From Acidobacteriota bacterium (GTDB lineage: Bacteria; Acidobacteriota; Terriglobia; Acidiferrales; UBA7541): DNA of 46,680 bases. Positions 1 through 46,680 of this stretch are shown here, one piece after another. Numbering within the stretch: the stretch's first letter is position 1; every line of letters begins with the position of its first letter. The notes under the pieces are model-generated. The model was not told where the DNA came from and did no database searches. It saw only the letters and a list, made by a program, of their open reading frames with translations. A program made the translations under genes and the position numbers. The stretch lies in contig QHYM01000135.1 of NCBI GenBank assembly GCA_003223295.1, positions 1-46,680 on the forward strand, written 5' to 3'.

Positions 1-66
1 ACTTCTGGAGCCACTTTGCGGGACTGAGGTCGCATTTAGTAGGTGTCCTTTTGACTACCATCAGTC

Positions 67-1290
67 TTGAATCATCGTTCTGAGTCCCAGAACTCTCATA
101 CTTTTGATAGGTCGTCTTTGGCTCACGGACACCCTTCCACCATGAGCCCATGGAGTACGTCCATGGGTCTAAAGTCGAGTACTTCAAACTTGTTATTCTC
201 CACCGCCATTGCTAGTCCGGAGGACTGGCTTGTCGGCGGCGGCGAAATGGGCAAAGGTACCCGCGCGATGGACTGGGCCAAAACTCCGTTGGGTCCTATC
301 GAGTCCTGGCCCCAGAGCCTGCGCGCCACGGTCAGCCTGTGCCTCGCCTCCAACTTTCCCTATCTCGCCGGTGTGGGGCCCCAGGCACGTGCAGATCTAC
401 AACGATGGCTACTGGCCGATCTGTGGTGGCAAGCATCCGCATTCCATGGGTCAGGACTTCACTGAGTGCTGGGCTTCGGCCTGGCCCGCCATCGGGGAAG
501 CCCTTGTACACGCGCGCGGGGGCGTTACCTCCTATCTTGAGAATCAGCGGATGTTCCTCGACCGTAACGATTATCTCGAGGAAACCTTCTTCACTTTCCC
601 CTTTAGCCCCAACCGCGATGAGTCCGGCAGCGTCGGCGGCCTGTTCCATCCCGTGACGGAGATAACGAGCAGGATGCTGAGCGAGCGGCGAACCCGAGGC
701 CTTCGTGACTTGGCGGCGCGTTTCGAACTCCGCTCACATTGATGCTGGGGCCACTGGAGGGCGAACTAGCTGAGCAAGTTAATCCTGGAAAAATACGCTC
801 CCCATCTTGATGAACAGCTGCAGAAGTATCTGCATCGAATCAAACATGCGGTCACCGGAATGGCGTGCTTGATCGACGATCTTCTTAAATTGTCGAAGGT
901 GAGCCGTCACGAACTGTGCCCGTGCGACGTAAGCCTGGGTTCGCATGTCGAGGAAGCCCGGTGCGAAATGGAAAGCGAAATCGCCAACCGGAATATCGAG
1001 TGGCGCGTCGTACAGTGCGACCGAGGCTTGATGAAGCAGGTGTTTGTGAATCTGCTTTCGAATGCCGTCAAATACGCGCGCCCACGCGATCCCGCCATTA
1101 TTGAGGTCAGCCAGTCCTTCATTGACGACGAACCTATCTATAGCGTGCGCGCCAACGGCGTCGGCTTCGATAGCTAAGCTTTTCACTGCCTTTCAGCGCT
1201 TCCATCGCCCGCCACAATGGCCGCATCTGGGCGGACGCGGAAGTCGGCAAAGGCTCCACGTTTTCTTTTACGCTTGGAAATAGCCGATAA
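67..1290 (+). pseudogene. Decayed PAS/HisKA/HATPase sensor histidine kinase
   Basis: Three reading frames together give pieces of one soluble sensor kinase. The first frame carries the PAS-like start (GGGEMG, TPLGPIESWPQSL). It shifts near 345-370 into a second frame holding GPRHVQIYNDGYWPICGGKHP through PVTEITSRMLSERR and ending at a stop at 740-742. After a gap that should contain the middle of the protein, 773-1177 encodes HisKA helices (LHRIKHAVTGMACLIDDLLK) and an N-box (NLLSNAVKYA), and a stop follows GVGFDS. The tail, HNGRIWADAEVGKGSTFSF, lies in yet another frame and ends at 1288-1290. The glycine-rich G box expected between FQRFHR and RHNGR is missing, so ATP binding could not work. 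Upstream bases 1-66 show no gene; the true 5' end is unclear. Domain identity is secure from motifs; pseudogene status is very likely. Confidence 0.8.
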
Positions 1291-1356
1291 GAGCGTTTTA
1301 TCGGGCACGCGAACAGTAGCTAGACGAGTGTTTCTTGCAACAGTCGTGGATAGAGC

Positions 1357-3162
1357 CTAGGCCGGCTTCTCGCTTTTGCGCTCGCGATCCTGCCTGATTG
1401 CCAATTGCGGGCGAAGGCTGGCGAGGCCCTTCAGCGTGTTGTACCAAAACGCCGCGCCCAAGCTGAGCAATGCCACCGAGACCAAAAGGCCCGCCAATTG
1501 GTTTGAGGATTGTGCCAAGTCTCGCGCGTCCGGGAAGAGCTTGAACTCGGAGCGCGCCAGTTCGCTCTTGAGCGAAGCGGATTCGTCAATGAGCCTGTCG
1601 GAATCGCTGACCAGTTCCGCGTTCACTTCTTGCTGATAGGCCGCGGCCAGGTTCTCGCGCCCGGGGTTTCCCTCGAGAGTCCTGCGAAGCCAGGACTCCG
1701 CGTCCTCACGGCTGGCAAATCCGGGCACACCTTCGAGATCATGCGTCGCTTTGGCTTTCGCTTCCGCAGTGAATTTGTCTTCCGTGGTAGGCGGGGAAGG
1801 GCTGTTGCCGGGCGAGGGCTGCGAGTTTTTGAAAGGCGAAGCGACGGTATGAGAAACCCGACGGGCCCTAGACTTTGGTGGCTCAGGGGCGGCGGCAGCC
1901 GGGCGCAAGACCGAAGCCATGGCGTTGCGATAGACGTCCGGCACAACGGTGTGAGCGCCGTCGTTGGAGTGCGAGGAGGATTTCTCCACTTGCTTGCCGA
2001 TGGCTTCCGCGCGAGCGGCCAATTGTGCCCGCAATTCGGGGCCTTGCGACATCGACTGGAACAGCCGAACTGAGTCAAAGTGCATAGCAAAGACGAAAAT
2101 GCAGGAAAGCACGACCGTTACGACGCGCGCTTGAAGAGTGAAGCGCTGCGAGGCCCGCTCCATGACGTGATCGAACCAAGCGCGCATGCCCTCCAGGCGC
2201 GGCGCGGACGGAACAGCAGCCCCCGGCACCGCGGCCAATTCTCCCGCGGCAGGAGCGGATTCCGGTTCGGGCTCGTTCGCTTGCGCCGCGGTATTTTCCA
2301 CTTCAGTGGCGATGCTCCCCTCGGTTTCCAACGGCTCGGCGTGCCGGACGATGCCCTCGTCGAAATCCGCGGGCTCAGGGGCGAAATGTTCATGCCGCAG
2401 CGGAGCAGCCCTCGACGAGCGGCGGACGATGCCCTCATCGAAATAGGCCTTCGAAGGCACAGCCCATCCCGCTGGCGCTGCTTCTTGCTTTGCTTTGGCT
2501 GCCGGCGCACTCTCTGTCCACGCGATTGTGAGCATGGTGCGCTGGGCTGGATCGGGCAAAGTGCCTGGGAACGGATCGGAAGCCTTTTCGAGGATGGCAA
2601 GCAATTCTTCAACACGGATGGATGTGGCCAGGCGCCAACGGCCGAGCAGCCCTCCAAAAATGAAGCCAACGAGCGCCCCGGTGCGCCAGGGATGCTGGCA
2701 GAAATTGATGGCTGAAACGTAGCTGGCGAGAAGGTTCGAATATTTGCAAATATCCGCGCCGAACAGAACCTTGGCAATTCCCAGAAGGATGGGAGTGACC
2801 AAGAAACCTCCAACTCCGCCTGCGATCCACGGCAGCAGGGGAATGGAGGCGGCCGCCCCTTGCAGCTTCCCGGCCGTCTCTGGGGGAAGGAACGCGAGCC
2901 GGTCCACACGAAGGCCAAAGCGCGAAAAGACCGATCCGGAAATCGCGGGGTGACGCAGGACTCTGCCGGCAATTTCCTTGGCCCACCGTGCAGCTTCCTG
3001 ATTCGGACAGGCGATTTCGAACAAGTCCACAAGGCTACGCCGTAAATTTGCGCCGCGCAGGCCAAGAAAGCTGATGACCAGCTGCGTTGCCGCGGTAATG
3101 AACAAGCTGGCGACCAGCATGAGGAGGACAAAAGCAATTACCGTATCCAAGTATTGAAACAT
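1357..3162 (-). CDS. Unrecognised integral membrane protein, 601 aa
   Basis: I do not recognise this family. An ATG start at 3162 gives 601 residues with five likely membrane segments at about 8-30, 108-133, 155-176, 345-365 and 558-578. Between the third and fourth lies a hydrophilic Ala/Glu/Pro-rich stretch (about 200-330) in which FDEGIVR occurs twice, at residues 241-247 and 267-273. A second soluble region (about 370-555) is rich in Pro, Ser and charged residues and probably contains helices (SWLRRTLEGNPGRENLAAAYQQ). The layout suggests a multi-span protein with two large loops on the same side. No catalytic motif is visible. It stands alone: the gene downstream on its left is a dead kinase on the other strand, and about 215 bp separates it from the broken DUF4440-like gene. 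The ORF is long and unbroken, so it is very likely real. Confidence 0.75.
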   Translation of the reverse strand: MFQYLDTVIAFVLLMLVASLFITAATQLVISFLGLRGANLRRSLVDLFEIACPNQEAARWAKEIAGRVLRHPAISGSVFSRFGLRVDRLAFLPPETAGKLQGAAASIPLLPWIAGGVGGFLVTPILLGIAKVLFGADICKYSNLLASYVSAINFCQHPWRTGALVGFIFGGLLGRWRLATSIRVEELLAILEKASDPFPGTLPDPAQRTMLTIAWTESAPAAKAKQEAAPAGWAVPSKAYFDEGIVRRSSRAAPLRHEHFAPEPADFDEGIVRHAEPLETEGSIATEVENTAAQANEPEPESAPAAGELAAVPGAAVPSAPRLEGMRAWFDHVMERASQRFTLQARVVTVVLSCIFVFAMHFDSVRLFQSMSQGPELRAQLAARAEAIGKQVEKSSSHSNDGAHTVVPDVYRNAMASVLRPAAAAPEPPKSRARRVSHTVASPFKNSQPSPGNSPSPPTTEDKFTAEAKAKATHDLEGVPGFASREDAESWLRRTLEGNPGRENLAAAYQQEVNAELVSDSDRLIDESASLKSELARSEFKLFPDARDLAQSSNQLAGLLVSVALLSLGAAFWYNTLKGLASLRPQLAIRQDRERKSEKPA

Positions 3163-3378
3163 GCAGTTTTCCCAATCTGATGAGGTGGGGCTGGGGGTTT
3201 TGTAATCTGATGAGTTTAGAGCAGAGTGGATGGGGTGGACAGGGAAAAAAGCGGGTGAGTTTTCTTATCGTTACGGCAGGGAAGACCCATCCAACGAGTG
3301 TAGGTCGCTACATTCTCAGGAAGCGCAGCGCCAGATCTCGATCAGTCGCAGTCCCGGACATCCGCTGCCGAGATCATT

Positions 3379-3765
3379 CTATTTTGAGACCGATCCCGCA
3401 ACGATCTTCCAGCGGTTGTTTTTCTTCAACCACACGCGCAAAACGTCAGCGAAATGCTGAAATTGTGGCCCTCGTAAGTTCCTCGGCAGGTCACGACAGC
3501 CGCCGTTCCGTGCTCGACGATCTGCATGTTGCTCATCTCAACACGAATGAACTTGGGCCCCGCTCCTGGTTGGTGGGCGCTCACCACTCTTGGCTTCGCA
3601 AAGAAGGGGTGGCCGTCCTCAGAAACGAGGATTACGTTGTCGTCCAGCACCTCCTCGAAAAACGCCGGATCAGGGACCCAGTTTGGCTTGGCGGAGACGT
3701 TCTTCGAGAGCGGCAACTTCAACCTCGACTGTACTCTTTGGGAGCTGCCGTGCTCCTTGGACCTT
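3379..3765 (-). pseudogene. Frameshifted SnoaL/DUF4440-like protein
   Basis: Three frames on the minus strand assemble into one small NTF2-fold protein of the DUF4440/SnoaL type. The first frame gives EVAALEERLRQAKLGP and hits a stop. One base over, the sequence continues DPAFFEEVLDDNVILVSEDGHPFFAK ... VEHGTAAVVTCRGTYEGHNFSISL. The last part, RVWLKKNNRWKIVAGSVSK, is in another frame and stops at 3379-3381. The second break lies at a run of four T in the coding strand (3440-3443); one more T would restore the frame. The first break lies near 3667-3679. It follows the SCO1-like gene on the same strand. The start is not defined. Either two real indels or sequencing errors; the family call rests on the order LEERLRQA / DDNxxLVxxDG / VVTxRGxY / VWxKxxxRWKIVAG. 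Confidence 0.7.
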
Positions 3766-3820
3766 GGCCTCCTGAGGATACAGATGCAAAAAAAAAGGCG
3801 GAAAAGGTCCCGTGGCGACC

Positions 3821-4720
3821 CTATTTCGGCCCGCGCAACACGGAGTCGACAAGGTCGCCCAGCTGCTGGGCGGTGAACTCGTTACCTTCGAGATTGGCGA
3901 TGATCTTTCCTTGCCGATCCAGAATGACAGTATGCAGCGCGTGCGTAATGAGGCCTTCGTCTTGCCAGAAATTCATGCCGAATTCATGGCAAACTTTTTG
4001 GACCTCGAGGATGGGGCCCGTTAAAAAGTACCAGCCTGGAACGTCGGCCGCTCCCCCGTTGCGCGCATACTGAGCGAGAACCTCGGGCTGATCGTGGACA
4101 GGGTCAAAGGTGATGTTCAAGAGGATCAGGTCGCGCCCCATCTGACCCGCGAATCGTTTTCGGATCATGCCGAAATTATTGGACAAGCGAAAGCAGTAAT
4201 TCGGAAGCGGGCAATGTGTGTACAGGAAGGTAATGCCGATGACTTTGCCCGCGAATGAGGAGAGGGAAACGGATTGTGCACTTTGGTCGATCAGGGAGAA
4301 CTCCGGGACGCGCTGACCGATTTCCAGCTTCTTTGTTGCGTCGGAACCTGAGCCCACAAGCCCCTCGACGAGATTGAGCTGACGAACAGCCATTGGTTCT
4401 GCATCCGTGCTCTGGAATTGATGGATGCGAATGCCAGCCGCGTAGGCAGAGTCTTTCTCCTCGACGAGCGTGAAATCGATCAGGGTGCCCGATTGCAAGC
4501 CATCCAACTCCCTGGCATCGCGAACGGGAAGATCCATCACCATCGCTTCCATGTAGCCGGGGATCTCTCGGCTGGAAACTTGAATGGCATGATGAGCGCG
4601 ATCCACTTGCAGAACAACTCCGAATGCGGGGTGGCGCTCGGCGGCCAAACCAGACGGTATGCAACAGGTCAAAAAGATCGTTGGCAGTATCCGCAGATTG
4701 CTCTGTGCCAGGCTCATCAT
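3821..4720 (-). CDS. SCO1/SenC-family copper protein with CusF-like N-terminal domain
   Basis: This 299-residue protein combines a secretory leader (residues about 1-26), a CusF-like copper-binding segment (about 33-90, GVVLQVDRAHHAIQVSSREI then GYMEAMVMDLPVRD), and a SCO1/SenC thioredoxin-fold domain (about 134-295). SCO proteins deliver copper to the CuA site of cytochrome oxidase or act as thiol reductants. The thioredoxin start is GQRVPEFSLIDQ. The cysteine pair is C170 and C176 (CPLPNYC), i.e. CX5C instead of the textbook CX3C, and a histidine (H263, with H260 nearby) sits where the third copper ligand is expected, before VILDRQGK. It begins 16 bp after the UnbV-type gene on the same strand, so the two are probably cotranscribed. 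Annotated copper role is from the family; a wider thiol-disulfide role cannot be excluded. Confidence 0.85.
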   Translation of the reverse strand: MMSLAQSNLRILPTIFLTCCIPSGLAAERHPAFGVVLQVDRAHHAIQVSSREIPGYMEAMVMDLPVRDARELDGLQSGTLIDFTLVEEKDSAYAAGIRIHQFQSTDAEPMAVRQLNLVEGLVGSGSDATKKLEIGQRVPEFSLIDQSAQSVSLSSFAGKVIGITFLYTHCPLPNYCFRLSNNFGMIRKRFAGQMGRDLILLNITFDPVHDQPEVLAQYARNGGAADVPGWYFLTGPILEVQKVCHEFGMNFWQDEGLITHALHTVILDRQGKIIANLEGNEFTAQQLGDLVDSVLRGPK

Positions 4721-4736
4721 TACTCTTGCGAGTTTG

Positions 4737-7397
4737 CTAGCGGTTCGTTTCCTGTTTCTGCGCGGATGAATCTCTCAACTTTGTGACATCCGGTTTCACG
4801 CTTCCCATGCGAACCGGCCGCCTCTCGAGTGTAGTGTAACTCTCGGCAAATTCCTTGACCTCGATAAATTGATTTGTGCCGACGTTCGAAAAGTTCTGTC
4901 TCGTATTGCTCGCGGGCCACCAAATCTCCAGATTGCCGATCTTCGCGGACTTGCCCAGCCCGATATGTTGCTGCAGCGGCGAGGCGCCAAACGATCCGCC
5001 GCTCCCGACGGTTCGATAGATGGAGCGAGGAGGCTTGCCCGCATTCTCCACGGTCAGATGGAGGCGTGCCCCGATTGCCGATCGGTTCGTTCTTACGCCG
5101 ACAAGCTTCACCGTAGTCCAGTCGTTGTCGTTTCCCGGATTTCGAAAAATGCGGAAGGCATGCGCGTCGCCCGGCGTGGCGCCTCCGATGGAAACGAGGA
5201 TGTCATCCTGACCGTTGTTGCCGACGTCGGCGAAGGCCACGCCGTGGCCTTTGTGCAGTTCACCGACGCCGGACGAGGCAGTGATGTCCACGAAAGATTT
5301 CCCCTCGTCGTTGCGAAGAAGCATCTTGGGGACGAGAGCGCCGTACTCCGGGCCCCCCGTCGCCAGAAAAATGTCTAAGAAGCCGTCGTTATCGGCATCG
5401 CCGAAATTGGCGCCCATGGGCATGTTGATTTTATCGAGGCTGGCTTCGGCGGTCACATCCTTGAACGTCCCTTTCTTCATGTTCCGGTAGAGTTTCAGCG
5501 TCTCCACACTGTGGGGCAGACCAAGATAGCTGCGCAGGGTTTCGTCGGCCGAATAGAAATACGAAGTAACAAAAAGATCGGGCCAGCCATCATTGTCGTA
5601 ATCAAAAAACCAGGTGGCAAAGCTTTGCGATTGGGGCTGATGCACTCCAGCTTTTTCAGAGACTTCGGTGAACGTGCGGTCGTGATTGTTGTGATACAGG
5701 AAATTGCCGCCGTAGAGATTGGAGACGTACAAGTCGGCGAAGCCGTCGTTATCATAATCCGCGGCCACAACGCCCTTCGTGAAGGCGATTTTGTCTACCC
5801 CGGCGCTGTGAGAGATATCTTCAAAGGTGCCGTCGCCCTTGTTGCGGAAAAGCTGGCTTGGACCGTTTTCGTTGCCCACGAATAAGTCCAAGAAACCGTC
5901 GTTGTCGAAGTCGACCCAGACGGCGGTTTGCGTGCGCGTCGCGGGTTCGGCGAGGCCCGCTTCGCGCGTGACGTCGGTGAACGTGCCGTCACAATTGTTT
6001 CGTAACAGGGATTTTCGCATGGGAAATTCCCACGCGCCGCGTAATACGAGGATATCCGTGCAGCCGTCGTTGTTGTAGTCGGCCTGAATCATGTTGAGGC
6101 CGCCGAGTTGGCTGGAAAGCCCCGCCTGCGCCGCGCGATCGGTAAACGTTCCGTCGGCATTGTTGTGGAAGAAATGCATCGGGGCGCACACGTCGTAACT
6201 CGAGACCGCCAAGTCCAGGAGCCCGTTGTTTTCGAAATCCTCGGCGATCACGCCATTCGCCATGGACGCAAAATTCAAACCCATTGCTGGAGCCACGTCG
6301 ACAAATCTGCCGATATCTTGTTTCGATTCGAACGCCGAAGGGGAAATCAGATATTGCCGCGGAACGCCGGAAGGGTATTTTCCGATGGTCATATAGGCAA
6401 GATTGAGAAGCCATTTCACTTGCACTTGATCGGGCCTTTCTGGTTTTATCTCCAGATATTTCAGAAGATATTGAATGGCTTTCTCAGAATCGTCTGTCAC
6501 GCGATAAGGCTTGGCGAGGCGCGGCGGAAAGAGACACCAATCTCCCGGATTGCGATAAACATCGTTCTTCATTTCTGACTTGTGGAGATAGGCGACGCCG
6601 AGCACTTCCGTCAGCTGCGGGATTCCCGCAGGAATTTCAGCGGCGGCAATCTTGTAGGCAGCCTCCCAGTGCTCGACTGCCTGGTCCATATTACCCTCGT
6701 AAGCCTGAAGTTGCGCCAGCGCGTAGTGCGTCTGGATCACATCGAATGGCTTTGTGGCTTCCAATCGTGCTTTGTTCGCGGGTTCGAACAACTCTTGCAG
6801 CCGGGCGATTCCCGCGGCCAGCGAGCGCTTGCGAATCTCGCAGATGCCCTGCAGGTCTTGCTCCCAATTCGGCGGCTTGGGGAGTTTTTGGAAAAGCATA
6901 TCAGCGAGAACCTGTCCGGCTACATCCGCCGGATAGCGCACCGCTCCTTGGCCCGCGAGGGGGAGATTACCGGCTTGCCCAGGACCCATCCCCTGCCCAA
7001 CGCTGGGCTGATTCTCGGGAAGAAGTTTGAGAATGACGTAACCTGAAGGCACTGCGATTACCCCAGTCGTCTGCCCGGGACGAATCCGTTTGAGAGCCTC
7101 TCGCAGCTCCGGACGCATGGTTACAGGATCAACAAGTCCGATGTAGCCGCCTTGCGATGCGCTTGGATCGATGGATTCCTTTTTCGCGATTCCCGCAAAA
7201 CCCTCGCCCTTATTGAGACGATCCAAAATCTGCTGCGCCTTGCCGGAAGAATCCACAACAATAACCTGGAGGTTGAGCATGCCCGGTGGACTGTCCTGAG
7301 AGGGAAGCGCAAGAGAAGCCGGAAAAACAAGACCAAGCCCCAGCAAGGCGGAAAGACAAAATACAAAACATTTAAAGTGTGACCGGTCCAAAATCAT
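4737..7397 (-). CDS. PpiC-like domain, TPR, FG-GAP repeats and ASPIC/UnbV protein
   Basis: An exported 886-residue protein. Residues about 1-31 form a signal peptide (FVFCLSALLGLGLVFPASLA). Residues about 42-128 match a parvulin/PpiC rotamase domain (AQQILDRLNKGEGFAGIAKK, GGYIGLVDPVTM, LREALKRIRPGQTTGVI). A helical, TPR-like stretch follows (about 175-335). From about 370 to 770 there are repeated FG-GAP/VCBS units of the kind DxDNDGxxDLxVxN with FRNxGDGTFxD, which usually bind calcium and form a propeller. The C-terminus (about 785-865) is the ASPIC/UnbV domain (NRSAIGARLHLTV, YRTVGSGGSFGASP, LEIWWPAS). Such CRTAC-type proteins are abundant in Acidobacteria and are presumed to act outside the cytoplasm. 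No catalytic claim can be made for the rotamase domain. ATG at 7397; the SCO-like gene follows after 16 bp. Confidence 0.87.
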   Translation of the reverse strand: MILDRSHFKCFVFCLSALLGLGLVFPASLALPSQDSPPGMLNLQVIVVDSSGKAQQILDRLNKGEGFAGIAKKESIDPSASQGGYIGLVDPVTMRPELREALKRIRPGQTTGVIAVPSGYVILKLLPENQPSVGQGMGPGQAGNLPLAGQGAVRYPADVAGQVLADMLFQKLPKPPNWEQDLQGICEIRKRSLAAGIARLQELFEPANKARLEATKPFDVIQTHYALAQLQAYEGNMDQAVEHWEAAYKIAAAEIPAGIPQLTEVLGVAYLHKSEMKNDVYRNPGDWCLFPPRLAKPYRVTDDSEKAIQYLLKYLEIKPERPDQVQVKWLLNLAYMTIGKYPSGVPRQYLISPSAFESKQDIGRFVDVAPAMGLNFASMANGVIAEDFENNGLLDLAVSSYDVCAPMHFFHNNADGTFTDRAAQAGLSSQLGGLNMIQADYNNDGCTDILVLRGAWEFPMRKSLLRNNCDGTFTDVTREAGLAEPATRTQTAVWVDFDNDGFLDLFVGNENGPSQLFRNKGDGTFEDISHSAGVDKIAFTKGVVAADYDNDGFADLYVSNLYGGNFLYHNNHDRTFTEVSEKAGVHQPQSQSFATWFFDYDNDGWPDLFVTSYFYSADETLRSYLGLPHSVETLKLYRNMKKGTFKDVTAEASLDKINMPMGANFGDADNDGFLDIFLATGGPEYGALVPKMLLRNDEGKSFVDITASSGVGELHKGHGVAFADVGNNGQDDILVSIGGATPGDAHAFRIFRNPGNDNDWTTVKLVGVRTNRSAIGARLHLTVENAGKPPRSIYRTVGSGGSFGASPLQQHIGLGKSAKIGNLEIWWPASNTRQNFSNVGTNQFIEVKEFAESYTTLERRPVRMGSVKPDVTKLRDSSAQKQETNR

Positions 7398-7521
7398 CGG
7401 CGGGCCAGAAGGATCCTCGAGGCATTACAGCATGCAACGCGGGTGGATTCTAACACAGCGCCGAAAGGGGGCGTTTGCCCACAGCTGAAAACCTGCCGCA
7501 GGGGGAGGGATTTGGGGCGTG

Positions 7522-7530
7522 TGCTAGAAT
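7522..7530 (+). promoter_or_regulatory. Possible extended -10 element for nfo operon
   Basis: TGCTAGAAT fits an extended -10 (TGn followed by TAGAAT, five of six matches to TATAAT) about 36 bp before the nfo start. No convincing -35 lies 17 bp upstream, which extended -10 promoters can do without. Seen by eye only. Confidence 0.3.
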
Positions 7531-7565
7531 AGGGAGTTTAAGACGGAGCTGAAATCCCGACAGGC

Positions 7566-8711
7566 ATGCCCGAAGAACAACGCATCGCTGTACCTACCGA
7601 GTTCGACCCCGAAGACGAATACCGCCCAGAACCTGAGCCCGAACCGCTGCCGCCTTCCTGGATGGATGGCAGGGTGCGCATCGGCATCCACACCTCCATC
7701 GCGGGGAGGTACCTCAATGCTTTGGAGTCCGCGCGCAAACTGGGCTGCAACGCCCTGCAGATTTTTTCGGCCAGCCCCCGGATGTGGCAGGGTGGGCCGG
7801 CGCGCATCCCCGAGGTGGATGCGGCGGCGTTCCAGGCCAGAAGGGAAGAACTGCGGCTGGGGCCGCTGGTCGTTCATGCGAATTACCTGATTAATTTGGC
7901 CGCAGTCCAGCCAATGTTGCGCACGCGCTCGGTGCAAGCCTTCCATGACGAAATTGTGCGTGCCGTGGCGCTGGGAGCGGACTTTCTGGTCGTGCATCCG
8001 GGAGCGCGCGGCGAAGGCAGTACCGGACAAGCGATTTCGACTATTGTGGATTCGCTGAAGCAGGCCACCAAGCGCGTGCCCATGGGCGGGCTGAAGATTC
8101 TGATTGAAAATACTTCGGGGATGGGAACGGCGATTGGGTCGCGGCTGGAAGAAGTTGCTGAGATTTTGGCCGGGCTTCTCCGGGACTTGCCCTCCGGGGC
8201 GTGCCTGGATACGGCACACCTGTTTGCCGCAGGCTACGACATCAAGAGCGAGAATGGACTCGCATCAACGATCGAGCAAATTGACAGCACGGTCGGACTC
8301 GAAAACGTCCCGGTGTTTCACGCGAACGATTCGAAGGTTCCGCTGGGCGGACGCGTGGACCGTCACGAGCACATCGGCAAAGGGAAGATCGGAAGAGAAG
8401 CATTCGAACGGATTTTGCGGCATCCGCGGTTGAATTCGCCCGCGGGTGAAGGGCTCGCGGGGCGGGCATTCTTGGCGGAGACGCCGATCGATGATCCGGG
8501 AGACGACCGGCGCAACGTAGCCATGCTGTGGGAGTTGGCGGGATTGAAAGAACAGGCGCCAGAAGCGGAAAAAGGATTCTCGATGCTGACGCCCGCGCTG
8601 AAGAAAAAGATTTCAGCGCAGAGAGCACAAAGTTCGCGGAGGATCGCGAAGAAGACTGTGCGCAGCAAGATGAGCCGAAGAAAGGGTTCGGCCAGAAAAA
8701 AGGGGAGATAG
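7566..8711 (+). CDS. nfo: Endonuclease IV (AP endonuclease)
   Basis: The protein (381 aa) is a deoxyribonuclease IV of the TIM-barrel, three-zinc family that nicks DNA 5' to abasic sites in base-excision repair. Visible family blocks: [19 protein letters not shown] near residue 40, [84 protein letters not shown] and FLAETP; the His, Glu and Asp zinc ligands in HAN, HPGA, ENT, DTAH, HANDS and DRHEHIG are all present. The N-terminus has an acidic, Pro/Glu-rich extension of about 30 residues, and the C-terminus carries a Lys/Arg-rich tail of about 35 residues that could aid DNA binding; both are additions to the usual ~280-residue enzyme. It is the first gene of a tight run: leuS begins five bases after its stop. 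Confidence 0.95.
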
Positions 8712-8716
8712 TCGGC

Positions 8717-11257
8717 GTGGCGGAGCAGAACACAACGGGTACGGGGGCGACGAGCGGTTACGACCCGCAAAAAGTAGAGGCCAAGTGGCAGAAGCGCTGG
8801 GCCGAAGCGCGCGTTTTCGAATCAGAATCCGATCCCGCCAAGCCTAAATACTATGTGCTGGAAATGCTGCCGTACCCTAGCGGCACGTTGCACATGGGCC
8901 ACATGCGCAACTACACGATTGGCGACGTGGTGGCGCGTGTGAAGCGCATGCGCGGTTTCAACGTGCTGCATCCCATGGGCTGGGACGCCTTCGGGCTGCC
9001 GGCGGAAAATGCCGCCATCAAAAACAAGACGCATCCGCGGACGTGGACCAACAACAATATCGCGGAGTTTCGGCGCGTGCTGCGCCGGTTTGGCTTCAGC
9101 TACGACTGGCGGCGCGAGATTTCTACGTGTGAGCCGGAGTATTACCGTTGGAATCAGTGGTTTTTCCTGTGCATGCTGGAGCGCGGACTCGCGTACAGAA
9201 AGAAAAGCCTCGTGAACTGGTGTCCGAAATGTTGCACGGTGCTGGCCAACGAGCAGGTTGTGAACGGCGGCTTCTGCTGGCGGCATGAAGACACGCGCGT
9301 GGAATCGCGCGAAATCGAACAGTGGTTTCTGAAGACGACCGCCTATTCCGATCAATTGCTGGATGATTTAAAGCAGCTTGAAGGTGGATGGCCCGAGCGA
9401 GTCATCCTGATGCAGAAAAATTGGATTGGGAAGTCGCAAGGCGCGAAAGTGAAAGTTGAAGTTGCCGACGCACCGAGCGTTGGATCGCTGGAGATTTTCA
9501 CCACGCGCATTGATACGATTTACGGTGCGACGGCAATGATTCTTGCCCCGGCGCATCCATTGGTCCCCAAGCTGCTCGAAGGTTCGCCCGTGCGCGCGGA
9601 GGCCGAGCCCAAGCTCGCCAAGATGCGCCAGACTTCCATAAAGACCGAAGACCTGGCGACGATGGAGAAAGAGGGATTCTTCACGGGGCGCTACGCGCTG
9701 AATCCCTTTAGCGGCGAAAAGGTTCCGATCTGGGTAGGGAATTTTGTGCTCATGGAATACGGCACGGGCGCGATTATGGCCGTGCCCGCGCACGATGGGC
9801 GCGACCTGGAGTTTTGCAGGAAATACAAACTGCCGGTACGCGTGGTGATCCAGCCTCTCGAAGGCGAGGAGCTTGTTCCGGAGAAGATGGAGAAGCCGTT
9901 CGACGAGCACAACGGGAAGCTCGTGAACTCCGGGCCGTTCAACGGGCTGTCGCCGGACGAGGCGATTGCGAAAATGACCGAGTTCGCGGAGCAAAAGGGA
10001 TTTGGACGCGGCGAAACGATTTTCCGGCTGAAAGACTGGGGAATTTCACGGCAACGCTATTGGGGCACGCCGATCCCGGTCGTGTATTGTTCAAAAGACG
10101 GTATCGTGCCCGTCCCGGATAGCCAGCTACCGGTGGTGCTGCCGGAAAACGCAAAGCTCACGGGTGAGGGCGGTTCGCCACTTGCGGCTATGCCGGAGTT
10201 TGTGAGTGCGAAGTGCCCGAAATGCGGCGGCGCGGCGCGGCGCGAGACGGACACCATGGACACGTTCGTGGATTCGTCGTGGTATTTCTACCGCTACTGC
10301 GATCCGCACAACGACAAAGCGCCGTATGACTCCGCGAAGGTCGCGTATTGGTTTCCCATCGACCAGTACATCGGCGGGATTACGCACGCCATTCTGCACC
10401 TGCTGTACTCGCGTTTCTGGTGCAAGGTGATGCGGGATCTTGGGCTCATCAAGCACAACGAGCCGGCCGCGCGGCTCTTTACGCAGGGTATGGTGCAAAA
10501 GGGCGGCGTGGCCATGTCCAAGTCGCGCGGAAACGTCGTTGGCGCGGAAGAGATGGCGCAAAAGTACGGGGCGGATACCGGGAGGCTGTACACGCTATTC
10601 GCAGCCCCGCCGGAGAAGGATTTGGAGTGGAGCGAGGAGAGTATTGAAGGCTCATGGCGCTTCCTGAACCGCGTGTATCGCCTCATTGAGCGGCATTCGA
10701 ACGCAGTGCGCGGCGTGAAAGATGGAAAGGCGGATGCGGCGGCCGCCTCGGTAAAGGAAAAAATGCTGCTGCGCAAAGTGCATCAGACGCTGCGGCGGGT
10801 GACCAGCGACTTCGAAACCAGATGGCACTTCAACTCGGCAATTGCCCTAATTATGGAGCTGACGAACGACATTTATTCGCAAGAGCCGCTGGAACAGGGC
10901 GTGCGGCCCGAAGTTCGCAAGGAAATGCTGGAGCTTCTGACACTAATGCTCGCGCCGATGACGCCGCATCTGGCGGAAGAGCTTTGGGAAATGCTGGGCC
11001 ACAGCGAAGGGCTATGGAAAACCGGCTGGCCTGCGTTCAACCAGGAACTGGCCCGCGAAGATGAAGTCGAGATCGTCGTGCAAGTAAGCGGGCGCGTGCG
11101 GGGAAGAGTGAAAGTGTCAGCGGGAGCGGGCGAGGAAGAAGTGCTCAAACTGGCGCTTGCCGATGCGGGCGTGGCGCATCATGCCGATGGAAAGCGCATT
11201 GTGAAAAAGATTTTTGTGCCGGATAAATTGCTCAACCTGGTTGTGGCGGGATCATAG
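8717..11257 (+). CDS. leuS: Leucyl-tRNA synthetase
   Basis: Class I aminoacyl-tRNA synthetase charging tRNA-Leu. I place the start at the GTG at 8717, preceded by GGGGAG at 8702-8707 with nine bases of spacing and five bases after the nfo stop; this gives 846 aa, normal for bacterial LeuRS. A longer open frame reaches into nfo but is not protein-like there. Signatures: [19 protein letters not shown] with HMGH at residues 59-62 (HIGH motif), NWCPKC and KCPKCGG zinc-type knuckles, the CP1 editing domain with [17 protein letters not shown] and [28 protein letters not shown], and MSKS at 600-603 preceded by Ala rather than Lys (AMSKSRGN). The C-terminus holds the anticodon-binding helices and the [13 protein letters not shown] domain. 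Cotranscribed with nfo and guaA by spacing. Confidence 0.96.
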
Positions 11258-11273
11258 TGGGACTGGAGGCGGC

Positions 11274-12905
11274 ATGGCAGAGACGGCGGCGAGGCCGGTG
11301 ACGGAACGGGGGCAAGAGCAGGGAGGCAGGATGAAGGCGGAACTCGGCGGAGTGGTGGTGCTGGACTTCGGCGGGCAATACACACAATTGATTGCGCGCC
11401 GCATCCGCGAGCAGCAGGTTTTCTCCGCGATTTTGCCGTGCACGGCTCCGGTCGAGGAAATTCAGAAGCTCGAGCCGGCGGGGATTGTTTTGTCGGGCGG
11501 TCCAAGCTCCGTGTACGACGCGGATGCGCCGAAATGCGATCCACAGGTGCTGGCGCTGGGAATACCCGTCCTTGGAATTTGCTACGGGATGCAGTGGATT
11601 ACGCACACTTTGGGAGGCAAGGTTGAAAGGGCGGAGCGCAGAGAGTACGGCCGCGCGCAGCTGAAAGTGGATTGTGAAGGTGGATCAGAAAGCTCTGCTT
11701 TGTTCGCGGGCGTGCCGACGGCTCTCCGCGTTTGGAATAGTCACGGAGACCACGTGCGCTCTCTTCCCGAAGGTTTCCGGACCATCGGAAAAACAGAAAA
11801 CGCCATCGCCGCAGTGGAGAACCCGAAGCAAAAGATCTATGCGGTGGAATTTCACCCGGAAGTGAACCACACCGAACGCGGAAGGGAACTGCTGAAGAAT
11901 TTTCTCTTCCGCGTGTGCCAGGCCGAACCAAAATGGAGCGGCGCGGCATTTATCGAAGAAACAGTACAATCCATCCACGCAAAGGTCGGAAACAAATGGG
12001 CCATCTGTGCGCTAAGCGGCGGCGTGGACTCGACCGTGGCGGCCGTGCTGGTACACCGCGCCATGGAAAACCGGTTGACGAACATCTTCGTGAATACGGG
12101 ATTGCTGCGAAAGAATGAGTTTGAAAACACGCTGGAGATGCTGCGCGCCCGGCTGAAACTGCACGTCATTGGCGTCGATGCATCGGAAAGGTTTCTGGCT
12201 CAACTTAAAGGAATTACCGATCCCGAAGAAAAGCGCAGGCGCATCGGCAGGGAATTCATCGCAGTTTTTGCCGAAGAGGCGCAGAAGCTGCAAGCCGGGG
12301 AAGCGCACGGGGAAATCGGCTACCTGGTGCAGGGAACGCTGTATCCCGACGTGATTGAGTCCGTCTCCGTGAAAGGCCCGTCGGCAACCATCAAAACGCA
12401 TCACAATGTAGGCGGCCTGCCGGAGAAGATGCCTTTTGCCCTGATTGAGCCGCTACGAGATTTGTTCAAGGACGAAGTGCGGCGCATGGGGAAAGAGCTG
12501 GGGCTGCCCGCGGAAGTCCTGGTGAAACATCCGTTTCCCGGTCCGGGCCTGGCCGTGCGGCTGCTCGGCGAGGTCACCCGTACCCAACTGGTTACCCTGC
12601 AGGAGGCTGACGCCATTGTGGTTGAAGAGATTCGGAGCGCGGGCTTGTACGAAAAGGTATGGCAGGCCTTTGCGGTGCTGTTGCCGGTACGAAGCGTGGG
12701 CGTGATGGGGGATGGGCGCACATACGGTCTCACCGTAGCAGTGCGCGTGGTGGAGTCGGATGACGCCATGACGGCGGACTGGGTGAAGCTACCTGGGGAA
12801 GTCCTGGAACGGATCTCGACGCGGATTGTAAACGAAGTTCCGGGAGTGACGCGCGTCGTTTATGATGTCAGTTCCAAACCGCCCAGTACAATCGAGTGGG
12901 AATAG
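11274..12905 (+). CDS. guaA: GMP synthase (glutamine-hydrolysing)
   Basis: Converts XMP to GMP with ATP and glutamine, the last step of guanine nucleotide synthesis. The N-terminal class I glutamine amidotransferase has VVVLDFGGQYTQLIARRIRE, the nucleophile Cys at residue 103 in GICYGMQW, and the His/Glu pair in EFHPEVNHT. The ATP pyrophosphatase domain has the P-loop ALSGGVDSTVAA, and the dimerisation domain ends in the canonical TIEWE. The start is ambiguous: ATG 11274 (GGAGG at 11265-11269) gives 543 aa, while ATG 11331 (GGGAGG at 11321-11326) gives 524 aa and puts the domain nearer the N-terminus as in most homologues. The open frame also extends upstream into leuS, which I discount. It lies 16 bp after leuS on the same strand. 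Confidence 0.96.
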   Translation: MAETAARPVTERGQEQGGRMKAELGGVVVLDFGGQYTQLIARRIREQQVFSAILPCTAPVEEIQKLEPAGIVLSGGPSSVYDADAPKCDPQVLALGIPVLGICYGMQWITHTLGGKVERAERREYGRAQLKVDCEGGSESSALFAGVPTALRVWNSHGDHVRSLPEGFRTIGKTENAIAAVENPKQKIYAVEFHPEVNHTERGRELLKNFLFRVCQAEPKWSGAAFIEETVQSIHAKVGNKWAICALSGGVDSTVAAVLVHRAMENRLTNIFVNTGLLRKNEFENTLEMLRARLKLHVIGVDASERFLAQLKGITDPEEKRRRIGREFIAVFAEEAQKLQAGEAHGEIGYLVQGTLYPDVIESVSVKGPSATIKTHHNVGGLPEKMPFALIEPLRDLFKDEVRRMGKELGLPAEVLVKHPFPGPGLAVRLLGEVTRTQLVTLQEADAIVVEEIRSAGLYEKVWQAFAVLLPVRSVGVMGDGRTYGLTVAVRVVESDDAMTADWVKLPGEVLERISTRIVNEVPGVTRVVYDVSSKPPSTIEWE

Positions 12906-13064
12906 GGAAGCACGAAGAACTGTATCGAGATGGACCTGGATGGAGGACTCAAAATCCAGGCACGTTAGCAGGCGGTGAAGCGAGTTTCGCTGGAATTACC
13001 CGGCATCTCCTCCGCCGTCATCCAGAGGCGACTGTGGTCCGAACCTTTGACTGCGATCGCGGAA

Positions 13065-13436
13065 CTACCGATTGGCCATTTTCTGGGCCATGTACAGAAT
13101 CAGCTTGCGATCGCCCTCTTCCGCCTTACTCAGCAAGCGGCGAAGCTTGTTGAGGAAACGGGCTTCTTTGCCGACGCTGCCCCACGCGATATCGTCCGAG
13201 GACTTGCGCTTGGGCAGGTTCGGCAGTTGCGGCGGTTCTTCACCGTCATAAAAGAGTTGATAGAGAGGCACTTCAAGAGCACGAGCCAGCTTCTCCAGTG
13301 TTTCAATCGCGGGAACGGTATGACCATTCTCCACGCGAGAGATGTAGCACCGAAGCAGGCCAGTACGCTTCTCGATGTCGCCCTGTGAAAGTTTCTTTTC
13401 TTCGCGGAGCGCGCGAAGACGATCACCGATAATCAT
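13065..13436 (-). CDS. XRE-family helix-turn-helix regulator
   Basis: A 123-residue DNA-binding protein. Residues about 5-60 form a Cro/C1-type HTH: IGDRLRALREEKKLSQGDIE, then LLRCYISRVENGHTVPAIET with the recognition helix, then LEKLARALEVPLYQLFYDGE. The rest (about 70-123) is a charged tail with a helical end (LNKLRRLLSKAEEGDRKLIL) that may mediate dimerisation. I take the ATG at 13434-13436; the longer open frame on this strand that runs back across the sigma-factor gene is a shadow. It diverges from the ECF sigma gene across about 117 bp, so the two may share regulatory DNA. Target genes cannot be deduced. Confidence 0.88.
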   Translation of the reverse strand: MIIGDRLRALREEKKLSQGDIEKRTGLLRCYISRVENGHTVPAIETLEKLARALEVPLYQLFYDGEEPPQLPNLPKRKSSDDIAWGSVGKEARFLNKLRRLLSKAEEGDRKLILYMAQKMANR

Positions 13437-13553
13437 GAAGGTATTATGCCGTAACGGTAAGCAGAGAAGCAAGGAGAAAATTTCCGGCGGGCGAAATGAA
13501 ACGAGTGGTGCAAGACAGGGCAAACCGGAGATACTGACCGTAACCAAAAACCC

Positions 13554-14204
13554 ATGGCACGCGTCCCAAAAGCAGGGCCCCTGGAGGCGCTTTCCCCGCC
13601 GGAGACCGGACGAGCTCGTGTTGCCGGTCCACCGGACGCGGCTAACGACCGCGAACTGGTGAGGCGGGCTCAGCATGAGGATAAGGAAGCGTTTGAGGAG
13701 CTGATTCGGCGGCATCAGCATCGGGTATTTGCTGTAGCCGGAGGGATCATCAGGCGGCGCGAGGACGTAGAAGACATCGCGCAGCAGGTCTTCGTGAAAG
13801 CGTACTTTTCGCTGAAGCGGTTTGATCAGCGAGCGGCATTCACTACCTGGCTGTACAAGATCACGGTCAACGAATGCTGGGACATGCTGAGAAAGCGGAA
13901 GGTCCGGCCGCTGGTGTACGAAGCGGACTTGAGCGAGGAGCAGGCTAGGCAGGTGATCAGTTCCGCGGAGAAGAGCAAAGACCAGCCGGATATCAGCGAT
14001 AGGCTGGAGGCGAGGCAACGCTTGGAACGGTTGCTCGATGGATTGGATGAGCGGGACCGGCTGATGTTGATCCTGAAAGAGGTGGAAGGATTCTCGATTG
14101 AAGAGATTGCCGAGGTCTTGGATTTGAATGCGAACACGGTGAAGGTGAGGCTCTTCCGGGCGCGGCGGCGCGTCGTGAACCGGGCGAGAGAGCGAGGAGA
14201 CTGA
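13554..14204 (+). CDS. RNA polymerase ECF sigma factor
   Basis: A 216-residue sigma-70 family protein of the extracytoplasmic function group. Region 2 spans about residues 35-105: LVRRAQHEDKEAFEELIRRH, VFAVAGGIIRRREDVEDIAQ, QVFVKAYFSLKRF and FTTWLYKITVNECWDMLRKR. After an acidic linker, region 4 (about 150-210) shows LLDGLDERDRLMLILKEVEG, FSIEEIAEVLDLNANTVKVR and LFRARRRV. The Pro/Ala-rich first 30 residues are unusual and could be a mis-set start; no clear ribosome-binding site precedes 13554. The next gene is a zinc-finger anti-sigma and the third a Spy-like periplasmic protein, a typical envelope-stress cassette. Regulation by the following anti-sigma is inferred from this order. Confidence 0.92.
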   Translation: MARVPKAGPLEALSPPETGRARVAGPPDAANDRELVRRAQHEDKEAFEELIRRHQHRVFAVAGGIIRRREDVEDIAQQVFVKAYFSLKRFDQRAAFTTWLYKITVNECWDMLRKRKVRPLVYEADLSEEQARQVISSAEKSKDQPDISDRLEARQRLERLLDGLDERDRLMLILKEVEGFSIEEIAEVLDLNANTVKVRLFRARRRVVNRARERGD

Positions 14205-14235
14205 GAATGCAAGGCTCGTTAGCAAGGAGGCGGGT

Positions 14236-14742
14236 ATGTGGAACCTGCTGAAGAGTGACCACGAAGATTGTAGAAAGTTGCGGGATGCGCTCGAAGAAGC
14301 GGCGGCTAAGCATGCCCACGCCGTGAGTGTCCTAACTCTGACAAAAGGACTGACGGCGGAAGAGCGGAAACACATCGAAATGTGCACTGATTGCCGGGAG
14401 ACGGTTCAGGAGCTTGTCGCGACGAAGGAACTTTCCCAAGGTGCGGCTAGTTTCGCGGAGGACGTGAGGCCGTGGTTTGCATCGCGCGTGATGGCGGCAA
14501 TTGCTTCGCGCGAAAGGGAACTTGCCGAGCGCGTGAGCGCCTGGGCGGAGTTTCCGCGTTTTGCTTCACGGCTCACCTGGGTTGCCGCCATTGTGTTATT
14601 GGCGAGCACGACTTGGTTTTACAGAAGCGTCGTGCGGGCGCCAAGCTATCCGTCGACGGGGTCTCAAGAATCCATTTTTGAGGCGCCGCAGCAATCCGCT
14701 CCGGACGACATTTTGATCAGCCGGGCGAGTGAAAATCCATGA
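14236..14742 (+). CDS. Putative zinc-finger transmembrane anti-sigma factor
   Basis: A 168-residue protein with an N-terminal cytoplasmic domain containing HIEMCTDC (HxxxCxxC, about residues 44-51), the zinc-binding motif of ZAS anti-sigma factors, followed by helices and one membrane segment at about 113-129 (LTWVAAIVLLASTTWFY). The remainder (about 130-168) would be periplasmic and is short and low in structure. A good ribosome-binding site, AAGGAGG at 14224-14230, precedes the ATG. It starts 31 bp after the ECF sigma gene, and its stop overlaps the start of the next gene by ATGA. By family and position it should sequester the sigma factor until an envelope signal is sensed. No sensor domain is visible outside the membrane, so the Spy-like partner may do the sensing. 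Confidence 0.85.
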   Translation: MWNLLKSDHEDCRKLRDALEEAAAKHAHAVSVLTLTKGLTAEERKHIEMCTDCRETVQELVATKELSQGAASFAEDVRPWFASRVMAAIASRERELAERVSAWAEFPRFASRLTWVAAIVLLASTTWFYRSVVRAPSYPSTGSQESIFEAPQQSAPDDILISRASENP

Positions 14743-15140
14743 GCGACACGCCAGCAACTCGCAAGGCGGCTGTTTGGGTTGTCGTCGTGTTCCTGCTGGG
14801 AGCGGCAGCTGGCGGAATGCTCGGCTATGGATATGCGCACCGCTCCGTTGCAGCGGCGAGCGCGCCGTTGTCGGAGCCGGAAAGACGCGCCAAGCGAGTT
14901 GCCGAATTGACCCAAGATCTGGTCCTAACGAGCGACCAAGCGAAGCAGCTTGATGCGATCCTTATGCAACGTCACGCGGAAGTGAAAACAATTCGCGACC
15001 AATCGGATGCGCAGCTCGATCAAGTGCGGCAGAAGGGCCGCGATCAAATTCGCGCGATTCTCACGCCAGAGCAAAAACCGAACTTTGAAGAGTTCCTCAA
15101 GAAGATGGACGAAGAAAAAAAACGCAACGCCCCGAAGTAG
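14739..15140 (+). CDS. Membrane-anchored Spy/CpxP-like protein
   Basis: A 133-residue protein with an N-terminal membrane anchor (about residues 11-31, AVWVVVVFLLGAAAGGMLGY) and a long periplasmic helical part. The pattern LTSDQAKQLDAILMQRHAEV ... IRAILTPEQKPNFEEFLKKM is the paired LTxxQ/LTPEQ signature of Spy/CpxP and heavy-metal-resistance (CnrX-like) helical hairpins, which act as chaperones or stress sensors in the periplasm. The ATG overlaps the anti-sigma stop codon (ATGA at 14739-14742), so the two are translationally coupled. It closes the sigma/anti-sigma operon and runs tail to tail with the next gene, one base apart. A sensory or chaperone role in an envelope-stress response is inferred from family and context. 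Confidence 0.8.
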   Translation: MSDTPATRKAAVWVVVVFLLGAAAGGMLGYGYAHRSVAAASAPLSEPERRAKRVAELTQDLVLTSDQAKQLDAILMQRHAEVKTIRDQSDAQLDQVRQKGRDQIRAILTPEQKPNFEEFLKKMDEEKKRNAPK

Positions 15141-15141
15141 C

Positions 15142-16026
15142 TCAGTAGCACTGGCCGTGCCTGTTACCCGTCTTGCTCTCCTCCGATTTTTCTGTGAGCC
15201 CGCAGCCCGGTGGTTCTCCGTAGAAGGAGTTGCCCCGATAGTCGAGCTCTTTCAGCCCATTGCGCGAAGTATAAAACCCGCGGATGCATTCCGCCTTGAA
15301 GAAATCGAATAGGCGCGTGCCCGAATGAACGGCGGACCTGTCGGGTCGCGCGTCGCTGATAGCCTGGACCAGCTCGGTTTGTCCGGCTGGGACGGCATCA
15401 AGAAAACTTTTCCCGAAGCGACGCTGCGATTCTTGCGCAAGCCAGGTGAGCCCTTCGCGGCAGATCCGCTCGGGCTCGAAAGTTTCGAGCTCGCGTACCG
15501 GTTGCTCGCTGCCAAAATAAACGACTGCGAGTGCGCGGTGCTCCACCGGAAGACTCCTCGCCAGCGCCCGCGTTTTTGGCGCGCTCGCCACGACCAAATC
15601 AATCCATTCGGCGACTTCGTCGTGGATGCTGGCGCCAGCGCCGCGCTCTGGTTTGTCTTGCGAGTTCTTCAAGTCTTCGCCCAGGATGATTTCGGTTATC
15701 CGGCGGACGACCGGGAATTCTTCCGGCGTAAATCCTTGAGGCACGAAGGGCCCCGATCGTGGCCGGAGGTATTCGGTCTCGGTGCCGGGCGGAGCGGGCA
15801 GGAAGGCACTCTCGTTCGCGAGCACGTGGCTCAGATGATCGAACGAAGGCGCGTAAAGGCCAGGCGGCAACGGTGCGTGTGCAGCTTGGAGTTCCCGCCC
15901 AGCCAGCAACGGTGTGCCCGGTAAGCCCGAAAGAGCGAACAGAGGACCCAAACCGGCGAGCCACTCGCGGCGGGTAAGAGCGAAGCCAAGTTCTCTTTTG
16001 TCGCCTTTCTCTTTCTTGTCATCCAT
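15142..16026 (-). CDS. Gluconate 2-dehydrogenase subunit 3-like protein
   Basis: About 294 residues, with a twin-arginine type leader: TRREWLAGLGPLFALSGLPG near residues 18-37. The mature part matches the small, periplasmic subunit 3 of membrane gluconate/sorbitol dehydrogenases (FTPEEFPVVRRITEIILGED, GAGASIHDEVAEWIDLVVAS, then FFKAECIRGFYTSRNGLKEL with YRGNSFYGEPPGCG near the end). Subunit 3 accompanies a GMC flavoprotein, which here lies directly upstream on the same strand about 42 bp away. I prefer the ATG at 16024-16026; a TTG four codons earlier is also possible. Substrate is unknown; the gluconate name is only the family label. The gene for the usual cytochrome c subunit is not next to it. 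Confidence 0.85.
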   Translation of the reverse strand: MDDKKEKGDKRELGFALTRREWLAGLGPLFALSGLPGTPLLAGRELQAAHAPLPPGLYAPSFDHLSHVLANESAFLPAPPGTETEYLRPRSGPFVPQGFTPEEFPVVRRITEIILGEDLKNSQDKPERGAGASIHDEVAEWIDLVVASAPKTRALARSLPVEHRALAVVYFGSEQPVRELETFEPERICREGLTWLAQESQRRFGKSFLDAVPAGQTELVQAISDARPDRSAVHSGTRLFDFFKAECIRGFYTSRNGLKELDYRGNSFYGEPPGCGLTEKSEESKTGNRHGQCY

Positions 16027-16068
16027 AGCAGGATCCAAGTCCTAGCCTGAACCACGGCTATTCACGGA

Positions 16069-17763
16069 TTACAAACTCCCCTTGCTGCTTTCGTGGGCGA
16101 TGTAATCTGCCGAGCGTGCGGAAATCGCCATGATCGTAAGTGTCGGCTCGTAACAACCCTGCGTGACGAACACGGCGCCGTCGCTGACGAAAACATTTTT
16201 CGCATCGTGGAGCTGGCCGAAGCTGTTGACGACACTTTTCTTGGGGTCCTTACCCATCCGAACCGTCCCGCATTCATGGATGTTCTTACCAAAAACACTT
16301 AGCGCTTCGCGAGGCGGCTGAGGATCCTGCAACTTCATCGCGTCGAGGATTTCCAACACGTCATTCCGCATCGCCTTGGCCATGGCGCGCTCGTTCTCGC
16401 CGTAGCTCGCCACTACGTGCAGCACGGGAATTCCCCAAGCGTCCTTTTTCTGGGAGTCCAGCGTGACGTAATTCTCGTAGCGCGGCAGGCATTCGCCTTG
16501 TGCGGTGATCCCGAAATAGTACGGAATCTCTGTGCGGACTTTGCGCCGCCAGTCGGAGCCGAAGCCCGCCAGCCCGAAGGCGTGCGCGTAAAGTTCCTGG
16601 CTGCCATCCCCATCAAAGCGATATCCCCGCACAAAGTTTTTATTGACGTGGCTGCCGGTATTGACGTATTTGGGAATCAAAAACCCGCAAGGCGTGCCGC
16701 GGGGCTCGCGCCGCGAAGATTTGAACTGCGGCAAAAATCCGCCCGCGCCCTCCAGAGTGAAATGGTCCATCAGGTAGTGGCCGAGCTGGCCGGAAGAATT
16801 GCCGAGCCCCTCGGGGAAGCGCACGGTTCGCGAGTTCAGCAGAATGCGTGTGGATTCGAGCGCGCTGGCGGCCAGCACTACGATTTTGGCACGTGCCTCG
16901 CGGTGCGCATGCGTCATGCGCTCGAGGTAATAGACACCCTCCGCCTTGCCCTCCGCGTTCATCAACACGTGGCTGACGACGGCGTCGCTAATGAGTGTGA
17001 GGCGTCCGGTTCGCGCTGCGGCAGGCAGTGTCACGGAAGGACTGTTGAAGTACGAAGCCGTGTAGCAGCCGCGCTGGCACTCATCGCAGTAATGGCATGC
17101 CGGGCGGCCGCGATGGGCAAGAGTCAAATTTGCCACGCGGTCGGGCATCACTATCCAACCGAATTTTTTGCCGATGACCTCACGCGCCAACCGCCCACCG
17201 CAGGACAGATTCATGGGCGGAAGAAACTTGCCGTCCGGCATCTGCTCGAGACCCTCGCGCGAACCGCTGACGCCGATGAACGATTCGACTTTGTCGTAAT
17301 ACGGCTCGAGGTCCTTGTAGCTGAGCGGCCAATCTTCACCGTAGCCGTCACGGCTCGCGGCCTTGAACTCGTAATCGCTGTAGCGATAGCTCTCGCGCGC
17401 CCAGCAGAAGGTTTTGCCACCCACCTGTCGCCCGCGTATCCACATGAACGGCTTGTCTACAGGAAACGTGTAGGGATTTTCGTGATCGTCCACGAAAAAC
17501 TGGTGGCTGAACTCATCGCAGGCGTAGCAGAGCCGCTGGATGGGCTGGCGCTCGATCAGAGCCTGGCGGTTGCCAAACCCGCGGTACTTGATCTGGTACG
17601 GGCGGACGTGTTCGGTGAAGTCGCACGTGGGCAGGCGGGGCGGCCCGGCCTCCAGCATGAGCACGCGCATCCCCTGCTCGGTGAGTTGTTTGGCTACCCA
17701 ACTGCCACTGGCGCCCGAGCCAACAATCAGTGCATCGTAAACGATGGGGTGGGCGCGTGGCAT
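16069..17763 (-). CDS. GMC-family FAD oxidoreductase (gluconate dehydrogenase-like large subunit)
   Basis: A 564-residue flavoprotein. The dinucleotide fold is at the N-terminus: ALIVGSGASGSWVAKQLTEQ with GSGASG at residues 15-20 and an acidic strand end (LMLEAGP). Other GMC blocks are RQVGGKTFCWARESYRYSDY, a cysteine cluster CHYCDECQRGCYTASYF, ALESTRILLNSRTVRFPEGL, and the C-terminal HECGTVRMGKDPKKSVVN with the catalytic His, then EPTLTIMAISARSADYI. Such enzymes oxidise sugars or sugar acids and pass electrons to a cytochrome. The export signal is on the partner subunit (Tat-like), so this subunit is probably exported as a complex with it. ATG at 17763; the partner gene follows. Substrate cannot be told from sequence. 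Confidence 0.9.
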   Translation of the reverse strand: MPRAHPIVYDALIVGSGASGSWVAKQLTEQGMRVLMLEAGPPRLPTCDFTEHVRPYQIKYRGFGNRQALIERQPIQRLCYACDEFSHQFFVDDHENPYTFPVDKPFMWIRGRQVGGKTFCWARESYRYSDYEFKAASRDGYGEDWPLSYKDLEPYYDKVESFIGVSGSREGLEQMPDGKFLPPMNLSCGGRLAREVIGKKFGWIVMPDRVANLTLAHRGRPACHYCDECQRGCYTASYFNSPSVTLPAAARTGRLTLISDAVVSHVLMNAEGKAEGVYYLERMTHAHREARAKIVVLAASALESTRILLNSRTVRFPEGLGNSSGQLGHYLMDHFTLEGAGGFLPQFKSSRREPRGTPCGFLIPKYVNTGSHVNKNFVRGYRFDGDGSQELYAHAFGLAGFGSDWRRKVRTEIPYYFGITAQGECLPRYENYVTLDSQKKDAWGIPVLHVVASYGENERAMAKAMRNDVLEILDAMKLQDPQPPREALSVFGKNIHECGTVRMGKDPKKSVVNSFGQLHDAKNVFVSDGAVFVTQGCYEPTLTIMAISARSADYIAHESSKGSL

Positions 17764-17830
17764 GACGGTACCCTAATCGCGGCGTATTCTTGCATAGTGC
17801 CGGGTTCGCGCGCAAACCTATTAGGCTTTT

Positions 17831-18832
17831 TTAGACTTTGACGATGAGTTTGCCGGTATTGCCGCCGGTGAAGAGCATGTTGATGGCGTCGGGAGCTTTC
17901 TCGAGACCTTCCACAATGGTTTCGCGGTCCTTGATTTTGCCGAACATTTTCCATTGACCTAACTGCGTGGCCGCATCCATGAATCGCGAAACATGGTCCA
18001 GGAGAATGAAGCCTTCGACGCGGAGGCGCTTCACGAGCACGGTCTCGAGGCTAGCCACGCCGCGATCTTCCGTGGTGTAGCCGGAAATCAGTCCGCAGAG
18101 GGCCACGCGGCCGTGGAGATTCATGAGTCCGAGGACCGTATTCATGATTTCCCCGCCGACATTCTCAAAATCAATGTCGATGCCGTTGGGAACGGCAGCG
18201 GCGAGTTTGGCCTTCCAGTCGGGATGTTTGTAGTTGATGGCGGCATCGAAGCCGAGATCCTTCGTGAGCCAATTGCATTTATCGTCCGTGCCCGCGATGC
18301 CGACCACGCGGCAGCCGCGAATCTTTCCGATTTGGCCGACGATGCTGCCTGTGGCGCCTGCGGCGGCGGAAACAACGAGCGTCTCATCCTTCTTGGGCTG
18401 TGCGATTTCCATGCCGAAGAAAGCGGTGAGGCCGTTGATGCCCAAAAGGCCCAGAAAAACGGTGTCGGACACGAAAGGGATTTTCGGGACTTTTTGGAAA
18501 GACTGGCTCGCGGAGGCGTCGAGGACAATGTAGTCCTGCAAACCAGTGAAGCCCGTGACTCGGTCTCCTTTTTTGTAATCGGGGTGACGGGACTCGACGA
18601 TTTCCGCGAAGCCAAAGGCGCGCATGACCTCACCGATGACGACTGCAGGAAGGTAACTGTCCCCAGCCATCCAGACGCGCATGGTGGGGTCGATGGAGAG
18701 ATATTTCACGCGCGCGAGCGCTTGGCCGCCTTTCAGTTCCGGCAAGGGCGACTCTGCAAGCTGCAAATCGCCTGATGCGATCAGCCCTTTCGGGCGCGCT
18801 CTAAGAATGAGTTGGCGATTGACCGTGGTCAT
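17831..18832 (-). CDS. MDR-superfamily NADP-dependent oxidoreductase (CurA / PTGR-like)
   Basis: A 333-residue zinc-free medium-chain dehydrogenase/reductase. Family blocks are NRQLILRARPKGLIASGDLQ, VKYLSIDPTMRVWMAGDSYL, GINGLTAFFGM, the NADPH-binding loop VSAAAGATGSIVGQIGKIRG with AGTDDKCNWL, YKHPDWKAKL and IDFENVGGEIMNTVL. The zinc ligands of alcohol dehydrogenases are absent. Relatives reduce the C=C bond of alpha,beta-unsaturated carbonyls (leukotriene/prostaglandin reductases, curcumin reductase CurA), often detoxifying lipid-derived enals. The gene stands by itself between the GMC pair (67 bp) and ssb (76 bp, with a REP-like element between). The specific substrate is unknown. Confidence 0.9.
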   Translation of the reverse strand: MTTVNRQLILRARPKGLIASGDLQLAESPLPELKGGQALARVKYLSIDPTMRVWMAGDSYLPAVVIGEVMRAFGFAEIVESRHPDYKKGDRVTGFTGLQDYIVLDASASQSFQKVPKIPFVSDTVFLGLLGINGLTAFFGMEIAQPKKDETLVVSAAAGATGSIVGQIGKIRGCRVVGIAGTDDKCNWLTKDLGFDAAINYKHPDWKAKLAAAVPNGIDIDFENVGGEIMNTVLGLMNLHGRVALCGLISGYTTEDRGVASLETVLVKRLRVEGFILLDHVSRFMDAATQLGQWKMFGKIKDRETIVEGLEKAPDAINMLFTGGNTGKLIVKV

Positions 18833-18866
18833 GTTGAATTACACCAAATCTGGGAGTTGAAGCAGA

Positions 18867-18885
18867 TTCCTCGCTGCGCTCGGAA
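18867..18885. repeat. REP-like intergenic palindrome
   Basis: TTCCTCGCTGCGCTCGGAA forms an imperfect hairpin (TTCC/GGAA outer pairs, GC/GC inner pairs). Read on the minus strand, its surroundings translate to VIPSAARNLL, the string often mis-annotated as protein in acidobacterial and other genomes because this repeat is dispersed. It sits between ssb and the MDR gene. Only one copy is seen in this window. Confidence 0.6.
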
Positions 18886-18908
18886 TAACACTTCTGAGCA
18901 GGGACGTG

Positions 18909-19388
18909 CTAGAAGGGGATGTCTTCGTCGGAGATTTCGGGGCCGGCGGCTGGGCCTCCACCACCACCGAAGCTTTCTTCGGCGGGAGCGGATTGATCAA
19001 AGTCATCGCCGCCCCGGGGTGCGGCGCCTGCACCGCCAGCGCCGGCTGCAGCGCTTTCGGCGCGGCCGCCGAGCATGCGGAAGTTGGTGGCGACAATCTC
19101 GAAGCTGGTGCGCTTCTGGCCTTCCTTGTCCTGCCATTCGCGGGACTGGATGCGGCCTTCGATAAAAATGAGGGAGCCCTTCTTTAGATACTGCTGGGCG
19201 ATTTCCGCCTGCTTGCCCCAGACGACAATCTTGTGCCATTCGGTGCGCTTCTGGCGCTCGCCGTTGCGGTCTTTGTAGGATTCATCGGTGGCAACTGAAA
19301 AGTTGGCGACGGCCTGGCCGCTGCCGGTGTAGCGCGTTTCGGGATCACGGCCCAAACGGCCGACAAGAATGACTTTGTTAACGGACAT
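18909..19388 (-). CDS. ssb: Single-stranded DNA-binding protein
   Basis: A 159-residue SSB. The OB-fold spans residues about 1-107: [75 protein letters not shown] and [15 protein letters not shown]. It is followed by a Gly/Ala-rich linker and the acidic tip DEDIPF, which recruits replication and repair partners. Length and order are typical. ATG at 19388 is preceded on the coding strand by AGGGGAGC, a good ribosome-binding site. It is monocistronic by spacing, not beside rpsF/rpsR as in many bacteria. Confidence 0.96.
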
Positions 19389-19459
19389 AACGCTCCCCTT
19401 GCGATGGCGAAGATATCACGCGGTGAACAAAAAGGGAAATCGCAGGAGGAACGTGAACG

Positions 19460-19487
19460 TGACTGGTGACGCGTGACCTGTGATTCG
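19460..19487. repeat. Tandem heptamer repeat (TGANNNG x4)
   Basis: Four consecutive 7-bp units each begin TGA and end G (TGACTGG, TGACGCG, TGACCTG, TGATTCG), followed by TGG. A related run lies at 21195-21218, on the other side of the PD40 gene. Resembles short tandemly repeated repeats known from other bacteria. Confidence 0.55.
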
Positions 19488-19612
19488 TGGAAAAGCCAGC
19501 CGCGGGCGCAGGTACAGTTTGAAACTGTACGGGGCCTAGCCGCGGGACAAATTGACAAGAGCACAAAGGCGTCCTAACGTCACGTTTCGCGATTCGAGGA
19601 CGGAGGTTCATC

Positions 19613-21169
19613 GTGAAACCGAGAAGACTCGCTCAATGGGAAATCGTAACGGACATTCTCGCCGTAGCCGGCATTCTCGCAGTGGCTTTTGCTGCAGGGA
19701 AATATATCGCGGTGCAAAAGGCCGCGCTGGAGGAGACGAGCGCCGCGGGAATGTTTGAAGGACACGCAGACGTAGGCACGGTGCTACATGCCGGTTCGGT
19801 GGAATATGATGCGGCGAAGGGGACGTACACGATTGCGGCGAGCGGCGAGAACATGTGGGCCGGAAAGGATGCGTTCCACTTTGCATGGAAGCAAGCATCG
19901 GGCGACGTGACGTTGGCGGCTGACATTTCGTTTCTGGGGAAAGGCGTGAACGAACATCGCAAAGCGGTGCTGATGGTGCGCCAGAGCCTCGATGCGAATT
20001 CTCCTTATGTGGATGTGGCGCTGCACGGCAGCGGGTTGACATCTTTGCAGTATCGCGAGGAGAGGGGCGCGGCGACGCATGAGATTCAGGCGAATGTGTC
20101 CGCACCGAAACGGCTGCGCATCGTGAAGCGCGGGGCATATTTTTCGATGTGGCTGGCCGATGAAAATGGGAAATTCCAACTGGCGAGCGGCTCGACGCGG
20201 ATCGCGCTGAAGGAGCCTTTCTATGTCGGAATTGGCGTGTGCAGCCATGACGATAAGGTGGTCGAGAAAGCGGTGTTCTCTAACATGGATTTGAAAACGG
20301 AACCGACACGCGCAGCCGGAGAGAGCACGCTTTACAGCACGCTGGAAGTCATTTCAGTTGCTTCGACCGATCGGCGCGTCGTCTACATCGCGCCGGAGCG
20401 ATTTGAAGCGCCGAACTGGATGCCGGATGGAAAGACGCTTTTGTTCAGCCGGAACGGGCGCATCGAGAAAACCCCGGTGACGGGAGGCGCGCCGCAAGTT
20501 CTCGATACCGGCTTCGCGACGCGCTGCAACAACGACCATTTGATTTCGCCGGACGGAATGCAGCTTGGGATCAGCGACAATTCGCAAGAAGAGCACAAGT
20601 CACTCGTTTATATTGTTCCGATTGCAGGGGGAACGCCGCGGCGCATCACGCAGAAATCGCCGTCGTACCTGCACGGATGGTCGCCTGACGGGAAGACGCT
20701 GGCCTTCGTGGGTGAGCGGAACGGCGAATTCGATATCTACACGATTCCGGCCGCGGGCGGAGAAGAGATGCAGCTGACGACGGCCAAAGGGTTGGACGAC
20801 GGCCCCGAATACACGCGCGACGGAAAATACATTTATTTCAATTCCGAGCGCACAGGCCACATGCAAATCTGGCGGATGCGCGCGGACGGAAGCGGGCAGG
20901 AGCAAGTCACATTCGGCGAGGAGAACGACTGGTTCCCGCACATTTCGCCGAATGGCGAATGGATGGTGTTTCTCACGTATGACAAGAGCGTGAGCGGCCA
21001 TCCGGAGAACAAGGACGTGATGCTGCGGCTGATGTCGCTCAAAGACAAGAAGATCACCATGCTGGCGAAATTGTTTGGCGGGCAAGGAACGATCAATGTT
21101 CCGTCCTGGTCGCCCGATGGGAGCCAGTTTGCGTTCGTGAGCTATCAGTTGGCGCCGAAAGAGCCGTGA
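19613..21169 (+). CDS. Membrane-anchored PD40 (TolB-like) beta-propeller protein
   Basis: A 518-residue protein starting at GTG 19613, preceded by GGAGG at 19602-19606. A single membrane segment (about residues 12-30, [20 protein letters not shown]) anchors it. Residues about 45-230 form a jelly-roll/LamG-like domain of the DUF1349 kind ([60 protein letters not shown]). Residues about 255-510 carry PD40/WD40-like blades ([95 protein letters not shown]). Such TolB-propeller proteins are common in Acidobacteria; the ligand is probably a saccharide or protein but is unknown. It stands alone, flanked by heptamer repeats and a terminator. Confidence 0.85.
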
Positions 21170-21181
21170 GCCCGACCGAGT

Positions 21182-21247
21182 CGGGGTAGGCCAGTGACTC
21201 GTGATGGGTGATTCTTGGCTTTCCGAACTGGGCTACCCCGTTTTCTT
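21182..21247 (+). terminator. Rho-independent terminator after the PD40 gene
   Basis: CGGGGTAGGCCAG (21182-21194) pairs with CTGGGCTACCCCG (21228-21240), 13 bp with one mismatch, followed by TTTTCTT. The loop contains the heptamer repeat 21195-21218. A smaller hairpin, CCCGAC/GTCGGG, overlaps the left arm at 21171-21185, so two folds may compete. Between here and 21568 I see no gene. Confidence 0.65.
21195..21218. repeat. Second TGANNNN heptamer repeat
   Basis: TGACTCG, TGATGGG and TGATTCT in tandem followed by TGG, the same design as 19460-19487. It forms the loop of the terminator that follows the PD40 gene. Confidence 0.5.
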
Positions 21248-21256
21248 GTACGTGCT

Positions 21257-21345
21257 GATTCTAAAGGGCTTAGCATTTTGCTTAAGTGCTTTAGAAAGAA
21301 CAGTTGCGTGAGGGGTCTCACAAGTGTTGATTCTAAAGGGGCTAG
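21257..21345. repeat. Imperfect direct repeat GATTCTAAAGGG(G)CT(T)AG
   Basis: GATTCTAAAGGGCTTAG at 21257-21273 recurs as GATTCTAAAGGGGCTAG at 21329-21345, 72 bp apart, each preceded by GTGCT or GTGTT. The stretch holds no credible ORF. It could be the trace of an insertion or a binding-site pair; no function can be assigned. Confidence 0.45.
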
Positions 21346-21568
21346 ATTTGCTCGTACGTTGAGGTCTACGTCACTGTTCTTTGCAGAGGATATTCAGAAA
21401 TCCTGCTATCTCCGGTGCCGTCTGCAGCTAGCCCTATCTTGGTGCGTCTATTCCCGGAAGGAAACAATGCGGGGCGTGGAGGTGAAGCTTGGGAGAGGGA
21501 AGAGCGAACGGAGAGGAGGCGGGCTGGGATAGCGGCGAAGAGCGGGCGAGACTTAGCGAGCGAGTTCG

Positions 21569-22492
21569 TTAGCGGGTGGAGGCGGAGACGGGGACGCCGA
21601 GCTCCTTGAGTTTGCCGCGGGCGTAGCGGTCTTCTTCGCTTCCGGGGAAGAGTTTGATGACTTCGCGGAGGTCCCGGACACCGGAGGCTTTCTGCCCCAG
21701 TTCGATCATCGCCATGCCGCGGTGAAGGCGGGCAGGAGCCAGTTTGAAACTCTTGGGATAGTTGTTGATCACTTTGTCGTATTCGGAAATGGCCTGCTGA
21801 TAGTTTTTCTGCTTGTAGGCAATCTCCCCGATATAGAACTGCGCGTTGGAAGCCAGGTCGGTATTGCCGTAATACTTCAGATAGTCCTGAAACTCGGCGC
21901 GGGCCAGCTCATACTTGCCGCTCTGAATGTCACGCAGGCCGTTGGAATAGAGAGTGTCGGCGGATGGAGCGGGGCCGGATGGAGCAGCGGAGGAATTCGC
22001 AGGCGGGGCGGCACTCGATGTTGGCGTGGCCGTTCCCCCACCGGTAGCGGGAGCCGCCGCACCGGAAGAGATCTTCGCGTCGAGGCCCTGCACGGTGTTC
22101 TGAAGGTCCACGAGCTGCTGGTTGAGCTTGCCGAGGCGCGATTTGATTTCTTCGAGATTATCCGAGAGGCCTTGGACCTGTGTGGACATGGTGTCCAGGC
22201 GCGCGCCGGAATTGGCCTGGACGTCCTGCACGGATTTTTGCAGCGTGCTCATGGTGCCGCTGAGCCTGTTGATGTTGTCGTTGAAACCGCCAACGACAGT
22301 CTTAATGGCAGTGTGATCCTGGGTCATCTGCGTGGAGATGTCCTTTTGGCCCTGAAGAATGGAAGTGACGTCGCGCTGGAGCTCGATGATCTCGCGGGCG
22401 ACGGCTTCGGCGGGACGGGGGCCGATGAGGCTACCACAAAGCGCGCCGGCAAAGATGGCCGCGCCGAAAAGAGTGATATCGCGTGTACGCAT
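21569..22492 (-). CDS. cpoB: Tol-Pal accessory protein CpoB (YbgF)-like
   Basis: The start at ATG 22492 is supported by AGGAGG nine bases upstream on the coding strand; an upstream ATG eight codons earlier lacks this. The protein (307 aa) has a signal peptide (ITLFGAAIFAGALCGSLIG), a long coiled coil (about 30-140, heptads such as LDTMSTQVQGLSDNLEEIKS), an Ala/Pro/Ser-rich linker, and C-terminal TPRs (about 180-305: LYSNGLRDIQSGKYELARAE, FYIGEIAYKQKNYQQAISEY, RLHRGMAMIELGQKASGVRD). This is the CpoB/YbgF layout; CpoB links the Tol-Pal machine to peptidoglycan synthesis at the septum. It ends the tol-pal cluster; a nested hairpin lies between pal and this gene. Confidence 0.88.
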   Translation of the reverse strand: MRTRDITLFGAAIFAGALCGSLIGPRPAEAVAREIIELQRDVTSILQGQKDISTQMTQDHTAIKTVVGGFNDNINRLSGTMSTLQKSVQDVQANSGARLDTMSTQVQGLSDNLEEIKSRLGKLNQQLVDLQNTVQGLDAKISSGAAAPATGGGTATPTSSAAPPANSSAAPSGPAPSADTLYSNGLRDIQSGKYELARAEFQDYLKYYGNTDLASNAQFYIGEIAYKQKNYQQAISEYDKVINNYPKSFKLAPARLHRGMAMIELGQKASGVRDLREVIKLFPGSEEDRYARGKLKELGVPVSASTR

Positions 22493-22567
22493 GATAAATC
22501 CTCCTAAGGGGTCCAAAAGGATCCAAATCCAAAACAGGCCTGGGGAATAACCTCCACTCTAATTAAG

Positions 22568-22609
22568 AGGGCCGCAGGCGGGCAAGAGTTTGCCCGACCG
22601 TGCGGCCCT
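22568..22609 (-). terminator. Nested hairpin between pal and cpoB
   Basis: AGGGCCGCA (22568-22576) pairs with TGCGGCCCT (22601-22609), enclosing CGGGCAA/TTGCCCG (22579-22585 and 22590-22596). On the minus strand it is followed by TTAATTAG, a weak U-tract, so partial termination or mRNA 3'-end protection between pal and cpoB is plausible. Confidence 0.5.
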
Positions 22610-22653
22610 CCTGGTCACTAAGCGGTTATGGCCACAGGCAAACGCGGAGCGCC

Positions 22654-23397
22654 TCAGTTGGCCTTGGCGAAATGGCCGCGGCGGTTCTGCTGCCAACACG
22701 TCTCGTTATGCTCCAGGCAGACGGGTTTCTCCTTGCCAAAGCTGACGGTCGTCATGCGATCTGCGGAAACGCCGAGCGATACGAGATACTGCTTCACGGC
22801 GCTGGCACGGCGGTCACCGAGACCCAGGTTATATTCGGTCGAGCCACGCTCGTCGCAGTGGCCCTCGATGGTCACCTTGGTTGACGGCTCGGATTTGAGG
22901 AAGGCCGCAGTCTTGGAGAGCGCCTCGCGAGCGTCGGGGCGAATGTCCGCCTTATCGGTGTCAAAATAAGCGTCGCGGACCTCTTGGTTGAAATCACGAA
23001 CAGGAGCTGGAGTAGGAGTTGGAGGGGGCGGAGCATTCACGCTAACCGCGGCGGTCGCGGTGGCGTTGCCTCCCGGACCAGTAGCGGTGATGGTATAGGT
23101 GGTGGAATCAGAGGGAGTGACCTTCGTGGAGCCTTCAGCAGTCACGGCGCCGACCCCCGGGTCAATCGAGAGCTGAGTGGCGTCGGTGGAATTCCAGCTC
23201 AGGGTCGAGGATTCACCCTTGTTGATGGAGGTGGGATTCGCCTGCAACGTCACGGTGGGACGCGCAGGTGCGGCCGGCGCCTCCACGGGTTTCGGCGGTG
23301 CCGTCACTTTCTTGGGTCCGCAGCCGAAAGTAAATAGAGCAGCGCCGAGCAACGTAGCCAAGCCAGTGCGATAGAACGAGCGTGAAGCCTCAGTCAT
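22654..23397 (-). CDS. pal: Peptidoglycan-associated lipoprotein Pal with Ig-like insert
   Basis: A 247-residue outer-membrane lipoprotein. The lipobox ends at C26 (LFTFGC) and is followed by a Pro/Ala linker. Residues about 47-123 form an Ig-like/bacterial surface domain (PTVTLQANPTSINKGESSTL, LSWNSTDATQLSIDPGVGAV, TYTITATGPGGNATATAAVS), unlike enterobacterial Pal, which is about 170 residues with no such domain. Residues about 135-245 are the OmpA-like peptidoglycan-binding domain (VRDAYFDTDKADIRPDAREA, VTIEGHCDERGSTEYNLGLG, RRASAVKQYLVSLGV). The Asp and Arg that hold diaminopimelate are in DERGSTEYN and DRRA. AGGAGG lies before ATG 23397. It belongs to the tol-pal cluster. Confidence 0.93.
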   Translation of the reverse strand: MTEASRSFYRTGLATLLGAALFTFGCGPKKVTAPPKPVEAPAAPARPTVTLQANPTSINKGESSTLSWNSTDATQLSIDPGVGAVTAEGSTKVTPSDSTTYTITATGPGGNATATAAVSVNAPPPPTPTPAPVRDFNQEVRDAYFDTDKADIRPDAREALSKTAAFLKSEPSTKVTIEGHCDERGSTEYNLGLGDRRASAVKQYLVSLGVSADRMTTVSFGKEKPVCLEHNETCWQQNRRGHFAKAN

Positions 23398-23481
23398 GCA
23401 AATCCTCCTGAACAGTAGAATCCGCGTAGTCGCCCCAACAGAGCCAATATCCTAACATCAGCGGGCTGGGTCCGGGCAATG

Positions 23482-23496
23482 TATCGTAGTACGATA
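23482..23496. promoter_or_regulatory. Operator-like palindrome between tolB and pal
   Basis: TATCGT-AGT-ACGATA is a perfect inverted repeat in the 227-bp gap upstream of pal, with an AT-rich flank (TATTATAG). Such a site could be a repressor operator over an internal pal promoter. The rest of 23398-23624 shows nothing else. Confidence 0.4.
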
Positions 23497-23624
23497 TATT
23501 ATAGACAGCCTCAGAACACAAGCAAAACCGGGAGCCAAAAACAATTTTCCAGAGGAGCAACAGTCAATGATCTTGGGTCCATGCATGAGATGCACAAGTT
23601 ACTCCCCGGGTTCCATGTGAACAC

Positions 23625-24971
23625 TCAGTGTGTGGACCAGTTAGGCGACTCGTTGTGGCCGCTGGTGGTTAACTGATGCGGCTGGGAACCGTCGGCGAGC
23701 ATGGTCCAAATCTGGCGCGTACCGACACCGGTGCGCGTGGATTCGAAGACGACATGACGGCCATCGGGCGCCCAACTGGGGCGCTCGTTGCGGCCCTGAT
23801 CGCGGGTCAATTCAACGATCTGCCGGGAGGAGGCGTCCATGACGTAGATGTCGTAGTCGTCGTTCGGGCGACGCCAACTGAAGGCCAACAGCTGGCCGTT
23901 GGGGGACCAGGCAGGGTCGATGACGTAGCCCTTTTCGGGAAGGTCAAGTTTCGCCGGGCTGGTACCGTCGGCATTCATCAGGTAGAGCTGAGGAGTGCCG
24001 CCACGGTCGCTGACGAACGCGATGGATTGGCCGGTCTTGGGGTTCCAAGCGGGAGACATGCTCGCGCCATTGGAATGGGAAAGGCGCTGGGGGCGGCTGC
24101 CGTTGATGTCGCTGACGTAAAGCTCAGGGGTTCCCTGCATCGAAGAGGAGAAAACAATTTGAGTGCCGTCGGGCGACCAAGCGGGCGTGATGTTGGTGCC
24201 AGCGAAACGGGGGAACGCGACGAGCTTCCCGGTATCCATGGAATACATGCAGATTTGCGCGCTGTTGACGCCTTTATACGGCGCGAAGCAAGTGAAGGCG
24301 ATGCGCGAGCCCTCGGGCGACCAGCGGGGTGTGAGAGCGATGGAGTGAAGGTTGGTGACCTGGTGTTGATTGGCGCCGTCGTAATCCATGACCCAGATTT
24401 CCTTGACGCCTGCGCCACTGGAGCGAACGAAAGCGATTTGCGTGGAGGCGACGCTGGGCAAGCCGCCAGAAAGTTTGCTGATGATTTCGTCTGCAAACTG
24501 ATGCGCGAATTTGCGAACCTGCAAGTCGGTGGGACCGCCGCGATAGACCTTGCCGACCACGGGTTGAGAAGAGGGGTTGCGCACGTCAAAGAGCCAGGCC
24601 TGGATGGTGACTTCGGAAGTGGATTCGGTCAAATTACCGAAGCCGAGATAGTTGGCGTTGGTTGGCGCCTCCATCCACGCCGGAGCTTTTAACTCCGACG
24701 GGGCGGTAGGCACCTGAGGAGGATAAAAGCTGGGGCTGGCGAGTTCGAGGATGCCGCTGAATTGCAGATCATCGCGGACGACTTGGGTGAAAAGGGAAGC
24801 GTGAGATTTGGCGGTATCGGAGCGAGGCGCGAAGTCGGCGATGGCCACGCGGGGCTTGGCTTCGCCAAGGCCAGTGCCGGTACGAAACCAGTCCTGGGCA
24901 GAAGCGGGACGGCCGCAGAACAAAATGACAACGACGAAAAACAACTGCCCCAAACATCTCACAGATTTCAA
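23625..24971 (-). CDS. tolB: Tol-Pal periplasmic propeller protein TolB
   Basis: About 448 residues. I place the start at TTG 24971, preceded by AAGGGGGG six bases upstream; no ATG serves, and the frame upstream has no hydrophobic leader. The signal peptide is LGQLFFVVVILFCGRPASAQ. The N-terminal domain (IADFAPRSDTAKSHASLFTQ ... VRDDLQFSGILELASPSFYP) is the TolB_N fold, and residues about 170-445 carry PD40 blades (TPRWSPEGSRIAFTCF, TPAWSPDGTQIVFSSSMQGT, SPAWNPKTGQSIAFVSDRGG, DPAWSPNGQLLAFSWRRPND, RPSWAPDGRHVVFESTRTGV). TolB binds Pal in the periplasm and takes part in outer-membrane constriction during division. It sits between the TonB/TolA-like gene and pal. Confidence 0.94.
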   Translation of the reverse strand: MKSVRCLGQLFFVVVILFCGRPASAQDWFRTGTGLGEAKPRVAIADFAPRSDTAKSHASLFTQVVRDDLQFSGILELASPSFYPPQVPTAPSELKAPAWMEAPTNANYLGFGNLTESTSEVTIQAWLFDVRNPSSQPVVGKVYRGGPTDLQVRKFAHQFADEIISKLSGGLPSVASTQIAFVRSSGAGVKEIWVMDYDGANQHQVTNLHSIALTPRWSPEGSRIAFTCFAPYKGVNSAQICMYSMDTGKLVAFPRFAGTNITPAWSPDGTQIVFSSSMQGTPELYVSDINGSRPQRLSHSNGASMSPAWNPKTGQSIAFVSDRGGTPQLYLMNADGTSPAKLDLPEKGYVIDPAWSPNGQLLAFSWRRPNDDYDIYVMDASSRQIVELTRDQGRNERPSWAPDGRHVVFESTRTGVGTRQIWTMLADGSQPHQLTTSGHNESPNWSTH

Positions 24972-25023
24972 CAAGTTCCCCCCTTCGTTACTAAAAATCG
25001 TTGCCTGCAAGCTGCGAGAGCGT

Positions 25024-25821
25024 CTATTGCATCATCCCGAGATCGAAATCGAAAGTGACGTCCACGTAGGTTCCCATGTAATCGTTGGGAAGAGGCCGTA
25101 ACGCGTCAATGCTTTGCATTGCCCGCAGTGCGGAATAGTCCATTGACGAGTTGCCGCTGCTTTGGGATACCCGAATGTTGGAAATGGAGCCGTTTGCATT
25201 GATCCGGAAAGTCACCACCGCGTGAGCTCGGCGCGCCGCCCGCACCGCCGGCTCGATGGTGCTTTGATCCCAGGACTGGCGAATGCGGTTTCGGACGGCG
25301 TCCACGTACCAAGGATAGCGACCGCCAAAGTCTCCTCCGCCCTGGCCCTGGACCGAGGTACCCGAAGAAGGTCCCGGCGTCTGCGAAATGCCTGTTGGAA
25401 GATTCGGAGTGCCGCCCTGGCCGGGAACGGCATTATCTGCCTCAACCGTCTTGTTTTCGAGAGTGCGCGTTTTACGGGAAGGCGGCAGAGGTTTTTCCTT
25501 TTCAAATTTGGGAATTTTCGTGGCCTCGGTCTTTGGCTCGGGCGGCAGAGGCTTCGGGGCTTCCTTGTGAAGACTCTTCGTGGGGTCGACAGTCTTGCTT
25601 TCGGTGACGGCTGATTCTCTGGGCATGGGAATGCCCGCAGAGCTGACGAGATTCACTTTCGTGCCGCCCAATTGGCCCCCTACGCCACCCCAGCCAGGGC
25701 CATGACGCTCAAAATAAGAAGCGCTCAAGAGCGCGGCAGAAAGCGAGACGTGGAAAATGATGGACCGAAAAACATATTTCTTGAGGGAGAGATCATTCGG
25801 GATGGCGAGAGCGGTGGCCAT
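25024..25821 (-). CDS. TonB/TolA-like energy transducer in the tol-pal cluster
   Basis: The ATG at 25819-25821 gives 265 residues and lies seven bases past the tolR stop. One N-terminal membrane anchor (about 17-36, YVFRSIIFHVSLSAALLSAS) is followed by a Pro/Lys/Glu-rich spacer (EAPKPLPPEPKTEATKIPKF, EKEKPLPPSRKTRTLENKTV) and a C-terminal TonB/TolA-type domain (YPWYVDAVRNRIRQSWDQST, AHAVVTFRINANGSISNIRV, RPLPNDYMGTYVDVTFDFDL). Position between tolR and tolB means it plays the TolA part, carrying proton-motive energy from TolQR to TolB/Pal, but the C-terminal domain scans as TonB_C. It is much shorter than E. coli TolA (about 420 aa), and the long helical domain II is absent. Confidence 0.88.
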   Translation of the reverse strand: MATALAIPNDLSLKKYVFRSIIFHVSLSAALLSASYFERHGPGWGGVGGQLGGTKVNLVSSAGIPMPRESAVTESKTVDPTKSLHKEAPKPLPPEPKTEATKIPKFEKEKPLPPSRKTRTLENKTVEADNAVPGQGGTPNLPTGISQTPGPSSGTSVQGQGGGDFGGRYPWYVDAVRNRIRQSWDQSTIEPAVRAARRAHAVVTFRINANGSISNIRVSQSSGNSSMDYSALRAMQSIDALRPLPNDYMGTYVDVTFDFDLGMMQ

Positions 25822-25828
25822 AATTGTT

Positions 25829-26245
25829 TTATCTGGTGCGCGCCCGCTCCGTGAGGGGTTCGGTGACAATGCTGATGTTGTTGATGCCGGACACGCGCAA
25901 AGCATCGACGACGGAAGCAAAAACTCCGAAAGGAACCGCCTCATCGCAGCGCAGGAACACACTTTGGCGGGTATCTTTCAGTTGGGAGTGAACCTTTGTG
26001 CCAAGCTGATGAATATTGATGGGGTCGTTGCCGAGGTAAATGCGTTGGCCTTTGTCGATACTGACGACAAGGCGATCCTGGCTGATGTCTTTGATGGTCT
26101 TGGTCTTCGGAACGTCGACTTCGATGCCGGATTGGAGAATGGGCGCGGTGATCATGAAGATGATGAGCAAAACAAGGACCACGTCCACAAACGGGACCAT
26201 GTTGATTTCGGAGAGCGAAGTCTGCGTTGATTTGGAGAATTGCAT
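25829..26245 (-). CDS. tolR: Biopolymer transport protein TolR/ExbD
   Basis: A 138-residue ExbD/TolR protein. Its one membrane helix is at about residues 17-37 (VPFVDVVLVLLIIFMITAPI) and carries the proton-relay Asp, D21. The periplasmic part has SGIEVDVPKTKTIKDISQDR, VVSIDKGQRIYLGNDPINIH, SVFLRCDEAVPFGVFASVVD and LRVSGINNISIVTEP. With TolQ it forms the proton channel driving the TonB/TolA-like protein. ATG at 26245. The tolQ stop lies 45 bp upstream and the next gene follows by seven bases, so all three are one operon. Confidence 0.94.
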   Translation of the reverse strand: MQFSKSTQTSLSEINMVPFVDVVLVLLIIFMITAPILQSGIEVDVPKTKTIKDISQDRLVVSIDKGQRIYLGNDPINIHQLGTKVHSQLKDTRQSVFLRCDEAVPFGVFASVVDALRVSGINNISIVTEPLTERARTR

Positions 26246-26290
26246 GGTTCGTAATCCGGTTGCGACGGCCGGCGGGGCGACCGCGAAAAC

Positions 26291-27001
26291 TCAGTTAAAT
26301 GCCTTCTCGACCTGGGCGGTGACTTCCATGGCGAAATTGTCCAAGCGCTGGGCGAGGTCGCGAATATTCTGCAAGAACTGATTATAGAAGATGACCGCGG
26401 GAATGGCGGTGGCCAAGCCTGCGGCAGTGGTAATCAGGGCTTCCGCAATACCGGGTGCGACGGCGCGAAGGCTGGCGGCGCCGGCGCTGCCAAGGCCGGC
26501 GAACGCATCGATAATGCCCCAGACGGTGCCGAACAGCCCGATGAACGGCGTCACCGAGCCGGTGGTGGCCAGCCAGGACATGCCCTTTTCGACGCGGCGC
26601 ACTTCTTCGGCGGAAGCAAGCTGCATGCTCACGGTGACGGCCGACAAACTTTTCAATTTGGGCGGATGCGGATTCGCGGACAGGCCGCCAACTTGCGCCT
26701 GCAGCTCGCGATAGCCCGCAGAGTAAACGGAAGCGAACGGCGAACTGGAAGAAGCCAGCGCCTGCGGATTGGCGACGCTGCGCGTGGCGCGGAAAATGTG
26801 CAGGAATTGGTTGCTCTGACGGCGAATGCGGCCGAACATTCCCATTTTTTGAAAAATCATGGTCCACGAAACGAGGGAAAAGAAAAGAAGAAGCAAAAGA
26901 ATGCCGCGCGCGACCCATCCCGTCTGCGAGAGAATGCCAGTCAGATCGGTCGCCAGAATCGTATTGAACAGAAAAATGATGTACCCCTCAGTGAAAGACA
27001 A
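26291..27001 (-). CDS. tolQ: Biopolymer transport protein TolQ/ExbB
   Basis: A TolQ/ExbB proton-channel subunit, about 236 residues from the TTG at 26999-27001. The three membrane helices are at about 25-48 (TGWVARGILLLLLFFSLVSW), 140-165 (GMSWLATTGSVTPFIGLFGT VWGI) and 180-205 (APGIAEALITTAAGLATAIP). The family signature GTVWGIIDAF and TTAAGLATAIPAVIFYNQF are intact. The start is uncertain: the frame is open to 27049 but has no ATG in the right place, and a GAGGGG in the coding strand would best serve a rare ATT or CTG just inside. It is the first gene of the tol-pal cluster running left. Its promoter was not recognised. Confidence 0.9.
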   Translation of the reverse strand: MSFTEGYIIFLFNTILATDLTGILSQTGWVARGILLLLLFFSLVSWTMIFQKMGMFGRIRRQSNQFLHIFRATRSVANPQALASSSSPFASVYSAGYRELQAQVGGLSANPHPPKLKSLSAVTVSMQLASAEEVRRVEKGMSWLATTGSVTPFIGLFGTVWGIIDAFAGLGSAGAASLRAVAPGIAEALITTAAGLATAIPAVIFYNQFLQNIRDLAQRLDNFAMEVTAQVEKAFN

Positions 27002-27115
27002 AATTTTTCTGGGCGTAAGAAACGTAGCACACGCACCGAGAGCCTGCAACCAATAGGATGCGTAAGTTTTTGATTCTGCTGCTTATGAGGAAACAGGCAC
27101 TCGCGAGAGATGCGG

Positions 27116-27457
27116 TCAATGAGCTTCGTACACAACGAGGCGTGAAGCAGGAGCGCCGTCTTCTTCCTGTAGAGGGGTGTAGACGCGGTGGGTTTCGAGG
27201 TCGATGGCGAGACTGTGGACTTTTTTCTGCGCCGGCATGTCGGCCAGCTTTCGAAAGTGATTTTGGTCGTCCATCTGCGCGACGACGATGAAGTGGTCGT
27301 CGGGATCCGTGGTCACATAATCGAATCTTTTGCCCTTTGGTCCTGGGAGGTCTATGGACGTCAGCTTGCGGAGCGGAGGCTCAGCAGGCTGCTGCACGAG
27401 CAGGCTGGGAAGCAGAAGCGCCCAAGAGAACACAAACCATGACGAAGCCTTGTGCAT
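27116..27457 (-). CDS. Shortened YncE-like beta-propeller protein
   Basis: A 113-residue exported protein with a signal peptide (WFVFSWALLLPSLLVQQPAE). The first blade of a YncE/NHL-like propeller is present (KLTSIDLPGPKGKRFDYVTT then DHFIVVAQ), and directly after comes what is normally the last blade (LADMPAQKKVHSLAIDLETH, then VYTPLQEEDGAPASRLVVYE). Full-length relatives run over 300 residues, so an in-frame deletion appears to have removed the middle. The open frame itself is intact with ATG at 27457, 12 bp after the DUF1259 gene with which it forms an operon. Whether the short product folds is doubtful; it may be an early pseudogene. Confidence 0.65.
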   Translation of the reverse strand: MHKASSWFVFSWALLLPSLLVQQPAEPPLRKLTSIDLPGPKGKRFDYVTTDPDDHFIVVAQMDDQNHFRKLADMPAQKKVHSLAIDLETHRVYTPLQEEDGAPASRLVVYEAH

Positions 27458-27469
27458 TGGAGCCTCAGT

Positions 27470-28357
27470 TCATTTACCCAATACATCGAGGGCGGCGCGG
27501 AAACCGGTGGCGAGGTCCACGGAGGTACCGCGGCCCCAGTAATGCAGGAAGATGACCGGCGGTTGTGTTCCTAGCATGTGATGGTGGATGGCGACAACGT
27601 TCAGCTTGTGGGCGCGCAACGCCTTGAGAACAGGATTGACTTCGCTCTCGCGCATAGCGATGTCACCGGCGATTTGCGCGTCGGACTCGTTGCCGGCGAA
27701 GGCGGCCCAGGAGTTGAGGCCCATGCGCGCGTTGATGGCAGCACCATGCTCTTTGAGGTTAAGGTCATCGCGGCCCAGAGTGAACTTGTAAACGGGGCCG
27801 AGAGCTTCGCCCTTTTGACCAACGATTTTGTCGAGTGCGGCGAGATTAAATGCCGGAGCGGCAGCCGCGGGCGCTGAGGGAGAAGCAGGCGGCTTCGGAA
27901 GGAGGTCGAGAGCGGGCTTGATGTCGCGCGCAAGGGCCATGGCGTTGCCGTGAGCGTGGACGTGCATGAAGTACATGCGCGGCTCATCAAAGAAAAAATG
28001 ATTGTGAAGAGCACTGACCTCGAAGCCGTGATCGAGGAGGGCAGAAAGAACGGGATTGACCTCTTCCTGCGTGAGAACCAGGTCGCCCATAAGAACTTCC
28101 ATCCCGCCATCGCCCTTCGTCATGGCTATCCAGCCGCCGAAGCCAAATGGGGTCGGTGTGGCTTGCCCGGAGATGGAGACATGCAGATCGCTCCGGGGGA
28201 TATTGACCTTCAGCACGTTGGCCTTGAAGTCGCCGCTACGCCCGAGCAGCGTAAGCACTTCCTGATATTCCTTGGGAGTTTCCTGGGCACGAGATGGAAT
28301 TGCTGCGAGAGCAAGCAGGATGAAGCTGCGAACGAAGATCTTGCGAATTAGTTTCAT
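27470..28357 (-). CDS. DUF1259 (LppY/LpqO-like) exported protein, two repeats
   Basis: A 295-residue protein with a signal peptide (SFILLALAAIPSRAQE). It contains two copies of the DUF1259 fold: first ANVLKVNIPRSDLHVSISGQ ... GDLVLTQEEVNPVLSALLDH with FEVSALHNHFFFDEPRMYFM and HVHAHG; second GPVYKFTLGRDDLNLKEHGA ... MRESEVNPVLKALRAHKLNV with VAIHHHMLGTQPPVIFLHYW. The His-rich turns (HNHFF, HVHAHG, HHHML, HYWGRG) recur at equivalent places and look like metal-binding or active-site clusters. Mycobacterial LppY/LpqO share the family; the function is unknown. An Ala/Pro linker joins the halves. It diverges from miaB and is followed by the shortened propeller gene. Confidence 0.85.
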   Translation of the reverse strand: MKLIRKIFVRSFILLALAAIPSRAQETPKEYQEVLTLLGRSGDFKANVLKVNIPRSDLHVSISGQATPTPFGFGGWIAMTKGDGGMEVLMGDLVLTQEEVNPVLSALLDHGFEVSALHNHFFFDEPRMYFMHVHAHGNAMALARDIKPALDLLPKPPASPSAPAAAAPAFNLAALDKIVGQKGEALGPVYKFTLGRDDLNLKEHGAAINARMGLNSWAAFAGNESDAQIAGDIAMRESEVNPVLKALRAHKLNVVAIHHHMLGTQPPVIFLHYWGRGTSVDLATGFRAALDVLGK

Positions 28358-28412
28358 GGTGGTGGCCCCTCAACTGGAATTTTGCTCCACTCAACTTTAC
28401 ACTGAAGGGGGA

Positions 28413-29810
28413 TTGGAGGAGAAACTGCAGCCGCAGGTCCCTTGGCGGAAAAGCAGGTGTGGACCACCGCTGAACCTGGCTCAGACCCAGGAACGCGGGA
28501 CATTTTTCCTGGAAACATTCGGTTGCCAGATGAACGACCACGATTCGGAAAAAGTGGCTGGCGTTTTGCTCGCGCGCGGTTACCGGCAAGTGGAAACGCC
28601 AGAAGCCGCCGGGTTGATTCTCTACAATACATGCAGCATTCGGGAAAAGGCGGCACAAAAGGTTTTCTCGCGGCTAGGGGAGTACCGCGCCAAGCAGAGC
28701 GAGGGGAAGATTATCGGCGTCCTGGGATGCCTGGCGCAGCAGGAAGGCGAGGATATTTTCGAGCGTGCACCGTGGGTCAGCCTAGTGTGCGGGTCGGCGA
28801 GCTACCGGAAATTGCCGGAGCTGATTGCGCAACTGGAATCAGGGAACCACCGCGTAACGGGGCTTGACACGGACACGGATGAAACGTTCGAGACGGAGAT
28901 TACGCGGCGCGACAATCCGTTTCGCGCGTATCTGACTATCATCGAGGGCTGCGACAAGGCGTGCTCGTACTGCGTGGTGCCGTACACGCGGGGGCCCGAG
29001 CGCAGCCGGGCGAGCGATTCGGTTTTGCGGGAGGTCCGGCAGCTCGCGGAACTGGGCTACTCTGAAGTGCAACTGCTTGGGCAGACGGTGAACTCCTACG
29101 CCGACCCGACGCCGCAGAAAATGCGTTTTGCCGAGCTGCTGCTGGCGGTGGCGGACGTTCCGGGAATCCGGCGCGTGCGGTTTACGACCTCTCATCCGAG
29201 CGACTTCACCAAGGATATTGTCGAAGCGATCGAAGCGCAGCCGAAGATTTGCGATCACGTGCATTTGCCGGTGCAATCCGGCTCGACGAAAGTTTTGCGC
29301 TCAATGCAACGCACCTACACTCGGGATGAGTATCTCGAGAAAATCGCCATGATTCGCGGGGCAAAGCGGCCCATTGCCATTACGACGGACATCATCGTGG
29401 GTTTCCCAGGAGAGACAGAAGCCGATTTTGAAGAGACGCTGAGTTTGCTCAATGAAGTGAAGTACGACAGTATGTTCTCGTTCAAATACTCGCCGCGGCC
29501 CAACACACCTTCCTTGAGAATGAGCGACGCGATTCCGGAGGAAGAGAAGAGCCGGCGGTTGGCCATTCTCCAGGAGCGACAGCGGGAAATCCAGATAGCG
29601 CGGCACGCGAAGTTGACCGGAGAATTGTATTATGAGGTGTTGGTCAGCGGGAAATCGCGGCGTGAAAACCAGTGGTCTGGATATACCAGTTCGTATCGCT
29701 TGACAAATTTCACTTCCCTCGCGAAAGAACTTTTGGGAACCTACGTTCAGGTTCATGTGACAGGAGCGACGCCGAACAGCCTGGTGGGTGAGCACGTGAT
29801 GGGAACCTAG
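28413..29810 (+). CDS. miaB: tRNA-2-methylthio-N6-dimethylallyladenosine synthase
   Basis: A radical-SAM methylthiotransferase acting on i6A37 of tRNAs. The N-terminal UPF0004 domain has Cys at residues 38 (ETFGCQMNDHDSEK), 74 (LYNTCSIREKA) and 106 (VLGCLAQQ) for the auxiliary cluster. The radical-SAM CxxxCxxC is C180-C184-C187 (GCDKACSYCVVPYTRGPERS). Further blocks are LGQTVNSY, RFTTSHPSDF, HVHLPVQSGS, DIIVGFPGETEADF and the C-terminal TRAM domain (ENQWSGYTSSYRLTNFTSLA). The start is uncertain: TTG 28413 (GAAGG upstream) is chosen because ATG 28356 would overlap the divergent DUF1259 start codon. From 28413 the protein is 465 aa, within the usual range. The BFN-family gene follows after 10 bp. 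Confidence 0.94.
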   Translation: MEEKLQPQVPWRKSRCGPPLNLAQTQERGTFFLETFGCQMNDHDSEKVAGVLLARGYRQVETPEAAGLILYNTCSIREKAAQKVFSRLGEYRAKQSEGKIIGVLGCLAQQEGEDIFERAPWVSLVCGSASYRKLPELIAQLESGNHRVTGLDTDTDETFETEITRRDNPFRAYLTIIEGCDKACSYCVVPYTRGPERSRASDSVLREVRQLAELGYSEVQLLGQTVNSYADPTPQKMRFAELLLAVADVPGIRRVRFTTSHPSDFTKDIVEAIEAQPKICDHVHLPVQSGSTKVLRSMQRTYTRDEYLEKIAMIRGAKRPIAITTDIIVGFPGETEADFEETLSLLNEVKYDSMFSFKYSPRPNTPSLRMSDAIPEEEKSRRLAILQERQREIQIARHAKLTGELYYEVLVSGKSRRENQWSGYTSSYRLTNFTSLAKELLGTYVQVHVTGATPNSLVGEHVMGT

Positions 29811-29820
29811 GGAGGCCTCC

Positions 29821-30306
29821 ATGGAAGTGGAAATGAAAATCCGCGGCCTGATGATGGACCCCGTGACGAACATGCCCATCGTCGTGCTGAAAGACGTGCA
29901 AGGCCAGGCCATCCTCCCGATCTGGGTGGGCGTCTATGAGGCTAACGCGATCGCTCTGGAAATTGAGAAAGTACAAACACCGCGGCCGATGACGCATGAC
30001 CTGTTGAAGAACGTGCTGCTGGGGCTCGAGGTGCGGGTTCAGAAGATTGTAGTGAACGACCTGAAAGACGACACGTTTTATGCGCTGATCTGGGTGGAGC
30101 GCGACGGCCAAATGATGACCATCGACTCGCGCCCGAGTGACGCTCTAGCCTTGGCGTTGCGCATGGACTGCCCCATTTACGTGGATGAAGCGGTGCTCAA
30201 GAACTCCAAGGTCTCCAGCGCTTTTGCGGAGCGCAATACCAACGAGCAACTGCGCAATTGGCTCGAGGGACTCTCAGACGAGGACTTGGGCCGCTACAAG
30301 ATGTAA
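29821..30306 (+). CDS. Bifunctional nuclease family protein (DUF151)
   Basis: A 161-residue protein with the BFN/DUF151 domain over most of its length: EMKIRGLMMDPVTNMPIVVL, LPIWVGVYEANAIALEIEKV, RPMTHDLLKNVLLGLEVRVQ, KIVVNDLKDDTFYALIWVER, and the signature DSRPSDALALALRMDCPIYV. Members show RNase/DNase activity in some organisms; in bacteria the role is largely unproven. A short tail (residues about 130-161, NEQLRNWLEGLSDEDLGRYK) resembles a UVR-like segment but lacks its clear pattern. GGGAGG lies eight bases before the ATG. It is close behind miaB, and its stop overlaps the ATG of the following broken gene (TAATG), an arrangement that favours translational coupling. Confidence 0.88.
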   Translation: MEVEMKIRGLMMDPVTNMPIVVLKDVQGQAILPIWVGVYEANAIALEIEKVQTPRPMTHDLLKNVLLGLEVRVQKIVVNDLKDDTFYALIWVERDGQMMTIDSRPSDALALALRMDCPIYVDEAVLKNSKVSSAFAERNTNEQLRNWLEGLSDEDLGRYKM

Positions 30307-30572
30307 TGCAATTTCGATTTGCTTCCCGATTCGATTCAGCTTTTTGATTGAGGATGAGCAAGAATCCCGCCTGGCTTCCCAAGTTCGTGAGTTTTGTAAA
30401 AGTGCCGCAATCACGATTATGGCGTGGGCGCCGGACACACTGGTGGTGAAGGCGAAGCCCCCAGAGATTGCGACGCAGAATCTCTCATCAGCTCAGACAG
30501 TTGGGATTTAAAGCTGTTGAAGACGAAGCCGGCCGTTACGCTGGGATTATGACCTTGTCGCTTAACCCGTAG
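30306..30572 (+). pseudogene. Frameshifted small gene coupled to the BFN gene
   Basis: The ATG at 30306-30308 overlaps the BFN stop (TAATG). It gives MQFRFASRFDSAF and stops at a run of five T (near 30340-30345); one added T would lead into LIEDEQESRLASQVREFCKS, AAITIMAWAPDTLVVKAKPP EIATQ, which is open in the next frame. A second shift near 30472 leads to RISHQLRQLGFKAVEDEAGR and YAGIMTLSLNP with a stop at 30570-30572. The pieces read as one acidic alpha/beta protein of about 88 residues with a plausible pattern (SLGFKxxEDE). I do not know the family. It is either a real pseudogene or two sequencing errors; the coupling and composition argue it was a gene. Confidence 0.55.
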
Positions 30573-30617
30573 CGCGCGATAAACGAGAGAGAGCTTGCGG
30601 GCCCTGACAGACCCTGA

Positions 30618-30650
30618 CAAATAAAATGTGGCGAAGCATTGCTTCGCCAC
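30618..30650 (-). terminator. Terminator for the small secreted protein gene
   Basis: GTGGCGAAGC (30628-30637) and GCTTCGCCAC (30641-30650) form a perfect 10-bp stem with loop ATT. On the minus strand it is followed by ATTTTATTTG (30618-30627), so it ends the leftward transcript of the gene at 30670-31176. It could also stop transcripts arriving from miaB. Confidence 0.75.
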
Positions 30651-30669
30651 CAAGTAGGCAGCCTTCAGT

Positions 30670-31176
30670 TCAGGAGGCTTGGGAATTGGTTTCTGTTTCT
30701 TTCATGTCATCAGCGGCTTGCTGATTGGCTTTCTTAACCTCGGATTTTGCGTTGGCATTCGGAGAAAGCGATTGGATCGCTTTGCCGAGACTGACAGATC
30801 CGGTTCCCGTGATTTTTGCTTTCAGGGCATCGAAGCCGCCAGGAATGTTCAGGTTCTTTGCCACGTGGGCCGCGGCCACACATTGGCCTAGATTCTTGAA
30901 ACCGCTGCAGGCTGCTGCCGCGTCTTCGCCAGTTAGGGATTGGAGCTTGCTGCCGATTGCTTTGTTGTGGCTAAGCACATCGCTGGGAGAAGCGTGCGAC
31001 ATGTCTGTGTGACCCATGGGATCGCCTTTGTTGGCCGAGCCTCCGCCCGGATTCGCGGTGCTCGATGGGCCGTGGCCTGCGGGTGGCCCGCCTCCGGCAT
31101 GGCCGCGCTGAGCTAGCGCCGGCGAACTGAAGGCAAACGTCATGGCTGTAATGAGAACCAAGTGCTTGTGCCTCAA
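30670..31176 (-). CDS. Small exported protein of unknown function
   Basis: A 168-residue protein with a signal peptide (LVLITAMTFAFSSPALAQ) and a Gly/Pro/His-rich low-complexity start (GHAGGGPPAGHGPSS), then a short helical domain (about residues 70-165) with two Cys (AAACSGFKNLGQCVAAAHVA) that could form a disulfide, and a charged C-terminus (KSEVKKANQQAADDMKETET). I do not recognise a named domain, though similar short secreted proteins are frequent in Acidobacteria. The start is TTG 31176, preceded by AGAGGA five bases upstream on the coding strand; the next ATG would cut the leader. A strong terminator follows. Confidence 0.75.
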   Translation of the reverse strand: MRHKHLVLITAMTFAFSSPALAQRGHAGGGPPAGHGPSSTANPGGGSANKGDPMGHTDMSHASPSDVLSHNKAIGSKLQSLTGEDAAAACSGFKNLGQCVAAAHVAKNLNIPGGFDALKAKITGTGSVSLGKAIQSLSPNANAKSEVKKANQQAADDMKETETNSQAS

Positions 31177-31290
31177 GGGTTCCTCTTGTGATTTACGATT
31201 GCCGGAACAGGGCTGGTGTGAGTACCGGGTCTTGCCGGGGACATTTCCTTTGTGCCTAGGATGCCTCGAGTGTCAGAAGGGATGCAAAGG

Positions 31291-32673
31291 CTATGGCCCT
31301 AATGGTGCCGGTTCGGCAGGCGCTTCTGCAGCCAGGCGATGAACCGCGCGGCGCCAGGCGAACAACAAAACGATACCAATCAAAATGAGCGCGAGGCTTA
31401 ACCCCGACCAGATTCCGAACGCACCCCAGCTTCGACGGAAGCAGAGCCAGGCGCCCAACGGCAAGCCAATGACCCAGTAAGCAGTGAAGTGGCAGATCAT
31501 CGGTGTGCGCGTGTCCCCAGCGCCTCGCAGAGCGCCGGTGGCCACGGTCTGAATCCCATCAAACAATTGAAAGGCTGCGCCTGCGATCAAGAGCAGGGAA
31601 GTGCTGCGAATGACCGTTTCGTCCGGCGTGTACATCCGCGCGATCCACCGCGGAAAAACCAAAAGGCCGACCCCGGCAAGGGTCATGAATGCAGCGCCAA
31701 GAAAGATGGCGGTGCAGCCGGCACTTCCGGCAGAGGCGGGCTTTCCGCGCCCGATGGCGTGGCCCACCCGAACGGCGGCTGCAGAAGAGATTCCCAGGGG
31801 AACCATGTAGGTGAACGCGACAGTATTCAGAGCGATTTGATGGCTCGCGAGAGCAACCGCTCCCAGGCGGCCAATGAGGGCCGTGGCCAAGGCGAAGACG
31901 CTAATTTCAAGGGTGATTTGCACGGCCGCAGGCAGACCCAGGGAGATGAGTCGGCGAATCCGAACAAAGTCGATATTGACGGGAGTTTTCAACAGTTCCG
32001 TTCGATGACGGCGGTCGTACCAGAGGAGATAGCTCACGAGGACGACCGCCAAGTAGACGCGGGAAATTGCGGTGGACCAGCCTGAACCCACGACACCCAT
32101 CGCGGGAGCGCCCCACTTGCCGTAGATGAGAACCCAGTTGAAGAGCGTGTTGATGATGTTGGCGCTGATCAGAGCGAAGGCAATGGGCTGTGCCATGTTC
32201 ATTGCCTGGAGGCAACGTCGAACGGCGAAGTAAAGCAAGAGCGGGAAGAGGCCGAAGGCAAGCGCCTTCATGTAGGGGACGGCGAGGGCCGCAACTTGGG
32301 GCTCTATGCGCAGACGGCGAAGGAGAGGGTCGAAAAACCAGACAGGGACCATCAGAAAAGGCGTCATCACAATGCCGAGATAAATGCTGTTGACCAGCGA
32401 GCGGTGGCAGTCTTCGCGCCGACCCGCGCCGAAGGCCTGGGCGACAAGGGTATCGAGGCCGATCAGCAGGCCGCCGCCAAAGAAGGCCAGAACATTGAAG
32501 AGGTTGGAGCTGATACTGACTGCCCCGATGGCGCGCGCACTGTCAGGAAGGTGGCCGACCATGATGGTGTCCACGATGCCCATGCTCATCCAGCCGATTT
32601 CGGCAAGGACCAACGGCAGCGCGAGCCGGACGGTGGGACGGAGTTCGTGGCGAAGTGCCTGGAGGCTGATCAT
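31291..32673 (-). CDS. MATE-family multidrug efflux transporter
   Basis: A 460-residue polytopic protein with about twelve membrane helices in two homologous halves. Typical MATE/NorM features are LALPLVLAEIGWMSMGIVDT IMVGHL in helix 1, LFNVLAFFGGGLLIGLDTLV with AQAFGAG, NWVLIYGKWGAPAMGVVGSG in the first half, and ITLEISVFALATALIGRLGA, ASHQIALNTVAFTYMVPLGI, SSAAAVRVGHAIGRG and DGIQTVATGALRGAGDTRTP in the second. These exporters use Na+ or H+ gradients to expel cationic drugs and metabolites. ATG at 32673. It is not obviously cotranscribed with neighbours; the substrate is unknown. Confidence 0.92.
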   Translation of the reverse strand: MISLQALRHELRPTVRLALPLVLAEIGWMSMGIVDTIMVGHLPDSARAIGAVSISSNLFNVLAFFGGGLLIGLDTLVAQAFGAGRREDCHRSLVNSIYLGIVMTPFLMVPVWFFDPLLRRLRIEPQVAALAVPYMKALAFGLFPLLLYFAVRRCLQAMNMAQPIAFALISANIINTLFNWVLIYGKWGAPAMGVVGSGWSTAISRVYLAVVLVSYLLWYDRRHRTELLKTPVNIDFVRIRRLISLGLPAAVQITLEISVFALATALIGRLGAVALASHQIALNTVAFTYMVPLGISSAAAVRVGHAIGRGKPASAGSAGCTAIFLGAAFMTLAGVGLLVFPRWIARMYTPDETVIRSTSLLLIAGAAFQLFDGIQTVATGALRGAGDTRTPMICHFTAYWVIGLPLGAWLCFRRSWGAFGIWSGLSLALILIGIVLLFAWRRAVHRLAAEAPAEPAPLGP

Positions 32674-32973
32674 GTGCGCGCGAAGAGGCTAAGAGAGTGT
32701 AAGCGGGCCGGGGAGCAGGAGCAAACTGGGGGAAGAGGGAGCGATTTTTCAGAGTGGCAAAGGGCACGAAGAATGATTGGTCGAAGGGGTTAACTTGTGG
32801 AGTGTACTGGGAGCGAAGTTCCATTGACCCGCCCGGGTTGCGCCCGTAGGCTGAAGATACCGGTAAGCCTTTGGCCTTCCCCCGAGACGTTTCGGCGGGC
32901 AGTTGAGCAGTGGAGTTGAGCTGAGGAGAAAGCCAAGACTGCGGCGATCGAAACGTTCACCAGGGAGTTCCTT
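32674..32973 (+). other. Leader region upstream of the PilZ gene, possible structured RNA
   Basis: No credible ORF. CCCGCC at 32828-32833 can pair with GGCGGG at 32894-32899 around a smaller AGGCT/AGCCT hairpin (32848-32852, 32866-32870). It lies upstream of a PilZ gene, but the GEMM (c-di-GMP) riboswitch core is not visible. Structure is suggested by eye only. Confidence 0.3.
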
Positions 32974-33309
32974 GTGCCACTGCAAGAACAAGCGAAATTT
33001 GAACCACGAGGGAAGGAGATCCGCGGCACAGGGCGACTCAATTCCCGCGTACGCGTTGCCGTCGAGGCCACCGAAGATGGACAAGTCGTCCGAGCAGAGG
33101 GGTATACCAAAGACATCAGCGCGAAAGGCTGCCTGGCGGTGGTGCCGCACGGGTTTGCGGTGGGCCAAAAGGTGCGCGTGATCAACCTAGTCAACCAGAA
33201 TGCCAGCGATGCTTATCTGATTTGGCGGGGACATGAGGGGCCGGCGGGGTGGGAGCTTGGACTTGAACTGCAAGAACCGATGGCGGACTTCTGGGGCCTC
33301 GACTTCTAG
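32974..33309 (+). CDS. PilZ-domain protein
   Basis: A 111-residue single-domain PilZ protein. The c-di-GMP-binding pair is present: RLNSR (RxxxR, residues about 21-25) and DISAKG (DxSxxG, about 47-52), followed by beta-strand segments (FAVGQKVRVINLVNQNASDA, YLIWRGHEGPAGWELGLELQ). The family binds cyclic di-GMP and passes the signal to partner proteins; nothing here shows which. Start is GTG 32974 with AGGGAG at 32962-32967 upstream. It is followed by a hairpin with a T-run (33376-33404) before parA, so it is probably its own transcript. Confidence 0.85.
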   Translation: MPLQEQAKFEPRGKEIRGTGRLNSRVRVAVEATEDGQVVRAEGYTKDISAKGCLAVVPHGFAVGQKVRVINLVNQNASDAYLIWRGHEGPAGWELGLELQEPMADFWGLDF

Positions 33310-33375
33310 GATCGTGATGGTAGAGGGGCGCCTGCCCCGGCCTGATTTGGGACCCGAGTTTTTCCACACTCCTTC

Positions 33376-33404
33376 AGAAATTCGACGAATTCTGCGCTTT
33401 TTCT
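33376..33404 (+). terminator. Possible terminator after the PilZ gene
   Basis: AGAAATTCG and CGAATTCT form an imperfect inverted repeat (33376-33393), followed by GCGCTTTTTCTCTT. The stem is AT-rich and short. The rest of 33310-33561 shows no gene and no parS-like palindrome. Confidence 0.35.
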
Positions 33405-33561
33405 CTTGCCAACGAATGGGTTACGAACGTAGAGTTAGCCTAGGCCTTGGGGGTTTTCAGGAGGCGACACCCATATATAGGAACCCAGTTGCCGGATCGC
33501 GGCCTGCTTGCATGCGCGCCCTTCGCAGTTGGCGAGGACAGGCGGGCGGAGGCAGAACAAG

Positions 33562-34362
33562 ATGACTGCCATCATCACGATTGCGAATCAAAAAGGCGGC
33601 GTAGGAAAGACGACAACGGCAATCAATCTGGCAGCATCGCTGGCGCATCGTAGTAAAAAAACACTCCTCATTGATCTCGATCCACAAGCAAATTCAACCA
33701 TCGCATTTTACGATGCAGGGGAAATCTCCACTTCGATGTTTGAAGTGTTGAGCGACAACCGCGTGGGAATGCCCGCAGTCATAAAAGCCAGCAAGGACCC
33801 GCTGCTGTTTCTGGCGCCCGGGCGGCTGGCGCTGGCGAAGCTGGAGCAAGTTCTTGCCGGACAATTTGACGCGCCGTTTCGTTTGAAGGATGCGCTCGTG
33901 CCGGTGCTGAAAGATTACGAGTACGTAATCGTGGACACTCCTCCTTCGCTAGGCATCTTAACTGTGAATGCGCTGGTGGCTTCCACGCATTTGCTGGTGC
34001 CCATTCAGGCGGCGTATTTCGCAATCGAAGGAACGGACGATCTTCTGGAAACGTATGAGCGCATTCGCGCGCGGCCGAACCCGGGACTCAAGGTGCTCGG
34101 CGTCGTCATCACGCTGTACGACAAGAGGACGAACATTTCCAAGGACACGCACGGGCAAATTCGCAGCGTGTTCGGGGAAGTGCTCTTCAAAACGAAGATC
34201 ACCAAGAACGTGAGGCTGGAAGAGAGCCCGGCGTACAAGGAAACGATTTTAACGTTCGCGCCGAAATCACCCGGGGCGACGGAATACAAGAAATTGGCTG
34301 GGGAGGTTATCCAACGTGTCGAAGAGGATCGGGTTACCCGTCACGCTGAAGATGCGGCATGA
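33562..34362 (+). CDS. parA: ParA-family chromosome/plasmid partition ATPase
   Basis: The ATG at 33562, with GGAGG at 33548-33552, gives 266 residues. The deviant Walker A is KGGVGKTT at residues 11-18 (ANQKGGVGKTTTAINLAASL), Walker A' is LLIDLDPQANST, and Walker B is YVIVDTPPSLGILTVNALVA. There is no N-terminal HTH, so it is a Soj/type Ib-like ParA. TNISKDTHGQIRSVFG and the C-terminal FAPKSPGATEYKKLAGEVI are typical. It overlaps parB by 47 bases, so the pair is coupled. ParA binds DNA with ATP and moves ParB-parS complexes. No parS-like site (TGTTTCACGTGAAACA type) is visible nearby. Confidence 0.93.
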   Translation: MTAIITIANQKGGVGKTTTAINLAASLAHRSKKTLLIDLDPQANSTIAFYDAGEISTSMFEVLSDNRVGMPAVIKASKDPLLFLAPGRLALAKLEQVLAGQFDAPFRLKDALVPVLKDYEYVIVDTPPSLGILTVNALVASTHLLVPIQAAYFAIEGTDDLLETYERIRARPNPGLKVLGVVITLYDKRTNISKDTHGQIRSVFGEVLFKTKITKNVRLEESPAYKETILTFAPKSPGATEYKKLAGEVIQRVEEDRVTRHAEDAA

Positions 34363-35173
34363 CGCGCACTACGTAGAATCGCTGACAAGCTATAGCGGGG
34401 CTGCCGTCGGACGGATGATCCGGTTGGACCAGATCCGTCCGAGCCCGGACCAGCCGCGCAAGGCGCTGGGAGATTTGCGCGAGCTCACGGAATCTGTGCG
34501 CGAGAAAGGCGTGCTGGAACCGCTGCTGGTGCGTTACGTGCCGCGCGAGGACTGCTACTACATCATCTCCGGCGAGCGGCGGTACCACGCGTCACGCGCA
34601 GCAGGATTGCGCGAAGTGCCGTGCATCGAGAAGATGGCCGACGACGCGGAGACGCTGGAGCTTGGGCTGATCGAAAACATCCAACGGAAGGACCTCACGC
34701 CATTTGAAGAAGCGGACGGGTTGCACCGGCTGAGCACGCAGTTCGAATACACGCACGAGGACATCGCGAAGAAAATCGGCCGGGCGCGGTCTTCTGTGAC
34801 GGAAACGCTTTCGCTGCGGAACATTCCGGAGTTGCTCCGCAAGCGGTGCATCGATCATGGAATAAACTCCAAGTCGCTGCTACTGCAAATCGCGCGGCAA
34901 CCCAATGAAAAGAAAATGGTCGAGATGTTTCACCGCATCATGCAGGGCGGATTGACGCGGGATGAGGCGCGGCGCGAACGGCGCGAAGAGCAGACGGGTC
35001 CGCAGCGCCCGCGGCCTTTTATTTTTCAATTCGAGCCGCCCAACGAAACATTCCGGTTCAGGATTCAATTCAAGAAAAGCCATGTTTCGCGCGACGAGCT
35101 GATATTGACGCTGCGCGAAATCCTTGCGCAGCTTGAAGGAACTTCCTCCGAGGCAGATACTACGGCTGCATAG
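34316..35173 (+). CDS. parB: ParB/Spo0J-family partition protein
   Basis: A 285-residue ParB starting at GTG 34316, with GGAGG about nine bases upstream and inside the end of parA. The N-terminal domain has IRLDQIRPSPDQPRKALGDL, GVLEPLLVRYV and the CTP-binding box II variant GERRYHASRAAGL (usual GERRYRA), plus ENIQRKDLTPFEEA. The HTH that reads parS is at about 140-175 (HEDIAKKIGRARSSVTETLS, LRNIPELL). The C-terminus (about 205-285) has charged helices and ends in VSRDELILTLREILAQLEGT, probably the dimerisation part. With ParA it forms a partition system; whether this is the main chromosomal pair or a second one is not clear from the window. Confidence 0.92.
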   Translation: MSKRIGLPVTLKMRHDAHYVESLTSYSGAAVGRMIRLDQIRPSPDQPRKALGDLRELTESVREKGVLEPLLVRYVPREDCYYIISGERRYHASRAAGLREVPCIEKMADDAETLELGLIENIQRKDLTPFEEADGLHRLSTQFEYTHEDIAKKIGRARSSVTETLSLRNIPELLRKRCIDHGINSKSLLLQIARQPNEKKMVEMFHRIMQGGLTRDEARRERREEQTGPQRPRPFIFQFEPPNETFRFRIQFKKSHVSRDELILTLREILAQLEGTSSEADTTAA

Positions 35174-35223
35174 CCGCAAATTGCCTTGCTGACCCACTGA
35201 GCCCGCGGCTGTGAAGCATTCGA

Positions 35224-35559
35224 ATGCTTGAACTCTCTCCACGACAAATGCAGGTGATGGAACGCCTTATTGAGGCGGGCTTCCGTCCGATAGCGATTCC
35301 GCCTTATGAGAGCGCGCTCTGCATGAGAAAAGGCGAGTGCGTCGCTGCGTTGGCACCGGTTCCAAACGCAGGGATGAAACTGCTTGCGCCGCCCTCGTAC
35401 TTGGTGGACGGAAACTTTAGCGTGAAGCTGAAGCGGGGAAACGGCGAAATATTCGTGTGGAAGAAGAGAGCATTGGCGGCTACGCCGGAGCGCGTGCGGG
35501 AACTGGAATCTTTCAAGAAGGAGATCCAGGAAATCCTGGAATCCCCACCAAAACAATAA
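35224..35559 (+). CDS. Conserved-looking hypothetical protein, 111 aa
   Basis: I do not recognise the family. It is a compact alpha/beta protein: helix (SPRQMQVMERLIEAGFRPIA), then YESALCMRKGECVAALAPVP, then strands (GMKLLAPPSYLVDGNFSVKL, RGNGEIFVWKKRALAATPER), then a helical end (RELESFKKEIQEILES). The two Cys (residues about 33 and 39) are five residues apart and could form a metal or disulfide pair. No signal peptide or membrane segment is seen, so it should be cytoplasmic. It lies about 50 bp after parB and the same distance before the reductase; no good ribosome-binding site precedes the ATG. Confidence 0.65.
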   Translation: MLELSPRQMQVMERLIEAGFRPIAIPPYESALCMRKGECVAALAPVPNAGMKLLAPPSYLVDGNFSVKLKRGNGEIFVWKKRALAATPERVRELESFKKEIQEILESPPKQ

Positions 35560-35609
35560 GCACAGAGCGAATTGCAATTCTTTCCGCCTCGCGGCAAACT
35601 CAAATTCTC

Positions 35610-36581
35610 ATGAACACCTACGACATTATTTGTATCGGGGCGGGGCCGACGGGGCTTGCGACGGCCATCGAAGCCAAGCGCGCTGGCATGCAGCCCCTGG
35701 TGATCGACAAGGCCTGTCTGTGTAATTCGCTGTATCACTATCCGGTGAATATGGTGTTTTTCACAACTCCGGAGTTGCTGGAAATCGGCGACCTCCCGCT
35801 GGTGAGCGCGGCGGAGAAGCCTACGCGTTTGGAGGCGCTGAAATATTACCGGAAAGCCGCGGAGCATTATGAATTGGAGCTGAGGCTTTACGAGCGCGTC
35901 ACGCACGTGGATGGAAATGACGGGAACTTCACGGTGGTCACCAAAACTGAAAAGGGCGCGAAAGAAAGATATCGAAGCAAAAAGATTGCCGTGGCCACAG
36001 GCTACTATGATTTGCCGAATCTGCTGGGCGTGCCCGGCGAGAACCTCCCGCACGTTTCGCATTACTACACGGAGCCACATGCTTTCTGGAAGCAGGACGT
36101 GGTGGTGATTGGAGGAAAAAACTCGGCGGCGGAAGCGGCGTTGGATCTTTACAGAAACGGAGCGAAGGTGACGCTGGTGCACCGGGGAAAGGAATTGGGT
36201 GCGACGATCAAGTATTGGGTGCGCCCGGATATCGAGAATCGCATCAAGGCCGGGCAAATTAACGCCCTCCTGAATACGCGTGTCGAGGAAATCACCAAAG
36301 ACGAAGTGGTCGTGGAAAATCATGCGCAGACGAAAAGGATTCTGGCGAAGCAGGTGTTTGCGCTGACGGGGTATCACCCGGATTTTTCGTTCATGGAAAG
36401 CATGGGGGTGAAGCTGGATCCGGAAAGCAAGAGGCCGGCGTTGGATCCGAATACGCTCGAAAGCAACGTGCCAGGGATTCATTTAGCGGGTGTGGTAATC
36501 GGAGGCCGGCACACGGGAGAGATCTTCATCGAGAATGGGCGCTTCCACGGGAAACAGATTGTCGAAGCGCTGAAGAAATGA
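35610..36581 (+). CDS. ypdA: YpdA-family putative bacillithiol-disulfide (bacilliredoxin) reductase
   Basis: A 323-residue flavin-dependent NAD(P)H oxidoreductase from ATG 35610. FAD-binding is at the start: DIICIGAGPTGLATAIEAKR with GAGPTG. Other YpdA blocks are VIDKACLCNSLYHYPVNMVF, FTTPELLEIGD, AVATGYYDLPNLLGVPGENL, the NADPH motif VVVIGGKNSAAEAALDLYRN, and ALTGYHPDFSFMESMGVKLD plus GIHLAGVVIGGRHTGEIFIE at the end. YpdA (Bdr) reduces bacillithiol disulfide or mixed disulfides, and lacks the CxxC of thioredoxin reductase, as here. Bacillithiol synthesis is known in Acidobacteria, but no bsh gene is in the window. The open frame extends upstream into the preceding gene; that part is discounted. 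Confidence 0.88.
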   Translation: MNTYDIICIGAGPTGLATAIEAKRAGMQPLVIDKACLCNSLYHYPVNMVFFTTPELLEIGDLPLVSAAEKPTRLEALKYYRKAAEHYELELRLYERVTHVDGNDGNFTVVTKTEKGAKERYRSKKIAVATGYYDLPNLLGVPGENLPHVSHYYTEPHAFWKQDVVVIGGKNSAAEAALDLYRNGAKVTLVHRGKELGATIKYWVRPDIENRIKAGQINALLNTRVEEITKDEVVVENHAQTKRILAKQVFALTGYHPDFSFMESMGVKLDPESKRPALDPNTLESNVPGIHLAGVVIGGRHTGEIFIENGRFHGKQIVEALKK

Positions 36582-36651
36582 GCAGCGCCGGCGAACAACG
36601 AAGGAATCGCTGGTTTGCCCGGTTCTGTGCGCTTTGTTAGACTGCTATCTT

Positions 36652-37128
36652 ATGCCATCCGTGCTTCGTGAAGTGGGTGAAACGTTCGAGGCCCTTGTGA
36701 AGGGCTTTAGTGTGACTTTCCGGAACATCTTCCGGAAGACGGTCACCGAGAACTACCCGCACGAGCCGGTGCACTTTCAGCCGCGCTATCGGGGAATTCA
36801 TGTTCTGCACCGTGATGAAAACGGGCTGGAGAAGTGCGTCGGATGCTTTTTGTGCGCGGCCGCTTGCCCCGCCAATTGCATTTACATCGAAGCCGCCGAA
36901 AACACCGATGCCAGCCGCATCTCCGCGGGCGAGCGCTATGCTTCCGTGTATAACATTGATTATTCGCGATGCATTTTTTGTGGCTACTGTGTCGAAGCTT
37001 GTCCGACCGACGCGATCACACACGGCCACGGGTTTGAGCTGGCCACGTACGACATCAATTCCTTGGTTTACCGCAAAGAGCAGCTTCTTGAAAAAGCCGC
37101 GCCCGCCCCGGCAGCATCGGCACGTTAA
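36652..37128 (+). CDS. nuoI: NADH-quinone oxidoreductase subunit I
   Basis: A 158-residue ferredoxin-like subunit with two [4Fe-4S] clusters. The motifs are CVGCFLCAAACPANC (residues about 63-77) and CIFCGYCVEACPTD (about 106-119). The N-terminal stretch TFRNIFRKTVTENYP and YRGIHVL upstream of the first cluster are NuoI hallmarks, and YDINSLVYRKEQLLE follows. NuoI carries electrons through complex I at the membrane surface. It is unusual here: no other nuo gene is near, so it is either a second, stand-alone copy or part of a dispersed complex. ATG 36652; the ribosome-binding site is weak. Confidence 0.9.
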   Translation: MPSVLREVGETFEALVKGFSVTFRNIFRKTVTENYPHEPVHFQPRYRGIHVLHRDENGLEKCVGCFLCAAACPANCIYIEAAENTDASRISAGERYASVYNIDYSRCIFCGYCVEACPTDAITHGHGFELATYDINSLVYRKEQLLEKAAPAPAASAR

Positions 37129-37457
37129 TCCTTCCTTGGTTTAATTGATCACTTGGTAGTTGTGTTCCTCCCGAGTGTGATTTTTCGCGGGACAAGTGTG
37201 CCCTGCAATGGTCGCCTCCGAGTGTCTCCTAATACATACAAAGTGGCTAAGGCGTAAGAAGGCGGAGGAGAGACTGGCGAGGGCGGAGCACATGAGGGGA
37301 ACTGACCGGGGCGGGACGCGAGAATTCGACGCCCGGGAGCAGCGCGCCCTTAGGCAAATTCGATGGCCATGTACGGACTAGGTCGCAAGAAATGGGTTTC
37401 ACCTCATGCAGGACCACGAATTGCGACCGAAGGCGCGGGTCGATCCGCAAATCTGGT
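37129..37457. other. Gene-free stretch after nuoI
   Basis: About 330 bases without a credible ORF, RNA gene or strong hairpin. A short open frame at 37196-37381 has low protein character (Arg-rich, no domain) and is not called. Confidence 0.4.
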
Positions 37458-37486
37458 TTGTGAAGGCAGATGGCCGGCGGTAAAAT
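37458..37486 (+). promoter_or_regulatory. Sigma-70-type promoter of the small hypothetical gene
   Basis: TTGTGA (37458-37463), 17-bp spacer, TAAAAT (37481-37486). The -10 matches five of six positions and the -35 four of six. Transcription would start near 37493, 20 bases before the ATG. Confidence 0.5.
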
Positions 37487-37513
37487 AGTGCGGACAGCCC
37501 GGATGGAGGACCG

Positions 37514-37765
37514 ATGATGGACCCGGAAACCAGCCGCGCGTGGCGCCGGCTGCAAAAAGAAGTTAAAGAGAACGCACCGATTGTGCTGCGCGGGCTGGCG
37601 AGCGAGGGGAAGCGCATCCCCGGCAGACTCTATTCTGCTGCGGTTCGCGGCTACAAATCCTTGACGAGACGCGCCAAAGAATGGGACTTCTCACCCAGCG
37701 GCAGGAAAGCACTGGTCTCCCGGCTCTCCCGCGTGCGGCTGCGCTCGCCGATTTATAAGGCATAA
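37514..37765 (+). CDS. Small basic hypothetical protein, 83 aa
   Basis: I do not recognise it. It is rich in Arg and Lys with two probable helices (TSRAWRRLQKEVKENAPIVL, KRIPGRLYSAAVRGYKSLTR) and no membrane segment, signal or Cys. The composition suggests a nucleic-acid or ribosome contact, but that is only a guess. Evidence for being real: GGAGG at 37505-37509 directly before tandem ATG codons (37514 and 37517) and a promoter-like pair upstream. It stands alone between nuoI and the convergent methyltransferase gene. Confidence 0.55.
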   Translation: MMDPETSRAWRRLQKEVKENAPIVLRGLASEGKRIPGRLYSAAVRGYKSLTRRAKEWDFSPSGRKALVSRLSRVRLRSPIYKA

Positions 37766-37865
37766 TCCGCGCGCCCTAACCAACCCACGGGCCTGACTAT
37801 TCTTCGCAGGAGAGGTATGCCAGGTATGCCTCGATGACCCATGAATTCGACACTCGCACATGTGA

Positions 37866-38876
37866 CTAAGCGGTGGTTTTCTTTTCAGCAGGAGACGCCG
37901 CACCGTCTCCACTTGTCAATTGTACGGCGTATTTCCAGTGGGCTTCGCCGGTGATGATGTTGGGGTCGAGGCAGAGAAGAAGGACCTGGCCGGATTGATA
38001 GTGCGGTTGCTCGGCGACGGGAAGATAGAGCTGCCACCAATGCGTCAGTGGCAGGGAAGGGGAATTGCTGAGCATAACGCCTTCGCAGAGGCGGGCCTCA
38101 AACCAGCCGAGGAAGCCATCGAGGCGGCCCTCGGCGGTGATACGAAAGGGAACAAACGTTTTCGCGGGATTCTGCGTGTCCTTGTGAAAATCAATATGGT
38201 AGCAAAGCGCGGGCTCGCTGAGGGCCAGCAGAGGTTTCCCCGAAGCGCGCACGAGAGCGAATTCCCCGAATAGTTGTTTCCGAAACGCGCCAAAATCGAG
38301 GCCGTAGAAGGGCGACGGCAGGCGTCCCGCGCCGAATGCGTCCGAAGAAAAGGGCAGGAGAAACGTGTCGGCGGATTCGGGAATGATGCGGGCGCCGGGC
38401 TTCAGGAAGCGTGCACGGGCGTCGGCGACGTACTCAATCGTATTTTCGGAGTCGAAGCAAAACGTGCTGAGCGTCTCCGTGACGAGGACGTCGCAGCGTT
38501 CCGGCAGACGCACTTTCGTGGAAATGTTGCGAATCAATGTAATGCGATCGCGGAAGCCGTTGGCTGCAATCAATTCAGCCGCCGTGTCTGCCATGCGGCT
38601 CATTTCAACCGCATAAACATGCCGCGCGCCCGCCTGCGCGGCAAAAAGCGAAAGCAAGCCAGTGCCTGCGCCGAGGTCCACGACCACGTCTCCAGGCTTC
38701 ACGGAGCGGAAAATCGCTTCGCGGTAGGCTTCGCAACGCGCCTTGTCCAGCAACATGGTTTCCTGCATGAAAGGGCTGCCGAACTGTTCGAGCATCCAAG
38801 GTTGCTTGAGGATGCGGCGGTTCCACCAGCGGCGGAATTTCTGCGCGGCAGCGACTCCGCGATTGGCAAGGTTCAT
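37866..38876 (-). CDS. PRMT-like SAM-dependent methyltransferase
   Basis: A 336-residue protein with the architecture of protein arginine methyltransferases, mostly known from eukaryotes. Motif I is VVVDLGAGTGLLSLFAAQAG and post-I is YAVE. A double-acid loop follows: TETLSTFCFDSENTIEYVAD, with Glu, then Asp and Glu at eight and ten residues on (PRMTs have two Glu nine apart). ARFLKPGARIIP matches motif III and the region after it. The C-terminal beta-barrel includes SLPLTHWWQLYLPV, which carries the THW signature of the PRMT family. Before motif I is LKQPWMLEQFGSPFMQETML, near the PRMT YFxxY region but lacking YF. Arg methylation is inferred, not shown; a small-molecule methyltransferase remains possible. 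ATG at 38876. Confidence 0.82.
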   Translation of the reverse strand: MNLANRGVAAAQKFRRWWNRRILKQPWMLEQFGSPFMQETMLLDKARCEAYREAIFRSVKPGDVVVDLGAGTGLLSLFAAQAGARHVYAVEMSRMADTAAELIAANGFRDRITLIRNISTKVRLPERCDVLVTETLSTFCFDSENTIEYVADARARFLKPGARIIPESADTFLLPFSSDAFGAGRLPSPFYGLDFGAFRKQLFGEFALVRASGKPLLALSEPALCYHIDFHKDTQNPAKTFVPFRITAEGRLDGFLGWFEARLCEGVMLSNSPSLPLTHWWQLYLPVAEQPHYQSGQVLLLCLDPNIITGEAHWKYAVQLTSGDGAASPAEKKTTA

Positions 38877-38929
38877 TTTGATTTGCGCTCTCCTGTGGAC
38901 CTAGATCATTCCCTGGACTGGATCATGAA

Positions 38930-39739
38930 CTAGAGAAGCACAACAGGATCGTTCAGGCGCAAAAGCTTATTAGATTCCGCTGGCGCGACACGCGTGTTGG
39001 TGGCCATGCGATAGAAATGATCGAAGCGCTCCTGCGGCGACCATGAGGGAAGAGTGGCGCGGCGTAATTCCGTGAAGCGCTTTTGAAAGCCGGGAAATTC
39101 GGCGCCCGTTTGTGGATTGCGCGGAGGGACAGGACAGCGGGCACAAGGATTGCTGCCCTCGAACTGCACGTCGCCGATGCGAAAGCGCACGGGAGCGTTC
39201 TTGTCCGCCGCGAAGAGCTGGTCTTCCCAAAAGGGTGGGATGCCGTCGATTTCCAGTGTGGTGCGAAAACGCAGCCGCATGTCACTGGAGGTCAGCCCAG
39301 GAAACCACGCCGCAGCGGCGTCGAGCGAGGCCGTTGAGATGATTGTCGGGCCATTGGCCTCGGTGTCGTCGGGAAAACCTTCCAGCGAATGGCGCACGGT
39401 GATGGGCTGCTCGAAATAGTTGCTGAACCATTGCGCGGCGTCGGCCGATCCGCCCGGAAACTCGAAGGTCTTTGTGGGAATGCCGCGTCGGTCGGGAACG
39501 GAAAGAGTGACGGAACTGAGATCCGGCGCGTAAGCGGCGCGAATGAGATGAACCGCCGCGGTGCGCTTGCCGTTTACCCACTGGCCATCCTCTGAATAGA
39601 GAGCCCAGGCGCGGTCAAATTCCAGCCCGCCGCCAGGGCCGATGCGCGCCTCCTTCACCTGCACGGGGTCGAGCGCCTTAATCGGGTGCAAGCGAATGTT
39701 GGCAAGCCGCGGCGAAACCGTCGAGGATTCCACGGACAA
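38930..39739 (-). CDS. MOSC domain protein
   Basis: A 269-residue cytoplasmic protein with the N-terminal beta-barrel (residues about 10-95, ANIRLHPIKALDPVQVKEAR, GGGLEFDRAWALYSEDGQWV) and a C-terminal MOSC domain (about 130-265) carrying the conserved Cys (SNPCARCPVPPRNPQTGAEF). MOSC proteins handle molybdenum cofactor or sulfur transfer; relatives are YiiM/YcbX and the mARC N-hydroxy reductases. Two Cys (NPCARC) sit where one is normally conserved. No molybdopterin enzyme lies nearby. The start is uncertain: TTG 39739 or GTG 39733, neither with a clear ribosome-binding site. Confidence 0.85.
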   Translation of the reverse strand: MSVESSTVSPRLANIRLHPIKALDPVQVKEARIGPGGGLEFDRAWALYSEDGQWVNGKRTAAVHLIRAAYAPDLSSVTLSVPDRRGIPTKTFEFPGGSADAAQWFSNYFEQPITVRHSLEGFPDDTEANGPTIISTASLDAAAAWFPGLTSSDMRLRFRTTLEIDGIPPFWEDQLFAADKNAPVRFRIGDVQFEGSNPCARCPVPPRNPQTGAEFPGFQKRFTELRRATLPSWSPQERFDHFYRMATNTRVAPAESNKLLRLNDPVVLL

Positions 39740-39793
39740 ATTCTAACAAAACTGGAGGGTGAAACAGGGAATAAGGAGCTGCCCGTTCGCGTT

Positions 39794-40588
39794 TTATCCC
39801 GCGATGCGAAATTGGCCGAGGACCACTCGCGCGAGCAGGGCGCCGCCCACCACGGCAATTGAGAAGCTCAGAAGCGTGCCAATGAGAAAATATTCGGCAA
39901 AGTGCTCGGACTTGAATTCAGGATAGCGCGCAATGGCCTTGGCGGCGAGAATGAGCCCGGCCGTGCCGGGGGACTGCAGCAACAACGCGGTGAGAAGCAA
40001 GAAGCGTTCGAGCCAGCCGATATACAGCCCCGCGTTTTTCATGGGCTCGCCGCGATTCTCGGGCCGATAGAGTTTGACGTTCTCCGCCAATGGGCGGGTC
40101 AGCGCGCGAATCAGATAGCCGCCGCCAAAAATCACGCCGATGTAAATGACCGGCACAACGAGTAGTTTGCTCGGAATCGCGCGCCCTCTTCCGAGCAACG
40201 CAGTCACTTCCGCGAGAGGCAGGCCGGGCGCGAGCAGCCAGGCGGCAAGAGCGACGCTCAGGAAATGAAGGAACTGGTCGGAGATGTAGGCGATGGCTCC
40301 GTCTTTAACGAGAGCCTTTTGGGCGAGCCCGATTTTCGCGAAGTCGATCAGCACATGAACGAGCGAGAGAGCGAGGATGACCAAGTGCGTCCGCAGCAGT
40401 AAAGTGGATCCCGCGATGAAGAAGCCCACAAGAATGACCGCCGCGAGATAGTGCGTAAGGCCGTGAAGAAAATAAGCGAAGAGCTTGCCGCGCCGCTTTT
40501 GTTCGACGAGGCCATGCGTCTGAAAAACAAAGTCGGTCAACAGATGAGCCAGATATATCGCCAGAAACGCCCGGAAGAGGATTTGCAT
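39794..40588 (-). CDS. DUF3307 integral membrane protein, SatD partner
   Basis: A 264-residue protein with about six to seven membrane helices, from ATG 40588; upstream codons belong to the operator-containing gap. The DUF3307 signature is at the N-terminus: LFRAFLAIYLAHLLTDFVFQ then KLFAYFLHGLTHYLAAVILV, with His residues in HLLTDF, HGLTHY and LVHVLIDFAK. Then come KDGAIAYISDQFLHFLSVAL, VIYIGVIFGGGYLIRALTRP, and two C-terminal helices (ERFLLLTALLLQSPGTAGLI, YFLIGTLLSFSIAVVGGALL). The His/Asp pattern inside helices may form a metal or proton site, but function is unknown. It starts 37 bp after satD, with operator-like sites in the gap, so the two are one regulated unit. Confidence 0.85.
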   Translation of the reverse strand: MQILFRAFLAIYLAHLLTDFVFQTHGLVEQKRRGKLFAYFLHGLTHYLAAVILVGFFIAGSTLLLRTHLVILALSLVHVLIDFAKIGLAQKALVKDGAIAYISDQFLHFLSVALAAWLLAPGLPLAEVTALLGRGRAIPSKLLVVPVIYIGVIFGGGYLIRALTRPLAENVKLYRPENRGEPMKNAGLYIGWLERFLLLTALLLQSPGTAGLILAAKAIARYPEFKSEHFAEYFLIGTLLSFSIAVVGGALLARVVLGQFRIAG

Positions 40589-40601
40589 GGTCGGTACAAA
40601 T
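40581..40601. promoter_or_regulatory. Degenerate TTTGTAC-type operator over the DUF3307 start codon
   Basis: ATTTGCAT-N5-GTACAAAT, covering the ATG of the DUF3307 gene. One arm is exact, the other has two changes and spacing is one base short. Weaker match to the 41292-41369 series. Confidence 0.35.
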
Positions 40602-40605
40602 TCCC

Positions 40606-40627
40606 AAATGTACGTTTTTGTACAACT
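40606..40627. promoter_or_regulatory. Operator in the satD-DUF3307 gap
   Basis: AAATGTAC-N6-GTACAACT, the same architecture as the three sites upstream of satD. It overlaps the satD stop region and lies 18 bp before the DUF3307 start. Confidence 0.5.
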
Positions 40628-41264
40628 ACAAAAAAGCGCGTTCGATGAACGCACCGGCTACTTTAACAGTTTCGGCGAGCTGCCAATAGTGTCCGCGTTT
40701 CAGGTTTCGGGAAACCGTCGAAACATCCAGCTTGAGCCGCCTTGCGGCGTGCTCGAGCGCCGGTTGCTCCAGGAATTGGCGGATGGCCTGCCACTGTTTT
40801 GCGGTGATTTGGAACATCAGGGTATCGTGCAATCCGTAAATGAGATTGATCGTTTGGTTGAAGGGTTCATTGTAGGAGGCAAACGCAGTCAGAACCTCGA
40901 ATTTGAAGAGGCTATTGGCCTTGACGCTTTCGATGGCCCAGCGCGCGAATTGAAACGCTTCGCCCGTGAGCCGGTTGACCGGCGGCTGGATGCGGTTGGC
41001 AACGTCGCCGATACCGACGCCCACGCGGAGAGGCAGCGGCTGAAGGGCGGCGCGCAGGTCCAGAAGCAGAGCGGGGAGCGACGACAGCTCTCCGGTAATC
41101 GTTTGGAATTCATCGCCCGCGGTCACGCTATACGGCAAGCGGATGAGCTTTTGACGTAACTGCTTTTCTGACACAGCCGCGAGCTTTTTCCCCAACAGGG
41201 TGCGTACGTCCTTGCGGGTGCTCGAAGCCATGACGTCGGCGACCACGACGGCGTAGATTTCCAT
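40626..41264 (-). CDS. SatD-family protein with C-terminal helix-turn-helix
   Basis: A 212-residue protein of the SatD family, named from a streptococcal acid-tolerance/secretion operon, where its role is undefined. Residues about 1-135 show MEIYAVVVADVMASSTRKDV, PYSVTAGDEFQTITGEL, LRVGVGIGDVANRI and GEAFQFARWAIESVKA. The order ADVxxS / AGDEF / RVGVGIG / G-AF--A resembles class III nucleotide cyclases, a likeness that is my own reading. Residues about 165-205 form an HTH (LEQPALEHAARRLKLDVSTV, SRNLKRGHYW). The protein can therefore bind DNA, and the palindromes upstream of its own gene are the obvious targets. ATG at 41264, with a weak AGGGTGG before it. Autoregulation is inferred. Confidence 0.85.
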   Translation of the reverse strand: MEIYAVVVADVMASSTRKDVRTLLGKKLAAVSEKQLRQKLIRLPYSVTAGDEFQTITGELSSLPALLLDLRAALQPLPLRVGVGIGDVANRIQPPVNRLTGEAFQFARWAIESVKANSLFKFEVLTAFASYNEPFNQTINLIYGLHDTLMFQITAKQWQAIRQFLEQPALEHAARRLKLDVSTVSRNLKRGHYWQLAETVKVAGAFIERAFL

Positions 41265-41291
41265 AGAGCCACCCTAGCCTAGCTTTTCTCG

Positions 41292-41313
41292 ATTTGTACG
41301 CAAACGTGCAAAG
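41292..41313. promoter_or_regulatory. satD operator 1
   Basis: ATTTGTAC-N6-GTGCAAAG, three mismatched positions from the perfect palindrome at most. It lies between the probable transcription start and the satD ATG. Its centre is exactly 28 bp from operator 2. Confidence 0.6.
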
Positions 41314-41319
41314 CTGTGT

Positions 41320-41341
41320 ATTTGTACATAAAAGTACAAAT
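41320..41341. promoter_or_regulatory. satD operator 2
   Basis: A perfect palindrome, ATTTGTAC-N6-GTACAAAT, with spacer ATAAAA. It is separated from each neighbouring operator by six bases. Confidence 0.7.
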
Positions 41342-41347
41342 CATAGA

Positions 41348-41369
41348 ATTTGTACAATATCGTACAAAT
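41348..41369. promoter_or_regulatory. satD operator 3, overlapping the -10 box
   Basis: A perfect palindrome, ATTTGTAC-N6-GTACAAAT, spacer AATATC. The predicted -10 box lies inside it, so a protein bound here would block RNA polymerase. Confidence 0.7.
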
Positions 41370-41382
41370 CAAGAAAAGTCAA
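41354..41382 (-). promoter_or_regulatory. satD promoter
   Basis: On the minus strand, TTGACT (41377-41382), a 17-bp spacer, then TATTGT (41354-41359). Transcription would start near 41347 and give a leader of about 83 bases containing operators 1 and 2. Confidence 0.55.
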
Positions 41383-41438
41383 GTACGGCTCAATACTGTT
41401 GGTCAGTTCCGGGGGATGGGCCCCGCTGGCGGCGCGGG

Positions 41439-41798
41439 TCAATAGCGCGGTGGCATGGCTGCAGCGTTCGCAGCGGCCTGGACCGGCTTGTAACCGCAGC
41501 TCGCCGCCTTGCGCATCGCTTCCAGTCCTTCGGCGTTAGACAGCAGCGCCGTGGTCTGGCATTCGCGTAAGGAGCCGCCGGCGCCAAACGCCAAAGCAAT
41601 CGCGGCCGCCGAGATGCTGTCCGGCATGTCGGTGATCAGCACGGCGTCGTACTGCCCGAACGCGAAGTAAGAGCTCAGCACTCTTCCTCCGAGTTTCTCG
41701 ATGGGGGCCCTTACGGCGTCGAACCGGTTCTGAGGATTCGCAATGAGCTTGGCTAGTGCTTCCGGCGTGTAGCTTACCTGATGAAGATAGAACGACAT
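41439..41798 (-). CDS. GYD-domain protein
   Basis: A 119-residue small protein of the GYD family: YLHQVSYTPEALAKLIANPQ, NRFDAVRAPIEKLGGRVLSS, and the naming motif region YFAFGQYDAVLITDMPDSIS (GQYD for GYD), then AAAIALAFGAGGSLRECQTT and ALLSNAEGLEAMRKAASCGY. The fold is ferredoxin-like, near the EthD/Dabb group; function is unknown, with a possible role in small-molecule handling. The ATG at 41798 has AAGGAGG about eight bases upstream. It ends about 40 bp from operator 3 of satD but is transcribed towards it, so the satD promoter region separates them. No partner gene is evident. Confidence 0.85.
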   Translation of the reverse strand: MSFYLHQVSYTPEALAKLIANPQNRFDAVRAPIEKLGGRVLSSYFAFGQYDAVLITDMPDSISAAAIALAFGAGGSLRECQTTALLSNAEGLEAMRKAASCGYKPVQAAANAAAMPPRY

Positions 41799-41871
41799 GA
41801 TAGGCCTCCTTGTGGCTAGTCAGGACTCCGGGATACCAGGGCAATTAGCGGGGAATATGGGCCGATGATTT

Positions 41872-41897
41872 GCGCGCGTCAAGTGGCTAACGCGCGC
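41872..41897 (-). terminator. Hairpin at the end of the small Cys-rich ORF
   Basis: GCGCGCGT (41872-41879) and ACGCGCGC (41890-41897) form an 8-bp GC stem with a 10-base loop that contains the ORF stop codon. No U-run follows on the minus strand, so termination is uncertain. Confidence 0.35.
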
Positions 41898-42093
41898 GAT
41901 ACGTGAATGCTTGTGCAGCCGACTTAGGGCTTGGTGGGGCCAGACTTTTTTTCCGCAGCGGGTCTTTCTTCGGGCGATTGGCCCTTCTTGTGGGTGCTCG
42001 GGAGACCAGGATCCCTTCGCAGCAGGGAACGACGCGAAGGACCATACCGCGACTCCTATGACAGGGACAAGTACAGTCTTTGCACTTCTTCAT
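41887..42093 (-). CDS. Possible small Cys-rich protein, 68 aa
   Basis: The N-terminus MKKCKDCTCPCHRSRG and PCC a few residues on give six Cys and one His in 26 residues, which could bind a metal; the rest is Lys/Arg/Pro-rich. I do not recognise a family. In favour: the ATG, the clustered Cys at the start, and a hairpin at the stop. Against: a weak ribosome-binding site (GGAG about 13 bases upstream), the short length and no protein-like features in the C-terminal half. It may be a chance ORF. Confidence 0.3.
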   Translation of the reverse strand: MKKCKDCTCPCHRSRGMVLRVVPCCEGILVSRAPTRRANRPKKDPLRKKSLAPPSPKSAAQAFTYRAR

Positions 42094-42213
42094 TGGCGGA
42101 CGATCTCCGCGTCATTTTGCGTTTCCGCAGTGATTGAAAACAAGCGAGTAAGGCGATCAAGCCCAGGGAGTAGCGAAGCAGCCCGCGCCGGAAACAAAGC
42201 TCTAAAATAAAAA

Positions 42214-42237
42214 GGGCGGCGTTATTTCGCGCCGCCC
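42214..42237 (-). terminator. Strong hairpin with leftward U-tract
   Basis: GGGCGGCG (42214-42221) and CGCCGCCC (42230-42237). On the minus strand it is followed by TTTTTATTTTA, the form of a rho-independent terminator. No minus-strand gene lies to its right, so its transcript is unknown; it may predate the phage-like remnant. The 42094-42330 stretch otherwise shows nothing. Confidence 0.6.
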
Positions 42238-42330
42238 CAAAGTCAACATGCAGTTGTGCACGTTGGCCAAGCGAGTTGCCAATAGCCTACGCGTGATTTC
42301 ATAGGATTGCAATATCAAATAATGAAATAA

Positions 42331-43474
42331 CGACCCTTAGCCTTTCAAAATCTTCTTATAACTACAGTCGGCTCATTCGACGCACCCATCGAAATCTTCG
42401 GCGGCCTGGTGTCTCCGGCTGATCTGCCGCACGGCGTTTCGCCCGATTGCCAGGACGTGATTTTCAGCAACGGCGGCGTCGCCACACGCCCCGGCCTGCA
42501 ATCGCTCTTCGGTCCGCTTACGGAAATCCCACCGTTAACGATGTCCAAACGTACGAAACGCTGAACGCCACGCTGCGCACCCTGGCACTGGACTCGAACG
42601 GCGTGCTCTACAAAGAGGCGACTCCAGGAACGTTGTCCAGCATCGCGAGCGGCCTGGCAACGAACGCTTACGCGAATTCCACCACACTTTTCGGCAGGGA
42701 GTACCTAGCCACCAGCGACGGCAAAACCGGCAATGACCTCCCGCGCCAGTATGACGACACGAATTTCGATCGCGTCAGCCAGAGCGGCCCGGGCGCAGGG
42801 CCAGCTGTCGTCGACGAAAACGTGATCGTCTCCATCGCCGCGAGCCCCAACGGCGCCACTGAGCCCGCCGCCGTCACAATCGCCGCCAGCCCAAACGGCG
42901 CCACTGGAAACGGTTTCCTCGTCACTATCACCACCACCACCGCGCATGGCCTCTCGGCGGGTCAATCCGTCCCGCCACGAACTGGACAGCCAGCGGCGGC
43001 AAGCGCGCCGTCGTCACCAACATTCCCATCGGTCCATCGCATATCGTCGGCAGGATTCTCTGCTTCACTGGCGCGGGCGGCGTCGGCATCGGCGAAGACT
43101 GGGTAGTCATCGCCCACCGCACCGGGCTGTGTATTTTCAACGGTGGCCAGCCCGTCAAAATCTCTCAGGAGATTCAGCCCACCTGGAACCAAATCAATTG
43201 GCAGTACGGCCATACGCTGTGGGTCACTGTGGACACCAAAGAGCGGCGCATTCTCATCGGTGCGCCCCTGGGTACGGCCACTTCGCCCAACAAGACTCTC
43301 GTGCTGGATTATCGCGACCTGGACGACGCGGAAGAAATCGCCGGACGCCCGCCCATCAACATCACCTACTCCGGCAGCAAAACCGCCACCGACAAAACCC
43401 GCAAGTGGGCGCCGTGGACCATCGCCGCTAACGCCTGTGCACTCATCGCGATTCTGCACACAATTGAGATATAA
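42331..43474 (+). pseudogene. Decayed virus-type structural protein gene
   Basis: Three frames join into what looks like one long structural protein. Frame one: TTVGSFDAPIEIFGGLVSPA, DLPHGVSPDCQDVIFSNGGV, ATRPGLQSLFG (42331 to about 42520, no start codon; a stop precedes it). Frame two, after a shift near 42520: NPTVNDVQTYETLNATLRTL ... LFGREYLATSDGKTGNDLPR, QYDDTNFDRVSQSGPGAGPA. Frame three, from about 42965: VTNIPIGPSHIVGRILCFTG, then WVVIAHRTGLCIFNGGQPVK, TWNQINWQYGHTLWVTVDTK, RKWAPWTIAANACALIAIL. This order resembles proteins found in prophage-like islands of Acidobacteria, but I cannot confirm the family. Frameshifts plus a likely deletion near 42960 make it non-functional. Confidence 0.6.
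42834..42923 (+). repeat. 45-bp tandem repeat inside the decayed gene
   Basis: The first 28 bases of 42834-42878 recur at 42879-42906 with two changes, giving two copies of IAASPNGAT 15 residues apart. Confidence 0.6.
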
Positions 43475-43509
43475 TCCGGCCAAAGAAATGCTTAAACCCG
43501 GCGCCCTTC

Positions 43510-45375
43510 ATGTCTGCTAGCCTAGATCTTCTTCATCCCTCGCGCCTTGACGACAGGAAACTCGATTCCTGGAAAGAAATTGCCGATTACCTGGACCGCG
43601 AAGTCCGCACCGTGCAGCGCTGGGAGAAAACTGAAAACCTTCCGGTCCATCGTCACGAGCACCAAAAGAAGTCCACGGTTTACGCGTTCACTAGCGAACT
43701 GGACGATTGGCGCAAGAATCGCCAGCCCAAAGACGATCCCGAAGCCGACGCAGTTTTCGTGCCGGAGCCCGATGTGGGCGATGTTTCTCCGGAATCCGGC
43801 AACGGCAATGCAAATCCAGCGACACAGGCGCCTCTCGCCCCTGCGGCCCACGACTCCGCTAATTCGCTCGCGCAAGCCGTCTCCGCTTCAAAGCTGAAGC
43901 GTGCTGCCACAGCGACGGCTGTCGTCGTATTGGTTTTGGTCGCCGCCTACGCTTTCTATCGCTGGGTTCAACCCGGGCCAATTCGCTCGAATAAGGTTCG
44001 TCTCGTCGTCATTCCGTTCACCAATCTCAGCGGCGACTCCAAGCAGGATTATTTCAGCGCCGGCTTGACCGACGAAATGATTACGCGGCTTGGCAATCTC
44101 GATCCGCAGCACCTTGGAGTGATTGCCGCCACTTCTTCCAGCGCGCTCGCCGGGAAGCCCATCGCGGAAATTGGCCGCGCGCTCGATGTGCAATACGCTC
44201 TCGAAGGAAGCGTGCGTCGCGACGGCAACCATGTGCGCATCGATGTCCAGCTCATTCAGGTGAGTGACCAGACGCATCTCTGGGCCGATTCCTATGATCG
44301 CGACCTCAATGACATACTGCACGTCCAGGACGATGTCAGCGCTGCGGTAGCCGGCAAGATTAGCCTCGCTCTGAATCCGTCCAGCAGCAAAGGCGGTGGA
44401 CCTGTCGCAAAGCGCACCGTGAACCCCGACGCTTATGATGCGTACCTCCGCGGCCGTTTTTACTGGACCAATCGCGGCGACCTGCACAAGAGCCTTGAGG
44501 CCTATCAACAGGCCATCCAAATAGATCCGCAGTATGCCCTGGCGTACGCGGGCCTCGCCAACGGCTACGCCCTAATGGGGCAAGTACCTTACGACGATTT
44601 AAAACCTTCCGATGCTAAACCCAAGGCGAAGCAAGCAGCCGAGCACGCCCTCCAGCTTGACCCAGAGCTCGCTGAGGCCCACACTGCCCTCGCCAACGTG
44701 GCGTTCAGCTATGACTGGGACTTCGAGACCGCAGAACGGGAGTTTCAGCGCGCCGTGGCCCTTGGTCCGAATGATCCCACTCCACACCTGTGGTACGGTC
44801 ACTACTTCATTGTCCGCAACCGCCTGCCCCAGGCCCTGGAAGAGAACTCCCACACGCTGGAACTTGACCCAGTCTCTCCAGTATTCAATACCGTCCGGGC
44901 GCAGATCGAATACAGTGCAAGAAACTACGACGCAGCAGTGGCCCAGGGAATGCGCGTCGTAGAGCAATACCCATCCTATTGGCTGGCATATATCTGGCTG
45001 GGATCTGCCTATCGCGAGAAAAAAATGTATGCCGAGGCGTTGCAGCAGTTTTCCAAAGGCCGCCAACTCTCCGCCGACCAGCCTGTCCTAATTGCCTTAT
45101 ACGGGCACGCACTCGCCGTCTCCGGCGATGCTGCGGGCGCCCGCAAGGCACTCGCGGATCTCCAGCATCTGGCCCAGTCGCGCTACGTTTCCTCACTCTA
45201 CTTTGCCGCCATCCATTTGGGCCTCGGTGAAAAGAGCAAAGCTCTCGACGGGCTCGAGCGCGCTTACAAAGAGCGCAACGACTACCTGGCCTATCTTGGC
45301 GTAGACCCACTGGCCGACCCGCTGCGCTCCGACCCGCGCTTCACGCAGTTGCTCCACAAAATCGGCATCATGTAG
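43510..45375 (+). CDS. Membrane regulator: HTH, TolB_N/FlgO-like domain and TPRs
   Basis: A 621-residue protein with a modular, CadC-like plan. Residues about 15-70 form an HTH of the excisionase/MerR kind (RKLDSWKEIADYLDREVRTV, QRWEKTENLPVHRHEHQKKS, TVYAFTSELDDW), facing the cytoplasm. A Pro/Ala linker leads to one membrane segment at about 138-155 (ATAVVVLVLVAAYAFYRWV). The outer part begins with a TolB_N/FlgO-like domain (VRLVVIPFTNLSGDSKQDYF, SAGLTDEMITRLGNLDPQHL, LDVQYALEGSVRRDGNHVRI, LWADSYDRDLNDILHVQDDV). TPRs fill about 305-600 (AYQQAIQIDPQYALAYAGLA, AEHALQLDPELAEAHTALAN, EREFQRAVALGPNDPTPHLW). It should sense an envelope or saccharide signal and regulate DNA directly; targets are unknown. 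It follows the decayed gene by 36 bp without a visible ribosome-binding site. Confidence 0.87.
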   Translation: MSASLDLLHPSRLDDRKLDSWKEIADYLDREVRTVQRWEKTENLPVHRHEHQKKSTVYAFTSELDDWRKNRQPKDDPEADAVFVPEPDVGDVSPESGNGNANPATQAPLAPAAHDSANSLAQAVSASKLKRAATATAVVVLVLVAAYAFYRWVQPGPIRSNKVRLVVIPFTNLSGDSKQDYFSAGLTDEMITRLGNLDPQHLGVIAATSSSALAGKPIAEIGRALDVQYALEGSVRRDGNHVRIDVQLIQVSDQTHLWADSYDRDLNDILHVQDDVSAAVAGKISLALNPSSSKGGGPVAKRTVNPDAYDAYLRGRFYWTNRGDLHKSLEAYQQAIQIDPQYALAYAGLANGYALMGQVPYDDLKPSDAKPKAKQAAEHALQLDPELAEAHTALANVAFSYDWDFETAEREFQRAVALGPNDPTPHLWYGHYFIVRNRLPQALEENSHTLELDPVSPVFNTVRAQIEYSARNYDAAVAQGMRVVEQYPSYWLAYIWLGSAYREKKMYAEALQQFSKGRQLSADQPVLIALYGHALAVSGDAAGARKALADLQHLAQSRYVSSLYFAAIHLGLGEKSKALDGLERAYKERNDYLAYLGVDPLADPLRSDPRFTQLLHKIGIM

Positions 45376-45399
45376 GGCTCGCCTTCGGTGTTCACAGCA

Positions 45400-45472
45400 G
45401 GGAAGAGGCCAATCGCGGAGGCAGAGGTGCAGGGAACTAGTTCCCCTCCGAATTCCGCGATGGCCTCTTCCC
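45400..45472. terminator. Large bidirectional hairpin between convergent genes
   Basis: GGGAAGAGGCCAATCGCGGA (45400-45419) pairs with TCCGCGATGGCCTCTTCCC (45454-45472) with a single bulged A. The loop contains a perfect 14-bp palindrome, GGGAACTAGTTCCC (45432-45445). It lies between two convergent genes and probably ends both transcripts. A U-tract is not obvious. Confidence 0.6.
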
Positions 45473-45502
45473 GACTCTGCGCGATTCAAGCCCTGACGCA
45501 TC

Positions 45503-46573
45503 TCACGGGGCCGGAATCGCCGGCTGCAACTGCACGCCCATCGGAATTGTGCTGTAGATGGCGTCCACGCCCAGCGAAGCAAAAAAGTTCCAATCCGCCG
45601 GAGTGTTTGCCGGATCCGCGAACGCCCGCATTCCCAGCGAATGCGCCGCTCCTACGAACTCCGCGCCGCTGCCCGGCTGTTGCTGCTCCGCTGCGCCGAA
45701 GAAGTCCATCTCTCCTCCAACCACGCGCACGCCTGTAACTACCCCGGTTATCAGAAACTGCACCGGCGAAGCGTATCCCGGCAAACGGAATACCGGTCCA
45801 ATCTCAGCCCAGGTCAGCCCCAGCGAAATCTTCTTGTCAATAATCGTCACCGGCAATTTCGTGACGGCCTGGATCTGTGCTGGAGTCAACAATTGCAGGC
45901 CGTCGAGGTCCAGTTCGCGCGGAATCTCCGGTGCCGCTTGCGATGCCAGATACAGCAGTGCGGGAGAGAACGAGTCGAAAATCACCCGATCGGCAAACTT
46001 GGCCTGCTTTACCTCGTTCACTGCCGCCGACACAAGCGGCTGCTCGAATTCGTCTGCCGGATCGCAGTGCGGCGAGAATGCTTTGAGTTCAACAATTAGG
46101 ATTCCGCCCAAGTCGTCACTCGCCCGGTTGTTAAATTCGCGCGCCACGTTGATCACCTGGCGCAACTCCGGCACGTAGGGAAGGCGCTCCTGAAGTTGAT
46201 CGAGCGTCAGCGAATGAATGCAGGTAAAGTCGGCGAGATAGTCATCGTGAAATACCGCCAGTTTTCCGTCTTGCGTGAGCTGCACGTCCACCTCGACCAC
46301 GCGCGCGCCCAAGGTATAGGCCTGCCGCACGGAATCCATGGTGTTCTCAATCGGCAGGCCAGGATTCGTGGCCGGAGTGTACGGCCCAACGCCATGGTGT
46401 CCGATGGCAATTGGCCGCACGTTAAGCCTCAAGAAATCCTCCGCGGTGCTGTGAAGAGGGTTCCCCGGCTCCTGAGCCGCCGCAAAACCGCCACAAAGGC
46501 TCAGGCTGAGAACAACAATGGCCAGCCGTATGGGTGAGCTCAGCATATTCAGATGAGTTAGACTTGCTTGCAT
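45503..46573 (-). CDS. Exported glycerophosphodiester phosphodiesterase-like protein
   Basis: From ATG 46573, preceded by AAGGAG eight bases upstream on the coding strand, 356 residues. A signal peptide (PIRLAIVVLSLSLCGGFAAA) is followed by a TIM-barrel GDPD domain: RPIAIGHHGVGPYTPATNPG, PIENTMDSVRQAYTLGARVV, EVDVQLTQDGKLAVFHDDYL, IVELKAFSPHCDPADEFEQP, and near the end GAAHSLGMRAFADPANTPAD and LGVDAIYSTIP. The catalytic His/Glu/Asp (ENT, EVDVQLT, HDD) are present, but the usual HRG motif reads HHG. GDPDs hydrolyse glycerophosphodiesters to glycerol-3-phosphate and alcohol; this one would do so in the periplasm. Upstream (46574-46680) only promoter DNA is expected; no gene is seen. Confidence 0.88.
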   Translation of the reverse strand: MQASLTHLNMLSSPIRLAIVVLSLSLCGGFAAAQEPGNPLHSTAEDFLRLNVRPIAIGHHGVGPYTPATNPGLPIENTMDSVRQAYTLGARVVEVDVQLTQDGKLAVFHDDYLADFTCIHSLTLDQLQERLPYVPELRQVINVAREFNNRASDDLGGILIVELKAFSPHCDPADEFEQPLVSAAVNEVKQAKFADRVIFDSFSPALLYLASQAAPEIPRELDLDGLQLLTPAQIQAVTKLPVTIIDKKISLGLTWAEIGPVFRLPGYASPVQFLITGVVTGVRVVGGEMDFFGAAEQQQPGSGAEFVGAAHSLGMRAFADPANTPADWNFFASLGVDAIYSTIPMGVQLQPAIPAP

Positions 46574-46680
46574 GGAGTTGCTCCTTTCCGGATTACCGCC
46601 GCCGAAACGACGTTGCTGTCGAACACGAAACAACATGGGCGCGTTAATGATCAAGCGACAAGGAGCGACATAAAGCCTTT

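Follow-up and report, generated by a model that had tools for sequence, protein, structure and literature searches.

Autorepressors that work through phased operators are already known as a kind, and in the case of phage lambda CI several dimer palindromes are set at fixed spacing over a promoter. Among other described systems, regulators of the PucR/CdaR type carry a helix-turn-helix after a GGDEF-like domain, the palm of class III cyclases holds two metal-binding aspartates, on strand 1 and in the turn between strands 2 and 3, and type II toxin-antitoxin operons encode an autorepressor upstream of its partner. The satD gene of Streptococcus mutans has been described as an acid-tolerance gene, and we know of no activity for the SatD protein. 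The sat operon of S. mutans (cited in PMC11323703) contains a SatD of the same Pfam family as the one considered below; Streptococcus genomes share with our locus a DUF3307 gene along with satD (64 of 70 satD genomes) and a 28-bp array upstream of satD. Among the titles and abstracts listed, none credits SatD or DUF3307 with an operator, with binding to DNA or with autoregulation, in agreement with the sequence-only reading, which knew of no described SatD operator, and none gives a mechanism for either family (PF16264 and PF11750).

Here we describe phased palindromes at an acidobacterial satD locus in a stretch of 46,680 nucleotides, hereafter the window. The palindromes are very probably operators of SatD, which would act as a two-domain repressor of satD and DUF3307 through phased dimer sites. 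The arrays, their conservation and their co-occurrence with satD were read from the sequence, and the promoters they overlap and the domain architecture of SatD were predicted from it. As in lambda CI, several palindromes lie at fixed spacing over a promoter, and a single binding protein and autoregulation are proposed; unlike lambda CI, SatD has a different fold, its sites are spaced by 28–29 bp, and the half-site diverges across phyla with the spacing kept. Judged by the titles and abstracts listed, what is new is a candidate operator for the SatD family, a register that stays constant from phylum to phylum even as the letters change, and the proposed use of a cyclase-like palm in such a role.

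Organization of the satD locus

The satD gene (40626–41264, minus strand) encodes a protein with a predicted palm/cyclase-like domain at residues ~1–130 and a predicted helix-turn-helix at ~155–190. Its match to PF16264 (45.3 bits against a gathering cut-off of 29, residues 7–189) bears out the earlier assignment of the gene downstream of the palindromes to the SatD family, and all 23 aligned SatDs, the window's among them, matched PF16264 at E 0.01. The second gene of the unit (39794–40588, minus strand) encodes a predicted membrane protein of the DUF3307 family (PF11750; 57.3 bits, gathering cut-off 23), for which an all-helical model of low confidence was obtained (pLDDT 66, pTM 0.55). The NCBIfam search gave no match, the PDB sequence search gave no convincing relative (best E 0.16), and in PHROGs only DUF3307 matched, its best hit being a phage membrane-protein family. 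A PADLOC search at E 0.01 returned no match for the window SatD, the window DUF3307 or one Streptococcus SatD, and a role in anti-phage defence was rejected on this search. At one distant locus (L109), the gene preceding satD ends in KKAKKKRK, which resembles the terminus of ffh, as expected for the sat operon.

A motif scan of the window located matches to ATTTGTAC-N6-GTACAAAT at 41292–41313, 41320–41341 and 41348–41369, starting exactly 28 bp apart with 6-bp linkers, as the sequence-only reading had described for three 22-bp palindromes. Operator 1, the satD-proximal site (41292–41313), has two mismatches to the consensus and has counterparts at the 28-bp phase in relatives; the arms of operator 2 (41320–41341) and of the distal operator 3 (41348–41369) are perfect, with 0 mismatches, so that the earlier count of two perfect palindromes among the three also stands. 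The upstream neighbour, a GYD-domain gene on the same strand, ends at 41439 and satD starts at 41264; since the array sits in this gap, satD is its obvious target of control. Operator 4 (40606–40627; core TTGTAC-N6-GTACAT at 40608–40625; three mismatches), which the sequence-only reading had not listed, falls where relatives also have sites, its core directly following the satD stop codon TAG (40628–40626, minus strand). The degenerate operator 5 (40599–40583; TTGTAC-N5-ATGCAA) has a spacer of 5 bp and lies 26 bp from operator 4, start to start; the ATGCAA that forms its right half is also where the DUF3307 gene begins. The unit is laid out as a promoter with three operators, satD, two further operators and DUF3307. 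In the whole window 0.03 matches at up to three mismatches are expected by chance and four were observed, a number reached by none of 100 shuffled windows.

Conservation of the arrays within the order

In 95 genomes of the window's order, SatD was detected in 29 by a family search. Arrays were sought independently of SatD, as TTGYAC-N6-GTRCAA occurring twice 28 bp apart with at most three mismatches, and tandem 28-bp arrays were present in 31 of the 95; the reversed control pattern matched none. Arrays occurred in 28 of the 29 satD genomes versus 3 of the 66 without satD (Fisher p ~1e-19, for genomes of one order that are hence non-independent). Upstream palindromes are thus conserved among satD orthologues, a point on which the sequence-only reading had made itself dependent. 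The single satD genome without a 28-bp array (G072, locus L096) has its gene cut by the contig end and its sites 29 bp apart.

The palindromes are also kept beside satD at the level of single loci. One scan of genome contigs gave 50 loci, and its 35 acidobacterial loci (L065–L099), which overlap strongly with the 29-genome set, all had sites beside satD at two mismatches or fewer, with SatD identities of 37–85%. No window-type motif was found near satD in the 15 more distant loci (L100–L114). In the 35 loci and the window, site pairs near satD were spaced by 28 bp 69 times, by 29 bp three times, and by 27 and 32 bp once each; the remaining values of the spacing histogram come from distances of two steps or from weak matches that overlap.

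Three satD-less genomes (L047, L054 and L060) carry an array, which counts against SatD as the binder. These arrays, together with an additional array elsewhere in the window's genome, would be explained if a different transcription factor bound the palindromes and controlled satD, with SatD no more than the regulated gene. The distribution of arrays between satD and satD-less genomes (28/29 against 3/66) argues against such a factor, as does the predicted helix-turn-helix of SatD itself, and we regard this explanation as unlikely.

The exceptional arrays differ in their surroundings. At L047 (1501–1546), in a genome with no SatD or DUF3307 match, the array lies between DinB- and MOSC-like genes (by eye), where relatives carry satD–DUF3307, and the flanking genes match the window's neighbours by eye. 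L054 (1108–2335, in the genome of L089) has a satD without its N-terminal half and without the upstream array, and retains the helix-turn-helix half of satD, an intact DUF3307 gene and the junction sites. The two-site array of L060 (1501–1546; TTGCAC/GTGCAA, perfect consensus) adjoins sigma-factor- and anti-sigma-like genes (by eye) with satD absent, and is the third exception. The extra array of the window's genome (G000:C306:131-178, identical with L003:131-178) has two sites 28 bp apart and lies ~370 bp upstream of a sensor-kinase-like gene (by eye), with the contig start nearby and satD not in view. Arrays away from a whole or half satD were noted only in C306, L047 and L060. Each of the 95 genomes held at most three tandem pairs, and on this count a global regulator was rejected for the window's clade.

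Half-sites and the satD–DUF3307 junction

The 71 perfect-consensus sites combined their arms as T/A in 37 cases, C/A in 18, T/G in eight and C/G in eight. The two arms vary independently, as suits a pair of DNA half-sites bound by protein but not the stem of an RNA hairpin. RNA hairpins that steer translation or termination, either from the satD leader or from the junction, were considered since the arms are able to pair and the start codon of DUF3307 falls within junction sites. The combination of C on the left with A on the right would break the RNA pair in 18 of the 71 sites, a further eight would form U–G wobbles, and nothing in RNA obviously calls for a constant phase of 28 bp. RNA hairpins were rejected on the independent variation of the arms and the 18 broken pairs, and we consider them barely credible.

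Of the 35 acidobacterial loci, 33 were examined at the junction (L080 and L096, near a contig end, were omitted) and the DUF3307 gene was found in 26. Its start forms the right half of a site, at three mismatches or fewer, in 21 of these; the half-site containing the start codon reads ATGCAA or GTGCAA, and ATGCAT in two loci. Three of the other loci have a site 3 bp off register and two have none. Outside the window's clade, 28 or 29 was the best period in just 10 of 40 satD 3′ ends, and in six of the seven with a significant period. This second cluster is therefore not general and belongs mainly to the window's clade.

In two loci (L091 and L086), the translation 3′ of satD shows only the C-terminal half of DUF3307, which is strongly conserved (NAGMYIGWLERF...), and the respective genomes (G042 and G045) gave no DUF3307 match. 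From these loci, the C-terminal half of DUF3307 may perhaps be a separate domain.

A shared phase with different letters in distant SatDs

To cover SatDs outside the window's clade, a motif-free scan for four 7-bp half-sites (inner gap 4–9, period 22–40) was run on the 225 bp upstream of 42 satD genes, with 60 dinucleotide shuffles per region. Duplicates (L117, L118, L123, L146 and L147) had been removed before this number was reached, and L115, L116 and L119–L121, repeats of L109, L105, L102, L100 and L111, were not added. The best period was 28 in 20 regions and 29 in 11 (31/42 in total), and 27 of the 30 regions with p < 0.05 were at 28 or 29. In the same scan, 70 control regions that precede other genes of these loci had 28 or 29 as the best period in seven cases, with no peak there (31/42 vs 7/70, Fisher p ~5e-12); seven of the 70 reached p < 0.05, two of them at 29, which counts against the signal. 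Because some of the 42 genes are close relatives, clusters at 50% identity were also counted, and 12 of the 19 outside the window's clade had a significant array at 28 or 29. Against generality, another period was best in 11 of the 42 regions, significantly so in three (L113 at 24, L122 at 26 and L145 at 34). In Streptococcus, 28 of 30 loci, the best-scoring 30 among the 70 satD genomes, were best at 28, scored here without shuffles.

The letters of these arrays differ. We identified TGCACC-N8-GGTGCA in a Pyrinomonadaceae genome (period 28) and in Rokubacteria (29), CAACC-N6-GGTTG in acidobacterial paralogues (29), TGAAG-N7-CTTCA in an actinobacterium (29) and TGTCC-N8-GGACA in Streptococcus (28). 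The recognition helix varies with the half-site, as judged by eye and with no tree test: STVSRNLKRG goes with GTACAA, QNVTKRL with GGTGCA, SA(L/F)xKRLK with GGACA, QAVSKQV with GGTTG and SAVSQR with CTTCA. L136, with a QNISKQ helix and a TCAAC/GTTGA half-site, departs from this match. Three loci from small genomes with the helix QNVSKRL have GGTGAAA-like palindromes, none of them significant; the best period was 28 in L135 and L137 and 39 in L134. In one case (L132), a SatD relative of 131 residues, consisting of the palm alone without a helix-turn-helix, has no phased array.

Across the SatD family the half-site changes and the 28–29 bp phase mostly stays. This, together with the C-terminal helix-turn-helix, makes SatD itself the likely binder and supports the sequence-only reading, which had suggested that one protein would bind the sites cooperatively; were another transcription factor responsible, a separate one would be needed each time, as the half-sites differ by SatD subfamily with the register kept.

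Overlap with predicted promoters

The best sigma-70-like promoter was predicted for 36 Bacilli loci, comprising 30 Streptococcus loci and six others. Its -10 element (mostly TATAAT) lies at operator position 7, within the spacer, in 32 of the 36, and its -35 element, TGGACA or TAGACA in most cases, coincides with an operator's right half, likewise in 32; in 31 loci both elements lie on neighbouring operators 28 bp apart, all 31 with a 17-bp promoter spacer. The 28-bp phase suits this placement, since 12 + 23 = 28 + 7, and the constraint on the phase may thus come partly from fitting sites round one promoter and not from protein–protein contact alone. With the -10 inside an operator in 32 of the 36 Bacilli loci, operators upstream of it are untranscribed from that promoter, which also speaks against RNA hairpins.

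In the window, the best-scoring promoter of the region has a predicted -35 TTGACT at 41377–41382 and a predicted -10 TATTGT at 41354–41359 (both minus strand, 17-bp spacer), the latter within the spacer of operator 3. Among 35 acidobacterial regions, one from the window and the others from 34 loci (L089, with no upstream array, was omitted), the -10 of the best promoter was at site offset 23, with the -35 on the left half, in 19, at offset 8 within the spacer in eight, the window included, and elsewhere in eight. This register is weaker evidence than that of the Bacilli, because the weights were approximate E. coli values and the half-site itself resembles a -35 element.

Palindromes of fixed spacing thus cover satD's own predicted promoter, as they would in an autorepressor. 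Operators placed over core promoter elements point to repression in bacterial promoters generally, and the position of the sites on these elements suggests repression here. The overlap could be compatible with an activator too, although a -10 within the site argues for repression. The regular, phased arrays of two to three dimers look like nucleating sites, and some operators lie past the predicted promoter or between the two genes, as might be expected if SatD were mainly an activator or nucleated a larger nucleoprotein complex. Against this stand the operators on both core elements in 31 of the 36 Bacilli loci and on one core element in 27 of the 35 acidobacterial regions, and the local nature of the arrays, with no more than three tandem pairs per genome. 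We therefore hold an activating or nucleating role to be very unlikely and favour SatD as a repressor of its own operon.

The SatD protein

An AlphaFold2 model of SatD built from 23 sequences (pLDDT 92, pTM 0.89) has a beta-alpha palm domain at residues ~1–130, followed by a C-terminal domain of helices that includes a helix-turn-helix, of which we name residues 181–190 as the putative recognition helix on the predicted model. The palm aligned with GTP cyclohydrolase III (2qv6) with Z 12.3 and 2.1 Å over 113 residues, and with adenylyl/guanylyl cyclases, Cas10 and GGDEF domains with Z ~10; the 50 structural matches listed, at Z 9.6–12.3, were chains with a palm domain. SatD shares its predicted N-terminal palm fold with class III cyclases, GTP cyclohydrolase III, Cas10 and GGDEF proteins; unlike them, it has the palm fused to a helix-turn-helix, and identity in the matches listed is 11–19%. 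Two aspartates are conserved at matching places in the secondary structure, D10 in 81 and D51 in 83 of 84 aligned SatDs. Their apparent location at the metal-ligand places of the cyclases suggests that SatD may bind nucleotide and metal, as far as prediction goes. In two Streptococcus SatDs (L156 and L161) residue 10 is N, a substitution hinting at lost metal binding in some members.

By E-value, the first Foldseek matches were 3onq and 9f80, which are presumably regulators of the PucR/CdaR type, yet their TM-scores were weak (0.25–0.39, with an rmsd of ~15 Å over the whole chain) and the Pfam search of SatD gave no match to the PucR/CdaR families.

DUF3307 and the essentiality of satD

In 147 Streptococcus genomes, SatD (E 1e-6) was detected in 70 and DUF3307 (E 1e-5) in 64. 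DUF3307 occurred in 64 of the 70 satD genomes versus none of the 77 without satD, and six genomes had SatD with no DUF3307 match. In the acidobacterial order, DUF3307 was present in 25 of the 29 satD genomes versus one of the 66 others, and that one (G029) has a half satD. In these genomes satD occurs without DUF3307, and DUF3307 hardly ever without satD; this near-absence of DUF3307 without satD is consistent with DUF3307 needing SatD to control it.

The DUF3307 gene, scored as broken when its open frame was shorter than 200 residues, when it held in-frame stops or when its match was split, was apparently broken in 10 of the 64 Streptococcus genomes. A split satD was seen in two genomes (G598 and G722), both among these 10, versus 0 of the 54 with an apparently intact DUF3307 (p 0.02). 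In two more genomes with broken DUF3307 (G626 and G682) the satD matches begin at profile position 12, and their satD may also be altered.

The order of genes resembles that of a type II toxin-antitoxin operon in that the putative autorepressor SatD lies upstream and DUF3307 is rarely found without satD; in comparison with such operons, toxicity of DUF3307 is only hypothetical, and the PADLOC search gave no match. According to PMC11323703, satD is present in 178 of 249 S. pyogenes genomes, and no other accessory gene scores in the top quarter for essentiality. A dependence of DUF3307 on satD may explain this essential score.

A model for SatD

We propose that the N-terminal palm of SatD, of the nucleotidyl-cyclase kind, is probably a sensor that binds nucleotide or metal, and that one SatD dimer would bind each palindrome. 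Adjacent dimers would sit, probably cooperatively, over the satD promoter in a fixed 28-bp register of 8/3 turns, with half-sites alternating every 14 bp, or one and a third turns; by arithmetic, assuming 10.5 bp per turn, three dimers would spiral once round eight turns, or 84 bp. The second cluster, which takes in the 3′ end of satD and the DUF3307 start, would serve as a second block, and both clusters together would shut down the satD–DUF3307 operon until a nucleotide-type signal at the palm domain released SatD. Such a ligand, like repression in preference to activation and harm from unregulated DUF3307, is inferred.

More tentatively, and with the balance somewhat against it, SatDs across bacteria might form a single family of nucleotide-sensing or nucleotide-making transcription factors, in which the cyclase-type palm directly drives the helix-turn-helix on phased 28–29 bp operators; they would guard against their operon partner, the DUF3307 membrane protein, with satD an addiction-like essential accessory gene. 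If this were true, a cell that lost the repressor would die only if it carried the partner gene. With the present results SatD becomes a testable autorepressor with a putative cyclase-like sensor, and a candidate operator is given in several phyla. As the register is constant at 28–29 bp and the letters change, specificity may be read from alignments across the family.
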